In this document: one piece after another, positions 1 through 64,000 of the stretch
Position numbering within the stretch: the stretch's first letter is position 1
Layout of the letters: each line of letters starts with the position of its first letter
Assembly (NCBI GenBank): GCA_945874825.1
Contig: CAMCIK010000002.1
Location: 93,384-157,383 of the forward strand
Length of the DNA: 64,000 nt
DNA from: Phenylobacterium deserti
Lineage (GTDB): Bacteria > Pseudomonadota > Alphaproteobacteria > Caulobacterales > Caulobacteraceae
Direction of reading: 5' to 3'
The notes under the pieces: model-generated
Told to the model about the DNA's origin: nothing
Seen by the model: the letters and a program-made list of their open reading frames with translations, nothing else
The model's database searches: none
Made by a program: the position numbers and the translations under genes

Positions 1-192
1 CCCGCCATCCACTCGGCAGCTATTTCCACCCTTCTGGTCCAGGAGCTGGGCGGAGCCACCGTTATCGGGCCCCTGCTGCTGGGTCTGGAGAAGTCCGTAC
101 AGATCGCGCCCCTCGGCGCCTCGGTGTCCAAGATCCTGCAGATGGCCACACTGGCTGCCTACGAGCAGGACGTGGTGGACGAGCAGGCCTGA
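1..192 (+). CDS. NADP-dependent malic enzyme, C-terminal phosphotransacetylase-like domain (5' truncated by window)
   Basis: Open frame from base 1: PAIHSAAISTLLVQELGGATVIGPLLLGLEKSVQIAPLGASVSKILQMATLAAYEQDVVDEQA*, resembling MaeB C-termini. Confidence 0.8.
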   Translation, partial: PAIHSAAISTLLVQELGGATVIGPLLLGLEKSVQIAPLGASVSKILQMATLAAYEQDVVDEQA

Positions 193-1296
193 TCAGGCTT
201 TCGAGGGCTGGACCCCGCCGGGCCGGCCGTCCGCCGACAGGAGGACCGCCACCCAGCGCGATCCCGGGAACTGGGCGCAGATCACCATCACGATCACCGT
301 GAGGGGGGTCGAGAGGAACATGCCAATCACCCCCCAGAGCCATCCCCAGAAGGCGAGGGACAAGAGCACGACCAGCGGGTCCATGTTGAGGCTGCGCGCC
401 TGCATCCGCGGCGCAATGATGTTGCCCACCACGAAGTGAAGGCCCTGCAGGACGGCGTAGAGGAAGATCGCCTGCCAGAGGGTCGGGAACTGCATGAGGG
501 CAAAGACCGGCGCGATCACCACACCGAGGGCGGCGCCAAGGATGGGGATGTAGCAGGCCAGGAAGATGAGCACGGCCAGGAAGGTCGCACCGTCCAGGCC
601 GACGATGGTCATGGCCACCCAGGAGGCCGCCGCGATCATCAGGCCGGTGATGGTCTGGACCCAGAGGTACTGCTCCACAGACCCGAGGATCGACCGGTAG
701 GCAATGACCATGTTGCGGCGCTCACCGCGCTCCGTCGACAGGTTCAGGACCTTGCGCTCGAACGCCCGGCCGGAGGCGAGGAGGAAGCCAAGGTAGATGA
801 GGATCAGGACGGTGTCAGCGGCCAGGTTGCGGACCACCCCCGCTGCGCTGGCGAGATAGGCCCCCGGGTTCAGCTGCAGCAGGAGCTCATCCAGGGTCGG
901 CACGGATGCCGTGTGGAGCGCGCCGGCCAGCCGGGAGATCAGGTCGTTGAGCCGGGGCGCGTAGCTCACCAGCTTGCTGGCGAAGGCGGACGCATTGTCG
1001 ATGGTCAGGACCAGAAGGACGCCGAAGAGGACGATAGTGATGAGGAGGGCGGCGGGCATGCCGAAGCGTCTGCCGCCAGGAAGCATCTGCCCCAGGAGGC
1101 GCTCGAGGGAGTTGGCGAAGCTCTGGATGACCACCGCCAGGAACACGGCCATGGCCAAGGGCGCCAGCACGCCGGAAAGGAACTTGGCCGCCGTCGCCGT
1201 CGCGATAACGGCCAGTATGCCCAGGCAGACCTGTTCGAAGGTCGCGTGGGATTCGGCGCGGGGGACGGGGCTGGGGGAGGAGTCGGCAGGGTTCAC
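193..1296 (-). CDS. AI-2E family (PerM/UPF0118) transporter
   Basis: Multi-TM protein with family-like C-terminus (GNIIAPRMQARSLNMDPLVVLLSLAFWGWLWGVIGMFLSTPL). GTG start at 1296 preferred to the longest ORF, which overlaps the divergent gene. Confidence 0.85.
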   Translation of the reverse strand: MNPADSSPSPVPRAESHATFEQVCLGILAVIATATAAKFLSGVLAPLAMAVFLAVVIQSFANSLERLLGQMLPGGRRFGMPAALLITIVLFGVLLVLTIDNASAFASKLVSYAPRLNDLISRLAGALHTASVPTLDELLLQLNPGAYLASAAGVVRNLAADTVLILIYLGFLLASGRAFERKVLNLSTERGERRNMVIAYRSILGSVEQYLWVQTITGLMIAAASWVAMTIVGLDGATFLAVLIFLACYIPILGAALGVVIAPVFALMQFPTLWQAIFLYAVLQGLHFVVGNIIAPRMQARSLNMDPLVVLLSLAFWGWLWGVIGMFLSTPLTVIVMVICAQFPGSRWVAVLLSADGRPGGVQPSKA

Positions 1297-1386
1297 GTAC
1301 GCAACATGCCACAGAGCGCCGGCTTTGCGAAACCCCGGCCACAGGCGATACAGTTGCGATGAAGGCGGGGCGCGGCCCTGCAGGAC

Positions 1387-2862
1387 ATGTCTGGAGGGCC
1401 CATGACAGAAGCGACGCAGCCTGAGGGCGTTCTCATCGGCAGATCGGGCCATCCCGAGATCCTGCGCCTGGACCGGGCCAACCGGCATGGGCTGGTGGCG
1501 GGGGCCACGGGGACTGGCAAGACGGTCACCCTGCAGATCCTGGCCCAGGGCCTGTCCGACGCCGGGGTCCCGGTCTTCGCCGCCGACGTCAAGGGAGACC
1601 TCTGCGGGATCGCCGTGCCCGGAGAGCCGGGCGAGAAGATGCTGGCGCGGGCCCGGTCAATGGACCTGGACCTCAGCCCGATCGCCGCCCCGGTCATCCT
1701 GTGGGACCTGTTCGGCGCCCAGGGCCATCCCATCCGCGCCACCGTGTCAGAGGTCGGGCCCCTCCTGATCTCCCGCATGCTAGAGCTGAACGAAGTCCAG
1801 GAGGGCGTCCTGTCGGTGGTGTTCCGCGCCGCCGACGACGAAGGCCTCCTGCTCCTGGACATGAAGGATCTCCAGGCCGCCCTGACCTTCGCCTCCGAGA
1901 ACGCCGCCGCCCTGGGCGCCCGCTACGGCAACGTCTCGACGGCTACCGTGGCCACCATCCAGCGCAAGCTCCTGGTGCTTGAGGACCAGGGCGGGGCCGG
2001 CCTGTTCGGCGAACCCGCCCTCGACCTGTCCGACTTCATGCGGCGGGACCCCCAGGGGCGTGGCTACGTTAACATCCTGGCCGCGGACCGGCTGATCGCC
2101 TCGCCCCGGCTCTACGCCACCTTCCTGCTCTGGCTCATGTCCGAGCTCTTCGAAGCCCTGCCCGAGGTTGGCGACGCCGACCGGCCCAAGCTGGCCTTCT
2201 TCTTCGACGAGGCCCACCTCCTGTTCCGGGATGCGCCGAAGTCCCTCCTGGAGAAGGTCGAGCAGGTGGTGCGCCTGATCCGGTCCAAGGGCGTCGGGGT
2301 CTATTTCGTCACCCAGAACCCGGCCGATATCCCCGACAGCGTCCTGGGCCAACTGGGGAACCGCATCCAGCACGCCCTGCGGGCCTATACTCCCGCCGAA
2401 CAGAGGGGGCTGAAGGCAGCGGCGGCCAGCTTCCGGGTCAATCCCGACTTCGACACCGCCGAGGCCATCCAGGGCCTGGGCGTGGGCGAGGCCCTGGTCT
2501 CGGTGCTCGACGAAAAGGGCGCGCCCACAGTGGTGCAGAAGACCCTGATCCGCCCGCCGGCCTCCCGCCTTGGCCCCCTGTCCCCCGGGGAAAGGGCGGC
2601 CCTGATGGGCTCGAGCCCCGTCCGGGGCGCCTATGACCAGGCCATCGACCGCGACAGCGCCTTTGAAGTCCTCAAGGCCCGGGCAGCGGCCAAGGCCGGG
2701 CAGGTCCCCGCACCGGGGCGGGCCCCGGCCCGGGCTCCGTCGGCAAGCCGCGGTCGCCAGTCCATGGGCGAAACCTTCACCAAGCAACTCCTGCGCACCC
2801 TGGCTTCCTCCGCCGGTCGGGAGATCATGCGCGGGGTCCTCGGGGGCATGCGCCGGCGCTGA
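1387..2862 (+). CDS. HerA-like/DUF853 ATPase
   Basis: Walker A GATGTGKTVT; Walker B-like LAFFFDEAHLLF; FVTQNPADIPDSVLGQLGNRIQHALRAYTP typical of DUF853. Confidence 0.88.
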   Translation: MSGGPMTEATQPEGVLIGRSGHPEILRLDRANRHGLVAGATGTGKTVTLQILAQGLSDAGVPVFAADVKGDLCGIAVPGEPGEKMLARARSMDLDLSPIAAPVILWDLFGAQGHPIRATVSEVGPLLISRMLELNEVQEGVLSVVFRAADDEGLLLLDMKDLQAALTFASENAAALGARYGNVSTATVATIQRKLLVLEDQGGAGLFGEPALDLSDFMRRDPQGRGYVNILAADRLIASPRLYATFLLWLMSELFEALPEVGDADRPKLAFFFDEAHLLFRDAPKSLLEKVEQVVRLIRSKGVGVYFVTQNPADIPDSVLGQLGNRIQHALRAYTPAEQRGLKAAAASFRVNPDFDTAEAIQGLGVGEALVSVLDEKGAPTVVQKTLIRPPASRLGPLSPGERAALMGSSPVRGAYDQAIDRDSAFEVLKARAAAKAGQVPAPGRAPARAPSASRGRQSMGETFTKQLLRTLASSAGREIMRGVLGGMRRR

Positions 2863-2869
2863 CGGCACG

Positions 2870-2905
2870 AAAAAGGGGCCGGCCCCGAAGGACCGGCCCC
2901 TCGTT
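2870..2905 (-). terminator. Rho-independent terminator for the minus-strand SDR gene (possibly bidirectional)
   Basis: Minus strand: AGGGGCCGG-loop-CCGGCCCCTTTTTCG; 9-bp perfect stem plus T-run. Confidence 0.7.
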
Positions 2906-2922
2906 TCGCAAGAGTTCGAAGT

Positions 2923-3705
2923 CTAGCGCGGCGCCATACGGATGGAGCCGTCGAGGCGCACGTCCTCGCCGTTGAAGTAGCCGTTGGTGATCATGGTCAG
3001 GGCCAGCTGGGCGTACTCCTCGGGATTGCCGAGACGCTTGGGGAAGGGCACCGAGGCCGCCAGGGCTTCCTTCACCTGGGGCGGGGCCCCGTTCATCAGC
3101 GGGGTCGAGAAGATGCCCGGCAGGATGGTGTTCACCCGGATGCCGTCTCCGGCGAGGTCACGGGCGATGGGCAGGGTCATGCCCACCACGCCGCCCTTGG
3201 AGGCGGAATAGGCCGCCTGGCCCATCTGGCCATCCTCGGCCGCCACGGAGGCGGTATTGACGATGGCGCCACGCTCACCGTCCTCGAGGGGCTCGAGGTC
3301 CAGCATGCCCTTCGCCGACTTAGCAACGCAGCGGAAGGTGCCGACCAGATTGATCTGGATGATCAGGTTGAAGGCGTCGAGGGGGAAGTGCTTGGTCTCG
3401 CCGGTCTGCCTGTCGCGGCTGGCGGTCTTGGCGGCGTTGCCGGTGCCGGCGCAGTTCACGAGAATGCGCTCCTGGCCGTGCGCGGCGCGGGCCTTTTCGA
3501 AGGCGGCGTCGACGTCGGCGTCAGACGTGACATTGCATTTGCAGAACACGCCGCCCACTTCTTTGGCGACTTGTTCGCCCTTCGCCTCATTCATGTCGAA
3601 AATGGCGACCTTGACTCCGTGTGACGCGAGGGCGCGGACTGTGGCCTCGCCGAGGCCGGAAGCGCCGCCGGTAACGACGGCGGCAATGGAGGAATCGAGT
3701 TTCAT
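2923..3705 (-). CDS. SDR family oxidoreductase (3-hydroxyacyl-CoA dehydrogenase type 2-like)
   Basis: TGGASGLG cofactor motif, NTASVAAEDGQMGQAAYSASKGGV active site region. Confidence 0.85.
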   Translation of the reverse strand: MKLDSSIAAVVTGGASGLGEATVRALASHGVKVAIFDMNEAKGEQVAKEVGGVFCKCNVTSDADVDAAFEKARAAHGQERILVNCAGTGNAAKTASRDRQTGETKHFPLDAFNLIIQINLVGTFRCVAKSAKGMLDLEPLEDGERGAIVNTASVAAEDGQMGQAAYSASKGGVVGMTLPIARDLAGDGIRVNTILPGIFSTPLMNGAPPQVKEALAASVPFPKRLGNPEEYAQLALTMITNGYFNGEDVRLDGSIRMAPR

Positions 3706-3762
3706 GGACGCTGAGCTCCCGTGCTCGTCTAAGGGAAAACCTGAACCCATGCCTTTATCCCG

Positions 3763-4188
3763 ATGAACGCCGACTCAAAAGCATCACGCGACGTAAATCC
3801 GGGGGGAATCGACCCCGACTCGCCAATCCATCCTGACCGGGCCCTGGTTCCTGAGGTCATCCGGGTCAATGAAAGCCGGGTCCGGCGGGGTTTCTGGCCG
3901 AAGATCCGGCGGGTCGCCTCGCGGATTCCCTTCGCCACCGACGCCCTCGCCGTCTGGCGGTGCGCGCAGGACCCGGCGACGCCCCGCACCGCCAAGGCAC
4001 TCATGGTGGCGGCCCTGGCCTATTTCGTCCTGCCGACGGACACCCTGCCCGACTTCCTGGGGGTCGTGGGCTTCACGGACGACGCCGCCGTTTTCACCGC
4101 CCTGCTGGCGCTGATCGGCAAGCACCTCAAGCCCGAGCATCGCGCAGCCGCGGCGGCCGACCTGGCGCGCCTGCGCGGTGAGGACTAG
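3763..4188 (+). CDS. YkvA family protein (DUF1232)
   Basis: KALMVAALAYFVLPTDTLPDFLGVVGFTDDAAVFTALLALIGKHLKPEHR is the DUF1232 signature. Confidence 0.85.
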   Translation: MNADSKASRDVNPGGIDPDSPIHPDRALVPEVIRVNESRVRRGFWPKIRRVASRIPFATDALAVWRCAQDPATPRTAKALMVAALAYFVLPTDTLPDFLGVVGFTDDAAVFTALLALIGKHLKPEHRAAAAADLARLRGED

Positions 4189-4235
4189 ATCCTGTTCCGA
4201 TATGTGGGAACCGGTTATCGGATCCAAACAGGATC
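4188..4235. repeat. Dispersed palindromic repeat, unit A, copy 1
   Basis: GATCCTGTTCCGATATGTGGGAACCGGTTATCGGATCCAAACAGGATC; outer GATCCTGTT/AACAGGATC and inner CCGATA/TATCGG arms. Confidence 0.9.
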
Positions 4236-4251
4236 TAACGTTTTGGACATG

Positions 4252-4294
4252 GAGCCTGTTCCCTTCAGTCGTTCCATCTGAAGGGAACAGGCTC
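4252..4294. repeat. Unit B hairpin of the compound repeat, copy 1 (possible bidirectional terminator)
   Basis: Perfect 17-bp inverted repeat GAGCCTGTTCCCTTCAG / CTGAAGGGAACAGGCTC with 9-nt loop. Confidence 0.9.
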
Positions 4295-5712
4295 TAGGCC
4301 TTGATCTGGCCGTCCAGCATCTTGCGGATGCCGGGGCCGTAGGGCGGGCGCAGCATCTTCAGCGGGCCGATGTCGTTCTTCATCTGGCTGAAGATGGCCT
4401 TGCGGTGGCTGAACTCCCGGAAGCCGTCGACGCCGTGATAGCTGCCCATGCCGGAAGGACCGACGCCACCGAAGGGCAGGTCTTCCTGGGCCACATGCAT
4501 GATCACGTCGTTCACGGTAACGCCCCCGGCCGTCGTCCGGCTCAGCACCTCTTCGCGCTCGGCGGGGTCATCGCCGAAGTAGTAGAGGCCCAGGGGCCGG
4601 TCGTGGTCGTTCACATAGGCCAGGGCCTCGTCGAGGGTCTCGTAGCTCTTCACCGGCAGGACCGGGCCGAAGATCTCCTCCTGCATCACCTTCATGTCGT
4701 CGGTGGGGTCGAGGATCAGGGTCGGGGCGATCTTGCGATGGGGCTGCTGGGAAAGGTCCTCGCCCTCGGGCTTGAGCTCGATCACCCGGGCGCCCTTGGC
4801 CCGGGCGTCGTCGATGTAGCCAGTAATCCGGTCATAGTGCCGCTGGGCGATGATCGAGGTGTAGTCAGGGTTGTCCTTGATCGTCGGGAACATTGTGGCG
4901 ACGGAGGCGCGGGCAGCGGCGACAAAGCCCTCCACCTGGTCCTTCGGTGCCAGGACGTAGTCGGGAGCCAGGCAGATCTGGCCCGCATTCAGCGTCTTGC
5001 CGTTCATGACCCGGGCGGCGGCCACCTTCAGGTCCGCTGACTTGCCCAGGATCACCGGGCTCTTGCCGCCGAGCTCGAGGGTGACGGGCACCAGGTTCTC
5101 GGCCGCGGCACGCATGACGTGGCGGGCGACCGAGGTCGCCCCCGTGAAGATCAGGTGGTCGAAGGCCAGGCGCGAGAAGGCCTCGCCCACCTCCGGCCCG
5201 CCGGTGACCACGGCGATCTCCTCCTCGGAGAAGGCACCCGCAAACATCGTGGACATCAGCTCGGAAGTGGCCGGCGTGAACTCAGAAGGCTTGATCATAG
5301 CCCGGTTGCCGGCCGCCAGTATGCCCGCGAGGGGCGCAAAGGTCAGGTTGACGGGGAAGTTCCAGGGGCTGATCACCCCCACCACGCCCTTGGGCTGGAA
5401 GCGCACCTCGGCCTTGGCGCCGAACAGGCCCAGGATGGCGGGGGTCGGCTTGCGCTTCTCGGGGCGCATCCATTTGGCGAGGTTGTCCCGGGCGTGCTGC
5501 AGTGGGCCGATGGAGCCGGCAATGTCGGTGAAGGCCGTGGCCTCCCGGGACCGGGAGCCGAAGTCGGTATTGAGGGTCTCCTCGATGGCCTGGCGGTTCT
5601 CGCGCAGGAGGCGGATGCAGCGATCGATGCGTTCGATCCGCAGGGCCGCGCTGGCCTCGCCGTCGCGCAGGTGGGCCGCCTTCTGGCGCTCGAGAATGGC
5701 CTGCATGTCCAT
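4294..5712 (-). CDS. Coniferyl aldehyde dehydrogenase-like ALDH
   Basis: VISPWNFPVNLTFAPLAGILAAGNRAMIKPSE, VTLELGGKSPVIL, NAGQICLAPDYV. Confidence 0.85.
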   Translation of the reverse strand: MDMQAILERQKAAHLRDGEASAALRIERIDRCIRLLRENRQAIEETLNTDFGSRSREATAFTDIAGSIGPLQHARDNLAKWMRPEKRKPTPAILGLFGAKAEVRFQPKGVVGVISPWNFPVNLTFAPLAGILAAGNRAMIKPSEFTPATSELMSTMFAGAFSEEEIAVVTGGPEVGEAFSRLAFDHLIFTGATSVARHVMRAAAENLVPVTLELGGKSPVILGKSADLKVAAARVMNGKTLNAGQICLAPDYVLAPKDQVEGFVAAARASVATMFPTIKDNPDYTSIIAQRHYDRITGYIDDARAKGARVIELKPEGEDLSQQPHRKIAPTLILDPTDDMKVMQEEIFGPVLPVKSYETLDEALAYVNDHDRPLGLYYFGDDPAEREEVLSRTTAGGVTVNDVIMHVAQEDLPFGGVGPSGMGSYHGVDGFREFSHRKAIFSQMKNDIGPLKMLRPPYGPGIRKMLDGQIKA

Positions 5713-5765
5713 GGGGATCCCTCCGGTCTGACTGGGAGTGAAGAGGCCCAGCGATTGCGCTCCCG

Positions 5766-6680
5766 TCAAGAGCGTACAGCGGCGGCCCTGCGAGAGGCCG
5801 CGTGCTCGCGCCAGGTGATGAAGAGGGTGGAGGCCACCACCACGGCAGCGCCCAGGATCGTCCAGACTGTGGGGATCTCCGCGAACAGGAAGAAGCCGAC
5901 GGCGGCGGCGAAGACGAGGCGGATGTAGTCCACCGGCGCCATGGCGGCGGCGTCGCCTGCGGCCATCCCACGGATGTAGAAGGCCTGGGTCGCGGTGCCC
6001 ATGACGCCCATCAGGGACAGGAGGGCGAGGTCCACAGGCTCGGGCCAGCGCCAGGACAGGAGGGCGCCGGGGACGGAGAAGACCAGGCCCAGGCTCGCGG
6101 ACCAGACCAGGAGGACCATCGGGGCGTGGTCCCGGGTCAGTACCTTCATGCCCGTCACCGTCAGGGCGAAGAGGAAGGACGATGCCAGCATGGCCAGGGC
6201 CGGTAGCCCCAGGGCAAAGTGCCCCCCGACGCCGGGGCGGACCATGATCAACACGCCGGCGAAACCGGCCAGGGCGGCGAAGATGCGCAGGGGTCCAATC
6301 CGCTCGCCCACCACGAAGGCGGCCAGGGGCACCAGCCAGAGGCTACGGGTGAAGGACAGGGCGTTGGCGTCCGCCAGGGGCATGTTCTGGAAGGCGTAGA
6401 AGGACAGCATGGTGCCCAGGGTCCCCGCCGCGGCCCGGAAGACCAGCAGGTCGGCCCGGCTGGTGGCGAAGGCCGCTGACCGGTGATGGAGGATGATCGG
6501 CAACAGGATCAGGAAGCCCGCCGCCTGGCGGTAGAAGGTCTGCAGCCCCGGGGAGTAGCCTGCGCCAAGGTACTTGATGAGGGTCGTCATGACCGTGAAG
6601 GCCAGGGCCGACGCCGTCATCCAGAGGGCACCCTGGACGTTGGGGGAAAGCCCGGTGAAGGCGGCCGCGGCGCGGTTCAA
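5766..6680 (-). CDS. DMT (EamA) family transporter
   Basis: About 10 TM segments with an EamA-like duplicated domain. Confidence 0.82.
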   Translation of the reverse strand: MNRAAAAFTGLSPNVQGALWMTASALAFTVMTTLIKYLGAGYSPGLQTFYRQAAGFLILLPIILHHRSAAFATSRADLLVFRAAAGTLGTMLSFYAFQNMPLADANALSFTRSLWLVPLAAFVVGERIGPLRIFAALAGFAGVLIMVRPGVGGHFALGLPALAMLASSFLFALTVTGMKVLTRDHAPMVLLVWSASLGLVFSVPGALLSWRWPEPVDLALLSLMGVMGTATQAFYIRGMAAGDAAAMAPVDYIRLVFAAAVGFFLFAEIPTVWTILGAAVVVASTLFITWREHAASRRAAAVRS

Positions 6681-7546
6681 CCCTGTCCGGAGCCCGGAGC
6701 CACCTGCATGAGGGACTCCCCGAAGATCGCCGCAAACGGGGACCCGGCCTCAGGGTCCCAGCTGTGGCGCGAGCCCACCGTGATGCCGCCATCCACCACC
6801 AGGTGGGTCCCGGTCACGAAGGCCGAGGCGTCGGAGGCCAGGTAGAGGGCGGCCTGGGCGATGTCCTGGGGCAGGCCGGGCTTCTTCACCGGCTGGGCGA
6901 TCTGGGCGTTCTGGGCCACCAGGGCGGCCATCTGGTCGGCGGCGTCCCGGGTCATGCCCATGGTGGCGCCAAAGATGGAGGTGGCGATCAGCCCGGGGCA
7001 GATGGCGTTGACCCGGATGCCCTGGGGCGACAGTTGGGCGGCGGCGCAGCGGCTCATGTGCACCACCCCAGCCTTGGCCGTGGAATAGGCGATCGGGCCC
7101 CAGCCCGCCTGCAGGCCGGCGATGGAGGCGGTGTTGATGATCGACCCGCCGCCCCGCTTCAGCATGGCGGGCACCGCATGCTTCATGCCCAGGGCCGGGC
7201 CCCGGACCAGGATGTCGAAGATCCAGTTCCAGCCATCGGCGGTGACCTCGGTGATGGCCCCCATCCGGTCCGAGATGCCGGCGTTGTTGAACTGGATGTC
7301 GAGGCCGCCAAAGGCACTCTCGGCCAGGGCCACGGCCGCCACGATGTCCGCCTCGGCGGTGACATCACAGCGCGCATAGCGCACGGCGTCCGGGAACCGG
7401 CGCTCAAGCATGGCGCCCTTTTCGTCCTGGACGTCGGCGGCGATCACCTTCGCTCCCTCCGAGATGAAGAGTTCCAGGGTTCCCAGGCCGATGCCCGAGG
7501 CCGCCCCCGTGATCATCGCCACCTTGCCTTCAAGCCTTCCGGCCAT
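6677..7546 (-). CDS. SDR family oxidoreductase
   Basis: MITGAASGIGLGTLELF, NNAGI, YSTAKAGVVHM, VDGG. Confidence 0.85.
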   Translation of the reverse strand: MAGRLEGKVAMITGAASGIGLGTLELFISEGAKVIAADVQDEKGAMLERRFPDAVRYARCDVTAEADIVAAVALAESAFGGLDIQFNNAGISDRMGAITEVTADGWNWIFDILVRGPALGMKHAVPAMLKRGGGSIINTASIAGLQAGWGPIAYSTAKAGVVHMSRCAAAQLSPQGIRVNAICPGLIATSIFGATMGMTRDAADQMAALVAQNAQIAQPVKKPGLPQDIAQAALYLASDASAFVTGTHLVVDGGITVGSRHSWDPEAGSPFAAIFGESLMQVAPGSGQG

Positions 7547-7570
7547 GTCCGTTCTCCTGTCCGAAACGCG

Positions 7571-8577
7571 TCAGTCGCCGAGGGTGACGACAACCTTGCC
7601 CATGGCCTTGCGGCTGCCCAGGTGGGCGATGGCGTCGGCGGCCTTCGCAAAGGCGAAGCGCTCGGAGACGTAGGGCCGGATCTTGCCCTGGGCGTAGAGG
7701 TCGATGAGTTCGAGGTTGGCCTTCTGGAAGAGGTCCGGATTGCGGGCCGTCCAGTTACCCCAGATCACACCCACGATGTCGCAGCCCTTCAGCAGGGGCA
7801 GGTTCAGGGGGATGCGGGGGATCTCGCCGGCGGCGAAGCCGATCACGAGGTAACGGCCTTCCCAGGCGATGGAGCGCAGGGCGGGCTCGGCATAGTCGCC
7901 GCCAATGGCGTCGTAGATGACGTTCGCACCCGTCTCGCCGCAGGCCTCCTTGAAGAGTTGGGACAGGTGCTTCTGGCCGTCGCGGTCAAAGGGACCCCGG
8001 CCGTAGACCACGCCGGATTCGGCGCCATGGCGGATGGCGAGGTCGACCTTTTCCTGGGTAGAGCAGGCGGCGATGACCCGGGCCCCCATGGCCTTGCCCA
8101 ACTCGACGGCCGCCAGGCCGACGCCGCCGGCCGCGCCGAGGACCAGCATGGTCTCGCCGGCCTTCAGGTGACCCCGGTCCTTGAGGGCGTGGTAGGAGGT
8201 GCCGTAGGTGAGGATGAAGGCGGCGGCCTCGTCATAGGGCATGGCGTCCGGGATCGGGGTCAGGCGCCCGGCGGGGGCGACGATCTCCTCGACCAGGCCG
8301 CCATGACCGATCTGGGCTAGGACGCGGTCGCCCACCTTCACCTCGGTGACACCCTCGGCGATCTCGGTGACGATGCCCGAAACCTCGCCGCCCGGGGCGA
8401 AGGGCCGCGGGGGCTTGGACTGGTACTTGTCCTCGATGATCAGGACGTCCGGGAAGTTGATGCCGACGGCCTTGACCTGAACCCGGGCGCCGCCTGGGCG
8501 CAGGGCAGGGGCGTCGATGTCCTCGATCACCAGGGTTTCGGGCCCGCCGACAACCTTGCTCAGGACCGCTTTCATGT
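7571..8577 (-). CDS. NADPH:quinone oxidoreductase family (MDR) protein
   Basis: [49 protein letters not shown]. Confidence 0.85.
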
Positions 8578-8728
8578 CTCTCTCCCCCAATTCTTGACGC
8601 ACTTGGCGATTGCGGCGCACGCTAGCCCAGCCGTCCGGCGCGCGGAAGCCGTCGGGGCCAAAGAATCAGCGGATTTGGCGGGTGCCCCGGCCTCGCCTAT
8701 AGTCCCGCCTCCTGGTGCCGAGGCTTCC

Positions 8729-9931
8729 GTGACCATCACCCTTGACCTTTCCCGGTCCCGAGACGCCGCCGCCGCCCCGGCGCGGCGACAGAACCTGACG
8801 GGCCTGACCCGGCCGGCCCTTGTGGCCGCGCTGGAGGCGGGCGGCCTGGTGCAGGCCGGCAAGGCCAAGATGCGGGCCTCGCAGCTCTGGCGATGGATGC
8901 ACCACTACGGGGTGACCGACTTCGCCCTGATGACCGACGTGGCCAAGGAGCTGCGGGCGGCCCTCTCCGACGCCTACGACCTTTCGCGTCCCGAGGTGGT
9001 CGAGCGCCAGGTCTCGGTAGACGGGACCCGGAAGTGGCTGATCCGCATGGCGCCCGGCGTCGAGGTCGAGACTGTCTACATCCCGGACGTCGGCCGGTCC
9101 GGCGCCTTGTGCGTCTCCAGCCAGGTGGGCTGCACCCTGAACTGCACCTTCTGCCATACAGGCACCCAGCCCCTGGTGCGCAACCTGACGGCGGCCGAGA
9201 TCGTCGCCCAGGTCCAGGTGGCCCGGGACGAGCTTGGCGAATGGCCCTCGCCCAAGGAGGATCGCCGGCTCTCCAACATCGTCTTCATGGGCATGGGCGA
9301 GCCGCTCTACAATCTCGACAGCGTGGCCGACGCCATCGACATCATTGCCGACAACGAGGGGATCGCCATCTCCCGCCGGCGGATCACCGTTTCCACCTCG
9401 GGGGTGGTTCCAGAGCTCAAGGCTCTGGGCGAGCGCACCCAGGCCATGCTCGCCATCTCGCTTCACGCCACGAACGATGCCCTGCGCGACGAGCTGGTGC
9501 CCATCAACCGGAAGTATCCCATCGCCGAGCTGATCGCCAGCATCCGGGCCTATCCGGGCCTGGGCAACGCCCGCCGCGTGACCTTCGAGTACGTCATGCT
9601 CAAGGGGGTGAACGACAGCCCGGCCGAGGCCTGGGCCCTGGTGAAACTGCTGGCTGGCATCCCGGCCAAGATCAACCTCATCCCCTTCAACCCCTGGCCC
9701 GGCAGCCCCTACGCCTGCTCGGACTGGGGAGCCATCGAGGCCTTCGCCGCCATCTTGAACCGGGCAGGCTACGCCTCGCCCATCCGCACCCCCCGGGGTC
9801 GTGACATCCTCGCCGCCTGTGGCCAGCTCAAGAGCGAAAGCGAGAAGGAGCGGGCGTCCGTGCGCCGCGCCCGGGAACGCGCCGTTGCCTTGGGCGACTC
9901 TGCGGCAACCGATCCCCGGGACCCGGACTGA
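8729..9931 (+). CDS. rlmN: 23S rRNA (adenine(2503)-C(2))-methyltransferase RlmN
   Basis: Radical [55 protein letters not shown]. Start uncertain (ORF opens at 8594). Confidence 0.93.
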
Positions 9932-9941
9932 AGGAAGCCCC

Positions 9942-10370
9942 ATGCCGAACGCCCTCACCTCTCCCGAGATTCTGGCCTTCGCTGCCGGGTTTCCCTTGGC
10001 CCTGCTGCACGCCGCGGCCACCCTGACCATCCTCGTCGCGGGTGCCGGGCTCTACGTGGTGCTCACCCCGCATCGGGAGATCGCCCTGATCCGCGAAGGC
10101 AACGCCGCCGCCGCCCTCTCCTTCGCTGGGGTCCTGGCGGGCCTGGCCCTGCCCCTCGCCGCCGCCATGACCGCCTCGGCCTCCCTGCTGGAGATCATCA
10201 TGTGGGGCGTGCCGACCGTCGTGGTTCAGCTGCTGGTCTTCCGCATCGTCGACCTCATGCTCCACGGGCTTCCCGCGCGCATCCGGGACGGCGAGATGTC
10301 TGCGGCGGTGCTGTTGGCTGGGGCCAAGTTCGCCTCGGCTATCGTCCTCGCCGCCGCTGTCGCGGGGTAG
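9942..10370 (+). CDS. DUF350 domain membrane protein
   Basis: Four hydrophobic segments, EIALIREGNAAAALSFAGVLAGLALPLA. Confidence 0.75.
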   Translation: MPNALTSPEILAFAAGFPLALLHAAATLTILVAGAGLYVVLTPHREIALIREGNAAAALSFAGVLAGLALPLAAAMTASASLLEIIMWGVPTVVVQLLVFRIVDLMLHGLPARIRDGEMSAAVLLAGAKFASAIVLAAAVAG

Positions 10371-10379
10371 GAGACGGGC

Positions 10380-11213
10380 GTGCATTTCCCGCGGCTCAGC
10401 GATTGGCTGGTTTATATCGCCATCATCCTGGCTGTGATCGTGGTGGCGGTCGGCCGGCGTGAGCGCGCGGACGCACCGCCACCGCCCCCACCACCGGCGG
10501 CGGGGGAGGGCCTCCCCCTCGGGCCCGCCTCGCCCTTCGATCCCTCGGTCATTGTCGACGCGCCAGCCACGCCGGAGCCCGGCTCCGGGACCGCCTTCTC
10601 GATTGACGACCGGGGCGTCTGGATCACCGCCCGGCATGTCGTCGACGGCTGCCGCAGGGCGGCGGTGGTCGTATCAGAGGGCCGCGGCGTTGCAGCAGAG
10701 GTCCGCATCGACCCGCAGGGCGAGGTCGCGATCCTGACCACGGAGGGTGGATCGGCGCCCCTGCCGATCGCCATCGGCCGGACCCTCAGACGAGGTGAGC
10801 GCGCCTATCACCCCGGCTTCCCGCAGGGCCGGCCCGGCGAGGCCACCTCACGCCTCATCGGCCGGGAGAACATGGTCATCCGCGGCCGAGGGGAACGCAC
10901 CGAGCCGGTCCTGGTCTGGGCCGAGACCGGGCGGACGGACCGGCTTCGGGGGAGCCTGGCCGGCCTGTCCGGGGCGCCGGCCCTGGACGACGCCGGACGG
11001 GTGATCGGCGTAACCGTGGCGGAGTCGCCGCGTCGGGGCCGTATCTACACGACCTCGCCCGAGACGCTCATTGGCGCCCTCCGGTCCGCCAACGAGAAGC
11101 CCGAGCCCGGCGCCGTCGGGGAATCCGTCACCACGGGCAATTACGGGATCGTCGCCGACAGCCTGAGACGGGACCTGAGGGTGGCCCGGGTCATCTGCCT
11201 GGAACCGGCCTGA
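10380..11213 (+). CDS. Membrane-anchored trypsin-like serine protease
   Basis: N-terminal TM, WITARHVVDGC (His region), LAGLSGAPALDDAGRVIGV (GxSG). Confidence 0.75.
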   Translation: MHFPRLSDWLVYIAIILAVIVVAVGRRERADAPPPPPPPAAGEGLPLGPASPFDPSVIVDAPATPEPGSGTAFSIDDRGVWITARHVVDGCRRAAVVVSEGRGVAAEVRIDPQGEVAILTTEGGSAPLPIAIGRTLRRGERAYHPGFPQGRPGEATSRLIGRENMVIRGRGERTEPVLVWAETGRTDRLRGSLAGLSGAPALDDAGRVIGVTVAESPRRGRIYTTSPETLIGALRSANEKPEPGAVGESVTTGNYGIVADSLRRDLRVARVICLEPA

Positions 11214-11217
11214 ACCC

Positions 11218-11898
11218 TCAGGCCGGACGGCGGATGAAGTCGAGCCAGACGGGCGCGCAGTCACCCAGGCCCTTGGCCTCGTAGCGGGTCGGGGAATGGT
11301 CGGCCGGCGGCACCCGCCAGTCTGCGGCGCTGTGTACGGGCCAGTCGAAGCGGCCGTCGGCGAGGACTGCAGCGAGCATGACATTGGCATAGGCGGCCCA
11401 GTCCGTGGCCAGCCGCAGGCGTCCGTCGGGACCCAGGAGCCGGGCGGCCTCCGCGACGAAGGCCGGGCTGAGCAGCCGGCGTTTGTGATGCCGAAGCTTG
11501 GGCCAGGGATCCGGGAACAGGACGAACATGCGATTCACGCTGGCATCGGGCAGGCGCGACATCAGATCGCGGACGTCGCCATCGTGGATGCGGACATTGG
11601 ACAGCCCCTGGTCATCCACATGGCGAAGCGCGCTGGCGACGCCATTCACGAAGGGCTCGGCGCCCAGGATCAGGACGTCCGGATGGCGGACGGCCTGGGC
11701 CGCCATGTGCTCGCCGCCACCAAACCCCACCTCCAGCCAGGTCTCCGCCGCGGTAGGCCAAAGGCGGGCCGGGTCCACCGGACCCTCAGCCGGCGGGCGG
11801 AGGGACGGCAGGAGGGTGTCCAGGAGTGAGGCCTGCCGCGGCTTCAGCGTCCGCGAGCGAATGCGCCCGAAGGATCGCAGGGGCGGCGGGGTCTCCAC
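11218..11898 (-). CDS. trmB: tRNA (guanine-N7-)-methyltransferase
   Basis: WLEVGFGGGEHMAAQA, MFVLFPDPWPKLRHHKRRL. Confidence 0.92.
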   Translation of the reverse strand: METPPPLRSFGRIRSRTLKPRQASLLDTLLPSLRPPAEGPVDPARLWPTAAETWLEVGFGGGEHMAAQAVRHPDVLILGAEPFVNGVASALRHVDDQGLSNVRIHDGDVRDLMSRLPDASVNRMFVLFPDPWPKLRHHKRRLLSPAFVAEAARLLGPDGRLRLATDWAAYANVMLAAVLADGRFDWPVHSAADWRVPPADHSPTRYEAKGLGDCAPVWLDFIRRPA

Positions 11899-11905
11899 GC
11901 GGGGG

Positions 11906-13126
11906 TCAGGCCAGCCCGCGCAGGGCGTCCACAAGATCCGTCCGCTCCCAGGAGAAGCCGCCGTCAGAATCCGGCTCGCGCCCGAAATGGCCATAGGCGG
12001 CGGTGCGGGCGTAGATCGGCCGGTTAAGGCCCAGGTGCCGGCGGATGGCCGCCGGCGTGGCACCGCCGATCATCTCGGGCAGGGCCATCTCCAGCTTGGC
12101 GGGATCGACATCGCCCTCGCCGTGTAGGTCGACGTAGAAGCTCAGGGGCGCCGAAACCCCAATGGCATAGCTGATCTGGATCGTGCAGCGGCGCGAAAGC
12201 CCGGCCGCCACCACGTTCTTGGCCAGGTAGCGGCAGGCGTAGGCGGCCGAGCGGTCAACCTTGGTGGGATCCTTGCCCGAGAAGGCGCCGCCGCCGTGGG
12301 GGGCAGCCCCGCCATAGGTGTCGACGATGATCTTCCGGCCCGTCAGGCCGGCGTCACCATCAGGGCCGCCCTGGACGAAGCGGCCGGTAGGATTGACGTG
12401 CCAGACCGTGTTGGGCGTGAGGAGGCCGTCCGGGAAGACGCCCTCCACCAGGGGGCGAATGGCCTCCTGGATCCGGGCGGGGGTGGCGAGCCTCAGGCCG
12501 ATTCGCCGGGCGTGCTGGGTCGAGATGACGAGTTGGGTGACCTCAACCGGCCGCCCGTTCTCGTAGCGCAGGGTGACCTGGCTCTTGGCGTCGGGCTCGA
12601 GGAACTCCATCTCGCCTGACCGGCGGGCGTTGGCCAGGCGGCGCAGGATCTCGTGCGAGTACTGAAGGGTGGCCGGCATGAGGGCCGGGGTCTCATCGCA
12701 GGCGTAGCCGAACATAATCCCCTGGTCGCCGGCGCCCTCGTCCTTGGCATTGGTGGCGTCGACGCCCTGGGCGATGTCGCCGGACTGGCCGTGCAGGTGG
12801 CAGGCGTACTTCGCCTTCTTCCAGTGAAAGCCCTTCTGCTCGTAGCCAATGTCGCGGACAGCCTCCCGCACCTTCGGCTCAAGGGTCGAGATCACCTCCC
12901 GGGTAAAGGCGCGGTTCTCGGTCTTGTCGCCGCCGGGTCGCGTCGCACGCACCTCGCCGGCGAGGATGATCCGGTTGGTGGTGACCAGGGTCTCGCAAGC
13001 GACCCGAGCCTCAGGATCAGCGGCAATGAAGGCGTCGACCACCGTATCGGAAATCCTGTCCGCCACCTTGTCGGGATGGCCTTCGGAAACGCTTTCGCTG
13101 GTGAAGATATAGGAGGGGCGGGTCAA
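11906..13126 (-). CDS. metK: S-adenosylmethionine synthetase
   Basis: [61 protein letters not shown] start. Confidence 0.96.
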
Positions 13127-14742
13127 TTGACGGCTCCGTCTGGATCGCGGCGCGCTCCACGTGAGCGCCTTCGCCTGAAAAGTCCTATAAAGATTTCTTT
13201 ATGTCCTGCAAGCGCGCCTGAGATCAGCAGCAGGCCCAGGAAGGGTCCGTCGCCGAAGCGGACATAGGGCGTCGGCGGGCGGGCGGCAGGCAGGGGCTGG
13301 TCAATGACGCCGACGGCGCCGAGCCCGAGCACCGGTCCAGTGAGCCGGCCGCTGGAATCGATAACGGCGGAGACCCCCGTGGGCGTGGAGCGCACGATCG
13401 GTAGGCCTTCCTCGATGGCGCGGTAGCGAGCCATGTTGAGGTGCTGCCAGGGTCCGGAGGCGCGGCCAAACCAGGCGTCATTGGAGACGTTCAGGATCCA
13501 GGCGGGCCGCTCACCAGCCCGCCGGGCGGCGGCGCGGGTAAATCCCGGGAAGAGGGCCTCATAGCAGATCATCGGCTGGAACGCCGGCAGGCGTGCAAGC
13601 TGGAGGGGCCGGGGCGGAGGGCCGGGTGTGAAGTCTTCAGGCATGCGGACCAGGCTGCGCAGGCCGATCCGCCCGGCCAGGTCGCCGAGGGGAATGAACT
13701 CCCCGAAAGGCACCAGCTGGTGTTTGTCGTAGACGCCGGCGACGACCAGGTCGGACGCGGTTCCCTCCAGTACCATCAGGCTGTTGTGGTAGACGACGCC
13801 CCCGTCGGGCCCGGCCTCGGCCCGGTTGGCCCCCATGGCCAGGATCTGACCCGGCGCAAGGGCAGAAGCCAGCGCCTCCCGCCAGCCTTGGCCAGGGATC
13901 ATCAGGTCGTTGATGATCGCGGGCAAGGCACCCTCTGGCCACACGACGATGTCGGGGGCCTGGGCCGCCGGGCGGCGGGTCAGGTCAACATAGACTCGGA
14001 GGATGGAGGGCAGGTTCTCCGGGCGCCACTTGGTCTTCTGGTCAATATCCGCCTGGACGATGCGGATCCGGGGGCCCGCCTCCCCGGCAGGTGTCCCGGC
14101 GACCCGGTGGGTGCCCCAGGCGAAGAGAACAAGGGCTGGCACCAGCACGGCGGCGGCCCGCGACAGCCTGCGGCCCGGGGTGCCCGGGTCGAGGATCCAG
14201 GCGGGTGCGGCAGCGAGGGCCAAGGTCATCCAGGTCAGGCCGTAGGCGCCGACGAGGGCTGCGGCCTGGGACAGGGGCGAGCCGGCCGGCCAGGCTTCAC
14301 CCGGCAGGTTCCAGGGGAAGCCCGTCAGGAGGTGCCCGCGCAGCCATTCGGCCCCCGCGAAGGCCCCGGCGAAGACCAGGACCCGGGCCCAGCCCTGGGG
14401 CCGGAGGCGACGCCACCCCGCCCCCGCCGCCGCCCAGAAGAGGGACAGGCCTCCAGCCATCAGGACGAGGGCGAAGGGCGCCATCCAGCCATGGGTCCGC
14501 TCGTCCACCAGGAAGGGCTCGACGATCCAGGCCACCGAGACCGAGAAATAGCCCAGGCCGGCAAGCCAGCCCCTGAAGGCCGCCGCCCGGAGGGGTTGCG
14601 GAGCGGGGCGGTCCAGGGCCCAGAGGATCAGGGCAAAGCCCGCCAGCCCCGGCAGGAAGCTGAAGGGCGGGAAGGCGAGGGCGGCCAGGACGCCACCGGC
14701 GAGGGCGGCGGAGCCGGCCAGGACGGCGGACCGCGGAGGCAA
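13123..14742 (-). CDS. lnt: Apolipoprotein N-acyltransferase
   Basis: [48 protein letters not shown]. Confidence 0.93.
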
Positions 14743-14744
14743 GG

Positions 14745-15632
14745 TCAGTCGGCGGGAGGCGGCAGCGGAGTGGAGGGGCGGATCCGGACCCGCTTGATCC
14801 GGCGGGGATCGGCATCGAGCACCTGGATCTCGTAACCCTCGGGCAAGGCGATCACCTCGCCCCGGCGGGGAAGTCGGCCAGCAACGGCGGCGACCAGGCC
14901 GCCGACCGTGTCGATTTCCTCATCCATGTCCGGCGGCGTCAGGTTGAGTCCGAGCACGGCCTCGAGCTCCTCAAGCGGGGCCCGGGCGTCGACATCGAAG
15001 GCACCGTCCGGCCGCGCCATGACGCCGGCGACCTGGGCCTCGTCGTGTTCATCATCGATGTCGCCCACCACGGCCTCGACCAGGTCCTCCAGGGATACAA
15101 GGCCGTCCGTGCCGCCGAACTCGTCAATCACCAGGGCCATATGGGTGCGGGTCGCCTGCATCCGCAGGAGCAGGTCGGCGGCGCGCATGGAAGCGGGCAC
15201 GTAAAGGGCGTCCCGCCTGAGCCGCATCAGGACCGATTCCGCCGCCGCCCCCCGGCGGCTGCGAGGCCGGACGCCGGTGGCCATCTGCTTGAAGACGTCC
15301 TTGACGTGGACGACGCCCAGGGGATCGTCGAGGGTCTCCCGGTAAATCGGCATGCGGGAGTGCTCGGCCTCGATGAAGCGGGCCACGACCTCCTCGAAGG
15401 GGGTATCCACCTCGACGGCAACGATATCCGCCCGAGGGGTCATGACGTCGTCGACCCTCAGGGACTGGAAAGCCTGGGCCTGGTCGACCAGGCGGCCCCC
15501 GGCGGCCTCCGCCAGGGCCGCCGCCGCCGTGGCGTCAGGGGTGCGGTCGCGGGGCCCGAACAGCCGGAAGATTCGGCCTGCGAGGCCCCGCCCTTGTCGC
15601 CCCTCCGGGGCGGGCGCTTCATGATTGGCCAT
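14745..15632 (-). CDS. CorC/HlyC-type CBS-domain protein
   Basis: VDDVMTPRADIVAVEVDTPFEEVV, HMALVIDEFGGTDGLVSLEDLVEAVVGDI. Confidence 0.92.
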   Translation of the reverse strand: MANHEAPAPEGRQGRGLAGRIFRLFGPRDRTPDATAAAALAEAAGGRLVDQAQAFQSLRVDDVMTPRADIVAVEVDTPFEEVVARFIEAEHSRMPIYRETLDDPLGVVHVKDVFKQMATGVRPRSRRGAAAESVLMRLRRDALYVPASMRAADLLLRMQATRTHMALVIDEFGGTDGLVSLEDLVEAVVGDIDDEHDEAQVAGVMARPDGAFDVDARAPLEELEAVLGLNLTPPDMDEEIDTVGGLVAAVAGRLPRRGEVIALPEGYEIQVLDADPRRIKRVRIRPSTPLPPPAD

Positions 15633-16110
15633 GGTCTCCTCTTTCGGCAGCGTAGGGGTCAGGTGCCCCCAGGCCCGCCAGGATTTCCGTTTCGAGGCCC
15701 TCCATCTCGGCGGCCTCTTCGTCGGTTTCGTGGTTATAGCCTACAAGATGCAGGACGCCGTGCGCCACGAGATGTTGCAGGTGATGCTCAAAGCGCTTGT
15801 CCTGGGCCTCGGCCTCCCCTCGGCAGGTTTCGAAGGCCAGGGCGACATCACCCAGCCAGCCCCCGGGATTGGCGGGGGCCGGAAAGGACAGGACGTTGGT
15901 GGGCCCGGCCTTCGACCGGAAGGCGGCGTTCAGGTCCGCTAGCCGGGCGTCGTCGGCCAGAAGTATGGCCAGTCCACCCCGAGCGTCCGCCGCCGCAAGG
16001 GCGGCCTCCGCAGCCTCGCGGGCGAGGCCGGCCGCGTCCGCGGGGCCGAAACCCCAGTCGCCGCCCTCCACGAGCACTTCGATCCCACCCGTCCCGGCAT
16101 CTGGCGTCAT
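15619..16110 (-). CDS. ybeY: Endoribonuclease YbeY
   Basis: HLVAHGVLHLVGYNHETDEEAAEME matches the HGxLHLxGYDH motif. Confidence 0.93.
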   Translation of the reverse strand: MTPDAGTGGIEVLVEGGDWGFGPADAAGLAREAAEAALAAADARGGLAILLADDARLADLNAAFRSKAGPTNVLSFPAPANPGGWLGDVALAFETCRGEAEAQDKRFEHHLQHLVAHGVLHLVGYNHETDEEAAEMEGLETEILAGLGAPDPYAAERGDHGQS

Positions 16111-17060
16111 TGCGCGGAACCCGGCGGGCGGCTATCGGCCTCGTAGGCCCGGACAATCCGCTCGACCAGGGGATGGCGCACAACATCCTCAGGCCCGAAG
16201 CGGGCGATGCCGATGCCCTTTTCGCCCTCCAACAGGGCGACGGCATGGGCCAGGCCGGAATCCCGGGGTTGGGGCAGGTCGATCTGGCTGGGATCGCCGG
16301 TCACGACCATCTTGGCCCGCTCGCCCAGGCGGGTCAGGACCATTCGCATCTGCATGCGGGAGCAGTTCTGCGCCTCATCCACAATGATGTAGGCCTCAGA
16401 CAGGGTCCGGCCCCGCATGAAGGCGATGGGCGCAAGCTCGATCTCGCCCTTCTCCCGACGCCGGCGGAACTGCTCGGCCCCCAGTATGTCGGTCAGGGCC
16501 TCCCAGACCGGTGCCATGTAGGGGTCGACCTTCTCGGTCAGGTCGCCGGGAAGAAAACCCAGACGCTCGCCGGCCTCCACCGCCGGGCGCGAGACAATCA
16601 GCCGTTCGACATCACCCCGCAGGAGGGCGCCGACGCCAGCGGCCACGGCGAGGAAGGTCTTTCCGGTGCCGGCGGGGCCAAGCCCGAAGACCAGGTCATT
16701 GCGGGCCAGGACCTCGAGATAGCGGGCCTGGGCGGGCGTCCGCGGCGACACTGGGCCCCGACGCCCCGAGGGCAGGGCGCCGGGCGGCAAGCCCCGCCCG
16801 GTCCGGGCCTGGCCGATGGCCACGCGCACATCCGCCTCAGCGACCTCCAGCCCCCGTTCCGCGCGGAGGGCCAGGGTCTCGACAACCCTCTTGGCCGAGG
16901 CGCGACCGCGCACGTCGCCGGTCAGAGCAACACCTCCGCCCGGGGTCTCGACCAGGACGTCGAAGGCGTCCTCGATCAGGGCGGCATGCCGGCTGGAGGG
17001 ACCTGAGACGGCCCGGGCGGCGGCGTCGGAAAGGGTCACGAACTCTGCAGTGCGGCTCAT
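16107..17060 (-). CDS. PhoH family ATPase
   Basis: [41 protein letters not shown]. Confidence 0.94.
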
Positions 17061-18409
17061 GCGGTCTGGGTTTCAGCGACAAGGGTCCCCGCCAGGCTCA
17101 TCCGGGCGGCGGCGTCGATTCGGACCGGGGCGATCCGGCCGATGAGTTCGGCGGGACCGTCACAGTGCACGGCCTGGAGGTAGGGGCTGCGGCCAGACAA
17201 CTGGCCCGGGTGGCGGCCAAGTTTCTCGAAGAGGACGGACAGGGTCCGTCCCTCCTGGGCGGTGTTGAAGGCCTTCTGCTGGGACTCGATCAGGGCGTTC
17301 AGGCGGGCCAGGCGCTCATCCTTCACCGCCTCGTCCACCTGTCCGGGCTGGGCTGCCGCCGGGGTCCCGGGTCGCCGGGAATACTTGAAGGTGAAGGCCG
17401 AGGCGTAGCCAACCTCCCGCACCAGGGCCAGGGTGGCCTCGAAGTCGGCCTCGCGCTCGCCGGGAAAGCCGACGATGAAGTCGCCGGAGAGGGCGATGTC
17501 AGGCCGGACCGCGCGGATCTTCTCCGCCAGGCGCAGGTAGGACTCGGCGGTATGGCCGCGGTTCATGGCCTTGAGGATCCGGTCAGACCCCGACTGCACA
17601 GGTAGGTGCAAGTAGGGCATGAGCTGGGGCAGGTCGGCATGGGCGGCGATCAGGTCGTCGTCCATGTCCCGGGGATGGCTGGTGGTGTAGCGGATCCGGT
17701 CCAGGCCCTCGATCCGGGCGAGCTGCCGGGCCAGGCCGCCAAGACCGCCCTCTCCCGACCAAGCGTTGACGTTCTGGCCCAGAAGGGTGACCTCGCGCAC
17801 CCCGCGGGCGGCGAGGGACCGGGCCTCGGCGAGGATCTCGCCCGCCGGACGCGACCACTCCGCCCCGCGGGTGTAGGGCACGACGCAGAAGGTACAGAAC
17901 TTGTCACAGCCTTCCTGGATGGTGAGGAAGGCGGTGACGCCCGACGTCGTCCGGGTGGCACCCAGGGCGTCGAACTTGGCCTCGGGGGCGAAGTCGGCCG
18001 CCAGGCGGTCGCCGCGGGAGCGGTGTGTCCGGGCGATCAGCTCAGGCAGCTGGTGGTAGGCCTGGGGTCCGACCACCAGGTCTACCGCCGGCTGGCGGCG
18101 GAGGATCTCCTCGCCCTCAGCCTGGGCGACGCAGCCGGCGACGGCGATGGTCATTCCCAGCCCGGCCGCGGCACGCTCGGCCTTGAGGGCCTTCAGCTGT
18201 CCCAGCTCGGAATAGACCTTCTCGGTGGCCTTCTCGCGGATGTGGCAGGTGTTCAGGACAACGAGGTCGGCCTCTTCCGGCCGCTCGGTCATGATATAGC
18301 CCAGCGGCACCAAGACATCGGCCATCCGCTCGCTGTCGTAGACGTTCATCTGGCAACCGTAGGTGCGGATGTAGAGCCGCCGCGGTGCCAGTGGGGAAGG
18401 GTCACTCAT
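17057..18409 (-). CDS. miaB: tRNA-2-methylthio-N6-dimethylallyladenosine synthase
   Basis: [36 protein letters not shown] (radical SAM), TRAM C-terminus. Confidence 0.95.
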
Positions 18410-18809
18410 GGATGGGAAGGCCGTAGAGCTCCAGCCGGTGATCGACAAGGCGGTAGCCAAGCCGGCGGGCGATGGCTTCCTGGAGGGCCTCGATCTCCGC
18501 GTCGACAAACTCGATCACCTTGCCGGTGGTCATGTCGATCAGGTGGTCGTGGTGTGTCTCGGGCGCTTCTTCGTAGCGGGAGCGTCCGTCCCGGAAGTCA
18601 TGCCGGGAAATGATCCCCGAGTCCTCGAGGAGCCGGACCGTGCGATAGACGGTCGCGATGGAGATACGCGGATCCACGGCGTGGGCCCTGCGGTGCAGTT
18701 CCTCCACGTCCGGATGGTCCTGGGCGTCAGAAAGCACCCGGGCGATCACCCGGCGCTGTTCGGTCATGCGCATGCCCTTGGCGATGCAGAGGTTCTCGAT
18801 ACGGTCCAC
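18402..18809 (-). CDS. fur: Fur family transcriptional regulator
   Basis: [56 protein letters not shown]. Confidence 0.92.
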
Positions 18810-18841
18810 GCGGGGGCCTCCTCGGCTTCAGGATAGGGTCT

Positions 18842-19285
18842 TCAGGGCTCTATGTTAAGCGCTCGCCGCAGAACAAGGGCGTCAGCCGTCCCATCGCCCG
18901 GACGGGGATAGTAACGCCTCCGGCGCCCGACCTCCCCGAAGCCACAGCCGGCGTAGAGCCGCAAGGCGGCGAGATTGTCTTCGGCCACTTCCAGGAAGAC
19001 CCGTTCCGCGCCGTCTGCCCGTGCGGCCTCGAGGGCCGCCTGGACAAGCCGGCGACCGGTGCCAGCGCCTCGCGCCTCCGGGCGGACGCCCACAGTGAGG
19101 ACCTCGGCCTCCCCGGCGACGGTTCGGACGAGGATCATCCCGGCACCGTCCTCGATCAGGGCGACGGCGTCCAGGCTGGCGATCTCGGCGGCGCTCCAGC
19201 CGGGACTGAAGGCAGCGGCGTGAAGGTCGGCGAGGGCGGCAAGGTCCTCTGCCCCGGCGCGGCGGACGGTCATGCGGACGGTCAT
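18842..19285 (-). CDS. rimI: Ribosomal-protein-alanine N-acetyltransferase
   Basis: GNAT fold VGVRPEARGAGTGRRLVQAAL, LEVAEDNLAALRLYAGCGF; next to tsaB. Confidence 0.88.
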   Translation of the reverse strand: MTVRMTVRRAGAEDLAALADLHAAAFSPGWSAAEIASLDAVALIEDGAGMILVRTVAGEAEVLTVGVRPEARGAGTGRRLVQAALEAARADGAERVFLEVAEDNLAALRLYAGCGFGEVGRRRRYYPRPGDGTADALVLRRALNIEP

Positions 19286-19914
19286 TCCGGCAACCTGCCG
19301 CCCGGCAGGCGGGCGTCCGGAGGGCGCATATAGAGCGGGATCAGGGGTCCGGGCTGGCGAAGGACAGCCATCCGCGCGGCGACCGCGGCGTCGGGGGCCG
19401 CGAGGGCGAGTCTCTCGGCTCCGGGCAGAACTCCCGTCGCCAGCTCGACGGCGCCAAGGATCCGCGCCACAGGCGCCAGGGCCTCCAGTTCCGCCTCAGG
19501 GCCGAGGACCGGGGGTCCGAGGGCAACGCCGTCCTCGAAGACCTGATGGCAGATCGCCTCTCCCCGCCCGGGCAGGAGAACCAGGGTCCGGCCGGGCAAC
19601 CCGGCGAAGGGCGCGGCCAGGACCTCCAGGCAGCCTAGGCCGATCACCGGGCGGTCGAGGGCCAGGCCCAGTCCCTTGGCGAAGGCCAGGCCCACCCTCA
19701 GGCCGGTGAAGGACCCCGGGCCCAGGGTGACGGCGATGCGGTCGAGTTGTGCGAAGGCCAGGCCGGCGCGGGCTATGACCTCCTGCGCCAGGGGGCCCAG
19801 ACGCTCCTGGTGCCCCCTGTCCATGGGCTCCGAAGCCGAGACCACCGGGCCCTCCCCGTCCAGGACCGCAACGGAGCAGGCCGCCAGGCAGGTGTCGATG
19901 GCGAGGACCCGCAC
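19282..19914 (-). CDS. tsaB: tRNA threonylcarbamoyladenosine biosynthesis protein TsaB
   Basis: LAIDTCLAACSVAVLD, VTLGPGSFTGLRVGLAFAKGL. Confidence 0.93.
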   Translation of the reverse strand: MRVLAIDTCLAACSVAVLDGEGPVVSASEPMDRGHQERLGPLAQEVIARAGLAFAQLDRIAVTLGPGSFTGLRVGLAFAKGLGLALDRPVIGLGCLEVLAAPFAGLPGRTLVLLPGRGEAICHQVFEDGVALGPPVLGPEAELEALAPVARILGAVELATGVLPGAERLALAAPDAAVAARMAVLRQPGPLIPLYMRPPDARLPGGRLPE

Positions 19915-19920
19915 CTTGGC

Positions 19921-20487
19921 CTAGAGGGTCTGCTCGACCCGCACCACCTCGGGGACATAGTGCTTGAGCATGTTCTCGACGCCCGACTTGAGGGTGGCGG
20001 AGGACGAGGGGCATCCGGCGCAGGCGCCGCGCATGTGCAGCCAGACCGTTCCGGTATCCGGCTCGAAGCGGTCGAACAGGATGTCCCCGCCGTCGCGGGC
20101 AACGGCCGGCCGGATGCGGGTATCGAGCAGCTCGCGGATCTCAGCCACCACCTGGGCCGTCTCGCCCTCGTAGGCGTCCTCGTCCCCCGCCGCCTCGGCC
20201 CCGGCCCCGAAGAGCAGCTGGCCAGAGGTGAAGTGGTCCATGATCGCCGCCAGGACCGGAGCCTTGAGATGGTCCCAGTCCGCCGAGACAAGCTTTCCGA
20301 CCGTCAGGAAGTCAGCCCCGAAGAAGACGCGGTTCACCCCGTCGAGGTCAAAGATCGCGGCCGCCAGGGGCGAGGCCCCGGCCTCCTCGGCGGAGCGGAA
20401 GTCCCGGGACCCGGTCTCCATCACGGTACGGCCGGGCAGGAACTTCAGGACCTGGGGGTTCGGTGTCGTTTCAGTCTGGATGAACAT
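19921..20487 (-). CDS. NifU family Fe-S scaffold protein
   Basis: MFIQTETTPNPQVLKFLPG; HMRGACAGCPSSSATLKSGVENMLKHYVPEV. Confidence 0.92.
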   Translation of the reverse strand: MFIQTETTPNPQVLKFLPGRTVMETGSRDFRSAEEAGASPLAAAIFDLDGVNRVFFGADFLTVGKLVSADWDHLKAPVLAAIMDHFTSGQLLFGAGAEAAGDEDAYEGETAQVVAEIRELLDTRIRPAVARDGGDILFDRFEPDTGTVWLHMRGACAGCPSSSATLKSGVENMLKHYVPEVVRVEQTL

Positions 20488-20647
20488 GGGACTGATTTGG
20501 CCCGTCGCGGCCCGCGACGCAAGATCACCAAAGGTGAGGGGGGCATCCTTCAGTACGCATTGAACCCTCCGGGGAAAGGGTGTATCGCGCCCGTCGCCTG
20601 TCGGCATGGAGCCGCCGGGGCGGGGCGCAGGCCCCCCGAGGATAAAC

Positions 20648-22573
20648 ATGGCGGAACCGGCTGGGTCTTCGGGCGACGCACCCCCCACCTCGACCGACTC
20701 CCACCAAGGACGGAGCGAAGGCTTCGGGGCCCTCGCCCTGGGGGCCATAGGTGTGGTCTTCGGCGACATCGGGACCAGCCCCATCTACGCCATGCGCGAG
20801 GCCCTTGCGCATTCGCGTGCCGACGTCTCCCCCGAGCTTTCGGTCCTGGGCGTCATCTCTCTGATCACCTGGGCCCTCGTGCTGGTGGTGACAATCAAGT
20901 ACGTCGCCTTCCTGATGCGGGCGGACAACAAGGGCGAGGGCGGCACCCTGGCCCTGATGGCCCTGGCCCAGAGGGCGCTGTCCAAGAGGTCCGGCGTGGT
21001 CCTCTTCCTCGGCATGGTCGGAGCGGCCCTGTTTTACGGCGACGGGGTCATCACCCCGGCCATCTCGGTGCTCGGCGCTGTCGAGGGCCTGAGGGACGCC
21101 CCGGGGGTCAGCCCCGAGCTCGGTGCCCTGGTGCTGCCGATCTCGGCGGCCATCCTCATCACCCTGTTCCTGGTCCAGTCCCGGGGCACGGCCAAAATCG
21201 CCCGGGCATTCGGCCCCATCACCACCGCCTGGTTCCTGATCCTGGCGGCGCTGGGCATCTTCCACATCTTTGAGACCCCCTCTGTCCTGAGGGGCCTGAT
21301 GCCGCACTACGGGATCCTGTTCCTGCTGGACAACGGCTTCGTCGGCTTTGTCATCCTGGGCAGCGTCTTCCTGGCCGTGACCGGGGCCGAGGCGCTCTAC
21401 GCCGACATGGGCCATTTCGGGAAGCGGCCCATCCAGGCGGGCTGGCTCTTCCTGGTCCTGCCGTCCCTGGTTCTGAACTACCTCGGCCAGGGTGCCCTGG
21501 TGCTGGCCCACCCCGAGGCCCGGGAGAACCCCTTCTTCGACATGATCCCGGTCGCCGTCTATTGGCCGGTCCTGCTGATGGCCACCGCCGCGAGCGTGAT
21601 CGCCAGCCAGGCCGTGATCACCGGCGCCTTTTCCATGACCCAGCAGGCGGTTCAGCTGGGACTGCTGCCCCGGATGGACATCCGCCGCACCTCCGAGACC
21701 CAGGCCGGGCAAATCTACGTGCCCCAGGTGAACACCTTCCTGCTGATCGGCGTGATGCTGCTCCTGGTCACATTCCAGACCTCGTCCAACCTGGCCGCCG
21801 CCTACGGGATCGCCGTCACCGGCTCGATGTTTGTCGACACCCTGCTGTTCTTCGTGATCATCCGGCACCTTTGGAAGAAGCCCTTCTGGATGGCAGCGCT
21901 CGCCGCAGGGGGTTTCGGCCTGCTCGATATCGTCTTCATCTCCTCGAACTTGCTCAAGCTGCCCCAGGGGGCCTGGATGCCCCTGGTCATGGGTGCCCTG
22001 CTGGTGGTGATCATGTGGACCTGGAACCGGGGCACCCGGATCCTGAGTGAGAAGACCCACCAGGACTCCGTCGCCCTGGCCGATCTGTCGGACATGCTCC
22101 TGGCCCGACCGCCCCACCGGGCCTCGGGCTCGGCGGTCTTCCTGACCTCGGACCCCGACGTCGCCCCGGTGGCGCTCATGCACAACCTGAAGCACAACAA
22201 GGTGCTTCATGAGCGCAACATCATCCTGACAGTGATCACCGCCCAGACCCCGCGGGTCCGGGACGAGGAGCGCATCCGGATCGAGCCGATTAATGCGGAC
22301 TTCAAGAAGCTGACCGTATCCTACGGCTTCATGGAAAGCCCGAACATCCCCCGGGCCATGACCCTCTGCCGGCAGCAGGGGCTGAAGTTCGATATCATGG
22401 CCACCAGCTTCTTCCTCGGCCGCCGGTCGGTGGTGGCGTCCGCCAGCTCGGGCATGCCCCTGTGGCAGGACAAGCTATTCATCTTCCTGATGCGTAACGC
22501 CGCCAACCCGACGGACTTCTACAAGATCCCGCCGGGCCGCGTGGTCGAGCTGGGCACCCAGGTCTCCGTCTGA
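20648..22573 (+). CDS. kup: Potassium transporter Kup
   Basis: [42 protein letters not shown]. Confidence 0.95.
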
Positions 22574-22647
22574 GGCCTGGCCCGCCCCGCTCCTCCGCCG
22601 CTAGAGCCCCTCCCCTCCCCTCCCGTCGTCTACCCGGAACGCCCGCC

Positions 22648-23877
22648 ATGACCCGAGACATCAAGAAAGTCGTCCTCGCCTATTCCGGCGGCCTCGACAC
22701 CTCGATCATCCTGAAGTGGCTGCAGACCGAGTACGGGGCAGAGGTGGTGACCTTCACTGCCGACCTCGGCCAGGGCGAGGAGATCGAGCCGGCCCGGGCC
22801 AAGGCCCTGGCCGCGGGGGTCAAGCCCGAGAACATCTTCATCGAGGACGTGCGCGAGGAATTCGTCCGAGACTATGTCTTCCCCATGTTCCGGGCCAACA
22901 CGGTCTACGAGGGCCAGTACCTGCTGGGCACCTCCATCGCCCGGCCGCTGATCGCCAAGAAGCAGATCGACATCGCCCGCCAGACCGGCGCCGACGCCGT
23001 CAGCCACGGCGCTACCGGCAAGGGCAATGACCAGGTCCGGTTCGAGCTCGGCTACTACGCCCTGGAGCCCGACATCCACGTGATCGCGCCCTGGCGGGAA
23101 TGGGACTTCAAGTCCCGGGAGGCCCTGCTGGAGTTCGCCGAGAAGCACCAGATCCAGATCGCCAAGGACAAGCGCAACGAGGCGCCCTTCAGCGTCGACG
23201 CCAACCTCCTGCACTCCTCCTCCGAGGGGAAGGTGCTGGAGGACCCGGCGGTAGAGGCGCCGGAATATGTCCACTTGCGCACCATCTCCCCGGAGGACGC
23301 ACCGGACACGCCCACCATCTTCACCCTGGACTTCGAGGGCGGTGACCCCGTGGCCGTCGACGGGGTACGGATGAGCCCGGCCACCCTCCTGACCCGGCTG
23401 AACCAGCTGGGCCACGACAACGGGATCGGCCGGCTGGACCTGGTGGAGAACCGCTTTGTCGGCATGAAGTCCCGGGGGGTCTACGAGACCCCCGGCGGGA
23501 CCATCCTCCTGGCGGCCCACCGGGGCATGGAGTCCATCACCCTCGACCGCGGGTCCATGCACCTGAAGGACGAGCTCATGCCGCGCTACGCCAGCCTGAT
23601 CTACAACGGGTTCTGGTTCGCCCCTGAGCGCGAAATGCTTCAGGCCGCCATCGACCTGTCCCAGAAGCACGTCACCGGCCAGGTCCGGGTCAAGCTCTAC
23701 AAGGGCAATGTCTCCGTGATCGGCCGCACCAGCCCCTGGTCACTCTACGACCAGGATCTGGTGACCTTCGAGGAGGGCGCGGTGGCCTACGACCACCGCG
23801 ATGCTGCCGGCTTCATCAAGCTGAACGCCTTGCGGCTGCGGGTCCAGGCCCGGCGCGACCGCCGGAGCGGAGGGTAG
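22648..23877 (+). CDS. argG: Argininosuccinate synthase
   Basis: [40 protein letters not shown]. Confidence 0.97.
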
Positions 23878-23928
23878 TTCCCTCCCGGCGCGGAGCATGT
23901 CACCCTCCGGGAAACTGAAGGATTCCCC

Positions 23929-24324
23929 ATGAGCTTCCCGCACCTCACCGCCGTCGTCACCCTTCTCGCCCTTCTGGCCTATGTCTGGATGGGTGCCCGG
24001 GTCGGCGGCGCCCGCCGGACCTCCGGCATCGCCGCCCCCGCCATGTCCGGCGACCCGACGCTCGAGCGCTACCTTCGCGTCCAGGGCAACACCCTGGAAT
24101 GGCTGCCGATCTTCCTCGGCTCCCTCTGGCTTTTCGCGCACTACTGGGGCGACCTGCTGGCGGCCGGCCTTGGCCTCGTCTGGATCGTCGGCCGGGTGCT
24201 CTACGCCATCGGCTACTCCGCATCGGCGGACAAGCGCGAGCTGGGCTTCATGGTGCAGATGATCGCCTCGGCAGTCCTGCTCTTCGGAGCCCTCGGCAAG
24301 GCGGTCCTCTCGGCTATCGCCTGA
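23929..24324 (+). CDS. MAPEG family membrane protein
   Basis: About 131 aa with RYLRVQGNTLEWLPIFLGSLWLFAHYWG. Confidence 0.8.
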   Translation: MSFPHLTAVVTLLALLAYVWMGARVGGARRTSGIAAPAMSGDPTLERYLRVQGNTLEWLPIFLGSLWLFAHYWGDLLAAGLGLVWIVGRVLYAIGYSASADKRELGFMVQMIASAVLLFGALGKAVLSAIA

Positions 24325-24419
24325 GGTGCTGGGCCTGGGGTTCTGGGCCTGACCTGGCGCCATAGTTTCGCCGAAGATGGGCGCGAACCTCGTCCTTCAC
24401 GTCTCCGCTGGAGTTCCCG

Positions 24420-24992
24420 ATGCGACTGAAGACTCTCGCCCTGGCTGCCGGTCTCGCCCTTGCGGCGGGACTTTCCGCCTGCACCACCGCAACGCCCTAC
24501 CAGCCCCTGTTGGCAGAGTCCCCGGGGCTGGGCGGGTATTCGGATGTGCGGATCGAACCCGGGCGCTACCGGGTGAGCTTCTCCGGCAACAGCCTGACCT
24601 CCCGCGAGACGGTGGAGCTCTACCTCGCCTATCGGGCGGCCGAGCTGGCCCTGGCCAACGGCTACGACACCTTCACCCTCGTCTCCCGGGATACCGACCG
24701 GAAGACCACCGTACGAATGGACTCCGGGCCCTCGCCCCTGCCCTACTGGAACCCCTACTGGCGGTACTACGGGCCCTATGGGTGGCGAACCTACGATCCC
24801 TGGATGGAGGGTCCCTACGGTCGTCAGTCCCTTGAGGCCTCCACGGTCGAGAAGTTCACTGCCTCCGCCGAGGTCGTCCTCGGTCGCGGCCCGAAGCGGG
24901 CGGACGACCCCCAAGCCTTCGACGCCCGCGCCGTGATCGAGAACCTGGGCCCACGCATCCAGCGCCCGGATGACGGGCGGGTCGGACCTTAA
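24420..24992 (+). CDS. Caulobacter CC0125/CC1285-type lipoprotein
   Basis: Lipobox LSACTT; SDVRIEPGRYRVSFSGNSLTSRETVELYLAYRAAELALANGYDTF. Confidence 0.75.
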   Translation: MRLKTLALAAGLALAAGLSACTTATPYQPLLAESPGLGGYSDVRIEPGRYRVSFSGNSLTSRETVELYLAYRAAELALANGYDTFTLVSRDTDRKTTVRMDSGPSPLPYWNPYWRYYGPYGWRTYDPWMEGPYGRQSLEASTVEKFTASAEVVLGRGPKRADDPQAFDARAVIENLGPRIQRPDDGRVGP

Positions 24993-25004
24993 GGTCGGGA
25001 GCTG

Positions 25005-25052
25005 GATCCTGTTCCGATAAGTGGGAACCGGCTATCGGATCGAAACAGGATC
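25005..25052. repeat. Dispersed palindromic repeat, unit A, copy 2
   Basis: GATCCTGTTCCGATAAGTGGGAACCGGCTATCGGATCGAAACAGGATC. Confidence 0.9.
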
Positions 25053-25066
25053 TAACTCTAAGGGCT

Positions 25067-26221
25067 CTAGGTCGTCTCGTCGGTGAAGGCCAGGCCCGCA
25101 CGGGTGGCCAGGCGCTCGATCAGGGGCACGCCCAGGGCCGCCCCCGGGGTCCAGACACCGCCCGCCGTCGCCGGGGTGCGGATAAGCTGGATTGCCGTCT
25201 CGGCCATCATCTTTGAGGTCGAGCCGTAGCCAGGGTCGCGGTCACCCTTGACCGAGACGCGGACCTTTCGCCCGTCCGCGCCGATGCCCACGAACAGGAT
25301 GTCGTAGAAGCCGTTCTCGCGTTCCTCGAGGCTGGGCCCCTCGCCCGGCTTCGGGGCGCCGGCGCCGCCGAGGTCCGTGAAGGAGGTGCTGGAGCCCGGT
25401 GCCGTGACGGACATCTCGTCGTAGGCGAAGTCCGTCCCCCAGGGATGACCCTGCAGGAAGTTCGAGCGGTGGACATTCTTGGTGTTGATGGCCGCCATCA
25501 TGAAGGGGCCGACCTCGGCACCGACGTCCTCGTCGAAGGCCGACTCATTGCCTGACGGTTGGGTCGGGCCCGTGAAGCCGGGCGTCAGGGCGAAGGGGTC
25601 CATCATCAGCTGGAACAGGGCAGGATTGCGCCGGATGGCGTCCATGGTGGCCGCGCCACTGGCGGCGGTTCCGCCGGACAGCCCGCCGCGCATGTCCCGC
25701 ACCCGACCCTTTACCCGCGGGACGGGGTGGCCGAGGCGGCGCTTGGCCGTCTCCTCGGCAAACAGGACGCCCAGCTCGAAGGGGATGGAGTCGAAGCCGC
25801 ACGAGAAGAGGATGCGCGCGCCCGAGGCCCGGGCGGCCTCGTGGTGGGCGGCGACCATCTCAGCCATCCAGTTGGACTCCCCGCACAGGTCCACATAGTC
25901 GGTCCCCGCCTCGACGCAGGCCGCGACGAGGTCGGAACCATAGAGCTGGTAGGGCCCGACGGTGGTGACGATGACCTTTGCGCGGCGCACCATGGCGCTC
26001 AGCTGGGCCGGGTCGGTGGCGTCGCAGACCACCAGGGGCGTGGAGGCGGGCGCGCCGACCAGGTCGCGGACCTCGGCCAGCTTGTCCGCCGAACGGCCGG
26101 CCATGGCCCAGGAGACCTCGCCCCCCGGCGACTGGGTGCGAACCAGGTGCTCGGCCACGAGGCGGCCGGTGAAGCCGGTGGCCCCATAGACGATGATGTC
26201 GAATTCCGCGTCGGTCCGCAT
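25067..26221 (-). CDS. Saccharopine dehydrogenase family / trans-acting enoyl reductase-like protein
   Basis: DIIVYGATGFTGRLVAEHL, YVDLCGESNWMAEMVAAHHEAARASGARILFSCGFDSIPFELG. Confidence 0.87.
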   Translation of the reverse strand: MRTDAEFDIIVYGATGFTGRLVAEHLVRTQSPGGEVSWAMAGRSADKLAEVRDLVGAPASTPLVVCDATDPAQLSAMVRRAKVIVTTVGPYQLYGSDLVAACVEAGTDYVDLCGESNWMAEMVAAHHEAARASGARILFSCGFDSIPFELGVLFAEETAKRRLGHPVPRVKGRVRDMRGGLSGGTAASGAATMDAIRRNPALFQLMMDPFALTPGFTGPTQPSGNESAFDEDVGAEVGPFMMAAINTKNVHRSNFLQGHPWGTDFAYDEMSVTAPGSSTSFTDLGGAGAPKPGEGPSLEERENGFYDILFVGIGADGRKVRVSVKGDRDPGYGSTSKMMAETAIQLIRTPATAGGVWTPGAALGVPLIERLATRAGLAFTDETT

Positions 26222-26267
26222 GGGTCTCTCCCTGTCTGATAGGAGGGGTATGCCTCCTCCTGGGTCG

Positions 26268-26912
26268 TCAGCCAAGCCGTCGGCGCGCCAACCAGACCGA
26301 ATGCCCGCCGCAGTCCGGATCTTCTGGCGTGAACTGGAGGACCTCGAAGTCCTGTCTTGCCAGCAGGTCACGGTACTCGGCGGGGGACAGGCTGGCATGG
26401 TGCAGGGGATCGCCACCGAACACACCCGTGGCCGTCCCCGCTTCCGGGCCGGAGGTGAACATCAGCCGGGCGCCCGGCGCGGCGTGGGCACCGAAGACCG
26501 GGAAGAGGGCCCTCTGGTCGTCGGGAGTCAGGTGGAAGAGGCTGTCCCAGGCCAGGAGGCCGTCAAAGGTCTGTCCGAGATCCAGGCCGCGCATGTCCGC
26601 GCAGAGCCAGGTCCCGGCGGGAAGGCGGCGGTGCGCGCGCTCGACCGCGGGCGCGGAGGCGTCGACGCCGGTGACGGCAAAGCCGCGGTCCAGGAGCCAG
26701 GCCCCGAGGGGCTGACCCGTCCCGCAGCCCAGGTCCAGCACCCTTCCCCCCGGGGGCAGGCTATCCGCGAGGCGCGACAGCCAGGTGCCCTCTATCCGGA
26801 CCTCCGCCCCCCGGGCCGCATCCCAGGCGTCTGCATGACGGGTATAGAGGTCGATCACGTCCCCGGCGGCGCGGCGGACCTCGGATTCGTCCCTCTTGGG
26901 CGCTTCAGGCAT
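26268..26912 (-). CDS. Class I SAM-dependent methyltransferase
   Basis: VLDLGCGTGQPLGAWLLDRGFAVTGVDAS. Confidence 0.85.
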   Translation of the reverse strand: MPEAPKRDESEVRRAAGDVIDLYTRHADAWDAARGAEVRIEGTWLSRLADSLPPGGRVLDLGCGTGQPLGAWLLDRGFAVTGVDASAPAVERAHRRLPAGTWLCADMRGLDLGQTFDGLLAWDSLFHLTPDDQRALFPVFGAHAAPGARLMFTSGPEAGTATGVFGGDPLHHASLSPAEYRDLLARQDFEVLQFTPEDPDCGGHSVWLARRRLG

Positions 26913-27057
26913 GGGCGGACGCTGCCATGGCCGGGCGCAGGACGCCAGATCGCGCCAGCGCGCCGGGTGGAGCACACTTGCCCGAGGGGCGGGCGGAGCC
27001 TATCGAGGAAGCTTGAGCTTGCTTCCACTGCCCCCGCCATCATCCGGATCGCCAACC

Positions 27058-29181
27058 ATGCGTCAGCTCAGCCTCCAGACCCGGCTCATCGCCTTCATCC
27101 TGCTCCTGCTCCTGACCTCGGTGGGTGTGGTAGCGGGCCTGGGCTATGCCAGTGCCCGAAGCTCACTGAAGGCCGCCGCCCTGGCCCAGCTCCAGGGCAT
27201 CCAGACCTCCCGGGTGAAGCTGGTGTCGGAGCTTCTGCAGGCCTCAAGGAACGAGGTCCTGGCCCTCTCCGGCCTGCCGGAGCTGGGCCGGATGAGCGCC
27301 GAGCTCCGGGCCGGCTACAGGGCCCTGGGGGATACGCCGCCGGATGCGGCGACCCGGGCCGCCGTGACGGCTTTCTACGACCGCGACTTCGCGCCGGCCC
27401 TCAGCCGCGGGATCGACGCGACGGTGGAGGCGGAGGACCTCCTGCCATCCTCGAACGCGGGATGGCGCGCCCAGGCGGCCTATGTGGTCCCGTCGGCGCG
27501 GCCCTACACGGGTGCCCAGCCCCTGCCAATAGGCGCAGATCCCACGCCTTACGGGCGCGCGGTGGAGGATGCCCACGCGCGGCTTGGGGATATCCTCCGC
27601 CGGTTCGGCTTCGAGAATGTAATGCTGATCGACCCTGACACCCTTGAGGTCTTCTTCAGCTACCAGACCAGCGCCAGCCTGGGGACCAGCCTGGAGACCG
27701 GTCCTTATGCCTCCAGTAACCTGGCGGAGGCCGTACGGGCGCTCCGGCGCACCCAGAACGTCGATGACTACCGGTTGTCGGACTTCGAGTTCTACCGGCC
27801 CGCCCTGGGCAAGCCCCGGGCCTTCATCGCCACCCCCGTGTTCGACGGCAACCGGCTGGTGGCCATCATGGCCCTGCGCCTGGCCACGAACACGATCGAG
27901 GCGGCCCTGACCAATGAAGGCATGGGAAAGACCGGCGAGGTCTACCTGATCGGTCCCGACAAGCGGCTGCGGACCGAGTCCCGCTTCATGCAGGAAAACC
28001 CCAAGGCCTTCGTCGCCGCCCTGCGCCATTCCAGCCTCACCACCCACACTGTGGACAAGGTCGAACGTCTTGGCACCGCCGTCCTGCTGGTGCCCGAGAT
28101 GGGCGAGGCCTCGGACGCGGCCCTCACGGGGCGCACGGGGGTGGACGACGACGATGTGGACTACCGGGGCGAGCCGGTCTTCACCGCCTACGGGCCGGTG
28201 GACCTGGACTCCCTTCGCTGGGCCGTGATTGCCCAGGTCGACCAGAAGGAGGCCCTGGCGCCCGTCCGCGCCTATGCCGCCCAGGCCCTGCTGGCGACGG
28301 TCGGCCTGGCCCTGCTGGGCTCCCTGATCGCCATCGCCTATGCCTCGCGGATCACCCGCCCGATCAGCGCCCTGGCCGCCGCCGCCGAGCGGGTTGGGCA
28401 GGGCGACAGCGACGCCGAGGTCATGCCGCCGAAGGATCCCGAACTCCGTGCCCTCGGGGACTCCCTCAACCGGATGATCCGCAACCTGCAGGCGCAGAAG
28501 GCCGAGGTCCAGGCCCAGGCCCAGGAGAGCGAGCGCCTGCTCGAGAGCCTGCTGCCGGCCTCAGGCGCTGCCCAGATGCGCGAGGGCGGGCATGACACCC
28601 CGCGCTCCTTCGCCGACGTCACCGTGGCCTTCGTCAATCTCTTTGGCCTCGACGCCCTGGCCCTGACCCTGGGCGAAGAGGCTGCGCTCAGCCTGCTGAG
28701 CGACATGGTGGGCGCCTTCGACGAGGTGGCGGAGGGCCTGGGCGTGGAGAAGGTCCGGACCATCGGTTCGTCCTACCTCGCCGCCTCGGGCCTTTCGGCC
28801 GAACGGCCGGACCACACCCTGCGCATGGTCGAGTTTGCCCGGGAGGCGGTCCGGATCGTAAGTCGGTTCAACGCCGAGCGGGGCCTGGAGCTCGTGGCCG
28901 AGGTGGGCATCAACACCGGGCCTGTGACCGGCGGCCTGGTGGGCCGCAGGCGGTTCATCTACGATCTCTGGGGCGACACCGTCCGCCTCGCCCGGGGCAT
29001 CGTCTCGGATGGCGAGACCTCCATCCAGGTGACAAAACCTGTCCGCGACCGGGTGCAGGACCTGATCACCTTCGGTCCCGCCGTCGCCACGGAGATCAAG
29101 GGCATGGGCCGGATCGAGCTCTATCCCCTGATCGAGGCCGGCGCCTCCCGGAAGACGGTGAAACGGGACGAGGGCGCCTGA
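27058..29181 (+). CDS. Cache-HAMP class III adenylate/guanylate cyclase-like receptor (catalytic residues apparently degenerate)
   Basis: N-terminal TM, large periplasmic sensor, second TM, HAMP, C-terminal cyclase homology (VEKVRTIGSSYLAASG, VGINTGPVTGGLVGRRRFIYDLWGDTVRLA). Confidence 0.85.
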   Translation: MRQLSLQTRLIAFILLLLLTSVGVVAGLGYASARSSLKAAALAQLQGIQTSRVKLVSELLQASRNEVLALSGLPELGRMSAELRAGYRALGDTPPDAATRAAVTAFYDRDFAPALSRGIDATVEAEDLLPSSNAGWRAQAAYVVPSARPYTGAQPLPIGADPTPYGRAVEDAHARLGDILRRFGFENVMLIDPDTLEVFFSYQTSASLGTSLETGPYASSNLAEAVRALRRTQNVDDYRLSDFEFYRPALGKPRAFIATPVFDGNRLVAIMALRLATNTIEAALTNEGMGKTGEVYLIGPDKRLRTESRFMQENPKAFVAALRHSSLTTHTVDKVERLGTAVLLVPEMGEASDAALTGRTGVDDDDVDYRGEPVFTAYGPVDLDSLRWAVIAQVDQKEALAPVRAYAAQALLATVGLALLGSLIAIAYASRITRPISALAAAAERVGQGDSDAEVMPPKDPELRALGDSLNRMIRNLQAQKAEVQAQAQESERLLESLLPASGAAQMREGGHDTPRSFADVTVAFVNLFGLDALALTLGEEAALSLLSDMVGAFDEVAEGLGVEKVRTIGSSYLAASGLSAERPDHTLRMVEFAREAVRIVSRFNAERGLELVAEVGINTGPVTGGLVGRRRFIYDLWGDTVRLARGIVSDGETSIQVTKPVRDRVQDLITFGPAVATEIKGMGRIELYPLIEAGASRKTVKRDEGA

Positions 29182-29182
29182 C

Positions 29183-30619
29183 ATGATGCCTTCCGAACTG
29201 GGCGGCCTGGCCCTTGGTCCGGCCCTGGCTGTGGGCCTCGGCCTGCCCCTCGTCCTGCTGGTCATGACCGAGGCCATCCAGGTCGCCGGACGCCGGGGTC
29301 ACCCCGTCGCCGGACCCCTGCGCTGGACCCGGAACTGGCTCATGCCGGTCCTGGCCCTTGTGCTCTTCCTGCGGGTGGCCGCGGGCCTGCCGGGCACGAA
29401 CCTGTCTGTCCGCCTCGCCGAGACCGTCCTGTGGATCTTCCTGGCGGCAGGCACCCTCAACTTCATCAACAGCCTGGTCTTTGAGGCGGCGGCGCTGGGA
29501 AGCTGGGCGACCCGGGTGCCACGGCTCCTGCGCGACCTGATCCGGATCCTGCTCGTCGGCCTGGCCGGCGCAGTGGTCTATTCCACGGTCTGGGGAAAGG
29601 ACCTGTCGGGCGCCCTCGCCGCCCTTGGTGTCAGCTCCATCGTCGTGGGCCTGGCCCTCCAGGAGCCCCTCGGAAACCTTTTCTCCGGCGTCATGCTCCT
29701 GATGGAGCGGCCTTTCGAGGTGGGTGACCATATCGAGATCGGCGACGTCTCGGGCGAGGTGAAGGAGATCAACTGGCGCTCCGCCCACCTCAAGTCGTTT
29801 GGCGGACTGACGCGGGTGGTGCCCAACTCGGTGCTCAACAAGGAGGTCATCACCAACTACTCCCGGCCGCGCCGGATGAGGATGGAGATGATCGAGGTCT
29901 CCTTCAGCTACGATGACGCACCCAACGATGTCCGCGACACCCTCCTTGCGGTAGCGGCCGAGACCCCCGGGGTCCTCGCGGCCCCGGCGCCCATCGCCGC
30001 CACCCTGAACTTCGGTGACTTCGGCATCGCCTACCGCCTGATCTACCGGACCCTCGAGGAAGACCGCTGGCCGGTGCGGGGCGAGCTCATGACCCGGATC
30101 TGGTACGCCGCCCGGCGGCGGGGCCTGAACATGCCCTATCCCGTGACGGTCAACCTCGACTACGAACAGAAGGGCGTCTTCGGGCGCACCCCGCCCCAGG
30201 CCCGGGACCTCCTGGCCGGGCTGGGCCGCTTCCCGGACCTGTCCGGCGTCACCGAAGAGGCCCTGGAGACCCTGGATTTCGCGCGCCAGGAGGTCCTGTT
30301 CCGGGAGGGCGACCCCCTGACCGGCGTGCTGGTCCTCGTCCGGGGCGAAGTCTCCCTGCAGATGGGGCGCGGCGAAGCGGCCGTCGAAATCGCCCGGGTG
30401 TCGCCCGGTGATATCTTTGGCGAGAGCGGCATGTACGGACGCCAGGCCTCAAGCCTGAGCGCCGTCGCCCTGGAGGACTGTCTCGTGGTCCGCATGGCAC
30501 CCGACGCCATCTCGCAGGTCTTCGAGAAGAGCCCGGTCCTGGCGCGGGAGGTGGGGCAGGTGGTTGAGGCGCGGCGCAGCACCGCCCAGGCCGCACGAGA
30601 GAGCCGGCGCAAGTCCTGA
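29183..30619 (+). CDS. MscS family channel with C-terminal cyclic-nucleotide-binding domain
   Basis: MscS core LGVSSIVVGLALQEPLGNLFSGVMLLMERPFEVGDHIEIGDVSGEVKEINWRSAHL; CNB-like FREGDPLTGVLVLVRGEVSLQ...GDIFGESGMYGRQASSLSAVA. Confidence 0.9.
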   Translation: MMPSELGGLALGPALAVGLGLPLVLLVMTEAIQVAGRRGHPVAGPLRWTRNWLMPVLALVLFLRVAAGLPGTNLSVRLAETVLWIFLAAGTLNFINSLVFEAAALGSWATRVPRLLRDLIRILLVGLAGAVVYSTVWGKDLSGALAALGVSSIVVGLALQEPLGNLFSGVMLLMERPFEVGDHIEIGDVSGEVKEINWRSAHLKSFGGLTRVVPNSVLNKEVITNYSRPRRMRMEMIEVSFSYDDAPNDVRDTLLAVAAETPGVLAAPAPIAATLNFGDFGIAYRLIYRTLEEDRWPVRGELMTRIWYAARRRGLNMPYPVTVNLDYEQKGVFGRTPPQARDLLAGLGRFPDLSGVTEEALETLDFARQEVLFREGDPLTGVLVLVRGEVSLQMGRGEAAVEIARVSPGDIFGESGMYGRQASSLSAVALEDCLVVRMAPDAISQVFEKSPVLAREVGQVVEARRSTAQAARESRRKS

Positions 30620-30650
30620 TCCTCAGGTCGCCCATGCTGGAGTGCAGCCG

Positions 30651-30989
30651 ATGTCCGTGACGCCCGCCCGCGCCAGGGCCCTCGCCCTCGGCTTCGAAGG
30701 CGCCTCCGAGCGCCCGCACTTTGATCGAACGGCGCTCCGAACACCGCGCAAGACCTTCGCCACGCTCGCCGGGGATGGCACCGACATCAACCTGATGTTT
30801 GACCCCGATCTGCGCGATTTCTTTTGTGAGCAGGACCCGGTCGCCTTCGCTCCTGTCCCAGGCGGCTGGGGCCGGATGGGCATCACGCGGTGCGACCTCG
30901 CGGCCGTGGACGAGGCCACACTAGTCTCCGCGCTCAAGGCGGCACACGCCCTGGCCGCGCCCCGCCCGAAGGTGCCGGGCGCCCGATAG
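30651..30989 (+). CDS. MmcQ/YjbR family protein
   Basis: FEGASERPHFDRTALRTPRKTFATL; small YjbR-like fold. Confidence 0.75.
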   Translation: MSVTPARARALALGFEGASERPHFDRTALRTPRKTFATLAGDGTDINLMFDPDLRDFFCEQDPVAFAPVPGGWGRMGITRCDLAAVDEATLVSALKAAHALAAPRPKVPGAR

Positions 30990-31036
30990 TCCGCGGGTCT
31001 CCTCCCCAAGGGACCAATGTCTAAAGGGCCGAGACC

Positions 31037-31489
31037 TCAGCGAGGTCGCGAGGCCTCGCTCCGGCCCCGTCCACCCTCGCGGACGCCCGCGGCGCGCATC
31101 TGGTCGCCCAGGGCGCGTCCGGCCACCCGGCAGTCGGCGGCCACCCGGTCCCAGCTGCGCCCGCGGGAAACGCAGTCCACCTGGCGTCCGGCGGTGATCC
31201 GCCTCAGGGCATCCCAGGCCTCGCGCCCGCCGGGCGCCCTCAGCTCGGGGGCGTAGAAGTCGGCCAGGCGCACCTCCACCCAGTCGGCGCCCCGGCGGGG
31301 GCCCAGGGAAAGGCACAGGGAATCCCCGTCGCCCACATGCACAACGGGGCCGGAGAAGCGCTCGCCCCGGGCCAGGCCGGCGGGTAGGGAGCCCTTCTGG
31401 GGCACAGCGCGGCAGGGATCGGCCAGGGCGGGGGCGGGGCTGGCAAGAATGCCTCCGGCAAGGAGGAGGGCCGCCAGGCGCCGGTTCAC
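31037..31489 (-). CDS. Secreted thermonuclease (SNase)-like protein
   Basis: Signal peptide, then VVHVGDGDSLCLSL...VEVRLADFYAPEL...SWDRVAADCRVAG. Confidence 0.72.
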   Translation of the reverse strand: MNRRLAALLLAGGILASPAPALADPCRAVPQKGSLPAGLARGERFSGPVVHVGDGDSLCLSLGPRRGADWVEVRLADFYAPELRAPGGREAWDALRRITAGRQVDCVSRGRSWDRVAADCRVAGRALGDQMRAAGVREGGRGRSEASRPR

Positions 31490-31490
31490 C

Positions 31491-33191
31491 TCAGCGCCCC
31501 AGGCCCGGAAGGTCGAAGGCCGCCAGGGCGCGGCGGGTCAGGGCCGCGTCGCCAGACAGGCGGGCCGCGCCCGAGGCCTCCAGTTCGGACAGCCGGACCT
31601 GGCCGCACAGGGCCCTGACGAGGTCGGCCCAGGTCACGGCAACCGATGCCCCTGCGCCTGACCCATCCGTGGCGACACTGACGCCGTTGCGCACATGCAG
31701 GCCAGCGGGCTCGGCGTCCGGGAAGTCAAAACGGACATGGTGGTCGATCCCCTCGGCCCGGTCGGGGTCGATCATGACCCTCAGGACGTGCAGAGCCTCC
31801 CGCGGGGGCCGCCCCGCCAGCTGGGCCGGGCGCAGGCGGTGCTCGGCCACCCGCGACAGGTCCAGGGCGCCCTCCAGCTCCAGGGCCCGGGTCAGGCACC
31901 AGTTGCGGATATTGGCCGCCGAGGTCCCCTGGGCGAGGGCGCGCAGGACGCCCGCCAGCAGGGCCTGGTCACCGGCCTCCGCTTCGGGCCGCCCAACCAG
32001 CCAGGACGCCAGCTCCAGGGCCCAGCGCAGGTCGCCCGACGCCTTGGCTGCCGACGCCTGGGCGTGCACGGCATCGGCCCCGCCGAAGCCCTCCACCAGG
32101 CGATGCGCCCGCTCGGCCGGGGGCAGGACGAAGAGCTTGCCCGGCTCGCCATCGAACCAGCCGCGCAGGCCGGCGGCGATCTGGCGCACGTGGTGCTCGG
32201 CCACGCCATAAAACTCGCTGGTCAGGTAGTCGTCGTCGCAGGCCGCCGGCAGGCACACCTGGTGGGCCAGGGCGTCGGCGGTCAGGCCCCGGTTCAGGCC
32301 CCGGACGGTCTGGTCCCAGAGGAACTGGATCGAGTCGCGATAGCGGGTCACCCGGGCGGCGATCTCGGCGGCGCCCGAGATCGGCGGGCCGTGGGCGCCC
32401 ACCATGTGCTCCGCCCCCAGGGAGAGGATGTGGTCGATCCCGGCCAGCAGGACCTGGGGGTCGCGGTATTCCTCGCCGCGGATGGCGAAGATGTTGAACA
32501 GGGTCGGCCAGACCAGGTTCTGGACGCAGGTGCCAAGCTCGGGGAACCAGAAGGTGACGCTGTCGTCGGCGTCGGAGGGAGCGTGGTGGATCTCCACCGT
32601 CAACCCGGCCAGCGTCAGCCGCTCGCCGCCCCGGAAGAAGTCCGTGGGCGGAACATAGCCGGGGGTGAAGGGCGTATGCTCGGGATTGCGGAAGTTCAGG
32701 CCCAGGCCCGCGTTGACCGGGGCGTCGGGGCCTTCGGGGGGCAGGCGCAGACCGAACTGGCGGATCAGGCCCCGGGAATAAGCCGGGCCGATCTCGCCCG
32801 AGGTCCGGCCCAGGTTCAGGGGGATTCGCTCATGCCCCAGGATCGGCAGGTCAGCGCGACCCGCATCCTCCAGGGCCGCCGTCGTGCCGCCGATGTAGTG
32901 AAAGTGGCTGTAGAGCACCGCCGCCAGGGGCGCGGAGGTCTGGGCCCGCACCTCGGCCAGGGCCGTGCGCATCTCCTCCACGCTCTCGCCCGTGTCGATG
33001 GCGATCAGGCCCTGCGGCCCCTCGATGAAGGTCTGGTTGGACAGGCCATTGCCCACCAGGGTCCAGACCCCCGGCCGCACCGCGTGCAGCCGGCGCTCCA
33101 GCCGGGCGGAATGGTCGATATGGCGAAGGTGCGCCCTCTGGCCGAGGGGGCCCGTGCCAACCTGTGCCGGATCGGCGTCGAAACTGCGCAT
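31491..33191 (-). CDS. Alkyl sulfatase-like MBL-fold protein
   Basis: IDTGESVEEMRTALAEVRAQTSAPLAAVLYSHFHYIGGT, MVGAHGPPISG, sulfatase dimerisation region YLTSEFYGVAEHHVRQIAAGLRGWFDGEP. Confidence 0.8.
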   Translation of the reverse strand: MRSFDADPAQVGTGPLGQRAHLRHIDHSARLERRLHAVRPGVWTLVGNGLSNQTFIEGPQGLIAIDTGESVEEMRTALAEVRAQTSAPLAAVLYSHFHYIGGTTAALEDAGRADLPILGHERIPLNLGRTSGEIGPAYSRGLIRQFGLRLPPEGPDAPVNAGLGLNFRNPEHTPFTPGYVPPTDFFRGGERLTLAGLTVEIHHAPSDADDSVTFWFPELGTCVQNLVWPTLFNIFAIRGEEYRDPQVLLAGIDHILSLGAEHMVGAHGPPISGAAEIAARVTRYRDSIQFLWDQTVRGLNRGLTADALAHQVCLPAACDDDYLTSEFYGVAEHHVRQIAAGLRGWFDGEPGKLFVLPPAERAHRLVEGFGGADAVHAQASAAKASGDLRWALELASWLVGRPEAEAGDQALLAGVLRALAQGTSAANIRNWCLTRALELEGALDLSRVAEHRLRPAQLAGRPPREALHVLRVMIDPDRAEGIDHHVRFDFPDAEPAGLHVRNGVSVATDGSGAGASVAVTWADLVRALCGQVRLSELEASGAARLSGDAALTRRALAAFDLPGLGR

Positions 33192-33347
33192 GAAAGCCCC
33201 TTCCTGAACTACCCGGGGGCTAGCCTAGCGCAGTTCGGGGGATCGGGGGAGAAAGGGGGGCGGCCTGGTGGCAGATAGCAGGCGAGGGATTGGAGGCACC
33301 CATCGCCTCGCCTAGACTGGACCCGAAACTGGCGGGCCTAGCTGGAA

Positions 33348-35105
33348 ATGACCGATCCTGTTCGCGGATATGACGAACGCGCCGCCGTCTTTGTGCACCA
33401 GTATGAGCAACTCGACCCGGAGACGGTCCACGCCCAGTTCCTCGACTGCCTGCCGGAAGGGGCGGACAGGCTGGCCCTCGACATCGGCGCAGGATCCGGG
33501 CGCGATGCGGCCTGGCTGCGGCGAAGGGGTTTTGAGGTCATCGCGGTCGAACCCTCCCCTGGCATGCGGGTGGCGGGCCAGAGCCTACATCCGGACCCCC
33601 TGATCCGTTGGGTTGACGACAGGCTGCCATCCCTTGCTGCCACCCATCGGCTCGGCCTCGCCTTTGACGTCATCCTGCTGAGCGGCGTCTTGATGCATGT
33701 GACGCCCGAAGACCGGCCGCGGGCCTTCCGGAAGGTGGTCACCCTCCTGAAACCGGGCAGCGTCCTGCTCATCTCCGTCCGCGATGGTTCCGGCGAGAGC
33801 GACAGGCCCATGTGGCCGGTCTCCCGGGGCGAGGTCGAAAGCTACGCTCGGGCCCACGGGCTGAACATGGTCCGGATCGGCTCGAACCCCGACCTCCGGG
33901 GGCGGACAGCCGTCACCTGGACGACCTTCGCCCTGTCCCTGCCCGACGATGGGGCCGGCGCCCTGCCCCTGCTGAGGGGCATCATCCTGAACGACGACAA
34001 GTCCGCGACCTACAAGCTCGGCCTGCTTCGTGCCGTCGCCCGGATCGCGGACGCCGCGCCGGCCCTTGCGGTCGAGCGCGCGGACGAGGACGTCGTGGAC
34101 CTGCCGCTTGGAGCGGTGGCCCTCAACTGGCTCCGTATGTACCTACCCCTGGCGGCGGCGGGACTGCCCCAACTCCCCGGAAACCAGGGTGCCGACCGGC
34201 TGGGTTTCGCCAAGGACGCCTTTCGGCGCCTCCTTGCAGAAGGCGTCGTCGGGCAGGACCTGAGGATCGGGTCGACCTTCTCAGGGGAGAGGGCAGCGAC
34301 GCTGGCGAAGGCCCTGGCTGACGCCCGGAATACCATCTCCAGCATGCCTGCCCATTTCACGCGCTACCCGAACTCCGACGCACAGGTCTTCATCGCCAGA
34401 CCTGCCAAGCCCCTCGGGTTCAACGGTGAGATCATCCTCGATGGAGACACCCTGAGGTCGTTTGGGACCCTGGCCGTCCCGGGGCCGATCTGGCGGACCC
34501 TGCAAAGACTAGGAGCCTGGGTGGAACCGGTCCTTGTCAGTGAATGGGCGCGCCTGGTCGAAGGCTTCGCCGTGCGGATGGGGCGCAAGCTTGAGCCAGG
34601 GGAAGTCGAGGCGGGCCTTCGGTGGCTCGACCCGGAAAGGGACACCCGCCTCGCCCGTATGGTCGCGATCCAGCGCCTGGACCGTGGAGAGACGATCCAT
34701 TGCGTCTGGACAGGGAGTCGCCTGAAGCGGGACGCCTTCGACATCGACCACTGCCTTCCCTGGTCCGCATGGCCCTGCGGCGACCTTTGGAACCTGCTGC
34801 CGGCCAGCGCCTCGGTCAATCGCAACGAGAAGCGGGAGCGGCTGCCGGCCCCTGCCGCCCTCCATGAAGCGCGAAGCGGGATTACGGAATGGTGGCGCCA
34901 GGCCTGGGACGCCGACGAAGCCCTGGCACAACAGTTCCGGCGGGAAGCCGCGGCAGCGCTCCCGCTGCACGGTGGCGGCGACCTCGACGACATTTTTTCA
35001 GGGCTGGAATGGCGCAGGCTGCGCCTGAGACAGGACCAGCAGGTCCAGGAATGGGCGGGCCCCAAACCCAGGAAGTCGCCGGCTGCAACCAACGCCGAAT
35101 CTTGA
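33348..35105 (+). CDS. Fusion protein: class I SAM methyltransferase plus HNH endonuclease
   Basis: N-term LALDIGAGSGRDAAWLRRRGFEVIAVEPS; C-term IHCVWTGSRLKRDAFDIDHCLPWSAWPCGDLWNLLPASASVNRNEKRERLP (HNH). Confidence 0.85.
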   Translation: MTDPVRGYDERAAVFVHQYEQLDPETVHAQFLDCLPEGADRLALDIGAGSGRDAAWLRRRGFEVIAVEPSPGMRVAGQSLHPDPLIRWVDDRLPSLAATHRLGLAFDVILLSGVLMHVTPEDRPRAFRKVVTLLKPGSVLLISVRDGSGESDRPMWPVSRGEVESYARAHGLNMVRIGSNPDLRGRTAVTWTTFALSLPDDGAGALPLLRGIILNDDKSATYKLGLLRAVARIADAAPALAVERADEDVVDLPLGAVALNWLRMYLPLAAAGLPQLPGNQGADRLGFAKDAFRRLLAEGVVGQDLRIGSTFSGERAATLAKALADARNTISSMPAHFTRYPNSDAQVFIARPAKPLGFNGEIILDGDTLRSFGTLAVPGPIWRTLQRLGAWVEPVLVSEWARLVEGFAVRMGRKLEPGEVEAGLRWLDPERDTRLARMVAIQRLDRGETIHCVWTGSRLKRDAFDIDHCLPWSAWPCGDLWNLLPASASVNRNEKRERLPAPAALHEARSGITEWWRQAWDADEALAQQFRREAAAALPLHGGGDLDDIFSGLEWRRLRLRQDQQVQEWAGPKPRKSPAATNAES

Positions 35106-35148
35106 GGGCGGCAGGAGTTCAGTTCGCCCGCTTCAAAGCGGCGTTCGC

Positions 35149-35472
35149 CTACTTCCGCTTTTGCTTCCGGGCGACGTAGCGGAGGTCGCGGGCTTCTTTC
35201 TGGCGGGCGCGGAGGTCCAGGTCACGGGCTTCCTGGGTGATGGCCTCATCTTCCAGGCGCAGGCGCTCGGCCTCGGCGGCGGCGGCGCGCTTGGCGTCGC
35301 GCTCGGCGTTGCGGGCGGCGCGGACGGCCTCCAGCTCGGCGGCGGCAGCGGCCTTGCGGGCCTCGAGATTGGGATCAATGACGTGGGGCTTGGGTTTGAA
35401 GCGTTCCAGCATCGCCTTCTTGGCGGCGGCTGCCGTCTCCTGGCGTTCTGCGCGCTCTGCAATTTTTTTCAT
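35149..35472 (-). CDS. DUF6481-like small charged protein
   Basis: ERFKPKPHVIDPNLEARKAAAAAELEAVRAARNAERDAKR... Confidence 0.65.
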   Translation of the reverse strand: MKKIAERAERQETAAAAKKAMLERFKPKPHVIDPNLEARKAAAAAELEAVRAARNAERDAKRAAAAEAERLRLEDEAITQEARDLDLRARQKEARDLRYVARKQKRK

Positions 35473-35585
35473 GCTTCTGGGTTCGAACCTTTGGTCTCAG
35501 ATTTCCGACTTCGGGGCCCGGTTCCGGGTCGCCGCCGCCTGCCCCGATATGGCGGGACGCAAGGCCTGCGGGTCTATCGACTTAC

Positions 35586-35660
35586 TGGAGCGGGCGAGGC
35601 GATTCGAACGCCCGACCCCAACCTTGGCAAGGTTGTGCTCTACCCCTGAGCTACGCCCGC
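35586..35660 (-). tRNA. tRNA-Gly (GCC), CCA encoded
   Basis: Minus strand GCGGGCGTAGCTCAGGGGTAGAGCACAACCTTGCCAAGGTTGGGGTCGGGCGTTCGAATCGCCTCGCCCGCTCCA; cloverleaf with GCC anticodon. Confidence 0.97.
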
Positions 35661-35739
35661 GCTCCGTGAGGCCCCTTGCGGGACCCCGATGTTCGGGAGC
35701 CGGCTTATGGCAGAGGGCCGGCGGCTTGGCAAGACGGTC

Positions 35740-36483
35740 TCAGCCCAGGAAGCGGGGGGTCTTGAGGCGGCGCTTGTTCACATGCTCAGTGGGGGCGGGG
35801 CCGGTCTCGTCGGGCAGTTCACCGCGGAAATAGAAGCGTTGCCAGGCCTCCTTGGTGGCCTCGGGGTCGAAGCGCATGATCCGACGGTTGAACTCGGCCC
35901 GGTGCTTTTCCCAGGCGTCATACTGGCCGCGCAGCTCGGGGTTGCGGGACATGGAGCGGATCACCGGCTGGAAGTCGGCCAGCTCGCGGTCCTTCATCAG
36001 GGTGATGAAGCAGAAGGGCTCGCCCTTCTCGAACCGCACCCGGCCCGGGCGGGTGAAGATCCAGTTCATGGTGAAGGGGAAGGGCAGCCAGTCGGTCTCG
36101 ACCAGGCCCGACAGGGGCTGGATGCCGTCCTTCACATGGTTGGGCGGGCCCTGGGCCAGGACCGACCAGCCGGGCGGGGTGCGGAAGAGATAGCCCGGGT
36201 GCATGGTGACGACGCCCGAGGAGAAGTGGCTCATGACGAAGCGGTGGAACTCCGGGTGGGGCCGGTCGGGGGTGAGGGTGATGTCCTCCTGCATGACCCC
36301 GCCGTTCCACTCCGCGGTGAAGCTCATGGGGCAGAGGATCTCCCAGCCCGTGGTGTTGGCCATGGACAGGGGCAGGCAGCGATAGGGGTGCCGGGAGGCG
36401 AACTTGTCCATCCAGGCGCGTTGGGGCCGGCCGGGCACGATCTCCGGCGGGCGATCGGCGGTGGGATAGCACTCAAGCTCCAT
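35740..36483 (-). CDS. DUF6065-like hypothetical protein
   Basis: [52 protein letters not shown]; internal Met avoids overlap with the divergent gene. Confidence 0.7.
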
Positions 36484-36585
36484 GGCGGGCTCCCGGTCCT
36501 TGTGGTTTCCAACCTTCCCCTTAGCGAGGGCGCGCGCGCAGCGTCCACCGCTTTTCCAGGGGGCGGGGGAAGGGTAAGGAGCCCT

Positions 36586-37104
36586 ATGCTCGACCGCGCC
36601 GGCCTCTTCTCCCTCTTCGACCAGCTGGGGATGGTGCACGCCACCCTGGACCATCCGGCGGTCTTCCGGGTGGGCGAGGGCGGGGCGATCAAGGCGAGGA
36701 TCCCCGGCGCCCACACCAAGAACCTGTTCCTGAAGGACGCCCGGGGCGACCTCTGGCTGGTCTGCGCAAAGGACGACACGGCCATCGACCTGAAGCGGCT
36801 GCATGGGGTGATCGGCTCGGCGCGGCTGTCCTTCGGCCCGCCGGAGCTGATGGCCGAAACCCTGGGGGTGACACCGGGCTCGGTGACCCTGTTCGCCCTG
36901 GCCAATGATCCCCTGCACCGGGTGCGGCTGGTCCTGGACCTGGCCCTGGCGCAGGCGGAAGAGGTCAGCTTCCATCCGCTCGAGAACACCGCCACCACCA
37001 CGGTGGGCCAGGACGGGCTGAGGGCCTTCCTCGACCACCTGGGCCGCGAGCCTTTGGTGGTGGATTTCCCTCGGCTGGCCCTTTGTTCGCTTCCGGCGCG
37101 TTGA
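36586..37104 (+). CDS. Prolyl-tRNA editing protein (YbaK/ProX family)
   Basis: [47 protein letters not shown]. Confidence 0.88.
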
Positions 37105-37158
37105 AGCCGAGGCCCGGAAGGTCCATCTTGTCGCCTCAAGTCCAGCATGGAGAGTCCC

Positions 37159-38067
37159 ATGGCGCTAATCGGTGAGAACTCGGGGCCCCCGGCGGGCGCG
37201 ATGCCCGCGGGGCTGATCAAGGACGGGACGGACGCCGGCTTCATGGCCGACGTGATCGAGGCCTCGCGGGAGACGCCGGTCATCGTCGACTTCTGGGCGC
37301 CCTGGTGTGGCCCCTGCAAGCAGTTGGGCCCAGCCATTGAGCGCGCCGTCACCGCCGCCCGGGGCAAGGTGAAGCTGGTGAAGATCGATATCGACCAGCA
37401 TCCCCAGTTCGCCGGCCAGCTGCGCGTCCAGTCGATTCCCGCCGTCTTCGCCTTCGTGGACGGCCGGCCTGTGGACGGCTTCACGGGCGCCCTGCCGGAG
37501 AGCCAGATCAAGGCCTTCGTCGAACGCCTGGCCGCCCAGGCCCCCGCCGACGCCGGCGACGAGCTGATCGCCGTCGGCCGCGAGGCCCTGGAGGCCGGCG
37601 ACCTCAGCACCGCCGCCCAGGCCTTCGCCCGGGTGCTGCAGGCCGACCCCCAGGACGTCCGCGCCCTGGGCGGCATGGCCCGGGTCTATCTCGACGGGGG
37701 CGACCTGGCGCGCGCCGCCGAGATCGTCGGCATGGCGCCGGCGGGTGCCAAGGACCCGGGGCTGGAAAGCGTCCGCGCGGCCCTGGCCCTGGCCGAGGCT
37801 GCCCCTGCCGAGACCGCCGCCTTCGAGGCGCGCCTGGCCGCCAATGCCGCCGACCATGAGGCCCGCTTCGAGCTGGCCCGGGCCCTGGCGGGTACCGGCC
37901 GGCTGGACGCCGCCGCCGATCACCTCCTGCAGATCCTCGCCGCCGACCGCGACTGGAACGAGGGCGCGGCCCGCGCCCAGCTCCTGACCGTCTTCGAGGC
38001 AGCGGGCGGGGCCTCCGACCTGGCGCGCCAGGGCCGCCGGCGCCTGTCCGCCATCCTGTTCACCTAG
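37159..38067 (+). CDS. Thioredoxin/YbbN-type co-chaperone (TPR)
   Basis: VIVDFWAPWCGPCKQLGPAIE, C-terminal TPR-like region. Confidence 0.92.
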   Translation: MALIGENSGPPAGAMPAGLIKDGTDAGFMADVIEASRETPVIVDFWAPWCGPCKQLGPAIERAVTAARGKVKLVKIDIDQHPQFAGQLRVQSIPAVFAFVDGRPVDGFTGALPESQIKAFVERLAAQAPADAGDELIAVGREALEAGDLSTAAQAFARVLQADPQDVRALGGMARVYLDGGDLARAAEIVGMAPAGAKDPGLESVRAALALAEAAPAETAAFEARLAANAADHEARFELARALAGTGRLDAAADHLLQILAADRDWNEGAARAQLLTVFEAAGGASDLARQGRRRLSAILFT

Positions 38068-38069
38068 CC

Positions 38070-38720
38070 ATGGCGCGCCCGGCCCTTCCTGTTGACCTGC
38101 CGAAGACCCTGCCGGTGTTCCCGCTGGACGGGGCCCTGCTGCTGCCCGGTGCGGAGCTGCCCCTGCGCATCTTCGAGCCGCGCTACCTGAACATGCTGGA
38201 CGACGTCATGGGCGATGCCCGGATGATCGGCATGATCCAGACTTCCGGAGGCGGCCCGGCCCGGCCTGGCCTGGCCCGCATTGGCTGCGCCGGGCGGGTG
38301 ACCCGTTTCCGGGAGGGTGCCGAGGGCGACTACCTGATCACCCTGACCGGGGTCTGCCGGTTCCGGATCGCCGAGGAGCTGGCCCGGCCCACCCCCTACC
38401 GCCAGGTGCGGGCCGATTTCGGACCCTTCTCCGAGGACCTGACCCCCGGGCGCCGGACCGGCGGAGAACGCACGCGCCTGGCCCGGGCCCTGAAGACCTA
38501 TCTCAACCGGCGCGAGATGGACGTGGACGACCAGGCCATTGAAGCCGCACCGCTTGACGAGCTGGTGGCGGGCCTGGCCATGAACCTGCCCTTCTCCCCC
38601 GCCGAGAAGCAGGCCCTGCTGGAGGCTCCGGACCGGTCCGACCGGCAGGACGTCCTGACCGCGCTCCTGGAGATCGACTCCCTGTCGGACGACGACGGCC
38701 CGCCGGAAACCCTTCAGTAG
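38070..38720 (+). CDS. LON peptidase substrate-binding domain protein
   Basis: [44 protein letters not shown]. Confidence 0.9.
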
Positions 38721-38728
38721 GACCTGAG

Positions 38729-38938
38729 ATGACCGATTCCCCGACGGATGCGCCGCTTCCACCCCTCGACGCCGGGCTCGACCCCCGCCTTCTGGAGATC
38801 CTGGTCTGCCCGGTGACCCACGGGCCCCTGGAGTATGACCGGGTGGCCGGCGAGTTGATCAGCCGCAAGGCCAGCCTGGCCTATCCGGTCCGGGATGGCG
38901 TTCCCATCATGCTGCCCGAGGAAGCCCGGGAGCTCTGA
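38729..38938 (+). CDS. Trm112 family protein
   Basis: [49 protein letters not shown]. Confidence 0.9.
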
Positions 38939-38945
38939 GGGCCTG

Positions 38946-40187
38946 TCAGGGCGCCTGGCCGCGCAGCAGGCGGGGCAGGTCACCGACGGCGCCACCGGCC
39001 TCCTGCATGAAAAAACGGCGAGCGGGGCCGATCCGGTTGACCGCCGACAGACCCACGCCACGGACCGCCCTCAGCAGGGGACTGTCGTTGGAGAAGAGGC
39101 GCACGAAGACGTCCGCCGCCACCGCCAGTCCGATGTTGTCGACGCTGCGCCAGCGGGCGTAGCGGTCCAGCACGACCTCCGACCCGATGTCCTCGCCCAG
39201 GCGCGCGGCCTCAGCCAGCACCTGGGCCAGGGCAGCGGCGTCCTTCAGGCCCAGGTTCAGGCCCTGGCCGGCGACCGGGTGGACCCCGTGGGCGGCGTCG
39301 CCGAGGAGGGCGGCCCGGGGGCCGGTGATCCGCTCGGGCAGGTGCAGGGACAGGGGATAGGTGAAGACCGGCCCGTCCAGGCGGGCACCGCCGAGGAGGT
39401 CGCCGAACCGGCGCTGGAGGTGGGCGTGGAACACCTCCGGCCGGGCCAACTGCAGGGCTTCGGCCCGGGCAGGGGACTCGGTCCAGACCAGGCTCGCCCT
39501 CTGGTCGGTCAGGGGCAGGATGGCGAAGGGACCTGAGGGCAGGAAGTATTCATGGGCCATACCGCCATGCGGCTGGTCGAGGCGAACCGTCGCGACGACC
39601 CCGGCCTGCGGATAGGTCCAGCCCGTGCTGCGGATCCCTGCCCCGGCGGCCACGGCAGAGTCCCGGCCCTCGGCACCGACGGCCAGGGGGGCGGCCAGGA
39701 CCCGGCCATCCTCCAGGCGCACAGAGGCCGCACCCGGAGTGAAATCGACCCCGACCACCCGCGCCGGAGCCAGCACCTCAAGGCCTTCCCGCCGGACCGC
39801 AGCAGCCAGGGCCGCCCGGATCCGCCGGTTCTCGATCATGTAGCCCAAGGCCTCGCCCTCTGACCGGTCAGCGATCTCGGCGGCATCGAAGCGGAGGAAG
39901 GCTGAGCCGGGGCGACCCGCCGAGGCACCGGGCGTCCGGCCGTCCGTGACAAGGATCTCGCCGATCCGCTCGGCGTGCGGCTCCAGGTCGCCTGCAAGAC
40001 CGAGGGCCCGCCATTGGCGGAAGCTGGAATAGGCGATGGCCGAGGCCCGGCCGTCGAAGTCCGGCGCCACCCGGGCTTCGAAGGGCTGAGCATCCACCAG
40101 GAGGGGCTTCAGACCGCCCCGGGCCAGGCCCAGGGCGAGGGTCGCGCCGGCCATGCCAGCCCCGGAGATGATCACATCGGCGTCCAT
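38946..40187 (-). CDS. UbiH/COQ6 family FAD-dependent hydroxylase
   Basis: DVIISGAGMAGATLALGLARGG, RAALLGDAAHGVHPVAGQGLNLGLKDAAAL. Confidence 0.9.
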   Translation of the reverse strand: MDADVIISGAGMAGATLALGLARGGLKPLLVDAQPFEARVAPDFDGRASAIAYSSFRQWRALGLAGDLEPHAERIGEILVTDGRTPGASAGRPGSAFLRFDAAEIADRSEGEALGYMIENRRIRAALAAAVRREGLEVLAPARVVGVDFTPGAASVRLEDGRVLAAPLAVGAEGRDSAVAAGAGIRSTGWTYPQAGVVATVRLDQPHGGMAHEYFLPSGPFAILPLTDQRASLVWTESPARAEALQLARPEVFHAHLQRRFGDLLGGARLDGPVFTYPLSLHLPERITGPRAALLGDAAHGVHPVAGQGLNLGLKDAAALAQVLAEAARLGEDIGSEVVLDRYARWRSVDNIGLAVAADVFVRLFSNDSPLLRAVRGVGLSAVNRIGPARRFFMQEAGGAVGDLPRLLRGQAP

Positions 40188-40433
40188 GGCGCGATATTCC
40201 GCCGCCGGACCACTGACGTCCAGCCCCCTCTCGCGCGGTACCCGGGCGTCGGTGATGATTCATGGACGTTAGGGTCCATTCGGAGTTGTGCCCCGCGGCG
40301 GTGCGGCCCAAGGTGGCATCGAGGGAGACGGGAAGCTCCCCGATACAGTTTAGGGGGAAGCGATGAGCTGTCGGCGTCCACGGCGACCGGAAGGTCGTAA
40401 TGCGATCCAAGTGGCGTCCGGAGGGGGTCTCTG

Positions 40434-41042
40434 ATGCCCCGGCGCATGGGTCAGGTCGATGAATCCAAAGGGCTCGCCATCCTCGAGGCGGCGCGCCAGG
40501 CCCTTGCCGAACGCGGCATGGGCGCATCGATCGAGGACATCGCCCGGCGAGCGAAGGTCTCCAAACAGACGGTCTACAATCGGTTCGGCTCGAAGGCCGA
40601 GTTGGTCAGGGTGCTGATCGAGCGCCGGGTGGACCAGATCACCGCCCACCTGGACAGCCCCAGGGCGGGTACCGGCCCGGAGGAGGCCCTGGCGGGTTAT
40701 GCCCGGGTGGTGCTGGAAAGCATCGCCACGCCTTCGTCCATTGCCATCCTGCGGATCCATATCCAGAGCGCGGCGGAGATGCCCGACCTAGCCCGGACCT
40801 TCTTTGAGTCCGGGACCCGGACCTCCCGGGCCCGGCTGGCCGCCTTCCTCGATGGCGAGACGCGGGCCGGGCGACTGCGAATCGACGACTGCGCCCTGGC
40901 CGCGGAGTTCTTCGCCGGCATGGTGATCGGCTCGCACCAGACCGGTAGGCTCCTAGGGGTGGACTCCGACTTGAAGGCGCCGATCATCGACCGGATCTCC
41001 CGGGAGGCGGCCAGCCGCTTCGTCCGCGCCTACGGCCCCTGA
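40434..41042 (+). CDS. TetR/AcrR family regulator
   Basis: ILEAARQALAERGMGASIEDIARRAKVSKQTVYNRFGSKAELV. Confidence 0.92.
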   Translation: MPRRMGQVDESKGLAILEAARQALAERGMGASIEDIARRAKVSKQTVYNRFGSKAELVRVLIERRVDQITAHLDSPRAGTGPEEALAGYARVVLESIATPSSIAILRIHIQSAAEMPDLARTFFESGTRTSRARLAAFLDGETRAGRLRIDDCALAAEFFAGMVIGSHQTGRLLGVDSDLKAPIIDRISREAASRFVRAYGP

Positions 41043-41054
41043 AGGGCCGGAGCC

Positions 41055-41870
41055 TCAGCCCTCCTCGGCGTCGTCCGGCAGGCCCATCATGTGGAAGCCG
41101 GCGTCCACATGGACGACTTCACCCGTGGTGGACCGGCCAAGGTCGGACAGAAGCCAGAGGGCCGCCCCGGCGACACCTTCCATGCTGGTGTCCTCCTTGA
41201 GGGCAGACAGGGCCCGGCCCTGGGCCAGCATGGACCGGCCGCCGGAAATACCCGCCAGAGACAAGGTGCGCATGGCGCCTGCAGAGATGGCGTTGGCCCG
41301 GATGCCCCGGGGTCCAAGGTCCCGGGCGATGTAGCGGGTGGCGGCCTCAAGGGCGGCCTTGGCCACGCCCATGGTATTGTAGTTGGGGATGGCGCGCTCG
41401 GAGCCCAGGTAGGTCAGGGTGATCAGCGACCCGCCGTCCGGCATCATGTGGCTGGCCCGGCGGGCGCAGTCGACGAAGCTGTAGGCCGAGATGTCCATGG
41501 CCGTGCGGAACCCCTCCCGGGTGGCGTTCTCGACGAAGGAGCCCTTGATCTGGTCCCGGGGCGCGAAGGCCAGGGCATGGACGAAGAAGTCGATCTTGCC
41601 GAAAGCCGACACCACGGCGGCGAAGCCGGCATCCATGCTGGCGTCGTCGGTGACGTCCACGGCCTCGATGACGGTCGCGCCCACGCTCTCGGCCAGGGGG
41701 CGCACCCGCCGCTCCATGCCCGGCAGGTGGAAGAAGGCCATCTCCGCGCCCTGGGCGGCCAGCTGGCTGGCGATGCCCCAGGCAATGGACTGGTGGTTGG
41801 CTACACCGGTGATGATCCCGCGCTTGCCCTTCATGAGCTCGCCCACAGGCATGTTGTAGTCGTCGGCCAC
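41055..41870 (-). CDS. fabI: Enoyl-ACP reductase
   Basis: [32 protein letters not shown]; follows fabB-fabA. Confidence 0.93.
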
Positions 41871-41913
41871 TTCGCGTCTCCCGATTTGTGCTGGGCGGGG
41901 CGTACTCGTCCCG

Positions 41914-43125
41914 TCAGATCCTGGACATGACCAGGCAGCCGTTGGTGCCGCCGAACCCGAAGCTGTTGGACATGACCGTCTCGACCTGGCGGTCCTCGCG
42001 GTGCCTCAGGATGGGAAGGCCCTCGAAGGCCGGGTCCAGGGTCTCGATATGGGCACTCTCGGCCAGGAAGCCGGAGTTGAGCATGATCAGGGAATAGATC
42101 GCCTCCTGGGCACCGGCGGCCCCCAGGCTGTGCCCGGTCAGGGACTTGGTGGAGGAAATGGCGGGTGCCTGGTCCGCAAACACCTCCCGGACCGCCTCCA
42201 TCTCCTTGATATCGCCCACCGGGGTCGAGGTGCCGTGCGGGTTCAGGTAGTCGACCCTGCGGCCGCCTGCTCTGGACAGGGCCAGGCGCATGCACCGCAC
42301 AGCGCCCTCGCCCGAGGGGGCGACCATGTCGAAGCCGTCGGAATTGGCAGCGTAGCCGACGATCTCGCCGTAGATCTTCGCGCCTCGCGCCTGGGCACGC
42401 TCGAGGTCCTCAAGGACCAGAATGCCGGCGCCGCCGGCGATGACGAAGCCATCCCGGTTGACGTCATAGGCCCGGCTAGCCACCGCCGGGCGATCGTTGA
42501 AGTTCGAGCTCATGGCGCCCATGGCATCGAACAGGACCGAGAGGGTCCAGTGCAGTTCCTCGGATCCGCCGGCGAAGACTACGTCCTGGTTGCCCATGGC
42601 GATCTGCTCGTAGGCGGCGCCGATACAGTGGGTCGAGGTCGCGCAGGCCGAGGAGATCGAATAGTTGATCCCGCGAATCTTGAACCAGGTCGACAGGACA
42701 GCGGAGACGCCCGAGCTCATGGCCTTGGGCACGGCGAAGGGGCCGACGCGCTTGGGGCCCTTCTCGCGGGCGATGGCGGCCGACTCGATGATGACCTTGG
42801 TAGAGGGGCCCCCTGAGCCGACGATGAGGCCGGTCATCTCGTGGGAGACCTCGGCCTCGGTCAGACCGGAATCGGCAATGGCCTGCTCCATGGCGATATG
42901 GCCAAAGGCCGTGCCCTGGGCGAGGAAGCGGGCGGCGCGACGGTCGACGGCGGCCTCCCAGTCGATGTCGGGCGCAGCGTGCACCTGGCAGCGGAAGCCG
43001 AGTTCGGCGTATTCGGGTGCCGCGACAATACCCGAACGGGTGTTTCTGAGCGAAGCCCGGACGTCATCCAGGGTGTTTCCGATGGATGAGACGATGCCCA
43101 TGCCCGTGACGACAACGCGCCGCAT
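41914..43125 (-). CDS. fabB: 3-oxoacyl-ACP synthase I
   Basis: [50 protein letters not shown]. Confidence 0.94.
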
Positions 43126-43150
43126 GTCCTTTTCTCCCGATACGCCGGTG

Positions 43151-43678
43151 TCAGACCAGGTCCTTGGGGTCGTACAGGCCGACCCTCAGATCCTTGGCCT
43201 CATAGATGACCTTTCCGTCTGCCTCCATGACACCATCGCCTATACCGAGCACCAGCCGGCGCATGATCACCCGCTTCAGGTCGATGCGGTAGACGACTGA
43301 CTTCACCTTCGGCGTGACCTGGCCTGTAAAACGGACCTCGCCGACGCCCAGGGCGCGGCCCTTGCCCGGCGCGCCGGACCAGCCGAGGAAATAGCCCACC
43401 AGCTGCCACATGGCGTCGAGGCCCAGGCATCCGGGCATAACCGGGTCATTGATGAAATGGCAGTCGAAGAACCAAAGGTCCGGCCGGATGTCGAGTTCTG
43501 CGATCACCTCGCCCTTGTCGTAGGCGCCGCCGGTCTCGGTGATCCGGGTGATGCGGTCGAACATCAGCATGGGGGGGACAGGAAGCTGGGCGTTACCCGG
43601 CCCGAACATCTCGCCCCGGCCGCAGGCCAGGAGTTCCTCTCGGGAATATTGGTCCTTGGCCTTGGCGCCGGGGATCAT
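43151..43678 (-). CDS. fabA: 3-hydroxydecanoyl-ACP dehydratase/isomerase
   Basis: [32 protein letters not shown]. Confidence 0.95.
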
Positions 43679-43769
43679 GTTTCGACCTTCCGCGGGTCAC
43701 TGGAACGAAGCCCGCCGACGACGCACGCCGGATGGGGATATCCCGCTCTATCAGACGCCGGGGGGGCGC

Positions 43770-44318
43770 TCAACGGGCGGGGGGCGGTGTGAGACACTGG
43801 GGCCGATCGTCGGTTCCCCAGAGACCGGCAGCCTGGACCCAGCCGGAGACCCCGTCCGCCTGGATCCGGCACCAGCCCGACTCGCAGCGTTGCAGGGCCG
43901 CCAGGGACCTGGGCTGGAGGAGGGCCAGGGTCCGGGCGCCCGCATGGGGCGAGGACAGAACCGGGACAGCAGCGCCGGTCGTCCGCAACACATTCCTGCG
44001 GCCGTCGGTGGTGCGCATGTGGACCCAGGCGACGCCGCCGTCCGGATCACAGATCCGGCGCCACTCGGACGACTCGGCGATCACCTGGACGGGCAGTCCG
44101 CGCACCTGATAGACCCAGAGGGTGCGGTAGTCGTCACCCGGCCCGGCCCGGGCGTTGACCGATCCGAACTTCAGGGTGACAAAGCGCGGCACAGGCAGGC
44201 CCGAAGGCGTCGGCCGGGCGTAGGCCAGGGCGGCGGACGCAAGCGCACAGGCCGCCACCGACAGGATCAGGGCAAGGGCAACGCGTCTGCGCCCGGAAGG
44301 CTCGCCTTGGCCGTTCAT
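43770..44318 (-). CDS. Bacterial SH3-like domain protein
   Basis: VTLKFGSVNARAGPGDDYRTLWVYQVRGLPVQVIAESSEWRRICDPDGGVAWVH. Confidence 0.85.
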   Translation of the reverse strand: MNGQGEPSGRRRVALALILSVAACALASAALAYARPTPSGLPVPRFVTLKFGSVNARAGPGDDYRTLWVYQVRGLPVQVIAESSEWRRICDPDGGVAWVHMRTTDGRRNVLRTTGAAVPVLSSPHAGARTLALLQPRSLAALQRCESGWCRIQADGVSGWVQAAGLWGTDDRPQCLTPPPAR

Positions 44319-44398
44319 GCCCTCTTTGCTAGAGGTTCAGCGACGAAGGCGCCAGAGCGTGGTTTCGTCGGACGCTGAAATTCAGGACCTCGCCTCTG

Positions 44399-45385
44399 AT
44401 GCCGACGCGCAAGCCGAAAGTGATCGTGACCCGCCGGCTTCCGGACGCCGTCGAGACGCGTCTGCGGGAACTGTTCGACACAGAGCTGAACCTGTCGGAC
44501 GCGCCCATGAGCCGGGAGGCCCTGATCGACGCGGTCGGTCGGTGCGATGTGCTGGCCCCGACCATCACCGACCGGATCGACGCCGGTGTCCTGGAGCAGG
44601 CGGGAGATCGGCTCAAGCTGATCGCTAACTTCGGAGCGGGCGTGGACCACATCGACGTGGCGGCGTCCGCGGCACGCGGCATCACCGTGACCAACACGCC
44701 CGGCGTCCTGACGGAGGACACTGCCGACCTCACCCTCGCCCTGATGATGACCGTCTCCCGCCGGATCGTTGAGGGTGCCCGGTCAATCGAGGCCGGCGAG
44801 TTCAAGGGCTGGGCCCCGACCTGGATGCTGGGCCGGAGATTGTCCGGAAAGCGTCTTGGGATCATCGGCATGGGCCGGATCGGACAGGCGGTGGCCCGGC
44901 GGGCCCGCGCCTTTGGCATGCAGATCCACTACCACAACCGCACACCGGTCAGCCCTCGGATCGCCGAGGATCTTGAGGCCACCTACTGGGAAAGCCTCGA
45001 CCAGATGCTCGCCCGGATGGACATCATCTCGGTCAATTGCCCGCACACGCCGGCCACCTACCACCTGCTCTCCGCGCGTCGGCTGAAGCTCATGCCGGCC
45101 CACGCCATCCTGGTGAACACCGCCCGGGGCGAGATCATCGACGAGTCCGCCCTGGCCGACCTCCTGGCGACCGGCGGGATCGCCGGCGCCGGGCTAGACG
45201 TCTTCGAGTTCGAGCCCGAGGTGAACCCCCGCCTGCTCGGCCTGCCAAATGCGGTCCTGCTGCCCCACCTGGGCTCCGCCACCGTTGAGGCGCGCACCGA
45301 GATGGGCGAGAAGGTGATCATCAACATTCGCACCTGGATGGATGGTCACCGTCCTCCGGACCGGGTCCTGCCCTCAATGCTCTGA
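44399..45385 (+). CDS. D-2-hydroxyacid dehydrogenase (glyoxylate/hydroxypyruvate reductase-like)
   Basis: GKRLGIIGMGRIGQAVARRARAFGM, NTARGEIIDESALADLL. Confidence 0.9.
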   Translation: MPTRKPKVIVTRRLPDAVETRLRELFDTELNLSDAPMSREALIDAVGRCDVLAPTITDRIDAGVLEQAGDRLKLIANFGAGVDHIDVAASAARGITVTNTPGVLTEDTADLTLALMMTVSRRIVEGARSIEAGEFKGWAPTWMLGRRLSGKRLGIIGMGRIGQAVARRARAFGMQIHYHNRTPVSPRIAEDLEATYWESLDQMLARMDIISVNCPHTPATYHLLSARRLKLMPAHAILVNTARGEIIDESALADLLATGGIAGAGLDVFEFEPEVNPRLLGLPNAVLLPHLGSATVEARTEMGEKVIINIRTWMDGHRPPDRVLPSML

Positions 45386-45399
45386 AGCCCCGCCGGGTT

Positions 45400-45433
45400 G
45401 CCAGCCAGGTTGAACGGCTGGCGGCCTTTCCTA
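45400..45433 (+). terminator. Possible intrinsic terminator
   Basis: GCCAGCC-AGGTTGAAC-GGCTGGC followed by GGCCTTTCCT; weak T-tract. Confidence 0.4.
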
Positions 45434-45513
45434 AGTCCCGTGCGGGGGGGTCCTGGGACCGCTCGATCGGGTGGCCCGCCGCCGGGTCACAGACAATAGC
45501 ACCGGAGCCCCTC

Positions 45514-47093
45514 GTGGCCGCACCAGACGCCCCTTCGCCCATGCCTCGGCGCTCCCTTCTGGACCTCGTCGAGCGCATCGGGAACCGGCTGCCGGATCCG
45601 GTGATGATCTTCGTCTGGCTGATCGCCGGCCTCATCGTCCTGTCGACGATCGGGGCGATCCTCGGATGGACCGCCTCCCTGCCCTTCCGCGGCGAGACGC
45701 CTCCGACCTGGGGCGAGCTGGAGGATGGGCGGCTGGTGTTCCGGGCCGAGAGCCTCCTGTCGGAGGACAACCTGGAGCGGCTGTTCACCGAGACGGCCAA
45801 GACCTTGACGGGGTTCGCGCCCCTCGGCGTGGTCCTGACGGTGATGTACGGTGCCGCTGTCGCCGAACGCTCGGGCTTTTTCAGCGCCCTGATCCGGGCC
45901 AGCCTAAGGAGCACCGACCGCCGGTGGCTGACCCCGCTGGTGGCCCTGATCGGCATGGTTTCGCACCATGCCTCGGACGCCGCCTACCTGGTCTTCATCC
46001 CCTTGGCCGCCCTTCTCTACGCCGCCGTCGGACGCCACCCCCTGGCCGGCCTCGCCGCGGCCTTCGCGGCCGTCTCCGGAGGCTATGCGGGCAACATCAC
46101 GCCCGGCCAGATCGATATCGTCCTGTTCAGCTTCACCCAGGAGGCGGCGCGCATCATCGATCCGACATGGACCCTCAACCCCTTGGGGAACTGGTGGTTC
46201 ATCCTGGCGGTGGTGGGGGTCTTCACCCCGCTCATCTGGTTTGTCACCGACCGGATCATCGAGCCTCGACTCGGACCCTGGAGAGGGGAGCCGGACGCCG
46301 ACCTCACCGCTGAGCTGGCCCGGTCAGCGCCCAGTGAGGCCGAGCGACGAGGCCTGCGCCGGGCGGGGCTCGCCGCCCTTGTCGTGGCGGCGGGCTTTGC
46401 AGCCCTCGCCCTCTGGCCGGGCTTCACGCCCCTTATCGACGAGACCAAGACCGGCCCGGCGGCGCTCCAGCCCTTCTACACCGCCCTGATCGCGGGATTC
46501 CTAGTGCTCTTCCTCGGGACGGGCGTGGCCTTCGGGACCGCGACCGGGCTCATCCGGTCGCACCGGGAGGTCTTCGCCATGATGACCGACGGAATCCGGG
46601 CCATGGCACCCTACCTCGTCTTCGCCTTCTTCGCCGCTCACTTCGTGGCCATGTTCAACTGGTCGCGACTGGGGCCCATCGCCGCCATCAACGGGGCGCA
46701 CGTCCTTGAAACCCTGGACATGCCGGCGCCCGCCCTGCTCCTCGGGGTCCTGGGCTTCTCCTCCGTCCTCGACCTCTTCATCGGCTCGGCCACAGCCAAG
46801 TGGAGCGCCCTCGCACCCGTGGTGGTGCCCATGTTCATGCTGCTGGGCATAAGCCCGGAGATGACCACGGCGGCCTACAGAATGGGCGACAGCTTCACCA
46901 ACATCATGACGCCCCTGATGGCGTATTTTCCGCTGATCCTGGGTTTCTGCCGCCGCTGGGATACCTCCATTGGCGTGGGCTCGCTCCTGGCGCTCATGCT
47001 CCCCTACGCCCTGACCTTCATGGTGGCTGGCGCTCTGATGACGGGACTCTGGGTGGTCTTCGACTGGCCCCTCGGGCCCGGTGCCCAGGTCAG

Positions 47094-47112
<19 letters not shown>
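45514..47112 (+). CDS. AbgT family transporter
   Basis: RIGNRLPDPVMIFVWLIAGLIVLS, GDSFTNIMTPLMAYFPLIL. Confidence 0.9.
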
Positions 47113-47857
<745 letters not shown>

Positions 47858-47861
<4 letters not shown>

Positions 47862-48343
47862 CAGGCTCCCGTCCGTGGACGCCGGGCCTCGTGGAGGGCC
47901 GCTTCCAGGGTGCGCATGAGTTCAAGTCGGGCCTTCGGGCCAAGGGCCCGGCCCACCGGGGCCTCGCGCCCGGAAACGGCCAGCCTCAGGTCCACGAGGC
48001 GTTCGTCCTCCTCGCGCAAGGTAAGGCGGGTGAAGGCGGTAGGGCTCTCCCAGACCAGCGAGGTTCGGCGCGGGGTTTCCTCGATGAGCTGCACCCGGTT
48101 CTGCGTCACCACGAGGCGTTCGATCCGCCGGCCGGAGGCGAAGCTGACGGCGAAGGCGACCACCAAGGCCAGGACATCTAGCCCGAGGAAGATGGGCACC
48201 AGGCTTGCGCCCATGGCGAGGAAGACGGCGGCGGCGGCGCAGTTGAGGGCGGTGACGATGCAGATGAGAATGATGAAGCCCCGGTCGGAGAGGGACCGGT
48301 GGGGTCGAATCTCGATATTCAGGAACTCAGTATCGGTCATCAC
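47858..48343 (-). CDS. DUF2244 domain protein
   Basis: EIRPHRSLSDRGFIILICIVTALNCAAAAVFLAMGASLVPIFLGLDVLALVVAF. Confidence 0.85.
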
Positions 48344-48382
48344 TGAACGACCTACCGCGCCGCGGCACCACAGGGAAGCCCC

Positions 48383-48838
48383 TCAGCCGCCGTACCGCCT
48401 GCGGTTGAGGTCCAGGCGCACCCGCTTCAGCAGGGGAAGGGCCCCGGCGAGGTCCGGTTCGGGAAAGGCCGCAAGGAAGGTTGCGAGGAGGGGGTCGAGG
48501 GCAGCGACTGCGTCGTTGCGCGCGCGCAGGCCGTCCGGTGTCAGGGAGACGATCTTGCCGCGCCCGTCGCGGGGATCCGCCGACAGGACAACCAGGCCCC
48601 GGGCCTCCAACCGCTTGAGCATGGCGGTGATGGCACCCTTCGTGACCTGGAGCGCCTGGGCCAGGCGCACGGGCGAATCCGACCCGCCCTTGCCGAGAAG
48701 ATGGTTCAGGAGGCTGAACGACGCCATGGAGACGCCGTCCGGCAAAACGCGCGCCATCTCGGCGCTGACCAGCTGATCGATGACCGCAATCTCGACGAAG
48801 AAGTCAAAGGCGATGGGATGCCGGGAGGGCGTGGTCAT
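48383..48838 (-). CDS. MarR family transcriptional regulator (paralog 1)
   Basis: VSMASFSLLNHLL...LAQALQVTKGAITAMLKRLEARGLVVLSADPRDGRGKIVSLTPDG. Confidence 0.9.
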   Translation of the reverse strand: MTTPSRHPIAFDFFVEIAVIDQLVSAEMARVLPDGVSMASFSLLNHLLGKGGSDSPVRLAQALQVTKGAITAMLKRLEARGLVVLSADPRDGRGKIVSLTPDGLRARNDAVAALDPLLATFLAAFPEPDLAGALPLLKRVRLDLNRRRYGG

Positions 48839-48920
48839 CCAAACGGGCTCTGCGGCGCCGCCAACAGGGCGCGCGCTGGCTGTTAGCCGGATTGTGGAGA
48901 TACGGCAACTTGGAAGGGCC

Positions 48921-49370
48921 TCAGTCTTCCCGGTGGCGGTCGAGGTCCTCCCGAATGCCGCGGAGCGCCGGATGGACCCTGCGGATGGCTTCAAGGTCCA
49001 TTCGAGCCTCGAATTCCGCGACAAGGGGTGCCATCCCGGCCAGGGCCGCCTCGCGCGCGGCCAGGCCCTGAGGTGTCAGTCGGACCTTTTTTCCCCGACC
49101 ATCCTTTGGGTCAGGCTCGAGGGTCACGAGACCCTCCGCGGTGAGCTTGTGCAGGACCCCGGTGATCGCGCCCCGGGTAACCTGCAGGGCCCGGGCCAGG
49201 GCGCCGGGAGAGGCGGTCTCCTGCCCGGTCCGCACCATGTGGTTGATCAGGCCGAAGCCGGCCATGGAGAGGCCGGGTGGCAGGCGGCGCTCCATGAGGG
49301 TGCGCACCAACTGTTCGATGATCGAGATGTCGGTGAAGAAGGCGATCAGGTCAGGGTCGCGGGGGGTCAT
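48921..49370 (-). CDS. MarR family transcriptional regulator (paralog 2)
   Basis: LSMAGFGLINHMV...LARALQVTRGAITGVLHKLTAEGLVTLEPDPKDGRGKKVRLTPQG. Confidence 0.9.
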   Translation of the reverse strand: MTPRDPDLIAFFTDISIIEQLVRTLMERRLPPGLSMAGFGLINHMVRTGQETASPGALARALQVTRGAITGVLHKLTAEGLVTLEPDPKDGRGKKVRLTPQGLAAREAALAGMAPLVAEFEARMDLEAIRRVHPALRGIREDLDRHRED

Positions 49371-49383
49371 GCCCAACTGCGCA

Positions 49384-50526
49384 TCACGAGAGGATCAGAT
49401 CGTCAAGCTTCCTGCGTGGCGAGGGGTCGGAGACCTTCCGGACCGTGCCCATCCTGACCAGCATCTGGACAGGCGCGTCCGGCCGGGCACCAAGCAGCGC
49501 CTGGACCTGGCGGTAGGGACCGGCCATCTCGGCGAACTCCTGCAGGGCCATGCTCCAGGGATGCAGGACGAGGCCGTTGGCGGAGGCGGCCAGCTGGGCG
49601 CGGGCATAGGCGCGACCGGCGGCGAGCTGGGCCGAGCGATCGGCCGTCTCGCTGCGGATCCAGAAGAAGCCCGGGGTGGCGTCGATCATCTGGCGGTACA
49701 TGTCCACGCCGGTCCGGCTGGCCATGGAGTTCGGGTCCGACAGGGCCTCGCGGGTCATCACGCCCGCGCGTGCCAGCACCTCCATCATGCCCCCGGAGAT
49801 ATCGATGCCGTCAGGATTGCGGGCGACCTCGGCCTTGCCGATGCGCATCAGGCGGACCGACTCCAAATGGGTCCTGGGTGTTCCGGTCTCGATTTCCCAG
49901 GCCTTCCAGCAAATGGCAGCCAGTGGGTCCCGGAGTCCGGGATCTCGGGTCTCCCCGGCGATAAGGCCAGGCCCGGTTGCGGCGGCGAGGACTTCCCGGA
50001 CGGCAGCGTCTGAGGGGCGCTCGGGAAGGAAGGGAGCCTTTTCTGTCCGGCGGCGGACGATCTGGTCGAAGAGGGGCCCTGCCTTCGCGGCGGGATCCGG
50101 CCTCAGGACTACGCGGGCGAAGGGCCGGTCATCGAGACCAGGGCCGGGAGCGCCCTTGGGCCAGGCCTGGATGTCGGCGGCCAGACCGAGGCGGGGAGCG
50201 GACAGGGCGATCAGCTCAAGGAAGGCGCCGCAGCCCAACACGATCTGGCGGTGGAACGGATCTGTCTCGGGGAGAAGGCGGGTCCGGTCCACATAGAGGG
50301 ACATGGCGTCGGCACCCTCCAGCCTCACGAGCCAGGGCTGACGGTTATGAGGGTTGGGGGCCAGCAGGCCATGGGCCAGGACGAAGCGGCGGGGATCGGA
50401 CTCCCCCTGGCCGGGCTGGCGCCAGGCGGCGTAGGGATCTGGCGTCGCGTCGGGGCCGGAGCAGCCCGCCGCCGTGAGGACGGGAGCGGCAGCCAGAAGT
50501 TGGAGGATGTGGCGTCGGCTGGGCAT
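49384..50526 (-). CDS. Exported nitroreductase-like (Acg family) protein with lipobox
   Basis: MPSRRHILQLLAAAPVLTAAGCSG; FVLAHGLLAPNPHNRQPWLVRLEG. Confidence 0.8.
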   Translation of the reverse strand: MPSRRHILQLLAAAPVLTAAGCSGPDATPDPYAAWRQPGQGESDPRRFVLAHGLLAPNPHNRQPWLVRLEGADAMSLYVDRTRLLPETDPFHRQIVLGCGAFLELIALSAPRLGLAADIQAWPKGAPGPGLDDRPFARVVLRPDPAAKAGPLFDQIVRRRTEKAPFLPERPSDAAVREVLAAATGPGLIAGETRDPGLRDPLAAICWKAWEIETGTPRTHLESVRLMRIGKAEVARNPDGIDISGGMMEVLARAGVMTREALSDPNSMASRTGVDMYRQMIDATPGFFWIRSETADRSAQLAAGRAYARAQLAASANGLVLHPWSMALQEFAEMAGPYRQVQALLGARPDAPVQMLVRMGTVRKVSDPSPRRKLDDLILS

Positions 50527-50540
50527 GGGTCTGCACTCCT

Positions 50541-50576
50541 GCTTAGACCTCAACTATATCGCTTAGGTCTAAGCGA
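50541..50576. promoter_or_regulatory. Palindromic operator(s) upstream of the nitroreductase-MarR-MarR operon
   Basis: TCGCTTAGGTCTAAGCGA at 50559-50576 (8-bp arms, 2-bp centre) plus GCTTAGACCT at 50541-50550, the exact reverse complement of AGGTCTAAGC. Confidence 0.7.
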
Positions 50577-50621
50577 TTAGCAAGCCCTTGTCGTTCCCGC
50601 AGGGTCCGGGGATGATCTGGC

Positions 50622-51302
50622 ATGCCGAAAGCCCCCGCAAAGCCACGCGCACCGTCCCGAAGGTCCCCCGCTGAGCGCGCTCGGATCGAGGCCCTGTTCG
50701 AGCGGTTCGCGGCAGCAGAGAGCGATCCTCGCACTGAGCTGGACTATTCGAGCCCCTACACCCTGCTCGCGGCGGTCGCCCTTTCGGCTCAGGCCACGGA
50801 CGTCTCGGTGAACAAGGCGACGACCCGCCTTTTCACCGTCGCCGACACACCCGAGAAAATGCTGGAACTCGGAGAGGCCGGGATCATTCCCTACATTGCC
50901 TCCATCGGCCTCTTCCGTACCAAGGCCAAGAACCTGGTCGCCGCAGCCCGGATCCTTGTCGACACCCATGGCGGCGAGGTTCCGCTCGAGCGCGAGGCGC
51001 TTCAGGCCCTGCCCGGCGTGGGCCGGAAGACCGCCAGCGTGGTGCTCAACGAGTTGGGCATCGAGCCCACCATCGCGGTCGACACCCATGTCTTCCGGGT
51101 CTCCCACCGCCTGGGCCTCTCCCGGGGCAAGACCCCCGACAAGGTCGAGCACGAACTCATGTCGGTGATCCCCGACCCCTGGAGGACCCGGGCCCATCAC
51201 TGGCTGATACTGCATGGCCGGTACGTCTGCGTCGCCCGCCGCCCGAAGTGCGACAACTGCCCCGTAGCCGACCTCTGCCCTTCCCGGGGGCGGCAGGCCT
51301 AG
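50622..51302 (+). CDS. nth: Endonuclease III
   Basis: HhH LPGVGRKTASVVLNELG; C-terminal FeS CVARRPKCDNCPVADLCPS. Confidence 0.95.
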   Translation: MPKAPAKPRAPSRRSPAERARIEALFERFAAAESDPRTELDYSSPYTLLAAVALSAQATDVSVNKATTRLFTVADTPEKMLELGEAGIIPYIASIGLFRTKAKNLVAAARILVDTHGGEVPLEREALQALPGVGRKTASVVLNELGIEPTIAVDTHVFRVSHRLGLSRGKTPDKVEHELMSVIPDPWRTRAHHWLILHGRYVCVARRPKCDNCPVADLCPSRGRQA

Positions 51303-51348
51303 ATCCTGTTCCGATGAGCGGGAAGCCGTAACGGATCCAGACAGGATC
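51302..51348. repeat. Dispersed palindromic repeat, unit A, copy 3
   Basis: GATCCTGTTCCGATGAGCGGGAAGCCGTAACGGATCCAGACAGGATC (diverged). Confidence 0.85.
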
Positions 51349-51363
51349 TGGGTTTTTGGACTT

Positions 51364-51414
51364 GAGGCCTGTCTTGCCCCTTCAGACGGTCTACCTGAAG
51401 GGAACGGGCGCTAG
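51364..51414. repeat. Unit B hairpin of the compound repeat, copy 2 (diverged)
   Basis: GAGGCCTGTCTTGCCCCTTCAGACGGTCTACCTGAAGGGAACGGGCGCTAG, same layout as 4252-4294. Confidence 0.8.
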
Positions 51415-51533
51415 GGCCAGGGCGAGGCCGGGAAGGGCGCGGGTCATCGACCGGTCTTGCCAAGGCGGGCCGCATTGCTCCAGACCGGCTTTGCCTGTAG
51501 CTAGCGCGGCTCCGTCAGACCCGGGAGGCGCTC

Positions 51534-52523
51534 ATGGCTGAACTCTTCGACGTCGCCGCCATCGGCAACGCCATTGTCGACGTTATCGCCCCAGCGGACG
51601 AGACCTTCATCTCGGCGGAAGGCCTCGCCCGGGGCGCCATGACCCTTGTGGACGAGGCCCGCGGGCGCGAACTCTACGCGCGGATGGCGCCCGGCGTGGA
51701 GACCTCCGGTGGATCGGCGGCCAACACCGTCGCCGGCCTGGCCAGCCTGGGCGCCCGCACCGCCTTCCTGGGCAAGGTGGCCAACGACCAGTTGGGCGAG
51801 GTCTTCGCCCATGACATGCGCGCCATCGGCACCCACTTCCCGAGCCTGCCCCTCCACGGCGGGCCGGCAACGGCTCGCTGCCTTGTCAATGTGACGCCGG
51901 ATGGGCAGCGCACCATGTGCACCTTTCTCGGTGCCTCGGTGGAGTTCACCGACGCTGACATCGACCCGGCTGTCATCGAGGCGGCGCAGATCGTTTATCT
52001 CGAAGGCTACCTGTTCGACGCCGAGCCCGCCCGGAGGGCCTTCGCCAAGGCGGCGGGCCTGGCCCGGGCCTCCGGCCGCAGGATCGCCCTGACCCTGTCC
52101 GATGGCTTCGTGGTCGAGCGCCACCGTGCCGCCCTCCTGGGCTTTATCGGTGCCCAGGTGGACATCCTCTTCGCCAACGAGGCCGAAGCCCTGGCCCTGT
52201 TCGAGACCGAGGACCTGGCCGTGGCGATAGACGGCCTGCGCGCCCGGACGCGTCTGTCCGCCGTGACCCGCAGCGAGAAGGGCTCCCTTCTGATCGGCGA
52301 TGGGGAGGTCGCCTCGATTCTCGCCCGGCCCGTGGAAAAAATCGTGGACACGACCGGCGCCGGCGACCAATACGCAGCCGGTGTGATGTACGGTCTCGCC
52401 GCCGGACGGCCGCTGGAGGTCTGCGGACATCTTGGGGCCCTGGCGGCAGCCGAGGTGATTTCTCACTATGGGCCGCGGCCGCAGGTCTCCCTGCGGGCGC
52501 TGGCCGACCGGGAAGGACTCTAG
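51534..52523 (+). CDS. PfkB family carbohydrate/adenosine kinase
   Basis: GGSAANTVAGLASLGARTAFLGKVANDQLG, DTTGAGDQYAAGVMYGL. Confidence 0.9.
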   Translation: MAELFDVAAIGNAIVDVIAPADETFISAEGLARGAMTLVDEARGRELYARMAPGVETSGGSAANTVAGLASLGARTAFLGKVANDQLGEVFAHDMRAIGTHFPSLPLHGGPATARCLVNVTPDGQRTMCTFLGASVEFTDADIDPAVIEAAQIVYLEGYLFDAEPARRAFAKAAGLARASGRRIALTLSDGFVVERHRAALLGFIGAQVDILFANEAEALALFETEDLAVAIDGLRARTRLSAVTRSEKGSLLIGDGEVASILARPVEKIVDTTGAGDQYAAGVMYGLAAGRPLEVCGHLGALAAAEVISHYGPRPQVSLRALADREGL

Positions 52524-52526
52524 TCC

Positions 52527-53117
52527 ATGGCGCGCTCAGCCGAGGTGGTTCGCGAGACCCGCGAAACCAAGATCACCGTCAGGGTTAACCTCGATGGGGC
52601 GGGAGTGACCCGCATCCAGACCGGTATCGGTTTCCTGGATCACATGCTCGACTCCCTTGGCCGCCACGGCTCGCTTGACCTCGACGTCGAGGCGAAGGGC
52701 GACCTGCACATCGACTTCCACCACACGGTGGAAGACGTCGGCATCGTCCTTGGCCAGGCCGTGCGCCAGGCCCTGGGGGACTTCCGCGGGATCCGCCGTT
52801 TCGGCCTGGCCGTAATCCCCATGGACGAGACCCTCACCCGCTGTGCAGTGGACCTGTCGAACCGGCCCTACCTGATCTGGCGGACTGCATTCCCGACGCC
52901 GAAGGTCGGCGACATGGACACGGAGCTCTTCAAGGAGTTCCACCACGCCTTCGCGACCAACGCCGGTGCCTGCGTCCACCTGGAGACCTTCTACGGGGCC
53001 AATTCGCACCACATCGCGGAGAGCGGATTCAAGGCCCTCGGCCGGGCCCTGCGCGAGGCGCTGGAGATCGATCCCCGGGCCGGTGGGCAGTCGCCCTCGA
53101 CCAAGGGCTCGCTCTGA
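52527..53117 (+). CDS. hisB: Imidazoleglycerol-phosphate dehydratase
   Basis: TGIGFLDHMLDSLGRHGSLDLDVEAKGDLHIDFHHTVEDVGI. Confidence 0.97.
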   Translation: MARSAEVVRETRETKITVRVNLDGAGVTRIQTGIGFLDHMLDSLGRHGSLDLDVEAKGDLHIDFHHTVEDVGIVLGQAVRQALGDFRGIRRFGLAVIPMDETLTRCAVDLSNRPYLIWRTAFPTPKVGDMDTELFKEFHHAFATNAGACVHLETFYGANSHHIAESGFKALGRALREALEIDPRAGGQSPSTKGSL

Positions 53118-53121
53118 CCGA

Positions 53122-53754
53122 ATGAGCCGCCTCGCCCTGATCGACTACGGGTCGGGCAACCTGCGCTCGGCCGAGAAGGCGCTCGTCCGTGCAGGTGGCG
53201 GCGCGGTGTCAGTCCAGGTCACCCATGCGCCTGAAGACGTCCTGGCGGCAGACCGGATCGTCCTCCCCGGTGTCGGGGCCTTCGCCGCCTGTATGTCCGC
53301 CCTCAACGCCCGGCCGGGGCTCCGGGAGGCGCTGGAGGAGGCGGTCAAGGGGCGCGGGCGGCCCTTCCTCGGCATCTGCGTGGGCATGCAACTGATGGCC
53401 TCCCGCGGACTCGAGTTTGGCGTGACTCCGGGCCTGGACTGGATCCCCGGCGAGGTCCGTCGCCTAAAGCCCGAGGACCCGGCTGCGAAGGTCCCGCACA
53501 TGGGCTGGAACGACCTGGTCGATACCCGCGAGCCGGAACTGATCGCCGGGATCGGGACCTCTCCCATGTATTTCACGCACTCCTTCGCCTTCTGGCCCGA
53601 GGACCCGGCACATGTGGCGGCGCAGGCGGACCATGGCGGCCGCTTCCCTGCCGCGGTGGTCCGGGGCAACATGGCCGGGGTACAGTTCCATCCTGAAAAA
53701 TCCCAGTCCGCAGGCTTGGCCCTGCTCTCGCGTTTCCTGGAGTGGCGCCCGTGA
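53122..53754 (+). CDS. hisH: Imidazole glycerol phosphate synthase subunit HisH
   Basis: LIDYGSGNLRSAEKAL, FLGICVGMQLMASRGLEFG, GVQFHPEKSQ. Confidence 0.96.
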   Translation: MSRLALIDYGSGNLRSAEKALVRAGGGAVSVQVTHAPEDVLAADRIVLPGVGAFAACMSALNARPGLREALEEAVKGRGRPFLGICVGMQLMASRGLEFGVTPGLDWIPGEVRRLKPEDPAAKVPHMGWNDLVDTREPELIAGIGTSPMYFTHSFAFWPEDPAHVAAQADHGGRFPAAVVRGNMAGVQFHPEKSQSAGLALLSRFLEWRP

Positions 53755-54473
53755 TCCTCTATCCGGCCATCGACCTAAAGAACGGCGAATGCGTTCGCGT
53801 CCTGCACGGCGACCTCGATACGGCGACGGTCTTCAACACCTCCCCGGCGGACCAGGCACGGACCTGGGCAGGCGCAGGTTTTCACTGGATCCACGTCGTC
53901 GATCTGAACGGCGCGGTGGAGGGCCGGGCGGTCAACGCCGGGGCGGTGGAGGCCATACTCGAGGCCGTCTCCACACCTGTTCAGCTGGGCGGTGGCATCC
54001 GCCGGCTCGAGGATATCGAGCGCTGGATCGAGGCGGGGGTCTCCCGGGTCATACTGGGTACGGTGGCGGTCACCCAGCCGGAGATCGTGCTTGAGGCTGC
54101 CCGCCTCTGGCCGGAGCAGATCGCCGTCAGCGTCGACGTGCGTGGTGGCAAGGTCGCCACCCAGGGCTGGACGGAAAACACGGACCTCGACGCCGTGACC
54201 GTGGCCCGCCGGTTCGAGGACGCCGGGGTCGGCGCCCTGATCATCACGGACATCGACCGGGACGGGACCGTCATGGGGTTCAATGTCGAGGCCTTCGGAG
54301 CCATAGCCGACGCGGTGGCCATTCCCGTCATCGCCGCCGGGGGCCTCGCCTCGGTGGAGGACATCCTCCACCTGAAGGCCCGCCGCGGGACCCCGGTGGC
54401 TGGCGTCGTCCTGGGCCGGGCCCTGTACAACGGCGCCATCGATCCCGCCCTCGCCCTGGCGGCCTCGGCCTGA
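53751..54473 (+). CDS. hisA: HisA isomerase
   Basis: [42 protein letters not shown]. Confidence 0.96.
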
Positions 54474-54475
54474 CC

Positions 54476-55249
54476 ATGCTGAAGATCCGCGTCATACCCT
54501 GCCTCGACGTCAAGGACGGGCGCGTGGTCAAGGGTGTGAACTTCGTGGCCCTGCGCGACGCCGGCGACCCCGTTGAGCAGGCCCGGGCCTACGATGCGGC
54601 GGGGGCAGACGAACTCATGTTCCTGGACATCACCGCCAGCCAGGAGGGCCGGGGTGCCATTCTCGACGTGGTCGCGCGAACGGCGGACGTCTGTTTCATG
54701 CCCCTGTCGGTGGGCGGCGGCATTCGCTCGGTGGAGGATGCCCGCGCCCTCCTCCTGGCGGGGGCTGACAAGATCAGCGTGAATACGGCGGCGGTTGAGG
54801 ATCCGGACCTGGTCTCACGCTGCGCCGACGCCTTCGGCTCCCAGGCGGTCGTGGCGGCGGTCGACGCCCGGTCGGTCCCGGGGGGCGGCTGGCGGGTCTT
54901 CACCTATGGGGGGCGGCGCGACACCGGACTGGACGCCGCGGACTGGGCCGCCGAGGTGGTGCGGCGGGGCGCCGGCGAGATCCTCCTGACTTCCATGGAC
55001 CGGGACGGGGTCCGCAGTGGCTACGACCTGGGCCTGTTGCGGGCGGTAACAAACGCCGTCAAGGTTCCCGTGATCGCCTCAGGGGGCGCAGGGGGGGGCC
55101 GGCACATGGTCGAAGCCGTCACCGAGGGGGGCGCCGACGCGGTCCTCGCCGCCTCTATCTTCCACTTTGGCGATGTCTCCATTGGCGAGGTCAAGGCGGC
55201 CATGGCTGAGGCTGGGGTCGCGGTTCGGGCACCGGAGCCCGCGGCATGA
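54476..55249 (+). CDS. hisF: Imidazole glycerol phosphate synthase subunit HisF
   Basis: [36 protein letters not shown]. Confidence 0.97.
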
Positions 55250-55581
55250 GCCGGCTCGGTGAGGCTGTCAGCCGACTGGAGGCCGTCATCGAGGCCCGCC
55301 GCGGCGCCAGCCCCGATTCCTCCTGGACGGCCAGACTGCTCCAGGACGGCGCGCCCCGGGCGGCGCGCAAGTTCGGCGAGGAAGCCGTCGAGGCTGTCGT
55401 TGCCGCCGTCAGCGGGGACCCCGAGGGTCTGTCCGCCGAAGCGGCCGATGTTCTCTACCACCTCCTGGTCCTGCTGGCGGCCTCGGGCGTCTCGCCGGAT
55501 GCAGTCGCGGCGCACCTTGAGGCACGTGAAGGGATCTCGGGCCTGGAGGAAAAGGCCGCCCGGACGCCCGGGTCGTCATGA
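55246..55581 (+). CDS. hisE: Phosphoribosyl-ATP pyrophosphatase
   Basis: [34 protein letters not shown]...LYHLLVLLA. Confidence 0.95.
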
Positions 55582-56825
55582 AGGCCCCGTCCCTCACCGT
55601 TCAGATCCTCGGGGGACTGATCGGCGGTTTGGCGGTCGGCTCGGTCCTGCACGCAGTCCAGGCACCCGGCGAGACGCGCCTGGTCGCGGCCGCCGACGCC
55701 ATCGGTGGCGTCTGGCTGGATGCCCTGCGCATGACCATCATCCCCCTGGTCTTCGCCCTGATGGTCACTGGTATGGCGAGGGCGGCGGAGACGGCAGAAC
55801 GCGGCGGACTTGCGGCGCGCGCCCTGGTGGTCTTCGCCATCCTCCTGCTCGTCGCCACCAGTCTGACCGCCCTTTTTGCGCCGGCCCTCCTGTCGGTATG
55901 GCCAGCGCCCGCCGAGGCGGCGGCGGCCCTTCGGGCCTCGGCAGAGGGGGGCCTAGCGAAGATCCCGGAGACGCCGCCGCTGGCGGACTGGCTCCGTGCC
56001 TTCATCCCGGCCAACCCGGTAAAGGCGGCGGCCGAGGGGGCCATGGCCTCCCTGGTGGTCTTCGCCCTAATCTTTGGCCTGGCGGTCTCGCGGCTCGACA
56101 GCGCTCGCCGGGAGGCCCTGGTCCTGGTCTTCGACGGCGTCCAGGCCGCCATGATGGTGATCGTCCGGTGGGTCCTTGCCCTGGCACCCCTTGGGGTCTT
56201 CCTCCTGGCCCTGACGGTCGGCGCGCGGACCGGCGTCGGTGCCGTGGGCCTTCTCGGCCATTATGTGGTCGTCATCACCCTGATGTGCCTTATGGCGGGC
56301 GCGCTGGGCCTGGGCGCAGCCCTGATCGGGGGACGCACCCCCCCTGGAGAACTGGCGGCGGCCATGACCCCCGTCGGCGCAATGGCCATCTCCACCCAGT
56401 CTTCCCTGGCCTGCCTGCCGGTCATGCTGACCGCCTGCGCCCGGCTCGGGGTTCCCGAGAGCGTCCGGGGCCTGGTCCTGCCCATGGGCGTGGCCCTGTT
56501 CCGGATCACGAGCCCCGCCGGAAACCTGGCGGTGGCCCTCTACGTCGCCCACCTCTATGGGGTGCAGCTGGGTGCCGGACAGGTGATTGCCGGCGTGCTG
56601 GTGGCCGCCCTGGTCAGCCTGGCGGCGGTGGGAGTGGCGAGCTCGGTCACTTTCTTCACCACCTTGGTGCCTATCTTCATGAGCATGGGGCTGCCCATGG
56701 AGCTTCTTCCCCTCCTCCTGGCAGTCGAGACCTTCCCGGATTTCTCACGCACCCTCGGCAACGTCGCCGGGCACGTGGGGGTCACGGCCTGGGCGGCACG
56801 CTGGCGGGGAGCGGGCGCCGCTTGA
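55578..56825 (+). CDS. Dicarboxylate/amino acid:cation symporter (DAACS)
   Basis: TIIPLVFALMVTGMARAAE, TPVGAMAISTQSSLACLPVML, RITSPAGNLAVALYVAHLYG. Confidence 0.88.
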   Translation: MKAPSLTVQILGGLIGGLAVGSVLHAVQAPGETRLVAAADAIGGVWLDALRMTIIPLVFALMVTGMARAAETAERGGLAARALVVFAILLLVATSLTALFAPALLSVWPAPAEAAAALRASAEGGLAKIPETPPLADWLRAFIPANPVKAAAEGAMASLVVFALIFGLAVSRLDSARREALVLVFDGVQAAMMVIVRWVLALAPLGVFLLALTVGARTGVGAVGLLGHYVVVITLMCLMAGALGLGAALIGGRTPPGELAAAMTPVGAMAISTQSSLACLPVMLTACARLGVPESVRGLVLPMGVALFRITSPAGNLAVALYVAHLYGVQLGAGQVIAGVLVAALVSLAAVGVASSVTFFTTLVPIFMSMGLPMELLPLLLAVETFPDFSRTLGNVAGHVGVTAWAARWRGAGAA

Positions 56826-57324
56826 GGGCGATGTAGAGCGCGCCCTCGCCTCCATGGCGCCTGTGCGCCTCTGAAATCCCCGCCACAACGGCCTGGAGGT
56901 GCGGTGCGGCCAGCCACTCCGGCGTCAGGCGGCGAAGCACGCCGTCTCCCCTCAGCCCCTTGCCGGTGATCACCAGGACCGAGCGGAGGCCGTCGCGCCA
57001 GCACTCCAGGACAAAGCCCTCCAGCGCTGCCCGTGCGGCCTCCTGCCCGAGGCCGTGCAGATCAATGTGCGCACCGAGGGGATCCCGCTCCCGGGCGATC
57101 CGGCGGAGGCGGACAGGCTCCAGGGCCTTGGGCCCGGCGGGACCCGGCCGGCGGGGCGTCGCGGCAGGCGGCGGCGGAGTGCGCAGGGGCGGCTCCAGGC
57201 CCAGGTGAGCGCTTGTGGACGGCGCCGGCTCAGCGGCGGCGCTGGCCCGGCCCGGCAGGGGGTGGATGGTGGCCGCCACCTGGGACCAGAGCCGGTGCTC
57301 CTCGGGGTGAAGCGGGCGCTTCAT
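56782..57324 (-). CDS. Smr domain protein
   Basis: HIDLHGLGQEAARAALEGFVLECWRDGLRSVLVITGKGLRGDGVLRR. Confidence 0.92.
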   Translation of the reverse strand: MKRPLHPEEHRLWSQVAATIHPLPGRASAAAEPAPSTSAHLGLEPPLRTPPPPAATPRRPGPAGPKALEPVRLRRIARERDPLGAHIDLHGLGQEAARAALEGFVLECWRDGLRSVLVITGKGLRGDGVLRRLTPEWLAAPHLQAVVAGISEAHRRHGGEGALYIALKRRPLPASVPPRP

Positions 57325-58424
57325 GGCCTGGGGACCAGCCGGTAGAGTCGCAGGACATGGCGGATTCGACCCGCCTCCAGCCCCGCCTCGGGGCCCTGCC
57401 CAATGTAGAGATCGGCGCGGATGTCGCCGAGGATGGCACCGCCGGTGTCCAGGGCCGTCACGAGCCGTCGATAGGCCGGTATGGCGCCGGACAGGAGCGG
57501 GCTTCGCGCGTCGATCCAGTAGACGTCGCCCGCCACATGCCGCGACAGGTCAACCGCGATGGCCCGGCCCGGCGGCAGGGGAACGCCTGCGGCGCCCCGG
57601 GGGGGCAGTCCGTCCTCCGGCGCCAGGCGGAAGAAGACGTAACGCGGGTTGAGGGCCATGATGGCGCCGGCCTCAGGACCCCTGTGGGCGGCCAGCCAGG
57701 ACCGGATGCCCTCCGCGGAGGTCTGCCCCGCCTCCAGGAGCCCACGCTCGCGCATCGTGTTGGCGATTCCCGAGAAGGGCTGGCTGTTGGTGCCTGCGAA
57801 AGCCGCGCGGACGGGCGGACCGGAGGGGAATACAAGGGTTCCTGAGCCCTGGATCTGGAGGAAGAACTTTTCCTCGGGCTTCAGCCATGCGAGGGCATCC
57901 GGCGCAGCACGCGCCTCGATCCTTGCCCGGTCCGCATAGGCCCCACCCTCCGGGGGCAGGTCAGCGGGGCGGGGGCGCAGCGGCGCTGAGTACTCCGCGT
58001 CGGGGGTCCGCCTCGCCTCGTAGATCGGAGCGAAATAGCCCGTCAGCACACCTTCGCCCGACAGGGGTTGGGCGAGGAAGCGGCGCTCGAAGAAGTCCCG
58101 GGCGGCGGCCGCGTCCAGGAGATCCACGGCCATGGCATCGCGGCAGGCCGCCGCCATACCGGGGGCCCGCCGCACCCTGCAGTTGGCGCGCCAGGCCTCA
58201 AAGGCGGCGGCATGGTCATCTTCGGCCCAACCGGGCAGGTCGGATAGGAGGCGGAGCGCCTCGGCGGGAAGCGGATTCGCAGGCCGGGGCTGCACCGGCG
58301 CAGATACCGCAGGACGCGCCGGCTGGGGAGACGACGGGCCTGGGGTCGGGCCTGGGGTCGGGGAAGTCGCGCACGCGGCGAGCAGGAAGAGCCCGGCCAG
58401 GGCGAGGAGGCCCGGCCCGCGCAC
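57321..58424 (-). CDS. mltA: Membrane-bound lytic murein transglycosylase A
   Basis: Lipobox LLAACAT; GEGVLTGYFAPIYEARR, FFLQIQGSGTLVFPSG. Confidence 0.93.
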   Translation of the reverse strand: MRGPGLLALAGLFLLAACATSPTPGPTPGPSSPQPARPAVSAPVQPRPANPLPAEALRLLSDLPGWAEDDHAAAFEAWRANCRVRRAPGMAAACRDAMAVDLLDAAAARDFFERRFLAQPLSGEGVLTGYFAPIYEARRTPDAEYSAPLRPRPADLPPEGGAYADRARIEARAAPDALAWLKPEEKFFLQIQGSGTLVFPSGPPVRAAFAGTNSQPFSGIANTMRERGLLEAGQTSAEGIRSWLAAHRGPEAGAIMALNPRYVFFRLAPEDGLPPRGAAGVPLPPGRAIAVDLSRHVAGDVYWIDARSPLLSGAIPAYRRLVTALDTGGAILGDIRADLYIGQGPEAGLEAGRIRHVLRLYRLVPRP

Positions 58425-58427
58425 GGT

Positions 58428-59048
58428 TCAGGCCTCGGCGGCGTCGACGCCCGCAAGGCGCCAGGCACCTTCGCGGTCCGAGAGGTCGCGCTCGAAGGTC
58501 CACAGCTCGGCGGTCCGACGCGCGAAGGCGTGCGGCTCGGCCTCGGCCGAATCCCGCGTGGTCTGCGTGAGTTCGCCCAGGAAACGGACAACGATGCGGG
58601 CCCGGTCACCATCGACTTCTGCGGTCTCGACGTCCGAGCGGGGCGGATTCAGGACTTCGACGCCTTCTTGGCGACCGGCAGCTTCCCGCTCGGCCATGCC
58701 GACCTCAAAGGCCGCCAGCACATCGGGGGTGAGGAGAGGCTTCAGCACCTCACGGTCCCCCGCGGCGTAGGCGGTGACGATGGACCGATAGGCCGAGCGG
58801 GCCGTGGATAGAAAGACCTGGTGGTCAAAGCCGGGATCCCGGGCCCGCACTGCGGCGAGCCCTTCGGGGGGCTCATCGGAGGCGGTGGCGTCTGGGGTCA
58901 GGGGAACCCCGGGCCGGCGGAGAGGTGCCGCGTCAGGGGCGCGTACGGCCCGGTCTTCCGGTTGGCGGCCAACCCGGCGCCCCAGCACCGCATAGAGCTG
59001 CAACAGGGCCAGGGCGGCGACGATGGCGAGGAGGATCAGCTGCAGCAC
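58428..59048 (-). CDS. Tim44-like domain protein
   Basis: LLQLYAVLGRRVG; FEVGMAEREAAGRQEGVEVLNPPRSDVETAEVDGDRARIVVRFLGE. Confidence 0.9.
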   Translation of the reverse strand: MLQLILLAIVAALALLQLYAVLGRRVGRQPEDRAVRAPDAAPLRRPGVPLTPDATASDEPPEGLAAVRARDPGFDHQVFLSTARSAYRSIVTAYAAGDREVLKPLLTPDVLAAFEVGMAEREAAGRQEGVEVLNPPRSDVETAEVDGDRARIVVRFLGELTQTTRDSAEAEPHAFARRTAELWTFERDLSDREGAWRLAGVDAAEA

Positions 59049-59253
59049 GGCTTGGGCGGTTCACTTCAATGATTGCTTCCAGTCCTGTATATAGAGGGTT
59101 CTATCGCTCCCGTCAGGTGCCGGGCGCCGAGATTGCGCACTCGACGCCCCCATGATAGCCAGCCCGACGGCTTTCGGGCCGGTTCTCAGCCCGGTTCTCA
59201 GCCCAATTTTCAGGCCGCACCGGGGCGGTCCAGGTCCATACGGAGCCTTGCGA

Positions 59254-59757
59254 ATGTCCGACGCCGATACCCAGATTGTACCCGCAGAGGCCGAAGTCGC
59301 CGTCGCCCCCGAGCCCGGGATCCGCATCCTGGCGCAGTTCGTCCGGGACCTTTCGTTCGAAAACCCGCGGGCACCGGATGTCCTGAGGTCGGGCGGACCC
59401 CAGCCCCAGATCGACATGGGTGTCGAGATGAACGCCCGGGGCCGGGATGACGGACTCTTCGAGGTCGACCTGCGGCTATCCGCCCGTGCCGTCCGCGAGG
59501 ACGGGCCTGTGTTCATGGTCGAGCTAGTCTATGGTGGTCTGTTCGCCATCGATGGGGTCCCGAGCGACAGCCTCGAGCCCGTCCTGCTAGTGGAATGTCC
59601 CCGGTTCCTGTTCCCCTTCGCCCGACGGATCATCGCCGACGTGACGGCCGATGGCTCCTTCCCGCCCTTCATGCTCGACCCGATCGACTTCAGCGCCGTC
59701 TACATGGCCCGCAAGGCAGAGGCTGAAGGCATGGGTGAGGCCCAGGGGACCGCCTGA
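59254..59757 (+). CDS. secB: Protein-export chaperone SecB
   Basis: [51 protein letters not shown]. Confidence 0.96.
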
Positions 59758-59761
59758 CCTC

Positions 59762-60475
59762 TCAGGACGGGTCGGCTTCCAGCCAGCTCTTCCAAAGGTT
59801 CGATTTCAGGGTCCCCAGGACAAACTCCGCATGCCGCGCGCGCTCGGCCTCGGTGGAAAGTCGCATCAGGGCATTTGGACGCGCGCCATAGGGTCCCCGG
59901 GCCGCTGATGCCACCGGGCCGGAGGCGGTCTCAATCGTCAGCTCCAGGGCCCGCTCACGGCCGCCGCTGAGCTCGAGATAGACAGACGCCAGAAGCCGGG
60001 CGTCGATCAATGCGCCGTGCTTCTCGCGCTCCGACAGGGAGATCCGGAACCGCTTGCACAGGGCGTCGAGGGAGTTCTGCATGCCGGGAAACCGCCGGCG
60101 GGCCAGGGCCAGGGTATCGATCCACCGGGGCTCAGGAATCTCTGGCAGGCCGGCAAGGCCCAGTTCCCAGTTCACGAAGGCCCGGTCGAAGCCGGCATTG
60201 TGGGCCACCACCGGTGCCTCGCCAACGAAGTCGAGGAAGGCATGGGCGATGTCGGGATCGGCAAACTTTGGCTTGCCCCTCAGGAAGGCTGAGGACAGGC
60301 CGTGGACCCGCTCGGCATCAGCCGGCATGTCGCGCTCGGGGTCGATATAGGCGTGGAAACTCCGCCCGGTGGGCAGGAGGTCCTCGATCTCCAGGGCGGC
60401 GATCTCGACCAGCCGGTGCCCGAGGTGGGGCTCGAAGCCAGTGGTTTCGGTGTCGAGGACGATCTCTCGGGACAT
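59762..60475 (-). CDS. dnaQ: DNA polymerase III epsilon subunit
   Basis: REIVLDTETTGFEPHLGHRLVEIAALE, VVAHNAGFDRAFVNWEL. Confidence 0.95.
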   Translation of the reverse strand: MSREIVLDTETTGFEPHLGHRLVEIAALEIEDLLPTGRSFHAYIDPERDMPADAERVHGLSSAFLRGKPKFADPDIAHAFLDFVGEAPVVAHNAGFDRAFVNWELGLAGLPEIPEPRWIDTLALARRRFPGMQNSLDALCKRFRISLSEREKHGALIDARLLASVYLELSGGRERALELTIETASGPVASAARGPYGARPNALMRLSTEAERARHAEFVLGTLKSNLWKSWLEADPS

Positions 60476-60530
60476 TTTTTGGAGATGCCCTGTTTCGGCC
60501 CCGGCATCAATCTGGGGGTCTATCTGGCGA

Positions 60531-60578
60531 GAACCTGTTCCGACAAGTGGGAGCCGGTGATCGGATCGAAACAGGATC
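60531..60578. repeat. Dispersed palindromic repeat, unit A, copy 4
   Basis: GAACCTGTTCCGACAAGTGGGAGCCGGTGATCGGATCGAAACAGGATC. Confidence 0.88.
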
Positions 60579-61193
60579 TCACTCTATTGGCCTGGAGGTC
60601 CAGGCGGGGTGGCGGAGGGCGGCCAGGATCCGCGTCACCTCCGCGCGTGCGGGCTCGAGGCCCTTGCCGGTGTCGATCACGAAATCCGCGCGGGCGCGTT
60701 TCTCTGCGTCAGGGGTTTGGCGCGAAAGGATGGCGTCCAGGCGTTCCGGGGTCATGCCCTCCCGCGCGAGGACCCTGGCCCTCTGGACATCCGCGGGGGC
60801 AGTGACCACAGCCACGGCGTCCATGTTGCGCTCGCCGCCGGTCTCGAAGAGGAGTGGGATGTCGAAGACCAGTATGTCCGCACCCGAAGCTTCGGCCTGG
60901 CGCAGGAATTCGGCACGATCCCGGCCCAGCAGGGGGTGGACCACAGAGTTGAGCCGGGTCATGGCCGCATCGTCCCCAAGGACCCGCAGTCTCAGGGCCT
61001 CCCGGTCCACAGCGCCATTCCGGGTCACGCCGGGAAAGGCGGCCTCCAGGGGCTCCACGGCGGCGCCACCCTTCACATAGAGGTCGGCCACCGCAGCGTC
61101 GGCGTCGTAGACCGGGACGCCAGCCTCCCGGAACATCTGCGCCGTGGTGGATTTGCCCATGCCGATGGAGCCGGTCAGGCCGAGGTGGATCAT
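60579..61193 (-). CDS. coaE: Dephospho-CoA kinase
   Basis: [35 protein letters not shown]. Confidence 0.95.
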
Positions 61194-62044
61194 TCCGCTT
61201 CTCCCAGGATTCGGAGGACCCGACCGCGGACATCGCAGTCGGCGGGGGGCTTCTGGCCGAAGAAGGCCTCAAAGGCGGGCGTGGCCTGGCCGATCAGCAT
61301 GTCGAGGCCATCCACGGTCGCCAATCCGCGCGCTGCACCGGCCAGGAGGAAGGCGGTGCGAAGGGGCCGGTAGGTCATGTCCATGACGACGGCGTGATCC
61401 GGCGCTGCGGTCATGTCCGGGGGCGGCGCGGCGGCCTCGCCCAGCCCGGCGGAACTGGCGTTGATGAGGGCCGCGGCACCGTCGAGGGCGGCGGCGGCAT
61501 CCGGAAGGTCAAAGATGCGGATCGGCCCGCCGAGCGCCTTCGACAAGGCTTCCGCGCGCGTCCGGGTCCGGTTGACGATACGGACCTCGGGGCAGCCGGC
61601 CGCCAGGAAGGTCGCCGCCGCGCCCCTCGCCGCGCCACCTGCACCGAAGAGGACTGCCGGCCCCCGGTCCGGACGGAAGCCTGGCGCCTGCCGGGCAAAG
61701 GCATAGAGCAGGCCCTCGCCGTCTGTATTGTCGGCGGCCACGGTACCGTCCTGGCGGAAGACGAGGAGGTTGGCCGCACCGGCCGACAGCGCCCGCTCCG
61801 ACGCCTGGTCAGCGGCGGCGAGGGCATCGGTCTTGAAGGGCAGGGTGACGTTCAGTCCCGCCAGGGAGCTTCCGCGGAACCCGTCGACAAAGGCGGCGAA
61901 CCTCCCGGGGAGGACGCTGAGGGCCAGGTAGGCGCCGTCCAGGCCCGCCGCTTCGATCCAGGCATTGTGCAGGACGGGGCTGAGGGAGTGGGCGATGGGG
62001 TGGCCCACCACGCCCGCCAGGCGTGTGGTGGCGGTGAGCGTCAT
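61190..62044 (-). CDS. aroE: Shikimate dehydrogenase
   Basis: [48 protein letters not shown]. Confidence 0.95.
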
Positions 62045-62640
62045 GGCAGCAGGACCCCTTGTCCGCGAAGGAATTCAAGGAGGCCTGTGAGGGGCAGGCC
62101 AAGAATGCTGAAGTAATCCCCTGTGATCTCCGAAAAGAGCTGCACCCCCGGCCCTTCAAGCCTGTAGGCGCCCACGGAGCCAAGCAGGGCCTCGCCCTCT
62201 GCGGCGATATAGGCGTCCAGGAAGGCCTGGCTGAAGTCACGCATGACCAGTTCGGCGGTGGAGAGGGTCTCCCAGACGATTTCGCCGGAACTGGCGACCG
62301 CCACGGCGGCGTGCAAGGCGTGCCGGCGACCCCTCATGGCCCAAAGCCGGTTGGCAGCAGCCTCCAGGGTGGGGGGCTTGTCGTGCAGCCTGCCTTCGAA
62401 ATCGAGGGTTTGGTCGGCACCGATGATGAGGCCCGGGCGCAGATGCGAGACCGCCAGGGCTTTCTCCCGAGCCAAGGCTGCGGCGATGGCTGCGGGGCCA
62501 GCACCCTCAGCCAGCATCCGGGTCTTCAGTATATCTTCGTCCAGGCCGGAATCCGCCGGCTCAAAGGGAACGCCTGCACCCCGCAGGACAACCGAGCGGG
62601 CTGCGCTCCTCGAGGCGAGGATGACGTCGGGGGCCTTCAT
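62041..62640 (-). CDS. Maf family nucleotide pyrophosphatase
   Basis: VILASRSAARSVVLRGAGVPFE, GLIIGADQTLDFEGRLHDKP. Confidence 0.94.
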   Translation of the reverse strand: MKAPDVILASRSAARSVVLRGAGVPFEPADSGLDEDILKTRMLAEGAGPAAIAAALAREKALAVSHLRPGLIIGADQTLDFEGRLHDKPPTLEAAANRLWAMRGRRHALHAAVAVASSGEIVWETLSTAELVMRDFSQAFLDAYIAAEGEALLGSVGAYRLEGPGVQLFSEITGDYFSILGLPLTGLLEFLRGQGVLLP

Positions 62641-63485
62641 GGGACGATCGCCGTCGCAGGCCGTTTGTCCTGGAGCAGGTTGAGCACGGCAGCGGCAGTC
62701 TCCTCGACCGATCGCCGTGTGACATCGATCACAGGCCAGCCCTGGCGTTCGTAGAGCCGGCGCGCCTGCACCACCTCGTCGCGGACCGCCTCCATGTCCG
62801 TGTAGCTGGTGCCCCGGTTCTCCCGAAGGGACAGGAGGCGGTTCCGCCGGATCTGGATGAGCCGGTCAGGTGAAATGGTCAGCCCGACGATCAGCGCCTT
62901 TTCAAGCTGGCCCAGCTTCTCCGGCACCGAGGCGCCGGGTACCAGGGGCACATTGGCGGCGCGGATACCCCGGTGAGCCAGGTAGATGCAGGTGGGGGTC
63001 TTGGAGGTCCGCGAGACGCCTACGAGCACGACGTCCGCCTGGTCTAGCTCCTGCCCGCCCTGCCCGTCGTCGTGGCCGATGGCGTAGTTCAAGGCATCCA
63101 TGCGATTGAAGTAATCGGTGTCCAGGGCATGCTGGACACCAACCCTGCGGGTCAGTGAGGCACCAAGATAGCGCGAAAGGGCCGAGACCAGGGGGTCAAG
63201 GGCGGCGATGCAGGGCATGTCCAGCCGCCGGCATCCATCTTCCAGAAGGGTCCTGAGGCTGTCATCGACGATGGTATGCATGACCATGCCCGGTGCCGCC
63301 TCAATGTCCGAGAGGGCTCGCTCAAGCTGCCGGGGCGAGCGCACCAGGGCGTAGTAGTGCTCGATGGGCAGGACGTTCTCGAACCGCGCACAGACCGCCC
63401 TGGCCATGGCGTTCAGGGTCTCGCCGGTGGAATCCGATACCAGATGCAGGTGGAAGAAGGTCGCGAAGCGTGAGGCGGAGGTCAT
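62637..63485 (-). CDS. Pyruvate, phosphate dikinase regulatory protein (DUF299 kinase/pyrophosphorylase)
   Basis: FHLHLVSDSTGETLNAMARAV, DVVLVGVSRTSKTPTCIYLAHRGIRAANVPLVPG. Confidence 0.94.
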   Translation of the reverse strand: MTSASRFATFFHLHLVSDSTGETLNAMARAVCARFENVLPIEHYYALVRSPRQLERALSDIEAAPGMVMHTIVDDSLRTLLEDGCRRLDMPCIAALDPLVSALSRYLGASLTRRVGVQHALDTDYFNRMDALNYAIGHDDGQGGQELDQADVVLVGVSRTSKTPTCIYLAHRGIRAANVPLVPGASVPEKLGQLEKALIVGLTISPDRLIQIRRNRLLSLRENRGTSYTDMEAVRDEVVQARRLYERQGWPVIDVTRRSVEETAAAVLNLLQDKRPATAIVP

Positions 63486-63585
63486 GGTCGGGGTGACACT
63501 CGGTTCGGGGCCTGGACGGGAAACCTGTGGACGAAACTGTCGACGCCTTCTTAGCCGATGTCGTTCAGGGTGGGGAGAAAACACG

Positions 63586-63927
63586 TGGCGACGCCGTGGG
63601 TCGCAGAGGTCATCCTAAAACCGGGTGCGAAGCGGCTGTTTGATCCACCGATGCTGCCAGCTGTGCACCGACGGTTCACAGGGTTAAAGAAAGGTTAACA
63701 TCAGTGGTGATCCGTAGAGGCTTCTCCCCAGCGCAATCTCGGAATTCCGTATATATATCAAGTTTTTGGGCTTTTTCCACAGATTGACCTGGTCGGCTTC
63801 CAAGGCGGTGGGTGAACCGTTCAAAGGGTGGTGGAACCCAAGGGGAAAACGGCATCCATCCCCGGCTTCCGCCGGCCCTCTACCCCTACGACCCTAAAAA
63901 TGAAGTCCTTTAGATTGGAAGGAAGGC
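63586..63927. other. Candidate chromosomal origin of replication (oriC) region
   Basis: CtrA box TTAA-AGAAAGG-TTAA (63684-63698), IHF match TATCAAGTTTTTG (63756-63768), AT-rich tract 63741-63776, DnaA-box-like TTTTCCACA (63773-63781) and TGATCCACC (63641-63649), beside PPSR-maf-aroE-coaE-dnaQ. Confidence 0.65.
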
Positions 63928-64000
63928 ATGGGCTCTGTGATCCCCACGCTTGAGCCCAAAGGCTTGGCAGGGTTTAAGGGCACCATGTCTGACGCCTCGA
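63928..64000 (+). CDS. 5' end of an unidentified CDS (possibly hemE by Caulobacter synteny), truncated by window
   Basis: Strong SD GGAAGGAAGGC then ATG 63928, open to the window end (MGSVIPTLEPKGLAGFKGTMSDAS); alternative in-frame ATG at 63985. Confidence 0.4.
   Translation, partial: MGSVIPTLEPKGLAGFKGTMSDAS

Follow-up and report, generated by a model that had tools for sequence, protein, structure and literature searches.

An open reading frame of 585 amino acids in Phenylobacterium deserti places a class I SAM-dependent methyltransferase in front of an HNH endonuclease. It lies in the window, the 64,000-nt stretch of contig CAMCIK010000002.1 analyzed here. The locus raises two questions: whether such a fusion is a genuine gene, and what a methyltransferase could do for a nuclease in the same chain. 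The first-pass annotation, made from the sequence alone, had described a single-gene nuclease effector whose methyltransferase acts as modifier, sensor or self-protection. The features of the gene and its surroundings are collected in Table 1.

One gene, two modules

The fusion gene is a single coding frame under purifying selection, with a dN/dS of 0.10–0.23 in each of three gene segments when the window gene is compared with its two nearest homologs. The same architecture recurs: counting the window protein, 34 fused sequences were aligned, and the others are 33–92% identical to it (tblastn). Since one selected frame is accompanied by this recurrence, the fusion is neither due to chance nor an assembly artefact. 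In the 585-aa protein, Pfam recognizes Methyltransf_11 (PF08241) at residues 44–142 (1.4e-13, 51.7 bits, cut-off 21.2) and HNH_4 (PF13395) at residues 452–500 (2.1e-5, 24.8 bits, curated cut-off 22), and nothing known is matched between them. The domain fusion first read from the open reading frame has thus been confirmed. In the closest homolog pair, the window gene and L001, dS is 0.075 in the methyltransferase and 0.65 in the HNH part (34668-35063), a jump that points to recombination at the 3' end.

Table 1. Features of the fusion gene and its flanks (window coordinates)
Feature	Position	Strand	Basis or remark
Flanking metallo-beta-lactamase/alkylsulfatase-like gene	31491..33191	-	context, not part of system
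Methyltransferase-HNH fusion gene, 585 aa	33348..35105	+	ORF, ATG start; 34 fused sequences aligned; dN/dS 0.10-0.23
Class I SAM-dependent methyltransferase domain, residues 1-200	33348..33947	+	Pfam PF08241 at 44-142; AF2 domain compared with PDB
SAM-binding motif I, residues 45-53 (DIGAGSGRD)	33480..33506	+	D45, G47, A48, G51, R52, D53 invariant in 34 sequences
Middle region, helices and few strands, residues 201-440	33948..34667	+	invariant R210, K218, K223, L226, R228, R232, W261, W391, W400
HNH_4 nuclease core, residues 452-500	34701..34847	+	Pfam PF13395 above curated cut-off
Predicted HNH catalytic Asp467-His468 (DIDH)	34746..34751	+	invariant in 34 fused and four stand-alone homologs
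HNH Asn482 (LWNL)	34791..34793	+	invariant in fused and stand-alone homologs
HNH Asn491	34818..34820	+	invariant in fused and stand-alone homologs
C-terminal helical tail, residues 501-572	34848..35063	+	conserved W515-W516, P539, W569
Flanking DUF6481-like gene	35149..35472	-	context
tRNA-Gly(gcc) beside variable slot	35586..35660	-	context

The N-terminal domain has a Rossmann fold, a glycine-rich motif I and an acidic residue after strand 2, which places it among the class I SAM-dependent methyltransferases. The SAM pocket residues D45, G47, A48, G51–D53 (R52 included) and E68 are invariant across the 34 fused sequences, as are Y8, Y19, D91, H117, W191 and D200–G202 of the N-terminal part. 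In the AF2 model of the whole protein (pLDDT 78.5), the Rossmann domain is confident. The closest PDB folds of the modeled domain include 3e23, RPA2492, glycine-sarcosine methyltransferase, thiopurine methyltransferase, TehB and UbiG, and its structural relatives are mostly small-molecule or protein methyltransferases. The TehB, RPA2492 and UbiG-type enzymes share fold and sequence similarity with the window domain but carry no nuclease.

At the motif IV position, none of the 34 fused sequences has a [DNS]PP[YFWH]-type (N6A/N4C) motif, in agreement with the first reading of the gene, or a recognizable C5 (PC) catalytic motif. Stray loose matches occur elsewhere in the chain in two sequences: L002 has DPVH at residue 3, and L165 has PCE at residue 155. 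The methyltransferase also scores far below every curated NCBIfam cut-off. Taken with the closest folds, the missing DNA-methylase motif and the low scores make the protection of host DNA by base methylation unlikely. The domain appears to be intact, and of a small-substrate rather than a DNA-modifying type.

The HNH_4 family includes the HNH domain of Cas9. The window protein has the D-H ... N ... N residues of this family's beta-beta-alpha-metal motif, and in the 34-sequence alignment, from which the conservation of HNH residues was taken, D467, H468, N482, N491 and K495 are invariant. The invariant residues of the C-terminal part also include K218, K223, R228, W261, W391, W400, W454 and W481. 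HNH_4 is matched at E<=0.01 by 16/16 members of the C-terminal alignment, the stand-alone ones included. The C-terminal 380 residues are matched over their whole length, at 21–25% identity and with the same invariant residues, by stand-alone HNH proteins of Nostoc, Tolypothrix, Deinococcus and Hymenobacter, in which K218, K223, W261, W382, E399-W400, C452, W454, D467-H468, W481-N482, N491 and K495 are kept. The HNH module proposed in the first-pass annotation is therefore borne out by a score above the curated cut-off and by residues invariant in fused and stand-alone homologs alike.

These stand-alone relatives, named "HNH endonuclease domain-containing protein", have no methyltransferase and begin with the middle region. 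As the stand-alone proteins carry the middle region too, this region belongs to the nuclease module. The C-terminal part alone, modeled by AF2 from an input alignment of nine rows, reaches pLDDT 79.3 and pTM 0.81, with a confident, mostly helical middle region (pLDDT mostly 80–96 at residues 205–430); residues 201–440 have no match in the PDB at E<=0.001. The HNH core is modeled at a pLDDT of about 44–70 and finds no significant PDB match. With the fold modeled at this low confidence, the domain is assigned as HNH from the HMM match and the motif. Compared with other HNH_4 proteins, the window protein adds the methyltransferase and a conserved region of its own, and no guide-RNA module is seen in it. 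Pfam finds no modified-base reader domain (SRA, EVE etc.) in the fusion protein, which sets it apart from Type IV modification-dependent nucleases.

Distribution and gene neighborhoods

When one genome per species was scanned, nine further full-length homologs (39–92% identity) and one truncated copy were found. Nine more fusion copies occur in plasmid records of Sinorhizobium, Sphingobium, Roseomonas, Azospirillum and Pseudoalteromonas; those that are annotated are labeled only as methyltransferase. The C-terminal profile has matches in 22/399 Pseudomonadota genomes, the window's own included, and about 16 (about 4%) have a full-length copy. The full-length copies are open frames of 571–643 aa, and in two genomes they are broken over more than one frame or stop. 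The 385 Alphaproteobacteria contain three complete fusion genes and one split between contigs besides the window gene, and none of the 35 other genomes of the same genus has a full-length gene.

Each half is also found alone. Cyanobacteria, Deinococcus and Bacteroidota encode the C-terminal 380 residues as a complete protein, and solo methyltransferases related to the N-terminal 200 residues show 34–39% identity. The solo methyltransferases (L012-L015, phi458 Orf3 and a Sphingopyxis plasmid protein) have the same motif I as the window protein, without the nuclease. The gene is therefore a two-module fusion. In the tree, a branch with support 80/93 separates the fused methyltransferases from the rest; the fusion probably arose in a single event, with which the tree is compatible without proving it.

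Carriage as phage cargo has been rejected, as phage records contain no full-length fusion copy and viral contigs contain only one fragment of the family, 116 residues long and adjoining a terminase-like gene. Several solo or separate relatives have settings of their own. In phage phi458 (L035:2336-3519) and the Sphingopyxis plasmid (L037:4558-5588), the frame of the solo methyltransferase overlaps the gene of a small hydrophobic, membrane-like protein that precedes it, and the Sphingopyxis gene also adjoins a cysteine desulfurase gene and a DUF4007 gene. On a Streptomyces plasmid (L036:4950-6080), a related methyltransferase is followed by what looks by eye like a GNAT-like acetyltransferase domain in one 376-aa chain. 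An Allochromatium plasmid (L060:3495-6390) encodes a distant HNH_4 protein in a similar layout, near a separate class I methyltransferase gene whose product is 32% identical to the window domain (4e-14). A small gene often precedes stand-alone HNH genes, but the small proteins differ between loci, and the idea of a paired regulator has been rejected.

Around the fusion gene itself, no constant partner is found across the sampled loci, nor the conserved small neighbor expected of a toxin-antitoxin pair. It is thus probably a solo unit, as first annotated. HNH_2 genes lie near several copies; they were rejected as a recurrent partner, since mainly the HNH region is common to them and the N termini differ apart from close relatives.

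Many neighbors belong to mobile elements or defense systems. By eye, the Phenylobacterium kunshanense copy adjoins trb/virD4-type conjugation genes, and Brevundimonas copies adjoin relaxase, ArdC, AbiE, ParB or integrase-like genes (AbiEii confirmed by PADLOC). PADLOC matches beside fusion copies are SspC and SspA (L007), AbiE (L004, L132), PDC-M33 (L132), DdmDE (L169), Lamassu LmuAB (L173), a Ptu-type ATPase (L179), a HerA/MzaE-like protein (L178) and PDC-M65AB (L167), with AbiEi also among them. McrC is annotated beside one Roseomonas copy. Helicases of the mREase_IV type, also matched by PADLOC and 62–68% identical, lie beside the copies in L172, L173 and L174, and the fusion gene and this helicase may form a recurrent association.

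Across 15 phylum-wide loci, 72 neighbor genes match 121 PADLOC models at 1e-20, and 71 control genes, taken from arbitrary places in 14/15 of the same genomes, match 2; the models are redundant. Counted by gene, at least 13/69 neighbors are PADLOC-positive against 2/71 controls (one-sided Fisher p=0.002); three genes added to the neighbor set by eye (L165:17509, L178:349, L173:15195) are left out of this count, and one of the 13, an SNF2 helicase in L176 with DpdE/ZorD matches, is probably generic. Counted by locus, the difference is 7/15 against 2/14 (p=0.07), or 7/15 against 0/14 (p=0.004) with two generic control matches discounted. The neighbor genes were called with a simple in-house script. 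Enrichment beside known defense genes, which the first-pass annotation had proposed to score, is present in this small comparison and weaker by locus. The copies in L008, L131, L133, L170, L175 and L177 adjoin ordinary genes, which counts against a defense reading.

Proposed role and alternatives

We consider the fusion gene, with a probability of roughly 0.6, to be a stand-alone, horizontally mobile conflict gene, whose HNH_4 nuclease acts against phage or plasmid DNA under the control of the methyltransferase. As its relatives are scattered across bacteria on plasmids, conjugative elements and defense islands, it probably works by itself against phages or plasmids, as a weapon not yet described. 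The architecture, the active-site conservation, the purifying selection, the patchy and mobile distribution, the defense neighborhoods and the occurrence of each half alone are seen directly; DNA as the target, defense as the role and regulation or sensing as the task of the methyltransferase are what we infer.

The HNH_4-type domain would nick or cut DNA, and the conserved middle region, which matches no known fold and always accompanies the nuclease, would probably recognize DNA or another substrate. An apparently active SAM methyltransferase of the small-substrate type would have been added in one fusion event. Cleavage would either restrict incoming phage or plasmid DNA or kill the infected cell. 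The methyltransferase may control the nuclease through methylation of its own polypeptide, of an RNA, or of a nucleotide or other small molecule, without marking host DNA. Since the nuclease exists alone elsewhere, the methyltransferase appears to be an add-on rather than an essential antidote, and its proposed role in self-protection is not upheld. A more specific and improbable reading is a SAM-gated HNH DNase: an active methyltransferase with a non-DNA substrate, such as the nuclease itself, tRNA or a nucleotide, would control the DNase of its own chain, and DNA would be cut once SAM or the methylated product is lost in the course of an invasion. SAM gating, if true, would be a mode of immune activation that has not been found described in any known defense system.

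A related but rather unlikely explanation is a regulated toxin or abortive-infection effector, in which host DNA or another nucleic acid would be degraded by the HNH domain once the methyltransferase senses a cue, such as the loss of SAM through phage SAM-degrading enzymes, or no longer keeps a target methylated. The invariant SAM-binding residues, the lack of an obligatory partner and the abortive or toxin-type neighbors (AbiE, PtuA, Lamassu) agree with it. However, conservation extends beyond motif I, suggesting catalysis and not mere ligand binding. Competition between elements or element maintenance, rather than phage defense, would explain the plasmid-borne copies, the adjoining conjugation genes, relaxase or ArdC, and the anti-plasmid system DdmDE beside one copy; it is improbable, as many copies are chromosomal and lie in defense islands without conjugation genes nearby. 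It is more improbable still that the gene has no part in conflict and encodes an accessory metabolic or RNA-modifying methyltransferase with a merely structural HNH domain. Solo family methyltransferases without HNH, some in ordinary contexts, and the vertical slot in three close species would fit such a role, but all HNH catalytic residues are invariant, the neighborhoods are enriched in defense genes and the distribution is patchy and mobile.

Self-contained restriction-modification, with the N-terminal domain methylating host DNA and shielding it from the HNH nuclease as in fused Type IIG/IIC enzymes, is very unlikely. Type IIG enzymes also combine methyltransferase and endonuclease in one polypeptide, and restriction or methyl-directed restriction genes are frequent neighbors of the fusion gene. 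The window protein differs from them in having no DNA-methylase motif or recognizable target-recognition domain and in its different nuclease, and Pfam, PADLOC and the fold and motif comparisons do not place it among Type IIG/IIC systems. The catalytic position shows neither an N6A/N4C nor a recognizable C5 motif in the 34 sequences, the best structural relatives mostly methylate small molecules or proteins, and no PADLOC restriction-modification model is matched. Moreover, the stand-alone HNH relatives lack the methyltransferase, and their sampled neighborhoods contain no close relative of it, the distant Allochromatium case excepted.

PADLOC recognizes only a partial match to Mad2 of MADS, whose model mad2 is matched by the methyltransferase core (5.1e-13 over 133 residues) at model positions 270–402 of 492. 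No other mads genes are recognized beside the window gene, unlike in multi-gene MADS. PADLOC has no model dedicated to the fusion protein, of which only the methyltransferase part is matched, and the plasmid records name only a methyltransferase, so that a family spread across Pseudomonadota has stayed hidden. Stand-alone HNH and SRA-HNH nucleases have been described as auxiliary effectors in phosphorothioate and BREX papers (PMC10853773, PMC12839542). A description of the methyltransferase-HNH_4 architecture was not found in the open-access full texts searched, a scope that gives no proof of novelty. If defensive, the gene would represent a compact single-gene system, in which the control enzyme, a small-substrate methyltransferase, is joined to an HNH_4 nuclease by a region without known fold.

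The chromosomal slot in close relatives

The window copy stands alone between the alkylsulfatase-like gene and DUF6481/tRNA-Gly, as had been annotated. It lies in a core chromosomal region and not in a defense island, which counts against a defense reading. Three close species, the window's included, have the fusion gene at this one slot, with 92% identity in L001 and 88% in L002, whose contig ends before the upstream neighbor. The first-pass annotation had held that synteny, vertical inheritance and housekeeping co-occurrence across the order would speak against a conflict role. Such inheritance is seen in this close clade; in general the family is patchy, found on plasmids and conjugative elements and enriched beside defense genes.

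What lies in the slot between the metallo-beta-lactamase gene and DUF6481/tRNA-Gly varies among relatives. Genome G455 (L010) keeps the methyltransferase (89% over residues 1–209), and other genes take the place of the remainder, up to a second DUF6481 copy; the replacement genes (L010:10628-16213) include a VapC-like toxin, recognized by eye, and an HTH-peptidase-like protein. In G034, the metallo-beta-lactamase gene is absent from the slot too. G449 has no fusion gene, but 16 nt at its junction still match the 3' end of that gene exactly (L121:5010-5040). This remnant makes deletion at least as likely, and G449 has been rejected as a clean ancestral empty site. Downstream of the slot, a reverse-strand ORF of 432 aa (window:35740-37038) is strongly conserved in relatives over its C-terminal 192 aa (76–99%), and the first half of the long plus-strand ORF over the same interval is probably noncoding.
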